DNA of 22,007 nt from a virus, in IMG/VR virus record IMGVR_UViG_3300018429_000012, positions 1 to 22,007 of that record; one strand, written 5' to 3'. This document shows positions 1-22,007 of this stretch, in pieces (position 1 is the stretch's first letter; every line of letters starts with the position of its first letter). The notes under the pieces were generated by a model. The model worked only from the letters and a program-made list of their open reading frames with translations. It ran no database searches and was not told the DNA's origin. A program made the translations under genes and the position numbers.

Positions 1-358
1 CTGGCGGCGGGAGAGCACCGGCCTCCCGGCGATCCGAATCCGCGCCGAGAGCGACGTCGACGACCTCGGGCAGGTCCGTCTCGACCGGCGCCTGCTGCTG
101 CGGATGGTGGACGTGGCGATGGCCGGCCGCCGCCGCAACGTCGAGCACATGCTGGCGAGGCTCCGCGAGGACAACGCCGGCCTTCTCGCGGCCGCGGATG
201 CCGAGGCGGTGGCGTTGCGCCGTGAGGTGGCCGAGCTGTCGGCGCGGTTGGGCGGTGCCGCGGCCGAGGTGACGCAGCTGGCGGCCCAGGTGGACGCGGC
301 GTTGCTGGCGCCGCTGCGGTCGGTGCTGCTGCGGCCGGGAGGCGGTGGCTGTGGCTGA
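1..358 (+). CDS. Coiled-coil protein of unknown function (5' partial)
   Basis: The frame is open from the first complete codon at base 2 to the TGA at 356-358, so the gene begins outside the window. An internal ATG at 104 is possible but the codons before it look equally coding. The visible part is rich in Ala, Glu, Arg and Leu with heptad-like spacing in its middle (alternating Ala/Leu/Val with Glu/Arg), suggesting one long helix or coiled coil. It ends in a short Gly-rich tail. I do not recognise a family. It overlaps the next gene by a few bases, so the two are probably translated together as part of the early operon. Confidence 0.6.
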   Translation, partial: WRRESTGLPAIRIRAESDVDDLGQVRLDRRLLLRMVDVAMAGRRRNVEHMLARLREDNAGLLAAADAEAVALRREVAELSARLGGAAAEVTQLAAQVDAALLAPLRSVLLRPGGGGCG

Positions 359-1400
359 CCACAGCAAGATCGAGTGGACCGACGCCACCCTGAACATCGT
401 TACCGGCTGCACGCGGGTGTCGGAGGGGTGCGACCACTGCTACATCGAGCGGACTCCGGCGCTGCGGATGGCCAGCCGGAAGTTCGACGGCCAGGGCCCC
501 GGTAGCACGACGGGCGTGCAGCTGCACCCGGAGCGGCTGGCGCAGGCTCTGCGGTGGCGGCGGCCTCGACGGATCTTCATGCCGTCGCTGTCGGACCTGT
601 TCCACGAGGCCGTGCCTGACGAGCTGCTGGTCCAGGCGTTCGCGGTGATGGCCGTGACGCCTCGGCACACCTGGCAGATCACCACGAAGCGGCCCGCCCG
701 GATGCGGTCGCTGCTGGCCGACGCCGAGTTCTGGTCGGAGGTAGCCCAGGACGTCGTCGGCATGAACGTGGTCGACGGCGTACCCGAGGTGCCGCTCGCC
801 GACGACGGCTCGTGGTACCCGCTGCCGAACGTGTGGCTGGGTGTGTCCGTCGAGAACCAGCGGTGGGCCGACATCCGCGTGCCGCTGCTGCTCAACACCC
901 CGGCCGCCGTGCGGTGGCTGTCGTGCGAACCGTTGTTGGGCCCGGTCGACCTGAACCGGTACCTGCGGCCTCGCCGCTGCTCACAGTGCGGCCAGGCGTG
1001 GACCGAGTGGGCGTGCGGGCCGACACACGCGCTCCTCGCGTGCGACCCCGGCCTGCACTGGGTGGTGGTCGGAGGCGAGTCCGGCCCCGGCGCGCGGCCG
1101 ATGCACCCGGCCTGGGCGCGCTCGTTGCGCGACCAGTGCGCGACGGCCGGGACCCCGTTCTTCTTCAAGCAGTGGGGCGAGTGGGCACCGTCAACGGCCG
1201 GGGACGCCCGAGGCACTCACGTCGTCGAGCTCGGCGGGCCGTGCCACGGACGACTGGGCGAAGCCCCGGCCGCGATCGCGGCCCGCGGCGCGCACATCGT
1301 CGCGCGGCCGGGCAAGAAGGCCACCGGCCGCGAGCTGGACGGCCGCACCCACGACGCCTACCCGGCTGAGGTCCGCGCTGCTGCGGAGGTGCAGCGGTGA
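351..1400 (+). CDS. Phage Gp37/Gp68 family (DUF5131) three-Cys protein
   Basis: The N-terminus carries the family signature SKIEWTDAT...TGC followed by EGCDHCY, giving C20-x6-C27-x2-C30. Late motifs (VVVGGESGPGARP, FFFKQWGEW, and a C-terminal GRELDGRTHDAYP) also fit DUF5131/PF07505. The three-Cys pattern resembles metal or iron-sulfur binding; the family's reaction is not established as far as I know. A second Cys group (C210, C213, C222, C231) sits in the insert before the GGESG motif and could bind zinc. I chose GTG 351 because GGGAGG at 337-342 lies 8 nt upstream; GTG 345 is only 2 nt from it. The 349-aa length is normal for phage members. The usual partner gene tcmP is not visible in the window. 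Confidence 0.88.
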   Translation: MADHSKIEWTDATLNIVTGCTRVSEGCDHCYIERTPALRMASRKFDGQGPGSTTGVQLHPERLAQALRWRRPRRIFMPSLSDLFHEAVPDELLVQAFAVMAVTPRHTWQITTKRPARMRSLLADAEFWSEVAQDVVGMNVVDGVPEVPLADDGSWYPLPNVWLGVSVENQRWADIRVPLLLNTPAAVRWLSCEPLLGPVDLNRYLRPRRCSQCGQAWTEWACGPTHALLACDPGLHWVVVGGESGPGARPMHPAWARSLRDQCATAGTPFFFKQWGEWAPSTAGDARGTHVVELGGPCHGRLGEAPAAIAARGAHIVARPGKKATGRELDGRTHDAYPAEVRAAAEVQR

Positions 1401-1555
1401 TGGCCATCTACCTGACCGAGACCGACGACCCGGACTACTGGCCCTGCCCGATGGGTGCCGACGGCCATCCGACCGGAGACCCTGCTGGCGGCCCGTGCCA
1501 GACGTGCTGGGACGCGGTCCCGTCGCCCCACGACGACGAATGGGACGCCCGGTGA
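1400..1555 (+). CDS. Small Cys-containing protein (51 aa)
   Basis: ATG 1400 overlaps the upstream TGA by one base, and the frame ends at TGA 1553-1555, which overlaps the next GTG start (GTGA). The short protein is acidic and contains C16, then C33-x2-C36, with a nearby His (DGHPTG). This is compatible with a miniature zinc ribbon, although only three cysteines and a histidine are present. Similar small 'WPCP...C..CW' proteins are common in actinobacterial phages, but I cannot name one. Tight stop/start coupling on both sides supports it as a real gene. Confidence 0.62.
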   Translation: MAIYLTETDDPDYWPCPMGADGHPTGDPAGGPCQTCWDAVPSPHDDEWDAR

Positions 1556-2229
1556 GCGCCCCGGACCCCGTGCGCGAGAGCGCCACCCAGGCGATCGCCG
1601 AGGCACGGCAAGCGCTCGCACACGACGCCGTCGGCTACGTCCCGGCATGGGCGAGCCTGACCGACAGTCAGCGTGCCGAGTCCGTCCAGGAGGCAGGGTG
1701 GTGGCTCCGCGCTACGGACCGCGCCGGCTACTCCCTGGCCGGGCCGGGGGATGTGGTGGTCCCACTGGCCGGGGTCGTCGAGGTCCTCGGTGAAGCGCTG
1801 TTCGACGCGGACGGCGAGCATGGCGAGGGAGGCGGCCGGCCCGCCTACGACGAGATCGCCCGGGGCGTGCTCCTGCCGTCGCTCGTGGCGCTGGCTGCTG
1901 ATGCGCGCGGGGAGGATCCGGCCGACTACCGGGTGGCCGGACCCGGCGAGGTGGTGGTGCGCCTGCCGCAGGTGGTCGAGGCCGAGCCACTGCCCGACTC
2001 CCCGGTCGAGTTCGAGGGCCACAGCGGGCGGGTGATCGGGCGCGTGCTGATGGCGCCGCCCGAGTGGCGCGAGGACTACCAGGGCGTGTGGCCGGGCCCG
2101 GCTCGGTGGCTGTCGGTGGCCGAGGCGCGTGACCGGGCGGCCAGCCTGCTGGCGACGGCCGACGCCGTCGAACGCGCCGCCACCTCCTCGGCCGAGCACA
2201 CCGAGCGCCCGGCGGTGACCGGTGTCTGA
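1552..2229 (+). CDS. Phage protein of unknown function with internal repeat
   Basis: GTG 1552 shares bases with the preceding stop (GTGA), a start style repeated along this operon; in-frame starts further upstream would overlap the 51-aa gene extensively. The 225-aa acidic protein has no signal peptide or membrane segment. Two copies of a motif of the form Y-x-hydrophobic-AGPG-D/E-VVV-x-L-x2-VVE occur at about residues 60-77 and 126-143, suggesting a duplicated small beta-rich unit. The C-terminal third (ARWLSVAEARDRAASLLATADAVERAA) is helical. No catalytic motif is seen. Its position between two small Cys proteins in a packed early operon gives no clear function. Confidence 0.72.
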   Translation: MSAPDPVRESATQAIAEARQALAHDAVGYVPAWASLTDSQRAESVQEAGWWLRATDRAGYSLAGPGDVVVPLAGVVEVLGEALFDADGEHGEGGGRPAYDEIARGVLLPSLVALAADARGEDPADYRVAGPGEVVVRLPQVVEAEPLPDSPVEFEGHSGRVIGRVLMAPPEWREDYQGVWPGPARWLSVAEARDRAASLLATADAVERAATSSAEHTERPAVTGV

Positions 2230-2491
2230 CGTGCTGCGCGGACTGATGCGTCGGTCCATCGCCGGGCACACCGTGACCACGCCGAACGAGCCCCCAGCGG
2301 CCCGTCCGACGCTGTGTCGGTTGTGCGGTGTCCGGCTGGATCCGGTGATCACCGCGCCGCGCCCGGAGGGCTGCGGCCAGACGGTTCACCCATGCTGCGA
2401 CACGTCGTCGTGGTGGACCGCCGCCGACTTCACCGCCGCGGCGGTCCTGCTGCGGGCGCCGGCATTCACACCGACCAGGAGATGCGCATGA
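2222..2491 (+). CDS. Small putative zinc-finger protein
   Basis: GTG 2222 overlaps the upstream stop by 8 bases; the frame ends at TGA 2489-2491, overlapping the ATG of the metallopeptidase. The 89-aa product contains CRLCG followed by GCGQTVHPCCDT, i.e. C-x2-C ... C-x5-C-C, consistent with a zinc-binding module. An alternative start is ATG 2246. The downstream overlap indicates translational coupling. Small proteins with a 'CRLCG.RLDP' style are frequent in actinophages; function unknown. Confidence 0.6.
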   Translation: MSDVLRGLMRRSIAGHTVTTPNEPPAARPTLCRLCGVRLDPVITAPRPEGCGQTVHPCCDTSSWWTAADFTAAAVLLRAPAFTPTRRCA

Positions 2492-3051
2492 CAACGAGCT
2501 ACTGGCGCGCCCGGGAGGTCGAGGACATCGTCGAGAAGCTGGTGCCGGAGCATCATGATCACCTCGACCGCCAGGACGTGACGATCCGCTGTGTCTTCCG
2601 GGACACGGCCGCGAAGTCCCGCGGGAAGATCGTCCTCGGCAAGGCGCGGAAGATCGCCGGCCTCAACGCGCACCTGGTCGGCCTGGTCCGCCGGGATGAC
2701 CTCGGCGACGACCCGGCGGACTTCTTCGTCATCGAGGTGCCGCACATGCCGTGGCAGGCCCTGACCCCGGCCCAGCGGACAGCCCTCGTCGATCACGAGC
2801 TGTGTCACTTCTACGTGGCGATCCCGGACGACCCGAAGGAAGACCGGAAGCTCGTGCTCGTCGGCCACGATCTGGAGGAGTTCTCCGCGATCGTCGAGCG
2901 CCACGGGCTGTGGCGGCCGGACCTGGTCGAGTTCGCCAAGGTGATCGCAGGCCGCGGCGGGGACCAGCCGACGCTCGACGACGGTGCCGTCGACCTGCGA
3001 CACGGGACCGGCCTGCAGATCGTCGACCTGGACGGTGCTCCCGATGCGTGA
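2488..3051 (+). CDS. Putative phage metallopeptidase
   Basis: The 187-aa protein carries H103-E-L-C-H107 within DHELCHFYV, the HExxH zinc-metallopeptidase signature, after a helix-forming TPAQRTALV segment. Around it are GKARKIAGLNAHLVGL and a later GHDLEEFSAIVERHGLW, which supplies candidate third ligands. This order matches the 'putative phage metallopeptidase' domain (PF18894-like) found in many phages. The substrate is unknown. ATG 2488 is preferred over ATG 2482 because AGGAG at 2477-2481 is 6 nt upstream and the start forms an ATGA overlap with the previous stop. Confidence 0.82.
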   Translation: MTTSYWRAREVEDIVEKLVPEHHDHLDRQDVTIRCVFRDTAAKSRGKIVLGKARKIAGLNAHLVGLVRRDDLGDDPADFFVIEVPHMPWQALTPAQRTALVDHELCHFYVAIPDDPKEDRKLVLVGHDLEEFSAIVERHGLWRPDLVEFAKVIAGRGGDQPTLDDGAVDLRHGTGLQIVDLDGAPDA

Positions 3052-3208
3052 GCTACAAGGCCCTCCGCCAGCGGTGGTGCAGGTGCCGCTGGTCCGGCTG
3101 CAGGCCCACCCGCGCAACGTCCGTACCAGCCTGGGCGACCGGGCGTTGCGGGACGCGGTGGCCGAGCTGCTGGGCGACTGGCGGCCGCCGGGCGGTGATC
3201 GGCGGTGA
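3044..3208 (+). CDS. ParB-N-terminus-like microprotein (54 aa)
   Basis: ATG 3044 overlaps the metallopeptidase stop by 8 bases, and the stop (3206-3208) overlaps the next GTG. The segment VVQVPLVRLQAHPRNVRTSLGD resembles the opening of ParB/Spo0J-type nuclease domains (V-P-L-x-x-L-x-x-H-P-x-N-x-R). The protein stops after about 54 residues, before the region where ParB proteins carry their GxRR motif and DNA-binding helices. It could be a shortened remnant, a peptide that keeps only the first strand and helix, or an unrelated look-alike. Coupled starts on both sides argue that it is translated. Confidence 0.55.
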   Translation: MRELQGPPPAVVQVPLVRLQAHPRNVRTSLGDRALRDAVAELLGDWRPPGGDRR

Positions 3209-3783
3209 CCGCGTGGACGCAGCTCGACCTGTTCGGCGACGTGCTGTCGGCCGAGCGGCAGCGTCACCGCGACGCACTCACCTGCTTGCGTGACGCCGTA
3301 CCCGAGGCGCTGGAGGTCGTGGTCGACCTGGCGTACCGGTGGCCGAAGGACACCCGCGACCCGCGGGCAAGCAGGCCGTGGGCGTACTGCGTGTGCCGCG
3401 CCGGTCTCCGGTTCGAGGCCACGGACGAGTGGTGGTCCGGCGCGTACGTCCGCGGCGAGACGTGGGGATGGAACCGCGCCCCGGCACAGCTGGTCACCTG
3501 GGCCGAGCTGTCCGCGCTGGTCGGTCAGGACCCGCGTCGCGCGGAGCTCGCGACGTGGGCGGCGGACCTTCCGGACCCGCGGTGGCGGCTGCTGACGCGG
3601 CCGTTCGAGCTGTACCCGAACCCGGGCGGTTGGCATCCCGGCTACATCCGCGGTGACCACGAGCACGAGCTGTGGCAGGCCCGCCGGCGTGCCTGGCAGC
3701 TCGTCCTCGACCTGCTCAACGACGCGATCGACACGATCGCCGATCGGGGCGGCTGGCAGCCGCAGGACGGTGGTCCCCGATGA
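3205..3783 (+). CDS. Phage protein of unknown function with N-terminal QLDLF motif
   Basis: GTG 3205 forms a GTGA overlap with the preceding stop. The 192-aa protein starts WTQLDLFGDVL; QLDLF at residues 5-9 or so matches the pentapeptide by which many bacterial proteins bind the DnaN sliding clamp. The remainder is rich in Trp, Arg and acidic residues (PWAYCVCRAGLRFE, WWSGAYVRGETWGWNRAP, RRAWQLVLDLLNDAIDTIADRGGW) with no catalytic motif I recognise. Actinophages commonly encode such Trp-rich accessory proteins. The clamp link is inference from the motif only. Confidence 0.72.
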   Translation: MTAWTQLDLFGDVLSAERQRHRDALTCLRDAVPEALEVVVDLAYRWPKDTRDPRASRPWAYCVCRAGLRFEATDEWWSGAYVRGETWGWNRAPAQLVTWAELSALVGQDPRRAELATWAADLPDPRWRLLTRPFELYPNPGGWHPGYIRGDHEHELWQARRRAWQLVLDLLNDAIDTIADRGGWQPQDGGPR

Positions 3784-4085
3784 GCCATCCGAACGTCAAG
3801 CAGCGCTTGACGCCGAATCGACGAACTCGGGTGGTGGAGAACGACGAGTTCGGGTCGTTCTTCCTGCGCATCCTGCGGGCGTTCAGGAAGCGGGTCGCGC
3901 ACGGCGACATCGAGGCTTTGACCGCGCTGTGGCAGGTCCGGGCCGAGCTGGATCGGGAGATCCACGCCGCGGTGACCGGGCTGGTCGCCGAGGGGTGGTC
4001 CTACGCCGAGATCGGCAAGCGCACCGGCATGACCCGGCAGGCCGCGCACCAGCGGTGGGGCAAACCCGCGGCCGGTGACGGGTGA
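3780..4085 (+). CDS. Helix-turn-helix DNA-binding protein
   Basis: ATG 3780 overlaps the upstream TGA as ATGA. The 101-aa product has a basic N-terminus, a helical middle, and a C-terminal helix-turn-helix: LVAEGWSYAEIGKRTGMTRQAAHQRW, which has the 'S-x-x-E-I-G-x-x-x-G-x-T-R-Q-A-A-x-Q-R-W' pattern of sigma-70-region-4-like and related regulators. It probably binds DNA as a small transcriptional regulator. It sits directly before the methyltransferase gene, with its stop overlapping that gene's GTG. The long ORF extension upstream of 3780 lies inside the preceding gene and is not a plausible start. Confidence 0.78.
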   Translation: MSHPNVKQRLTPNRRTRVVENDEFGSFFLRILRAFRKRVAHGDIEALTALWQVRAELDREIHAAVTGLVAEGWSYAEIGKRTGMTRQAAHQRWGKPAAGDG

Positions 4086-5323
4086 CCGCCGCGGCCGAGG
4101 CGTCGACGGCGGCGCCGGGTTGGGAGGCGCTGCCCGAGCTGGTCGACGAGCAGCTGCTTGTGGTGGCCGGCTGGCCGGAGGAGCAGGTGGTCGACGAGGC
4201 CGATCGGGCGGCGGCGGCGATCGCCGCCAGCGCCGACCAGTTGTGGCACAGCCGGCCCGGCCGGGCCCGGGGCCTGCTCGGTGCGGTGGCGACCGGCCTG
4301 GCGATCCTGGCCCGGCGGCCGCGCGGCGTGACGGTGCTGGGCGGGCATTGGTGCGCCCGTCCGCATGTGGGCTGCCCCGGCCGGGGTGACCCGGTGGTGG
4401 TGGCGGGCTCGGGTGTCGGTGTGCACTACACGCCGTGGTGGATGGCCGAGCGGGTCACCCGGGACACCCTGGACGCATTGTGTGCTGAGCCGGGTCCGAT
4501 GCAGACCTGGGACACCGGCTTGTGGCGGGGCCGGCCGCTGGACCAGGTGGCGGGGCTGCGGGTGGCGGACATCGCCTGCGGATCCGGGATGTTTCTGCTC
4601 GCGGCGGCGGCCTATCTGACGGAGCTGGTCGTGGGCACGCTGCCGATGCTGGACCCGGCGCAGCTGCGGCGGGCGGCCCGGCTGGCCGTGGTGCGCTCCA
4701 GTGTGTACGGCGTCGACCTCGACCCGCTGGCGGTCGAGTTCGCCCGGCTGGCCCTGGCGTTGTTGGTGCCGCTGGACGACGTCGACGACGACGTCCACGC
4801 GCACGTGGTGCGCGGCGACGCCCTGGTTGGCCCGGGGTTCGGCCTCGGTGCCCAGGGGCAGGGCATGTCCGGATTGGACTTCGCCGCGGCGTTCCCCGAC
4901 ATCGACCGGGCCGGCGGCTTCGATGCCATTGTGGGGAACCCGCCGTTCTTGGGCGGGCTGAAGATCACCGGCCGGTTCGGCACCGACTACCGCAACCACC
5001 TTGTGCGGCACATCGCCGGCGGCGTGACGGGCCAGGCCGACCTGGCCGCCTACTTCGTGTTGCGCGCCTTCGACCTCGTCCACCCGGACCGCGGTCAGCT
5101 CGGGTTGATCACCACGAACACCATCGGCCAGGGCCACACCCGCCGGGTCGGCCTGGACCAGATCGAGGCCCGCGGCGGCACCATCCGCCAGGCCGTCAAA
5201 CACGCCCCCTGGCCCACCGACACCGCGTCCGTGGCCTACGCCGTGGTGTGGATCAGCCGCCCCCCGGTGAGCAACCCGATGGCGCTGCTGTTGGACGCCA
5301 TCCCGGCGCCGGAGGGGACATGA
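4082..5323 (+). CDS. N6-adenine DNA methyltransferase, apparently lacking a target-recognition domain
   Basis: Three methyltransferase landmarks are seen in order: H115-Y-T-P (the x-YTP motif of Eco57I-like and type I/IIG enzymes), motif I D163-I-A-C-G-S-G for S-adenosylmethionine, and motif IV N286-P-P-F289 for adenine-N6 transfer. A VYGVDLDPLAVEFARLAL segment fits motif II. The protein ends about 125 residues after NPPF, soon after KHAPWPTDTASVAYAVVW, whereas many relatives continue into a long recognition region. At 413 aa it is therefore short. There is no nuclease motif N-terminal to the methylase core, so it may protect phage DNA rather than restrict. GTG 4082 forms a GTGA overlap with the HTH gene. 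Confidence 0.87.
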   Translation: MTAAAEASTAAPGWEALPELVDEQLLVVAGWPEEQVVDEADRAAAAIAASADQLWHSRPGRARGLLGAVATGLAILARRPRGVTVLGGHWCARPHVGCPGRGDPVVVAGSGVGVHYTPWWMAERVTRDTLDALCAEPGPMQTWDTGLWRGRPLDQVAGLRVADIACGSGMFLLAAAAYLTELVVGTLPMLDPAQLRRAARLAVVRSSVYGVDLDPLAVEFARLALALLVPLDDVDDDVHAHVVRGDALVGPGFGLGAQGQGMSGLDFAAAFPDIDRAGGFDAIVGNPPFLGGLKITGRFGTDYRNHLVRHIAGGVTGQADLAAYFVLRAFDLVHPDRGQLGLITTNTIGQGHTRRVGLDQIEARGGTIRQAVKHAPWPTDTASVAYAVVWISRPPVSNPMALLLDAIPAPEGT

Positions 5324-6015
5324 CCCTGCGCGAACGCCGCGACCTCTGCCGTCTCCCGGCCGGCACCGACCCCGTCCACCACGGCTACTCCCTCGATCGG
5401 CTGGCCAAGGCCGCCACCTACGCCGTCACCAGCTCGTACTCCCACACCGGCGACTACAGCGAACGACTCGAAGCCGCCTGGCTGGCCGTGGTCGAGCACC
5501 TGGTCGCCGCAGCCGACCCACCCGACTGGTACGACCTCGTCCGCGCCGGCCAGAACGCCGTCGCCGTGGTGGCCCGCGCCGAGCACCGCGACACCGACGC
5601 CCCCAGGGCGACCGTCTACTGGACCCAGGTCACCCGGCACACCGGCGACCACGCCCCCCACATCGTCGACCAGCTGGCCATCCGGCAAATCCTCACCCGC
5701 ATCCCGGACGGCCAGCTCGCCGCCGTCCAGGCCCTCGCCGACACCGACGACCACCTGGCCGCCGCCCACCGTCTCGGCCTCACCTACGACGCCTACCTGG
5801 CCCGGCTCGGCCGCGCCCGGCAGCGGGTCCTGCGGCTGTGGCACGAAGGCGAGGCGCCGTCCCGCCCCTGGGGCAACGACCGTCGAGTACTCCGCCACGG
5901 CGAACCACCGTCCGCGGAGCGACGCCCGGCGACGGCTCGGCGACGCCGCTCCCGGCAGCGGGTCGAGCGCACCCGGCCCGGCCCGGCCCAGCATGACCTC
6001 GGGGAGGCCGGGTGA
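5320..6015 (+). CDS. Sigma-70 region-4-like DNA-binding protein
   Basis: ATG 5320 overlaps the methyltransferase stop as ATGA; codons upstream in this frame lie antiparallel to the methylase reading and are not used. The N-terminal half (SLDRLAKAATYAV..., ERLEAAWLAVVEHLVAA, WYDLVRAGQNAVAVVARAEHRD) resembles the region before the HTH in actinophage sigma-like proteins. Next comes LAIRQILTRIPDGQLAAVQALADTDDHLAAAHRLGLTYDAYLARLGRARQRVLRLW, which follows sigma region 4 logic (arginine-rich recognition helix). The C-terminus is a basic Arg-rich tail. It may act as an activator or sigma-like factor. No region 2 is visible, so it is unlikely to be a complete sigma factor. Confidence 0.75.
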   Translation: MTLRERRDLCRLPAGTDPVHHGYSLDRLAKAATYAVTSSYSHTGDYSERLEAAWLAVVEHLVAAADPPDWYDLVRAGQNAVAVVARAEHRDTDAPRATVYWTQVTRHTGDHAPHIVDQLAIRQILTRIPDGQLAAVQALADTDDHLAAAHRLGLTYDAYLARLGRARQRVLRLWHEGEAPSRPWGNDRRVLRHGEPPSAERRPATARRRRSRQRVERTRPGPAQHDLGEAG

Positions 6016-6028
6016 CCACGTACCTCGC

Positions 6029-6223
6029 CTACCTGCCGATGCCCAGGTGGATCCACAGCCACACCGCCAACGCGAGAGGCGCGGCGGCCGCGACCAGGAG
6101 CAGGGCGAGCCGCAACGCGCGCCCGGTGTTGTCGATGGCGTGTTTCACCAACTCGGTGACATCACCGAGGGGGCTGTTGTTGGGTTCGTTTGGCTCGGTA
6201 CCGCCGGCTTCGACTAAGCTCAT
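6029..6223 (-). CDS. Small single-span membrane protein
   Basis: This is the only convincing minus-strand gene. It starts at ATG 6223 (CAT 6221-6223 on the plus strand), with GGAGG on the minus strand at 6239-6235, and ends at TAG 6031-6029. The 64-aa protein has an acidic/Asn-Pro N-terminus, an amphipathic stretch VTELVKHAIDNTGRALRL, then a hydrophobic helix at about residues 39-61. Similar 'HAI.NTGR.LRL' small membrane proteins occur in actinomycete chromosomes, as I recall. It converges with the sigma-like gene, whose stop lies 13 bases away. Its role is unknown; upstream in-frame starts exist but this one has the ribosome site. Confidence 0.6.
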   Translation of the reverse strand: MSLVEAGGTEPNEPNNSPLGDVTELVKHAIDNTGRALRLALLLVAAAAPLALAVWLWIHLGIGR

Positions 6224-6272
6224 GACTGCTCTGACCTCCAGGAATATGCCATTTTGCGAGGTACGGGGCGCC

Positions 6273-6302
6273 GACGGCCCTCTGGTGACACAGAGGGCCG
6301 TC
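6273..6302. terminator. Perfect 12-bp hairpin in the non-coding region
   Basis: Arms at 6273-6284 and 6291-6302 are exact reverse complements around a 6-base loop (gtgaca). It is not followed by a T tract on either strand, which is common for actinobacterial intrinsic terminators. It lies about 50 bases upstream of the start of the minus-strand membrane gene, so it could end plus-strand readthrough, end an unseen minus-strand transcript, or act as an operator. The hairpin itself is clear; its role is uncertain. Confidence 0.55.
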
Positions 6303-6510
6303 CTTACGTCTTGGTTGTTCGGCTGTGCCGTCGCCGCCGCCGCAGGTTCCGATACTGCCACGCACGGCTGGATGATCCTAACCGTCGTTGACCTGCGCGA
6401 AGGCCAGAGCCATCATACGTTCGAGGGTACGGGGTCACGGACAGTAGAGGCCCCATTCCGTTCCATAGAAGGCCTCCAATTGAATTCGGAGAAGCCCATT
6501 CCGCCTCGCG

Positions 6511-6540
6511 GTGACAAACTACCCTTGTCGCGCGTAATGA
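6511..6540 (+). promoter_or_regulatory. Candidate sigma-70-type promoter
   Basis: GTGACA (6511-6516) and TAATGA (6535-6540) are separated by 18 bases in the least GC-rich part of the gap. TTGACC (6388-6393) with CATCAT 17 bases downstream is an alternative. Either would read toward the HNH gene at 6984 with a long leader. Both are weak matches judged by eye. Confidence 0.2.
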
Positions 6541-6983
6541 TTTACCTATCGTCGGTGTCAGCCGGCTTGGACGTCGTGTCGGTCGTTCGGAGGTTGGAGA
6601 CCGATCGGCCCGACGCGTCACCTCCTGCGGCCCGACGTGCCGGGATGACCACTCATCGACCACCCGTTCGGCCGATTCCCTCGATCGGGCGGTCGACGGC
6701 GGTCAACGGTCGCGCGACGGCGGCAAGCCACGCAACGCTCCGCGACCGATCTCGTCACTACACGTTTTGGCCAGACATTGTCCACTGTGACCGGTCCGCC
6801 GGCACGCATCTGTTGGCCGCCGGTCACGCGTCCATCAGGCAACATAGGCACCACACAGCGTGGCGACAGCGCCCGAAGCGAAACCACCCAATTGGTCTAG
6901 ACGATGACGCCCGGCGGCGGGCCACGGACGCCGGCGGGAGTTGGGCCACAGGGGCCCCTGGCGCACCCGTGGGCGGGTGACCG

Positions 6984-8090
6984 GTGTCATGGGTACGTGG
7001 CGGCGACACGGCAGGGACCCACCCCGCGTTGCTCGCGGTCCGGGAGCACCCGGACCACGACGACCGCCTGCTGAACGAGGTCCGTGGGTTCCTGCACGGC
7101 TGCGCGGCGTTGGCGTCGGCGCACGACCAGGACTACGTCGTCACCCGCGGCACCGCCATCGAGGTCGGGGGGACGTCGCGGGCGGCCGCGTTGATCGAGG
7201 TGGCGTTGTGGGCGGGGCTGTTCACCGACACGGTGCCGTTGGACCGCGGCCGCGTCGGGTACGTGCTGATCGACGACCCGAAGTTCCTACACATCCGCAC
7301 CAAGGCGGCCAAGGAGTGGGAGGCCCAACGCAAGGCCGACTCGTCGAATCTCGCGCTGACGGTGCCGGTGCGGCTGCGCGACGGCGACGGCTGCCGTTAC
7401 TGCGGCGTGGTGGTGACCTGGGGCGACACCCGCTCGGCGCGGGGCGGCACCTACGACCACCGCCAACCCGGCCAGCGCGGCACCCTCGACACCGTGGTGG
7501 TCAGCTGCCGCGGCTGCAACGCCGGCCGCGGCACCGACCTCGGCGCGGACGCCGCCTACCCGCTGATGCCCGTACCCGCCCAGCCGTACTACTGCGGCAA
7601 GACGGCCACCTGGCTCACCGCCAACGGCCACCCCACCTCAGCCACCACCGCGCGACCCGCCACCCAGCCGGACACCGCGCACACCACCACCCCGCGACCC
7701 GGCAACCAGCCCGGCACCGCGCCCCCACTCCCGCGACCCGCCACCCAGCCGGCCACCGCGACAGCGCGACCCGCCACCCCGGCGGACCCCGCGCCCCGCA
7801 CCACCCCGCGACCCGACACCCAGACGGACACCGCACACCGCGCGACCCGGCCCCGGCCGGCCCCCGCGCCCACCCCGCGACCTGAGCCCAACTCAGCTAC
7901 CGCGCCACCACCGGTTCCGCCGGAACCAGCAGGTGCACCGACTGCCGGAGCCGGCTCCGCCGGGTCGGGACGGGATCGGGACGGGTCGGGTCCAGGAACA
8001 ACACAGACCCCCCGGCCAGTTCGCGCTCGCCGTCGGGCACGTCGTGGCCGCACCACACCCCCATACCCCACAGGAGCCCCATCGCCATGA
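6984..8090 (+). CDS. HNH protein with replication-protein-like N-terminus and Pro/Thr-rich repeat tail
   Basis: A stop at 6978-6980 and GTG 6984 fix the start; the MSWVR opening resembles actinophage proteins that begin 'MsWVrlDd'. The first ~125 residues form a helical region (LLNEVRGFLHGCAALASAHDQDYVV, AALIEVALWAGLF). Residues 137-179 make an HNH/zinc module: C137-x2-C140, D158-H159, and C175-x2-C178-N179. From about residue 215 the protein is Pro/Thr/Arg-rich, with a repeated RP-x-TQP-x-TA pattern, ending in a basic segment. DNA nicking or cleavage is likely from the HNH motif. The tail is low complexity and may be disordered; its last ~60 codons are the least certain part. The stop overlaps the next ATG. 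Confidence 0.75.
   Translation: MSWVRGGDTAGTHPALLAVREHPDHDDRLLNEVRGFLHGCAALASAHDQDYVVTRGTAIEVGGTSRAAALIEVALWAGLFTDTVPLDRGRVGYVLIDDPKFLHIRTKAAKEWEAQRKADSSNLALTVPVRLRDGDGCRYCGVVVTWGDTRSARGGTYDHRQPGQRGTLDTVVVSCRGCNAGRGTDLGADAAYPLMPVPAQPYYCGKTATWLTANGHPTSATTARPATQPDTAHTTTPRPGNQPGTAPPLPRPATQPATATARPATPADPAPRTTPRPDTQTDTAHRATRPRPAPAPTPRPEPNSATAPPPVPPEPAGAPTAGAGSAGSGRDRDGSGPGTTQTPRPVRARRRARRGRTTPPYPTGAPSP
7651..7900 (+). repeat. Degenerate tandem repeat encoding a Pro/Thr-rich tail
   Basis: Copies beginning with cgcgaccc occur at 7651, 7693, 7732, 7765, 7807 and 7841, plus a diverged cgcgacct at 7876. Consensus is roughly cgcgacccgccacccagccgg followed by acaccgc. Spacings are 42, 39, 33, 42, 34 and 35 bases: the first five stay in frame, while the sixth copy is shifted by one base. 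Variable spacing and coding continuity argue for slippage within a gene rather than CRISPR. Confidence 0.75.
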
Positions 8091-8485
8091 CCACCACCCC
8101 AGGACCAGCACGCCCCTACACCCACACCGCCACCGTCCACGCCGTCCAGCTCACCGAGGACGCCGACTGGCCGGCCATCGCCACCTGGTGCGGCGGCGAG
8201 ATCGAGAACATCGGCAGCGACCAGGTGATCCGCGACATCGGCCCGGCCGGCATCTCGGCCTACGAGGGCTGGTGGATCATCGGCGGCGTCACCGGCCAGT
8301 TCTTCGCCGTCGACGAGGACGACTTCGCCGAGCTGTACGCGCCGGCCATCGTCGGCGAGACCGTCACCGGCCCGGCGGTCGAGATGGTGTCCCACCGGGC
8401 CGCCTGCCGACAGATCCGGGACTTCGCCAGCTGGTGCGACTGCAACGCGCTGGCCGCCGCCGACCCACCGGACGGTGGGATGTGA
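8087..8485 (+). CDS. Conserved phage protein of unknown function
   Basis: ATG 8087 overlaps the HNH stop (ATGA), with AGGAG at 8072-8076. The 132-aa acidic protein contains TATVHAVQLTEDADWPAIATWCGGEI, then YEGWWIIGGVTGQFFAVDEDDFAELYAPA. This resembles the small phage family in which 'VEAVQ...W.GG' is followed by 'GDWIVRGV.GEFY.....F...Y'. The C-terminal ~30 residues add a Cys/Trp segment (CRQIRDFASWCDC). No enzymatic motif is known for that family. It is coupled to the next gene by a GTGA overlap. Confidence 0.75.
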   Translation: MTTTPGPARPYTHTATVHAVQLTEDADWPAIATWCGGEIENIGSDQVIRDIGPAGISAYEGWWIIGGVTGQFFAVDEDDFAELYAPAIVGETVTGPAVEMVSHRAACRQIRDFASWCDCNALAAADPPDGGM

Positions 8486-8790
8486 CCGGCCAGAAGCCGA
8501 TCAACGGGATCTGCCCGGTCTGCCACGGCCGGCTGCTGTGGGCCACCACGGTGCACGGCCACCAGGTGCCGCTCGACGCCACACCCGACCCGGCCGGTAA
8601 CCAGCTGCTCGACCGTGGTTCGCATCGGCTCGGCGCCGTCCAGCTCACCGCGGCCGAGGCGACGGCCATTCGGCAGTCGGACAGTCCCGATCGGCTGTAC
8701 CAGACGCACTTCGCGTCGCACCCGACGTGCGCCCAGCTGCGCACCCGGACCCGGAAACCGACTTGTCGACGTAGAAGGGCACGTCATTGA
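8482..8790 (+). CDS. Small zinc-ribbon phage protein
   Basis: GTG 8482 forms a GTGA overlap; the longer ORF in the same frame runs through the preceding genes and is not plausible. The 102-aa product begins with GICPVCHGRLLWATTVHGHQVPLDATPDPAGNQLL, giving C11-x2-C14, and ends with LYQTHFASHPTC plus a basic Arg/Lys tail. Actinophages often encode similar proteins with 'CPVCG..ilWA.t..G..mPLD..PdpaGN' and a later H-x-x-x-C-P motif, presumably binding one zinc. Function unknown. Its stop overlaps a TTG start. Confidence 0.75.
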   Translation: MTGQKPINGICPVCHGRLLWATTVHGHQVPLDATPDPAGNQLLDRGSHRLGAVQLTAAEATAIRQSDSPDRLYQTHFASHPTCAQLRTRTRKPTCRRRRARH

Positions 8791-9563
8791 CCAACCAGCA
8801 CGACCCTGCGGAGCTCGCCGAGGCGCAGGCCCAGCTCGCCGCTCTGGTGCGCGACCTCTGCGAGCCGCGGCGGATGCCGATCCTCGTCGACGGCCGCACC
8901 GAGGTGGGTGTGATCCCGTCGTGGATGGACCAGCTGCGCGAGTCGGTGTCGGCGTCGCGGAACGGCGGCCGCGGCGGGGGTGGGGCGCCGGCGCCGATCA
9001 ACCCGGCCGCGGTGGATGTGCTGACCGAGCTCGAAGGCTCGGCGCGGGTGCTGCACGCGCGGGTGTTGTCCCGGTCGGATCGAACGGTGGAGCAGCACCT
9101 GCGGGGCATCGCTGCAGAGGTGGACGGCTGGCGGTCGCCGCAGCAGGTCACGGCGGTCGTGCGGGCGGTGGGCCGCATGCTCGGCGCGGTGCAGGCCCAG
9201 CTGGATCCGCCGGAGCACCTGGTGTCCGTGGCGCACCAGTGCCCGCACTGCGACCTGCGGATGGTGTCGCGCTGGGAGCCGTCGACCGGCGAGCGGGTGC
9301 AGGTGGACGCGCTGGTGTTGGACGTGCGCGACAGGTCCGTGAGCTGCCGCGGCTGTGAGTCGGCGTGGCCGGCCGAGTTTTCCGCGCGGCTGATCGCCGA
9401 GGTCAATGAGTGGCGCGCTGAGTGCCGCCGCATCGCGGCATGGCGGTTCTTCGCCGTCCTGCCGTATGTGCTCGCCGCCCTCCGGCGGGCCGAGAGTGAG
9501 CGTCAGGCGACACGCGATCGTGGTGACACCGCTGTCGATCAACAGGTGCTCGATCGTGCATAA
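8787..9563 (+). CDS. Phage zinc-finger protein, DUF7341-like
   Basis: The likely start is TTG 8787, making a TTGA overlap with the previous stop, with GAAGGG at 8774-8779 as a ribosome site. The 258-aa protein has a helical N-terminal part, a Gly-rich linker (NGGRGGGGAPAPINPAAVDVL), a helical middle, then C-P-H-C and later C-R-G-C flanking a short beta segment, which should form a zinc ribbon. The order (PSWMDQLRESV..., PINPAAVDVL, LDPPEHLVSVAHQCPHC, CRGC) resembles an actinophage family I associate with DUF7341; this is from memory. The helical C-terminus is Arg-rich. Role unknown, possibly DNA binding. It ends at TAA 9561-9563. Confidence 0.72.
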   Translation: MTNQHDPAELAEAQAQLAALVRDLCEPRRMPILVDGRTEVGVIPSWMDQLRESVSASRNGGRGGGGAPAPINPAAVDVLTELEGSARVLHARVLSRSDRTVEQHLRGIAAEVDGWRSPQQVTAVVRAVGRMLGAVQAQLDPPEHLVSVAHQCPHCDLRMVSRWEPSTGERVQVDALVLDVRDRSVSCRGCESAWPAEFSARLIAEVNEWRAECRRIAAWRFFAVLPYVLAALRRAESERQATRDRGDTAVDQQVLDRA

Positions 9564-9594
9564 TCCCGCCATCGGGTACACGTGTGCCCGCAGC

Positions 9595-9618
9595 CAGCCC
9601 CGACCTCGGTCGGGGCTG
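9595..9618 (+). terminator. Hairpin after the early-gene block, terminator-like
   Basis: Arms 9595-9604 and 9609-9618 pair over 10 bp around the tetraloop ctcg. It sits 31 bases after the stop of the DUF7341-like gene and before the likely start of the HNH gene, as expected for a rho-independent terminator. No T tract follows. Confidence 0.6.
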
Positions 9619-9638
9619 TGGTGTGTCGGGAGTCGGTG

Positions 9639-9980
9639 GTGGTGAGCCGGGTCTGCCTCGACCGCGGGAAGCCTGGTTGCGTGACGTTCACCTCGGGCGG
9701 GTCGCGGTGTGGTCCGTGCGTGAGTCGGCGTCAGCGGGCGCGGGACGCGCAGCGGGGCACGGCGCACGAGCGGAGCTACGACGCCGAGCATCAGGCGCTG
9801 CGCGCCGAGCTGTTGCCGCTGGCCATCGGCACACCGTGTCCACGGTGTGGGCGGCTGATGTTGGAGGGTCAGGCCCTCGACCTCGGTCACCCGCTCGGTC
9901 GGCCTCGCGCGGCGGATCCGTCGAGCCGTGCGGATCACATCGAGCACGCCCTATGCAACCGTGGTGCGGGCGGCGGTTGA
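9639..9980 (+). CDS. HNH endonuclease of the DNA-packaging module
   Basis: The product (113 aa) has a basic, Cys-containing N-terminus (CLDRGKPGC, CGPC), the short motif RGTAHERSYDAEHQALRAELLPLAIGTPCPRCG, and then the core LGHPLGR ... DHIEHALCNRGAGG. Together these give the conserved His, the Asn of the CN pair and the zinc cysteines of phage HNH nucleases. Such enzymes are commonly encoded beside terminase and take part in cutting concatemeric DNA. The start is uncertain among GTG 9636, 9639 and 9642; GGGAG at 9628-9632 favours the latter two. The ORF stays open upstream to 9582, but that would place the hairpin inside the gene. The stop lies within a 16-bp palindrome. Confidence 0.85.
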   Translation: MVSRVCLDRGKPGCVTFTSGGSRCGPCVSRRQRARDAQRGTAHERSYDAEHQALRAELLPLAIGTPCPRCGRLMLEGQALDLGHPLGRPRAADPSSRADHIEHALCNRGAGGG

Positions 9981-9988
9981 TCAACCGC
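9973..9988. promoter_or_regulatory. 16-bp perfect palindrome at the HNH stop
   Basis: gcggttgatcaaccgc reads the same on both strands. It covers the HNH stop codon (9978-9980) and opens the 144-bp gap before the small terminase gene. A second small hairpin (gagggg/cccctc, 9990-10005) follows at once. It could be an operator, a transcription stop or part of a packaging site; the sequence does not decide. Confidence 0.4.
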
Positions 9989-10124
9989 TGAGGGGATGCC
10001 CCCTCGGAATCACGACCCCTGGGTCACCGGCAGACCCACAACCCACCTTCCTGACGATCTGTACGGGTCTGGGGGGTTGACCTGCGGAAACGCACTTGAC
10101 AGGGATCGTTTAGGGGGTTCCGGG

Positions 10125-10601
10125 ATGGCCGGTACGGGGCCGGCACCGAAGCCTGACGGGGCCCGTCGCCGGCGTAACGCTGTGGTGCCGATGACGCAGT
10201 TGCCGGCCGAGGGTCGCCAGGGTGAACCGCCGGTGTGGCCGATCTCGGCGGCGCGGGACAGCGCCGCGGCGGCCCGGGAGCTCGAGTTGTGGACGGAGTT
10301 GTGGAGCCTGCCGCAGGCGGTGGCCTGGGAGCGGCAGAAGACGCCGCCGGCGACGGTCGCGCTGTACGTGCGGTGGACGGTGAAGGCCGAGGGCGGCTCG
10401 CTCGACGCTGGCAAAGAGGCCCGCATGCTGTCGGATCGGCTGGGGTTGTCGCCGACGGCGATGCAGAAGCTGCGCTGGGAGGTCGTCGTCGACGAGCTCG
10501 CCGCGCAGCGGTCCGGCAGTCGGCCGCGCGCAGTGGCGCCGGCGCCGGCGCGGCGGGCCGCGGCGGTGCGCAAGCGGGTCAAGGCGGTCGACACGAAGTA
10601 G
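10125..10601 (+). CDS. terS: Terminase small subunit
   Basis: ATG 10125 has AGGGGG at 10112-10117, 7 bases upstream; the earlier ATG 9996 in the same frame lies in the packaging gap and lacks a good site. The 158-aa product opens MAGTGPAPKPDGARRRRNAVV, a basic start typical of actinophage small terminases. It continues with LELWTELWSLPQAVAWERQKTPPATVALYVRWTVKAEGG...EARMLSDRLGLSPTAMQKLRWEV, the helical core expected to oligomerise and bind the packaging site. Position directly before the large terminase supports the call. Confidence 0.85.
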   Translation: MAGTGPAPKPDGARRRRNAVVPMTQLPAEGRQGEPPVWPISAARDSAAAARELELWTELWSLPQAVAWERQKTPPATVALYVRWTVKAEGGSLDAGKEARMLSDRLGLSPTAMQKLRWEVVVDELAAQRSGSRPRAVAPAPARRAAAVRKRVKAVDTK

Positions 10602-10613
10602 GCCGGAGGTCGC

Positions 10614-12263
10614 ATGCCCTGGCGTGGACCGTCCGAGCCTGGCGAGTTCCCCACCCTGGGGTGGCTGATCGGCGAGTGGATCGAGGAGTACTGCACGATC
10701 CCGGACGGCCCGCAGCGGGGCCGGCCGTACCTGCTGACCGACGAGATGTGGCGGCACCTGGTGCACGCCTACCGGTTGCGGCCGAGCGCGCGGGTGCACC
10801 CGAAGTATCCGAAGCCCTACGACGGTCTGGTGCACCGTGGTCGCCAGCTGCGGCGCTCGCAGAAGTGGGGCAAGGACCCGCTGATGGCGGCGTGCACCGC
10901 GGCGCATGCCTTGGGCGACACGCAGTTCGACGGCTGGGACGCCAACGGCGAGCCGGTCGCTCGGCCGGTGGACACCCCGTGGATCCAGCTGGCGGCGAAC
11001 GCGCTGGACCAGGTCGACAACACGTTCCGGCCGTTGCTGCGGATGCTGCGCGAGGGGCCGTTGGCCGACCTGCCCGGGCTGGACATCGGCGACACCCGGG
11101 TGAAGCTGCCCAACGGTGACGGCTGGATCGAGCCGGTCACCGCCTCGGCGGACGCCCGGCTGGGCAACCCGATCACCTGGTTGGGCATCACCGAGCCGCA
11201 CCTGATGCGCCAGGCCAACGGCAGTCTGCGCCTGGCCCGGGCGATGAAGCGTGGCGTCGAGGCCATGGGCGGCGGGTGGATGGAGGCCACCAACTCCTGG
11301 GACCCCACCGAGTTCTCGGTGGCGCAGCGGACCGCCGCGGCCGGGTCGGTCAAGTCCGGCAAGAAGCGGATCTGGCTGGATCACCGTGAGCCGGACCTGC
11401 CGCCGGTGGCCGACCTGACCGACCGCCGCGCTGTCCGCGAGCGCATTGTGATCAAGTACGGCGACAGCGCCCGCAGCAAGGGCGGGTGGGTCGTCGAGGA
11501 CGACATCGTCGACTCGGTCCAGTCGACCGACACCGGCGAGGCTGAAGCCCGCCGCTACTTCCTGGACGAGATCACCGTCGGCCAGACGGTCGCTGTTACT
11601 CCCGCGCGGTGGGAGGTGCTGCACCGGCCGGGTGCCCGGCTGCAGCCGAAGGACGCGATCGCGATCGGGTTCGACGGCAGCCGGGTGCGGGACTGCACGG
11701 CCATGATCGCCGTGCGGTTGTCGGACTGTCTGTGGACACCGCTGAAGATCTGGAACCCCAAGTTGCTGGCGGGCAAGAAGATCCCGGAGGGCGAGGTCGA
11801 CCAGGTCCTTTACGACGCCGCGCAGGCGTATGTGGTGTGGCACGTGGTTGCCGATCCGTACTACTGGCAGGCGGCGCTGGACCGGTGGGCCGGCCGGCTG
11901 AAGAAGAACCCGGCGGGCAAGCCGACGGTGATCGACTTTCCGACCGTGGCCGAGACCCGCATGGATGAGGTCGTCGAGATGGTCGACGCCCTGATCCGCA
12001 CCGACGAGCTCGGCCACGACGGCGACCAGGTGCTGACCGACCACGCGGTCGCCACCGCCGTGCTCACGGGCAAGACCAAGCCGGCGCGCGAGGACGACGA
12101 GTCGCTGTCCTCCGACCGCTACAAGCGGTACGGCAAGCGCGGCCTCGAGCCCATCGACGGGTTCGTGGCTGGCTCGCTGGGCACCTATGGGCGCAGCTTG
12201 GCGATCGCCGCCGGCGCCCTGGAAGACCGCTCGCAGGTGCTCACCGGATCGCTGATGGCATGA
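10614..12263 (+). CDS. terL: Terminase large subunit
   Basis: The 549-aa protein packages DNA into the prohead using ATP and cuts it. A Walker A-like loop R-S-Q-K-W-G-K87-D deviates from the classic form, as in many actinophage terminases. A Walker B/catalytic pair appears as LGITEP, with E194 as the probable carboxylate. The C-terminal nuclease part shows GFDGS (D354), VVADPYYW (D414) and LTDHAVATAV (D476), which would be the metal-binding acids. GGAGG at 10603-10607 supports ATG 10614. The gene follows terS by 12 bases and overlaps the next ORF by 4 if that gene starts at ATG 12260. Confidence 0.94.
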   Translation: MPWRGPSEPGEFPTLGWLIGEWIEEYCTIPDGPQRGRPYLLTDEMWRHLVHAYRLRPSARVHPKYPKPYDGLVHRGRQLRRSQKWGKDPLMAACTAAHALGDTQFDGWDANGEPVARPVDTPWIQLAANALDQVDNTFRPLLRMLREGPLADLPGLDIGDTRVKLPNGDGWIEPVTASADARLGNPITWLGITEPHLMRQANGSLRLARAMKRGVEAMGGGWMEATNSWDPTEFSVAQRTAAAGSVKSGKKRIWLDHREPDLPPVADLTDRRAVRERIVIKYGDSARSKGGWVVEDDIVDSVQSTDTGEAEARRYFLDEITVGQTVAVTPARWEVLHRPGARLQPKDAIAIGFDGSRVRDCTAMIAVRLSDCLWTPLKIWNPKLLAGKKIPEGEVDQVLYDAAQAYVVWHVVADPYYWQAALDRWAGRLKKNPAGKPTVIDFPTVAETRMDEVVEMVDALIRTDELGHDGDQVLTDHAVATAVLTGKTKPAREDDESLSSDRYKRYGKRGLEPIDGFVAGSLGTYGRSLAIAAGALEDRSQVLTGSLMA

Positions 12264-12274
12264 GAGGAGAGGCC

Positions 12275-12520
12275 GTGACCACGCTGTCCGCCGCCGTGTC
12301 GGCCACGGGCGACCGCATCCAGACCCGAGCCCGCGAGCATGCCCGCACGTTCCACCTGGGCCGGTTCCTGCTGCTGGTGCTGGCGGTGGTGCCGTTCGTG
12401 GTGGGGTGGTTGGCCTACCGCGGCTACCGGGTGGTGGTGCTGGCCGGGTCGTGGATCGTGGCGGCGGGGCAGGAGGGGTGGGCCTCGGCGCGCGGCGACA
12501 GCTCGGGTAGCGGTCCGTGA
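12275..12520 (+). CDS. Small membrane protein between terminase and portal
   Basis: The frame can start at ATG 12260 (ATGA overlap with terL) or GTG 12275; I prefer 12275 because gaggagagg lies just upstream. The product of about 81 aa has a polar, basic N-terminus followed by one long or two short hydrophobic helices (RFLLLVLAVVPFVVGWLAYRGYRVVVLAGSWIVAAGQ) and a short polar tail. Actinophages often carry a small membrane protein at this spot; the function is not known. It is not a recognisable holin, and lysis genes are not nearby. Its stop overlaps the portal GTG. Confidence 0.68.
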   Translation: MTTLSAAVSATGDRIQTRAREHARTFHLGRFLLLVLAVVPFVVGWLAYRGYRVVVLAGSWIVAAGQEGWASARGDSSGSGP

Positions 12521-13902
12521 GCCTGGTCGACCGGATCGCCGCGCGCCGCCGCGGTGGCGCGCTGGACTGGCCGGTCGGGCGTGCGGTGGTCGAGCCGTTC
12601 GAGCGGGTCTACGGCCACGACTCCGAGCGGCACGTCCCGGAGTCCTACGGCGACTACCTGGTCACCAGCAACGAGGTGTACTCGGCGTGTCTGCTGCGGT
12701 CGCGGCTGGCGTCGCTGCCGTCGCTGCGGCTGTACCGGGGTAACGACGCTGCGAAGCGGGAGCTGCCGCTGTCGCCGGCGGCGAAGTTGCTGCGGCACGT
12801 GAACCCGTTCTGGTCGGCCGAGCGGCTGGCCCGGATGGACGAGCTGGCCATGGGCGTGTGGGGCGCGACCGCGTGGGCGCTGGAGCCTGGCAAGGACGGG
12901 CGGCCGGCGGAGATCTGGTGGCTGAAGCCGTCGAGGTTGAAGCCGGTACCGCATCCGGACAAGTACTTGGCGGGGTTCCTGTACGAGTCGAATGTGGGTG
13001 GGGAGACGATCCCATTCACCCCGGACGAGATCGTGTGGTTCCGCTACCCGAACCCGCTCGACGAATACTCCGCCCTGTCGCCGATCGTGGCCGCCCGCCT
13101 GGCCGCCGACACCGGGTCTGCGGCGATGAAGTCGAACAAGGCCATGCACGTCAATGGCCTGCAGATCGCCGGTGTGCTGGCGCCGAAGACAGACAAGGTG
13201 TCGTTCACCGCCGAGCAGGCCGGCGCGCTGGAGGACGATCTGCAGCGCCGGTTCGCCGGCGCCGACCGGGCCCACAAGTGGGCGGTGCTGCGGTACGAGG
13301 CGGAGTTCAAGCCGGTCAACATCACGCCCAAGGACGCCGAGTACATCAACGGGCTGGGCATCACCGCCCGGATGATCTACAACGCCTACGGCATCCCGGC
13401 ACCGCTGCTCAACGACCTGCAGCACGCCACCCTGGCGAACCTGCGCGAGCTGACCACCATCGCGTGGGAGAACGCGCTGGTGCCCGACATGAAGCTGCGG
13501 GCCGGGGACATCCGGGAGCAGTACCTGCCGCGGTGGGGCCGGTACGGGTACGACACACCGGACCACTGCGAGTACGACTTCTCGCAGATCTCCGCGCTGC
13601 AGACCTCGCACACCGCCAGCTGGGACCGGGACCGGCAGGCGATCGAGGTCGGCTCGATGACGATCAACGAGTGGCGCACCCGGCAGGGCATGCCACCTGT
13701 GCCCTGGGGCGACGTGTGGTGGGCACCGGTGAACAAGTCCGCGGTGACGTCGGCAAGTAGCCGGCCGCAGGGCGACACGTCTCCGACGCAGATCCCGAGC
13801 GCCCGTGACGACGACGTCATCGACGGCGAGGTCGTTGACCCCGAGCTGCAGCGCGGCATGCGCGGCCTGCTGGCCGCACTGGAACGAGGAGGTCCTCGGT
13901 GA
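12517..13902 (+). CDS. Portal protein, HK97-like
   Basis: GTG 12517 forms a GTGA overlap. The 461-aa protein matches the HK97-type portal (PF04860) in order: an N-terminal SNEVYSACLLRSRLASLPSLRLYRG, ELAMGVWGATAWALEPGKDGRPAEIWWLKPSRLKPVP, EIVWFRYPNPLDEYSALSPI, FTAEQAGALEDDLQRRFAG, ITARMIYNAYGIPAPLLNDLQHATLANLRELTTIAWENAL, and a C-terminal INEWRTRQGMPPVPWGD. It forms the dodecameric DNA channel at the capsid vertex and docks terminase and connector. The C-terminal tail is acidic and probably flexible. Confidence 0.94.
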   Translation: MSLVDRIAARRRGGALDWPVGRAVVEPFERVYGHDSERHVPESYGDYLVTSNEVYSACLLRSRLASLPSLRLYRGNDAAKRELPLSPAAKLLRHVNPFWSAERLARMDELAMGVWGATAWALEPGKDGRPAEIWWLKPSRLKPVPHPDKYLAGFLYESNVGGETIPFTPDEIVWFRYPNPLDEYSALSPIVAARLAADTGSAAMKSNKAMHVNGLQIAGVLAPKTDKVSFTAEQAGALEDDLQRRFAGADRAHKWAVLRYEAEFKPVNITPKDAEYINGLGITARMIYNAYGIPAPLLNDLQHATLANLRELTTIAWENALVPDMKLRAGDIREQYLPRWGRYGYDTPDHCEYDFSQISALQTSHTASWDRDRQAIEVGSMTINEWRTRQGMPPVPWGDVWWAPVNKSAVTSASSRPQGDTSPTQIPSARDDDVIDGEVVDPELQRGMRGLLAALERGGPR

Positions 13903-14621
13903 CGACCAAGCGCGCCTACGGGCGGGCACAGCTCGACCGGACTGTGTTGGCTGACGGCGGGCCGTTGACGTTCGTCGCCAGCTCGACCGCGCCGAACCGG
14001 TACGGGTTCGCGCTGCGCAACGAGGGCTGGCGATTGGACAACTTCAACGCCAACCCGGTGTTGCTGTGGATGCACAACCCGTTCCAGCCGCCTATCGGCC
14101 GCGGCCTCGCGCTGAGCAAGAGCGACCAGATCATCCTCGACAACGTCACGTTCGACAGCGAGGACGAGCTGGCCCGCGCGGTGGAGTCCAAGTATCGCCG
14201 CGGGTTCCTGTCCGCCGTCAGCGTCGGGTGGGGCTACGTCAAGGAGGACGGCTCCCCGATCACTGACTGGTGGCGGCTGTCCAACGATGAGGTCCGCGAC
14301 GAGGCGTTCTATGACCTCGAAGAGGTCTCCGGCGTGACCGTGCCGGGCGACCCCCGCGCCGTGGTGGCGCAGTCCCGGCTGGCGCTGGCCCGGCTCAGCC
14401 ACGAGCTCGCCGACGCCTACGACGAGCAGGAACACGGCACCGAGAACGCCGACACAGTCCGCGCCCAGGTGGCCGCCGAGCTGCAGCGCCTCGGCATCGC
14501 GCTGCCCACGATCCCGTCGCCGGCGCCCGCTGGCGACGACGTCCAGACCGTCGACCGGGCCGCGGCCGCCACCGTGCTCGCAGCCTTCGCCCCCATCACC
14601 CTGGAAGGACCCGCCACATGA
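13899..14621 (+). CDS. Prohead maturation protease, HK97-type
   Basis: The 240-aa protein contains NPVLLWMHN with H59 and FLSAVSVGW with S105, the His and Ser of the U35/S78 prohead protease family. The fold cues (FVASSTAPNRYGFALRNEGWRLDNFNANPVLLW) fit as well. It would cleave the capsid precursor's N-terminal scaffold during assembly and then leave the head. The last ~80 residues are helical and Ala-rich, possibly a self-cleaved tail. GTG 13899 overlaps the portal stop (GTGA), and its stop overlaps the capsid ATG. Confidence 0.88.
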   Translation: MTTKRAYGRAQLDRTVLADGGPLTFVASSTAPNRYGFALRNEGWRLDNFNANPVLLWMHNPFQPPIGRGLALSKSDQIILDNVTFDSEDELARAVESKYRRGFLSAVSVGWGYVKEDGSPITDWWRLSNDEVRDEAFYDLEEVSGVTVPGDPRAVVAQSRLALARLSHELADAYDEQEHGTENADTVRAQVAAELQRLGIALPTIPSPAPAGDDVQTVDRAAAATVLAAFAPITLEGPAT

Positions 14622-16165
14622 CCGCACCGGTCACCCTGGAGGCGCTGGCCACCGACATTCGGCAGCGCCTCGATGCGATGCAGGGGCAGGTGTCCGAGCA
14701 GGTCTCGGACGTCCGGCTCACCGAGCTGATCAGGACTCAGCTGGACGGCGCGCTCGCCGACCCCGAGACCGTGAAGAAGCTGCGCCACGCGCAGGACGGC
14801 CCGGACCGCGAGCTGGTCGGCACCAAGTACGCCCGTTGGGGCCTGTCCCTGTCCGACGTGGAGTGGCTGCACGACCTGCAGAACAGCCTCCGCGGGCAGC
14901 GGCGGGTGAACGCCGACACGGGTAGCAGCAGCGTGTACGAGGGGCCGTCGGAGTCGCTGGCCAAGACGTTCGAGGCGGTGTCGGACGCCCACTACGTGCC
15001 GCAGGAGGAGATTCGCAGGCTGGACCGCGCGGCGATCGACGACCTGTTCCCGCGGATCCCGCTGTCGGAGTTCCACGGCAAGGACCGCAAGCTCGCCCGG
15101 AAGGGTAAGTACGAGCTGACCGGCGCCTACCAGCGGGCCGTGCTGGCCATGGACACCGCCGAGTCGGGGTTCGGTGCCCAGCTGGTCGGCGCCGGCTACG
15201 TCGGGGAGCTGTGGGAGGCGCCGCGCAAGCTCGGCCGGATCTTCCCGCTGATCGACTCGTTCGAGATGCGCTTCCCGACCGAGTACCTGCCGGTCGAGGT
15301 GGACATCCCGGAGATGTTGTTCGTGCCGGAGTCCACGGCGAGCAACAGCGCGGACTACGCGACCAGCAAGACCGGATCGCAGCGGGTGCAGGTGGACGCC
15401 CGCAAGTTTGTGATCCACCAGATGTGGTCGGGTGAGATGGAGGAGGACTCCCTCATCCCGTACGTGCCGTTCCTGCGGCGCCAGGCCGGCCTGTCCGTCG
15501 CGCACTACTGCGACAGCTCGGTCCTCAACGGTGACACCACGAACGCGGGCACCGGCAACATCAACCTCGACGACGCCGACCCGGCCGACACCAAGCACTA
15601 CCTGGCCTACGACGGCATCCGCCACGCCGCCCTGGTGGACAACACCGGCAACGCCGTCGACGCCGCCGGTGCGCTCACCCTGGCGTTGCTGCACGGCCAG
15701 CGCGGCAAGATGATCGACCTCGCGCGACTGGTCGACTGGGGCCACCCGGTCGACATGGACGACCTGGTGCACATCCTCGACCCGGAGACCGCCGACAAGG
15801 CGGCCATGCTCGACGACGTGTTGACGCTGGACAAGTACGGCGCCGGCGCGACGATCTTCAACGGCGAGCTGGCCCGCGCCATGGGCGTGCGGCTGATCTC
15901 CTCGATCGCCATGTCGAAGACCGAAGCGGACGGCAAGGTGTCCACCACCCCGGCCAACAACATCAAGGGCCAGGTCGCGACCCTGAACCGGCGCGGCTAC
16001 AAGGTGGGCTGGCGCCGCCGGGTGCGGGTGGAGACCGAGCGCATTCCGGGCTCGGACCAGACCCGCATCGTCTACAGCCTGCGCAAGGGGTTCGGCCGGT
16101 TCACCCCGACCGGCGCCGCGTCCGGCATCGAGTCCACCGCGGTGCTCTACAACATCGCCATCTGA
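14618..16165 (+). CDS. Major capsid protein with N-terminal scaffold-like region
   Basis: At 515 aa this is the expected product after portal and protease. The first ~100 residues (LATDIRQRLDAMQGQVSEQVSDVRLTELIRTQL...) are charged and helical like an HK97 delta/scaffold domain. After that come the long capsid core segments: SGFGAQLVGAGYVGELWEAPRKLGRIFPLIDSFEM, STASNSADYATSKTGSQRVQVDARKFVIHQMWSGEMEEDS, and MGVRLISSIAMSKTEADGKVS...ATLNRRGYKVGWRRRVRVETERI. These resemble actinophage capsid proteins. A strong hairpin follows 18 bases after the stop, consistent with a high-level transcript ending here. Confidence 0.9.
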   Translation: MTAPVTLEALATDIRQRLDAMQGQVSEQVSDVRLTELIRTQLDGALADPETVKKLRHAQDGPDRELVGTKYARWGLSLSDVEWLHDLQNSLRGQRRVNADTGSSSVYEGPSESLAKTFEAVSDAHYVPQEEIRRLDRAAIDDLFPRIPLSEFHGKDRKLARKGKYELTGAYQRAVLAMDTAESGFGAQLVGAGYVGELWEAPRKLGRIFPLIDSFEMRFPTEYLPVEVDIPEMLFVPESTASNSADYATSKTGSQRVQVDARKFVIHQMWSGEMEEDSLIPYVPFLRRQAGLSVAHYCDSSVLNGDTTNAGTGNINLDDADPADTKHYLAYDGIRHAALVDNTGNAVDAAGALTLALLHGQRGKMIDLARLVDWGHPVDMDDLVHILDPETADKAAMLDDVLTLDKYGAGATIFNGELARAMGVRLISSIAMSKTEADGKVSTTPANNIKGQVATLNRRGYKVGWRRRVRVETERIPGSDQTRIVYSLRKGFGRFTPTGAASGIESTAVLYNIAI

Positions 16166-16182
16166 CCCGTTCCCACGAGTGA

Positions 16183-16210
16183 GGGCCGGACCCCGACCGG
16201 GGTCCGGCCC
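16183..16210 (+). terminator. Terminator hairpin after the major capsid gene
   Basis: Arms gggccggacccc (16183-16194) and ggggtccggccc (16199-16210) pair over 12 bp around the loop gacc, followed by ttcgcatt. It lies between the capsid stop and the next start, the usual place for partial termination that leaves capsid message in excess. Confidence 0.82.
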
Positions 16211-16228
16211 TTCGCATTGGAGCACCCC

Positions 16229-16669
16229 ATGTCTCGCGCCACTCAGATCGAGCGCGTCATCGCCAAGGGCCAGCTAGTGCCCCTGGTGTTCATGCAGGAC
16301 GCCGTCGCAGCCTCACAGTCCGACGTGCAGCTGCTCGTCGCCGAGGTCGCCTCCGCCGCCAACAACGCCGTCGACGGCTACGTCATGCCCTTCGAGGGCG
16401 AGATCGTCGCGGTCACCGCCCGCCTGTCCGCGGCCGCCACCGCCGGCTCCCTCACCGTCGGCCCGACGGTCGGCGGCACCGAGAAGACCGACCCGACCCT
16501 GTCCATCACCACGGCCCAGTCCGCGCGGGACACCGCCAACCGCGGCGCCGCGGTGTTCAGTGCCGGCGACCTGATCGGCGCCGAGATCACCACCGACGGC
16601 ACCTGGGACGCCACCACCGCCGACCTGGTGGTCGTCGTGTGGGTGCTGCTGCACCTCGAAGGGATCTGA
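16229..16669 (+). CDS. Putative capsid decoration or minor structural protein
   Basis: ATG 16229 has GGAG at 16219-16222, 6 bases upstream; the TTG at 16217 is less likely. The 146-aa protein is Ala/Thr/Val/Gly-rich and predicted beta-rich: GYVMPFEGEIVAVTARLSAAATAGSLTVGPTVGGTEKTDPTLSITTAQSAR, then DLIGAEITTDGTWDATTADLVVVVWVLLHLEGI. This composition and the position right after the major capsid suggest a head decoration or other virion protein. The family is not certain. It sits downstream of the terminator hairpin. Confidence 0.62.
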   Translation: MSRATQIERVIAKGQLVPLVFMQDAVAASQSDVQLLVAEVASAANNAVDGYVMPFEGEIVAVTARLSAAATAGSLTVGPTVGGTEKTDPTLSITTAQSARDTANRGAAVFSAGDLIGAEITTDGTWDATTADLVVVVWVLLHLEGI

Positions 16670-16673
16670 CCGC

Positions 16674-17174
16674 ATGCCTCCGTACCGCGTCACGCAGGAC
16701 TACACCTCCTACACCGACGGTGCCCGCCGCGGCCCCTACACCGCCGGCGCCACCGTCGAGGTCGCCACCGCCGAGGCCGAGTGGATCAACCGCGACGCCC
16801 CCGGCACCCTCAAGCCCGACCGGCCCGCCCGCACCCCGGCGGCCGCGCCGGCCGACCCGGCGGCCGTCCCCACCGGCAACGTCAGCGACCTGCTGGCGTG
16901 GGTCGGCGACGACCGTGACAAGGCGACCCGGGCGCTCGCCGCCGAGCAGGCCAAGCCGCGGCCGCGCGCCGGCGTGGTCGAGCCGCTGACGCAGCTGCTC
17001 GTGGTGGATCCGGCGACCGTGCCCGACGGCACCGTCGACGAGCTGCTGGCGTGGGTCGGCGACGACGTACACCGCGCCTCGGCCGCGCTGGACGTCGAGC
17101 AGGACCGCGCCGAGCCGCGGACCGGTGTCGTCGAGCCGCTGCAGGCGATGCTCCGGGTGGAGCCGTCGACGTGA
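16674..17174 (+). CDS. Head-tail region protein with a duplicated domain
   Basis: ATG 16674 follows the previous stop by 4 bases. The 166-aa protein has an N-terminal beta segment (YRVTQDYTSYTDGARRGPYTAGATVEVATAEAEWI), a Pro/Ala linker, and then two copies of a ~51-residue unit. Each copy reads DLLAWVGDD/ELLAWVGDD, then A-x-x-AL-x-x-EQ, R-x-GVVEPL. Residues L73 and L124 mark equivalent positions. A 24-base stretch is identical between the copies (16890-16913 and 17043-17066), so the duplication is recent or selected. Similar 'LAWVGDD...AL.AEQ...R' helix pairs occur in actinophage head-tail proteins. A connector role is inference. Confidence 0.7.
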   Translation: MPPYRVTQDYTSYTDGARRGPYTAGATVEVATAEAEWINRDAPGTLKPDRPARTPAAAPADPAAVPTGNVSDLLAWVGDDRDKATRALAAEQAKPRPRAGVVEPLTQLLVVDPATVPDGTVDELLAWVGDDVHRASAALDVEQDRAEPRTGVVEPLQAMLRVEPST

Positions 17175-17437
17175 GCTCCTCGGCGATCAAGGAGGTGTCG
17201 GCCACCGGTGACGTCACGGTGGTCGACACCTACCTGCGCGAGGTCATCCTCACCGCCACCAGCGACACGGCCACCCTGGTTCTTCGCGCCGGTGGCTCGG
17301 GCGGCGAGGTGAAGCTCAGGGTGTCGGCGGTGGCCAACACCTCCCGTCCGGTGACGCTGCACGGCTCTCTGTTCTCGGACGGGGTGCACGCCACCTTCAC
17401 CGGCACCACCCCGTCGGCGACGCTGGTCTACGGGTGA
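17171..17437 (+). CDS. Small beta-rich structural-region protein
   Basis: GTG 17171 forms a GTGA overlap. The 88-aa product (VSATGDVTVVDTYLREVILTATSDTATLVLRAGGSGGEVKLRVSAVANTSRPVTLHGSLFSDGVHATFTG) is strongly beta-forming, with an Ig-like or jelly-roll flavour and no Cys or membrane segment. It lies between a connector-region protein and the head-tail adaptor, so it is probably a minor virion protein. I do not recognise the family. Confidence 0.62.
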   Translation: MSSSAIKEVSATGDVTVVDTYLREVILTATSDTATLVLRAGGSGGEVKLRVSAVANTSRPVTLHGSLFSDGVHATFTGTTPSATLVYG

Positions 17438-17440
17438 GCC

Positions 17441-18076
17441 GTGGCTGACGTGCTGGATGTGCTGACGCTGCAGGAGGGCAAGTCGGCGGTGAACGCCACC
17501 GCCACCTCCGCGCACGATGCCCGGCTGCCGGGGTGGATCACCGCGGTGTCGCTGCGCCTGGACCGGCTGGTCGGCCCGGTGGTGCGGCGCGACGCCACCG
17601 CGGCGCTGGACGGCGGGCAGCCCCGCATCCACCTGCCGACCCACCCGAACACGTCGATCACCACGGTCACCGAGTACGACGGCCTGAGGGCCACGGTGCT
17701 GGTGGCGGAGTCGAACCTGGTCAAGCCGGCCGACGGCTACCAGGTCGACCGCTACAGCGCCGACCCGGCCTACCTGTCGTCGGTGGTGCACCGGCGGATC
17801 GGCGGGGTCGACGCCGAGTTCGCCGCCGGCCGCGGCAACGTCGAGTTCGTCTACGTGGCGGGCCGGTTCGTCGACACCGCCGGCGTCGACGAACGGTTCA
17901 AGAGGGCCGGGGTGTTGATGCTGAAGAACCTGTGGCGGTCGGTGCAGGACGGCACCGGCCAGGTCGACGAGTTCGACGTACCGCAGTCGATCTTCCCCAC
18001 GTTCACGGTGCCGAGGTCGGTGCGGGAGATGTTCCCGGGCGAGATCCAGGACCCGATGCCGATGGGTGACCGGTGA
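17441..18076 (+). CDS. Head-tail adaptor protein
   Basis: GTG 17441 begins 3 bases after the upstream stop. The 211-aa protein starts with a helical region and has the connector-like run PGWITAVSLRLDRLVGPVVRRDATAALDGGQPRIHLPTHPNTSITTVTEYDG. It continues with a VDRYSADPAYLSSVVHRRIGGVDAEFAAGRGNVEFVYVAGR segment and FKRAGVLMLKNLWRSVQDG. This resembles phage Gp6/Gp15-type head-tail connectors, which seat on the portal. No head-stopper gene is obvious next to it. Its stop overlaps the tail-terminator GTG. Confidence 0.75.
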   Translation: MADVLDVLTLQEGKSAVNATATSAHDARLPGWITAVSLRLDRLVGPVVRRDATAALDGGQPRIHLPTHPNTSITTVTEYDGLRATVLVAESNLVKPADGYQVDRYSADPAYLSSVVHRRIGGVDAEFAAGRGNVEFVYVAGRFVDTAGVDERFKRAGVLMLKNLWRSVQDGTGQVDEFDVPQSIFPTFTVPRSVREMFPGEIQDPMPMGDR

Positions 18077-18525
18077 ACACCGGGACGACGTTGTTCGAGT
18101 TCCGCTGGGCGCTGGTCCATCGGTTGGCCGCCCGGCCTGGCCTGGCCGGTGTGCAGGTCCTGTACTCCGTCGATAAGGCGGAGTTGCACAACGAGGCGAT
18201 CTGGCTGGGCGACGCCGATTCCACCGATCTGACTCCGCTGGTCACGCAGTGTCCGGGGCCGGTGTCGGTCGACGAGGCATACGCGGTGAAGGTTGTCATC
18301 CAGGTTCTGCGTACCGAGGGCGAGGGTCAGGAGGACGCGGACCGGCGCGCTGCCCAGCTGCTCGCCGAGCTGCAGCAGGAGCTGGCCGGGACCCCGCAAA
18401 CAACCGGCCTCATTCATCAGGCCGAGCTGGCCAGCTGGGCGCACAAGCAGTTGACCAACAACGCCAATGGCCACGGCTCCCGCTTCGACGTCACCCTCGC
18501 CGTCGAGGCGACCCTCGAACCCTGA
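18073..18525 (+). CDS. Tail terminator-like protein
   Basis: GTG 18073 forms a GTGA overlap. The 150-aa product has the layout of minor tail/terminator proteins: an N-terminal helix with a hydrophobic strand (LFEFRWALVHRLAARPGLAGVQVLYSVDKAELHNEAIWLGDADS), a strand YAVKVVIQVLRTEGEGQ, a helix DADRRAAQLLAELQQEL, and a final strand RFDVTLAVEATLEP. Such proteins cap the tail tube and set its join to the head. Placement just before the tail tube gene is standard. Confidence 0.75.
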   Translation: MNTGTTLFEFRWALVHRLAARPGLAGVQVLYSVDKAELHNEAIWLGDADSTDLTPLVTQCPGPVSVDEAYAVKVVIQVLRTEGEGQEDADRRAAQLLAELQQELAGTPQTTGLIHQAELASWAHKQLTNNANGHGSRFDVTLAVEATLEP

Positions 18526-18541
18526 AAGGCGGTGAGACCCC

Positions 18542-18958
18542 ATGTCCGTGCACAAGCGCCGCGTGAAGCTGATCGAGTTCGCGCTCGGCGCCACCCAGTA
18601 CGAGTGCCAGGTCGAGAACTGGAAGATCAACAACAACACGCCCGCCGGTGAGCGGAGGTACGCCCAGTGCCCGGCCGGCGAGTTCGTCGAGGAAGTCGAT
18701 CCGGACTACTCGCTGGAGCTGAAGCTGTACGCCGACTGGCGCAGTGCTGGCATCTCCCGCTGGCTGTGGCAGAACGACGGCGAGAACATCGCGTTCACCC
18801 TCGACCACCACCCCGACGTTCCGGCCGAGCACGTCACCTGGACCGGCACCGTCCTGGTCCAGGCGCCGACGGTTGACGGCACAGGGCGCCAGACCGAGCC
18901 CAGCGAAGTGACCTTGACGATCATCGGCCTGCCCGTCCTCACCCCCGAGGTGCCGTAA
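18542..18958 (+). CDS. Major tail tube protein
   Basis: ATG 18542 has aaaggcggtgag upstream. The 138-aa protein contains KLIEFALGATQYECQVENWKINNNTPAGERRYAQCPAGEFVEEVDPDYSLELKLYADWRSAGISRWLWQNDGENIAFTLDHHP, with strands ending LTIIGLPVLTPEV. This is the tail-tube style of actinophages, expected to stack as hexameric rings around the tape measure. The next gene starts two bases after the TAA. Confidence 0.82.
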   Translation: MSVHKRRVKLIEFALGATQYECQVENWKINNNTPAGERRYAQCPAGEFVEEVDPDYSLELKLYADWRSAGISRWLWQNDGENIAFTLDHHPDVPAEHVTWTGTVLVQAPTVDGTGRQTEPSEVTLTIIGLPVLTPEVP

Positions 18959-18960
18959 TC

Positions 18961-19467
18961 ATGGCTCTGACCACCAAGATCGCGCTGAGCGTCATCGCCT
19001 CGCTCACCTCCGTCGGTGACCTGTCCACCGGAGCCGACCCGCTGTCCTACCTGAAGGACTACTCCTGGCCCAGCGGCACCGCCGCCGGGCAGGCCGACCG
19101 CCTGTTCAGCGACGAGCGCACGCTGGCGGCGTCGGCCACCGAAGACCTCGACGTCGCGGGCGTGCTACTCGACCGGTTCGGAGCCGCGATCACCTTCGCC
19201 CGCATCCGCGCGATGATCTTCCACGGCCTCGCGACGAACACGAACAACGTGATCGTCGGTGGTGCCAGCGCCACCCAGTTCGTCTCCTGGTGCGGCGGCG
19301 CCGCCCACACGATCACCGTCCGCCCCGGCGGCACCGTCGCGTTCATCGCCCCGGACACCACCGCCTACGCCGTCACCGCCACCACCGCCGACCTGCTCAA
19401 GGTCGCCAACTCCGCCGGCGGCACCGAAGTCAAGTATCAGATCATCCTGATCGGAGCGTCCGCATGA
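18961..19467 (+). CDS. Probable phage structural protein
   Basis: ATG 18961 follows two bases after the previous TAA. The 168-aa product begins ALTTKIALSVIASLTSVGDLSTGADPLSYLKDYSWPSGTAAGQADRLFSDERTLAASATEDLDVAGVLLDRFG and finishes with beta strands (HTITVRPGGTVAFIAPDTTAYAVTATTADLLKVANSAGGTEVKYQIILIGASA). Similar proteins ending 'AYAVTAGTGDLLTV.NS..GT.V.Y.I.IIG' are found in phage tail/fibre regions. Its exact role is unknown; a second tail-associated beta protein is likely. Its stop overlaps the chaperone ATG. Confidence 0.7.
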   Translation: MALTTKIALSVIASLTSVGDLSTGADPLSYLKDYSWPSGTAAGQADRLFSDERTLAASATEDLDVAGVLLDRFGAAITFARIRAMIFHGLATNTNNVIVGGASATQFVSWCGGAAHTITVRPGGTVAFIAPDTTAYAVTATTADLLKVANSAGGTEVKYQIILIGASA

Positions 19468-19751
19468 TCAAGCTGCAGGTGACCCCGGACACTGGCGACC
19501 CGTTCGTGGTCGACGTCGGGTCTCGCGACATCCTGGTGTGGGAGCGGACCGCCAAGGGGAAGTCCCTCGGTCAGCTGCAGGACAACCCGCAGATGGGCGA
19601 CCTGTACCGGCTGGCGCACATCACCGCCCGCCGCACCGGCCTCTACGCCGGCGACTTGGACAGCTTCGAGACCTCCTGCGACATCCAGGAGCTCGGCGAC
19701 AAGAGCGACGACGAGGACGGCGAGGGGGGCCCTACCCAGCCGGCTCCTTGA
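19464..19751 (+). CDS. Tail assembly chaperone, shorter product (gpG-like)
   Basis: ATG 19464 overlaps the previous stop (ATGA). The 95-aa product (MIKLQVTPDTGDPFVVDVGSRDILVWERTAKGKSLGQL...ARRTGLYAGDLDSFETSCDIQELGDKSDDEDGEGG) fits the N-terminal part of actinophage tail assembly chaperones, which bind tail tube and tape measure during assembly and are not in the virion. Its acidic C-terminal end runs over a slippery sequence at 19724-19730. The longer product is listed separately. Confidence 0.88.
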   Translation: MIKLQVTPDTGDPFVVDVGSRDILVWERTAKGKSLGQLQDNPQMGDLYRLAHITARRTGLYAGDLDSFETSCDIQELGDKSDDEDGEGGPTQPAP

Positions 19752-19897
19752 GCCGGCAGCTGGTGGTGCTGGCACTGGCCAGTGGCATAGCACCGAGCGT
19801 GTGGGCCGACGAAGGCGACCGCGCGATCGCCACCGCCTTCCACCTCTTGCTGCGCCAGCAGCACGCCGATCGGCCCGGGCCGCAGATGTCGGGGTGA
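19464..19897 (+). CDS. Tail assembly chaperone, -1 frameshift product (gpGT-like)
   Basis: A slip to the -1 frame at GGGGGGC (19724-19730) joins the first 89 codons to ORF T, whose frame ends at TGA 19895-19897. The fused protein is 144 aa. ORF T reads PYPAGSLSRQLVVLALASGIAPSVWADEGDRAIATAFHLLLRQQHADRPGPQMSG, with the W-x-x-E-x-D-R-A-I-A-T-A pattern of chaperone C-terminal halves. ORF T could also start alone at TTG 19748 (TTGA overlap). Frameshifted chaperones before the tape measure are a well-established feature of siphophages. Confidence 0.85.
19724..19730 (+). other. Programmed -1 ribosomal frameshift slippery site
   Basis: GGGGGGC with frame divided G|GGG|GGC satisfies X-XXY-YYZ: after slipping, the two tRNAs re-pair with GGG GGG. 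The next -1 frame codons are CCC TAC CCA, continuing into ORF T. The 0-frame stop is only 19 bases after the site. Confidence 0.85.
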
Positions 19898-19909
19898 GAG
19901 GAGGCACCC

Positions 19910-20407
19910 ATGGGGACGCTCACTGTCACGATCCGCATTGACGGCGTTCGGGAGACGCTGGCGGCGTTTCGCCGGCTGGACAAGGGCGCGTCGGCGGTCC
20001 TGCGCAAGCGCACCCTGGAGTTGTCCGAGACGCTCGCCGATCGGGTCCGTGCGGCCGGCGCGGCGGACACCCGGCAGACGGCGCTGGTCGCGCCGACGGT
20101 GCGGGCCCGCCGCGACCGGGTGCCGGCCATTGCCGCCGGTGGCGGCAAAAAGGTCGGCAGCAAGAAGGCGCGGGCCGGGGACCTGCTGTACGGCACCGAG
20201 TTCGGCATGAACCGCCGCACTGGTTGGTATGCCCTGTCCCGGTTCCGGGGGTCGAAGGCCCGGCAGTTCCGGCCGCACCGCGGCCGCGCCAGCTACTGGT
20301 TCTTCAAGACCGTCGAGGAGAACGCTCCCGAGATCAGCGCGGCGTGGCGCGCGGTCGCGGACGACGTGCTGAAGGACTGGTCGAGCGGGGGGCCGGCCGG
20401 TGGCTGA
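19910..20407 (+). CDS. HK97 gp10-like tail completion or minor tail protein
   Basis: ATG 19910 has a strong gaggagg at 19898-19904. The 165-aa product (VTIRIDGVRETLAAFRRLDKGASAVLRKRTLELSETLADRVRAAGAADTRQTALVAPTVRARRDRVPAIAAGGGKK) resembles the gp10 family (PF04883-like), with a beta strand, long helix and a basic hinge. The C-terminal half has FRGSKARQFRPHRGRASYWFFKTVEENAPEIS. In many phages such a gene sits among the connectors before the tail tube; here it lies just before the tape measure. Its stop overlaps the tape measure GTG by 8 bases. Confidence 0.75.
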   Translation: MGTLTVTIRIDGVRETLAAFRRLDKGASAVLRKRTLELSETLADRVRAAGAADTRQTALVAPTVRARRDRVPAIAAGGGKKVGSKKARAGDLLYGTEFGMNRRTGWYALSRFRGSKARQFRPHRGRASYWFFKTVEENAPEISAAWRAVADDVLKDWSSGGPAGG

Positions 20408-22007
20408 GGAGTCGCGCACCGTCCGGATCCGGTTCGACGGCACCACCGCGGGGCTGAGTCGCGCCGCCCGTCAGGGTGAGCGGGACATCGACCGGTTCGG
20501 CGAGTCGCTGGGGCGGGTGCGCAGCATGGCCGGCGGGGTGGCCGCCGGCGCCGCCAAGATCGGTCTCGCACTGGCCGCGGTGGCCGTGAAGGGTGTCTTG
20601 GCTGCGGTCACTGCGGCCAAGCTGGTCTCGCTGTTCGGTGCCCTGGCCGGCGTGGTGGGTACCGCATCGGGGGCGATGCTGCTGTTCCCGGCCGTGCTGG
20701 CCGCGGCTGGGATCGGGTTCGGTGCGCTTAAGCTCGGGTTGTCCGGGTTCGGTGAGGCGCTTTCCAACATGGGTGACCCGGCGAAGTTTGCCGAGTCGAT
20801 CAAGGGGCTTGCCCCGGCGGCGCAGGCTGCGGCGAAGGCCGTTGCCGGGCTGAAGCCGCAGTTCGACGAGTTGCGCACCTCGGTGCAGGAACGACTGTTC
20901 GCCGGCCTGGCCGGCGACATCAGTACCGTCGGGTCGAAAATCCTGTCTGGTCTGCGGACCCCGTTCCAGTTGGTGGCAGTGGAGGCCAACGCCCAGCTGA
21001 AGGGGATCTTCGCCGACTTCTCCTCCGACGGGTTCCAGCGTGACATCGCCGGGATCGGCACTCAGGGTGCGTTCGCCTTTAACAACATCATCGGTGCCGC
21101 CCGGCCCCTGCTCGGTGTGCTGCTCGACGTCACCGCCGTCGGGTCTACCTTCCTGGACGGTCTCACCTCAGGTGCGGGGGACGCGGCGAAGCGGTTCGCT
21201 GCCATGGTGTCGGCCGCGCGGGAGTCGGGCCGGCTGCAGGAGATCATGTCGCAGGGTCTGTCCATCCTGGGTGATCTGGGCAAGGTGGCCGGCAACGTCG
21301 GCGGCATCCTGAAGGGCGTCTTCCAGGCCGCCGACCAGGGCGGTGGTGGGCTCGTCGAGACCCTGAAGACCGGCACCGCCGCGATCCGCGAGTTCGTCAA
21401 CAGCGCCGGCGGCCAGCAGGCCCTGCGGTCGTTCTTCGCCGCCACCTCCGCCATCGCCGACAACCTCGGCCAGGTCCTCATCGCCCTCGCCCCCGCGGTC
21501 GGCCCCGTCGTCGCGATCGTCGGGATCCTCGCGGTCGCCCTGGCGAACAAGCTCGGCCAGGCCGCCGAGAAGCTCGCACCCAAGATCGAACAGTTCGCCG
21601 GCTTCCTCAACGACAAGGTCATCCCGGCGTTGCGCTCCACCGGCGGCTGGGTGTCCGACACCCTCGTGCCGAAACTGCGCGAGCTCGGCGACTACCTGCA
21701 AGATCGGGTGCTGCCGGTTCTACGGGAGGTCGGGGACAAGGCGCTGGCCGGTGTCCGCTCGGCCATCGACACCGTCCGTGGCGCCATCGAGCGCAACCGT
21801 CCCGAGCTGGACAAGCTGTACTCCGGGTTTAAGCAGGCCGCGGACTTCATCGCCACCACCGTGCTGCCGCTGCTCGGGCCGCTGCTGAAGTTCGCGTTCG
21901 AGTCCCTCGGCCGCGGCATCGGGTCCGTGATCGTCATCGTGAGCACGTTGGTGAACATCTTCAACGCCTGCCGCGAAGCGGTGCTGCTGGTGATCCGCAC
22001 CATCACC
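20400..22007 (+). CDS. Tape measure protein (3' partial)
   Basis: The frame from GTG 20400 is open for 536 codons to the end of the window, so the real protein is longer. The sequence has the look of a tail tape measure: a basic/Arg start (TVRIRFDGTTAGLSRAARQGERDIDRFGESLGRVRSMAGG), a long Ala/Val/Gly hydrophobic region with likely membrane-active helices (LAAVAVKGVLAAVTAAKLVSLFGALAGVVGTASGAMLLFPAVLAAAGIGFGALKLGLSGF), then helical repeats with Gly/Leu/Ala and Lys. It sets tail length and is drawn through the tube at infection. It follows the chaperone and gp10-like genes as expected. Confidence 0.92.
   Translation, partial: MAEESRTVRIRFDGTTAGLSRAARQGERDIDRFGESLGRVRSMAGGVAAGAAKIGLALAAVAVKGVLAAVTAAKLVSLFGALAGVVGTASGAMLLFPAVLAAAGIGFGALKLGLSGFGEALSNMGDPAKFAESIKGLAPAAQAAAKAVAGLKPQFDELRTSVQERLFAGLAGDISTVGSKILSGLRTPFQLVAVEANAQLKGIFADFSSDGFQRDIAGIGTQGAFAFNNIIGAARPLLGVLLDVTAVGSTFLDGLTSGAGDAAKRFAAMVSAARESGRLQEIMSQGLSILGDLGKVAGNVGGILKGVFQAADQGGGGLVETLKTGTAAIREFVNSAGGQQALRSFFAATSAIADNLGQVLIALAPAVGPVVAIVGILAVALANKLGQAAEKLAPKIEQFAGFLNDKVIPALRSTGGWVSDTLVPKLRELGDYLQDRVLPVLREVGDKALAGVRSAIDTVRGAIERNRPELDKLYSGFKQAADFIATTVLPLLGPLLKFAFESLGRGIGSVIVIVSTLVNIFNACREAVLLVIRTIT

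Follow-up and report, generated by a model that had tools for sequence, protein, structure and literature searches.

A predicted phage adenine DNA methylase reduced to its catalytic core, with an N-terminal HWC domain and a sigma-like neighbour

The window, the whole 22,007-nucleotide stretch of viral DNA that was analysed, encodes a 413-aa protein that appears, from its sequence and predicted fold, to be an N6-adenine DNA methyltransferase stripped down to the catalytic core. Adenine methylases of this kind usually act at a single motif, which is set by a recognition domain of their own or by an S subunit. Here the target-recognition domain (TRD) of the relatives is absent, and the core is preceded by a small module that we call the HWC domain. 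Our best explanation, tentative as a whole, is that a partner, such as the sigma-like protein encoded by the adjoining gene, may have taken over targeting by way of the HWC domain. A phage core whose TRD was lost, likely at least two times in the family, bears on how little a DNA methylase must keep to stay useful, and this core comes with a candidate partner that is open to experiment.

The methylase gene and its motifs

The source is a 22-kb contig of a virus whose hosts are bacteria of the soil type, with clear portal and terminase genes, as identified by profile matches. Distant relatives of the terminase (<60% identity) are found in 1987 phage records, mostly actinobacterial, and the top-scoring ones belong to Streptomyces and Gordonia phages. 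Two HNH endonuclease genes lie at 6984-8090 and 9582-9980 of the window, the second just 5' of the terminase genes. The methylase gene belongs to a series of overlapping genes, with the following features.

3780..4085, plus strand: small HTH protein gene, 5' of the methylase (phrog_686 HTH DNA binding protein, 2e-10)
4082..5323, plus strand: predicted compact DrmMI-lineage adenine DNA methyltransferase with N-terminal HWC domain, 413 aa, GTG start
4418..5257, plus strand: catalytic core, aa 113-392, from family matches, alignments and structure comparison
4424..4435, plus strand: HYTP motif, aa 115-118, from sequence; invariant or nearly so in 42 aligned rows
4568..4588, plus strand: motif I DIACGSG, SAM binding, aa 163-169, from sequence and the 42-row alignment
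4937..4948, plus strand: catalytic motif IV NPPF, aa 286-289, invariant in 42 rows
5320..6015, plus strand: sigma-like gene, 3' of the methylase, homologue of the phage neighbour of stand-alone HWC genes

By profile search, the methylase family matches are well beyond chance. The Pfam families Eco57I (4.1e-17), MmeI_Mtase (5.7e-16) and N6_Mtase all match above cut-off, and the PADLOC profile for DrmMI of DISARM matches at 3.8e-75. The reading frame and the three motifs given in the first-pass annotation (x-YTP, here HYTP; D163-IACGSG; N286-PPF) were all found where it had placed them, and its figure of about 125 residues after the catalytic motif is exact when counted after NPP. Residues G113, Y116-P118, D163, G167 and N286-F289, among others, are invariant in an alignment of the window protein with 41 relatives. 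K294, invariant in two alignments, is aligned with K173 of CamA, which according to PMC8187626 contacts the phosphates around the flipped adenine. The presence of xYTP, motif I and NPPF on a class I fold places the protein among the N6-adenine methyltransferases of the Eco57I / N6_Mtase type.

The gene overlaps each of its neighbours by 4 nt. The sequence gtga at 4082-4085 joins the end of the HTH gene to the start of the methylase, and atga at 5320-5323 joins the end of the methylase to the start of the sigma-like gene. These overlaps with both neighbours show that the methylase has its natural gene end. Truncation by a frameshift was ruled out, the methylase stop overlapping the next start and no frame-shifted remainder following it. 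The upstream HTH protein also gave a Sigma70_r4_2 match at 0.0014, below the cut-off.

Absence of a target-recognition domain

The AlphaFold2 model of the 413-aa protein (pLDDT 81, pTM 0.83) aligns with CamA 26-312 (Z 24), M.TaqI 21-238, M.BseCI 12-299 and MmeI 171-616. The M.TaqI match ends at what we take to be the border between the core and the TRD of that enzyme. CamA consists of a catalytic domain, residues 1-320, and a TRD, residues 320-577, as described in PMC8187626. The aligned part of CamA is catalytic and the TRD border lies at 320, so that the window protein ends at the catalytic-domain border, as judged from the alignments with CamA, M.TaqI and MmeI.

The Pfam family MmeI_TRD was found after the core in all three full-length DISARM relatives (P0003, P0004 and P0005), versus none of the four compact cores (window, Amycolatopsis, L016 and L021), and the window protein gave no such match at E<=1. 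From GNPPF to the end, the window protein has 129 residues, versus a median of 482 and a minimum of 297 in 56 long DISARM-type relatives, which were picked from 84 by a length of >1200 aa and clear motifs. The structural border and the distribution of MmeI_TRD uphold the earlier observation that a C-terminal recognition domain is missing although relatives have one. Charge is weak evidence here; the net charge of the window protein is -10, but the C-termini of DISARM enzymes carry a net negative charge as well. In PMC9142583, ACACAG is reported as the site marked by a DISARM adenine methylase, and therefore the ancestors of the compact core were probably site-specific.

The HWC domain

The region ahead of the core, the N-terminal 110 residues, proved by HMM and alignment to contain a separate module at residues 15-102, which the first-pass annotation did not mention. 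The name HWC domain is coined here. The family is defined by a helical part together with GxHxCxxxHxxC, and the window protein has both.

4124..4387, plus strand: HWC domain, aa 15-102, predicted to fold into three helices with a hairpin and a Cys/His knuckle, from HMM, 7-phage alignment and model
4346..4375, plus strand: HxCx3HxxC motif, candidate metal site, H89, C91, H95 and C98

A tblastn search with the N-terminus as the query found small hypothetical proteins of Streptomyces plasmids, matching at up to 63% over 38 residues (E 3e-5), and several pairwise HWC matches extend over 80-96 residues at 36-41% identity. An HMM of 14 stand-alone proteins, with the window excluded, matched window residues 15-102 at E 4.4e-21, a value somewhat flattered by the fact that part of the 14 had been found with the window as query. 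The window N-terminus scored 72.7 bits, versus 19.8 bits for the best of 5000 shuffled N-termini. The same HMM matched the Amycolatopsis protein at 1.2e-14, and the HWC-like domain of that protein has lost most of the Cys/His ligands. The Cys/His motif is present in 7/7 plasmid or genome members of the HMM, all found by homology; the seven phage rows were selected by the motif, and the conservation of the ligands among them simply follows from that selection. The ligand spacing differs in some members that had been retrieved by homology: L174/L199, L204 and L210 (HWCxxPGC).

Stand-alone HWC proteins occur in actinophages, in Streptomyces plasmids and in genomes, including 12 of 249 Streptomycetaceae genomes and, among 394 Actinomycetes genomes, four convincing cases and one doubtful one. 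A pattern search of phage contigs gave 18 matches, of which 12, from 9 different sequences, are genuine HWC proteins. The other six were discarded, four as chance matches and two as having no in-frame motif. Also set aside were two fused HWC-HYTP pattern matches in viral contigs, both due to chance and with in-frame stops, and a possible relationship between the N-terminal part and the DISARM region that precedes HYTP, for which no convincing match was obtained.

Apart from the HTH part of the HTH fusion, the HWC members that were tested matched no family in Pfam or PHROG. A sequence-profile search with HWC gave no convincing match to a solved DNA-binding protein, and the domains range from near neutral to acidic, with net charges of 0 to -10. 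Both the domain and its combination with the core are absent from the family libraries and the open-access literature that were searched, the latter yielding no paper on an HWC-methylase fusion or an HWC-type domain.

HWC also occurs in other arrangements. In L176 (1228-2466, with further copies in L178 and L179, three copies in one genome), HWC shares a reading frame with an XRE-type HTH (HTH_3 1.4e-11), which suggests a pairing of HWC with DNA-binding modules. In L180 (4724-6082, also in L185 and L190, three related viral contigs), HWC (1.6e-11) is fused to half a methylase, which has the SAM-binding part and breaks off shortly ahead of where NPPF would lie, and the stretch 3' of this half-enzyme is a repeat of the beginning of the gene on its upstream side. 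In L182, a case of a stand-alone HWC gene immediately 3' of a methylase was dropped, since the methylase piece is out of frame and is no operon partner.

The sigma-like neighbour

The gene beside phage HWC genes often starts with HGYxLxDLDxLA and is homologous to the sigma-like gene of the window (31-39% identity). An HMM made from three such phage genes, with the window excluded, finds the window gene at 9.6e-41. A sigma-like homologue is present in 7/9 HWC phage records; in six of them it lies within 601 bp and has the same orientation, and in the seventh the distance is 1.8 kb. By comparison, 158 control loci totalling 1.65 Mb gave a single sigma-like match, at E 6e-4. The crude chance of such nearness, when multiplied, is ~1e-12, a rough figure since phage genes cluster by function.

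With respect to ECF-type sigma factors, sigma region 4 (Sigma70_r4_2) was detected in three of four homologues, the best at 4.5e-7, and not in the window's own protein. The low-confidence model of the latter (pLDDT 65) retrieved mostly sigma factors in Foldseek, with weak matches (best E 0.012). The first-pass annotation had passed over this gene as sigma-like and not a recognition subunit. From the neighbourhood of HWC genes, its product is instead the best partner candidate. HWC, a small phage module that had not been described and is accompanied by a conserved sigma-like gene, also offers a way into a group of unannotated actinophage genes.

The 150-kb Amycolatopsis plasmid has no such sigma-like gene, and the HAC-type stand-alone proteins of Streptomyces plasmids adjoin GP88 and not a sigma-like gene. 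In L167 (4692-5928), L171 (3695-4931) and similar Streptomyces linear plasmids, the HWC-type (HAC) gene runs into the beginning of the gene that follows. In L167, the one scanned, this following gene is GP88, with a weak DUF5131 match; a DUF5131 gene is found at 345-1400 of the window.

Compact cores and their relatives

Four different intact proteins of <470 aa were found among the loci compared. Besides the window protein, these are WP_237596570.1 from a linear plasmid of Amycolatopsis sp. FU40 and two TRD-less DrmMI-type cores on viral contigs of 63-64 kb, L016 6090-6902 (~270 aa) and L021 7086-8252 (~388 aa), the protein starts of both being our choice. The Amycolatopsis protein, with 397 aa and 43% identity to the window protein, has all methylase motifs intact. 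Homologues of the same length with known, self-contained specificity would speak against the first-pass annotation; this protein supplies the length, which is half of what such a refutation calls for. L016 and L021 have neither an HWC domain nor a sigma-like gene, and therefore the core can persist without such a partner.

Compact cores are uncommon and belong to mobile DNA. Of 394 Actinomycetes genomes, 61 gave family matches at E<=1e-10, with no compact core among them; short chromosomal frames in G222, G359, G052 and G004 turned out to be interrupted or contig-end pieces. Protein-only scans for close relatives gave no match, nor did the viral scan with the A1 query. The tblastn matches came from 58 records (57 plasmid and 1 phage), six of which were examined.

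In a tree of 83 cores, the window and Amycolatopsis proteins are sisters with support 99/88, and L016 and L021 group together (95/96) inside another DISARM branch. The supported branches force at least two changes to the compact form. Judging from this tree, which has long branches, compact cores likely arose at least twice.

Two further loci with DrmMI-type genes carry viral labels. L043 (MT836194.1, "Bacteriophage sp." from human faeces) has a helicase-like gene ahead of a DrmMI-type gene of full size and looks like bacterial DISARM, not phage. The viral contig L030 and L111, a genome contig of Cereibacter ovatus, have an identical DrmMI-type core, and L030 may be a prophage or a bacterial stretch.

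Proposed mechanism and alternative explanations

The explanation we prefer, still somewhat short of probable, is an m6A DNA methylase guided by a partner. The core would flip and methylate adenine in DNA, and the choice of site would not be made by a built-in TRD. The HWC domain would be a docking module through which a partner, most likely the adjoining sigma-like protein, brings the enzyme to DNA, as HsdM depends on HsdS. In the phage, the methylase may serve self-modification against restriction, or it may mark the binding sites of the partner. Of the three options offered by the first-pass annotation, specificity from another protein thus gains, HWC being kept beside sigma-like homologues, whereas the idea of a recognition part packed into the N-terminal 110 residues loses ground because this region is a module that is found as a separate protein and has a near-neutral charge. 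A narrower form of the preferred reading, in which HWC ties the core to the sigma-like factor and methyl marks are placed at the binding sites of the factor or at transcription start regions, is doubtful. If true, guidance by a sigma-like protein would represent a novel means of positioning DNA methylation.

The third option, low specificity, we consider unlikely but nevertheless a strong rival, because the Amycolatopsis protein is without the ligands and without the sigma-like gene, the plasmid HWC lies beside GP88, and L016 and L021 are without both HWC and the sigma-like gene. The enzyme would methylate adenines with little preference for sequence and make the phage DNA broadly restriction-resistant, HWC being a stabilising or replication-docking part. 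The absence of the TRD favours such an enzyme, as do L016 and L021, TRD-less cores without an HWC domain or sigma-like gene, and a tree that needs at least two origins. Precedents are M.EcoGII from an E. coli prophage region (PMC11551740) and the plasmid enzymes M.EcoGIX and M.BceJIII, which act on single strands. According to PMC11551740, however, M.EcoGII belongs to the beta class and has a helix-turn-helix recognition domain and a large positive surface that serves unspecific binding, whereas the window protein is of the NPPF type, has no such domain and is net negative, the charge being weak evidence.

That HWC itself reads DNA, as a compressed N-terminal recognition module with self-contained specificity, is improbable. 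The possible metal knuckle of four Cys/His residues and the similar layout of the two HWC-fused enzymes would suit this, but the domains are near neutral to acidic and exist as separate proteins, the Amycolatopsis copy is without the ligands, and no profile match to a solved DNA-binding protein is convincing. Protein and RNA methylases can have NPPF-type motifs as well, and the substrate might be protein, RNA or a single strand instead of double-stranded DNA, in transcription control with the sigma-like factor. The retained adenine-methylase features (HYTP, NPPF and K294) and the top structural matches, which are DNA adenine methylases, make this less probable still, despite the linkage to the sigma-like gene and a PrmC match (0.0003, far below its cut-off). 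Least probable is a decaying or dominant-negative DrmMI remnant, perhaps interfering with host DISARM. All motifs are intact in the window and Amycolatopsis proteins, the reading frames are coupled, and an HWC domain has been gained, so that the changes are not only losses; the DISARM ancestry and the half-enzyme without NPPF in L180/L185/L190 speak for a remnant.

Comparison with known systems

The DISARM class 1 protein DrmMI has a homologous catalytic core (35-47% identity to 41 aligned relatives). Unlike DrmMI, the window protein is without the ~570-aa front part, the ~110-aa internal insert and the C-terminal part with the TRD, so that the long DrmMI architecture with an MmeI-type TRD is not present. 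As for a drmD/drmA/drmB operon, the window proteins scanned nearby, on a record that is a fragment, included no drm-type helicase and gave only phage or unknown families. The Amycolatopsis protein WP_237596570.1, the sister in the tree, shares the HWC-like domain and the core without TRD, but its Cys/His motif is mostly lost and it has no sigma-like neighbour.

The fold of the type I protein HsdM aligns with the model (2okc, 3lkd and 2ar0). HsdM is a core whose specificity is supplied by a second protein. No HsdS-like protein or Methylase_S match was found among those window proteins that were scanned, again from a fragment. The gamma-type enzymes CamA and M.TaqI have the same catalytic fold and motifs, but they continue into a TRD after the core, whereas the window protein stops at the border. 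M.EcoGII may be alike in role, the broad methylation of mobile DNA; it differs as a beta class enzyme with an HTH-type recognition domain (PMC11551740), whereas the window protein is of the NPPF type with no room after the core.

In type IIG/IIL enzymes such as MmeI, an endonuclease domain and a TRD are combined in one chain. The window protein does not have this combination, and its model aligns with residues 171-616 of MmeI only. Classified on its sequence, the window protein is a reduced DrmMI/MmeI-type adenine methylase, and because the TRD is absent it falls outside both DISARM DrmMI and type IIG/IIL.
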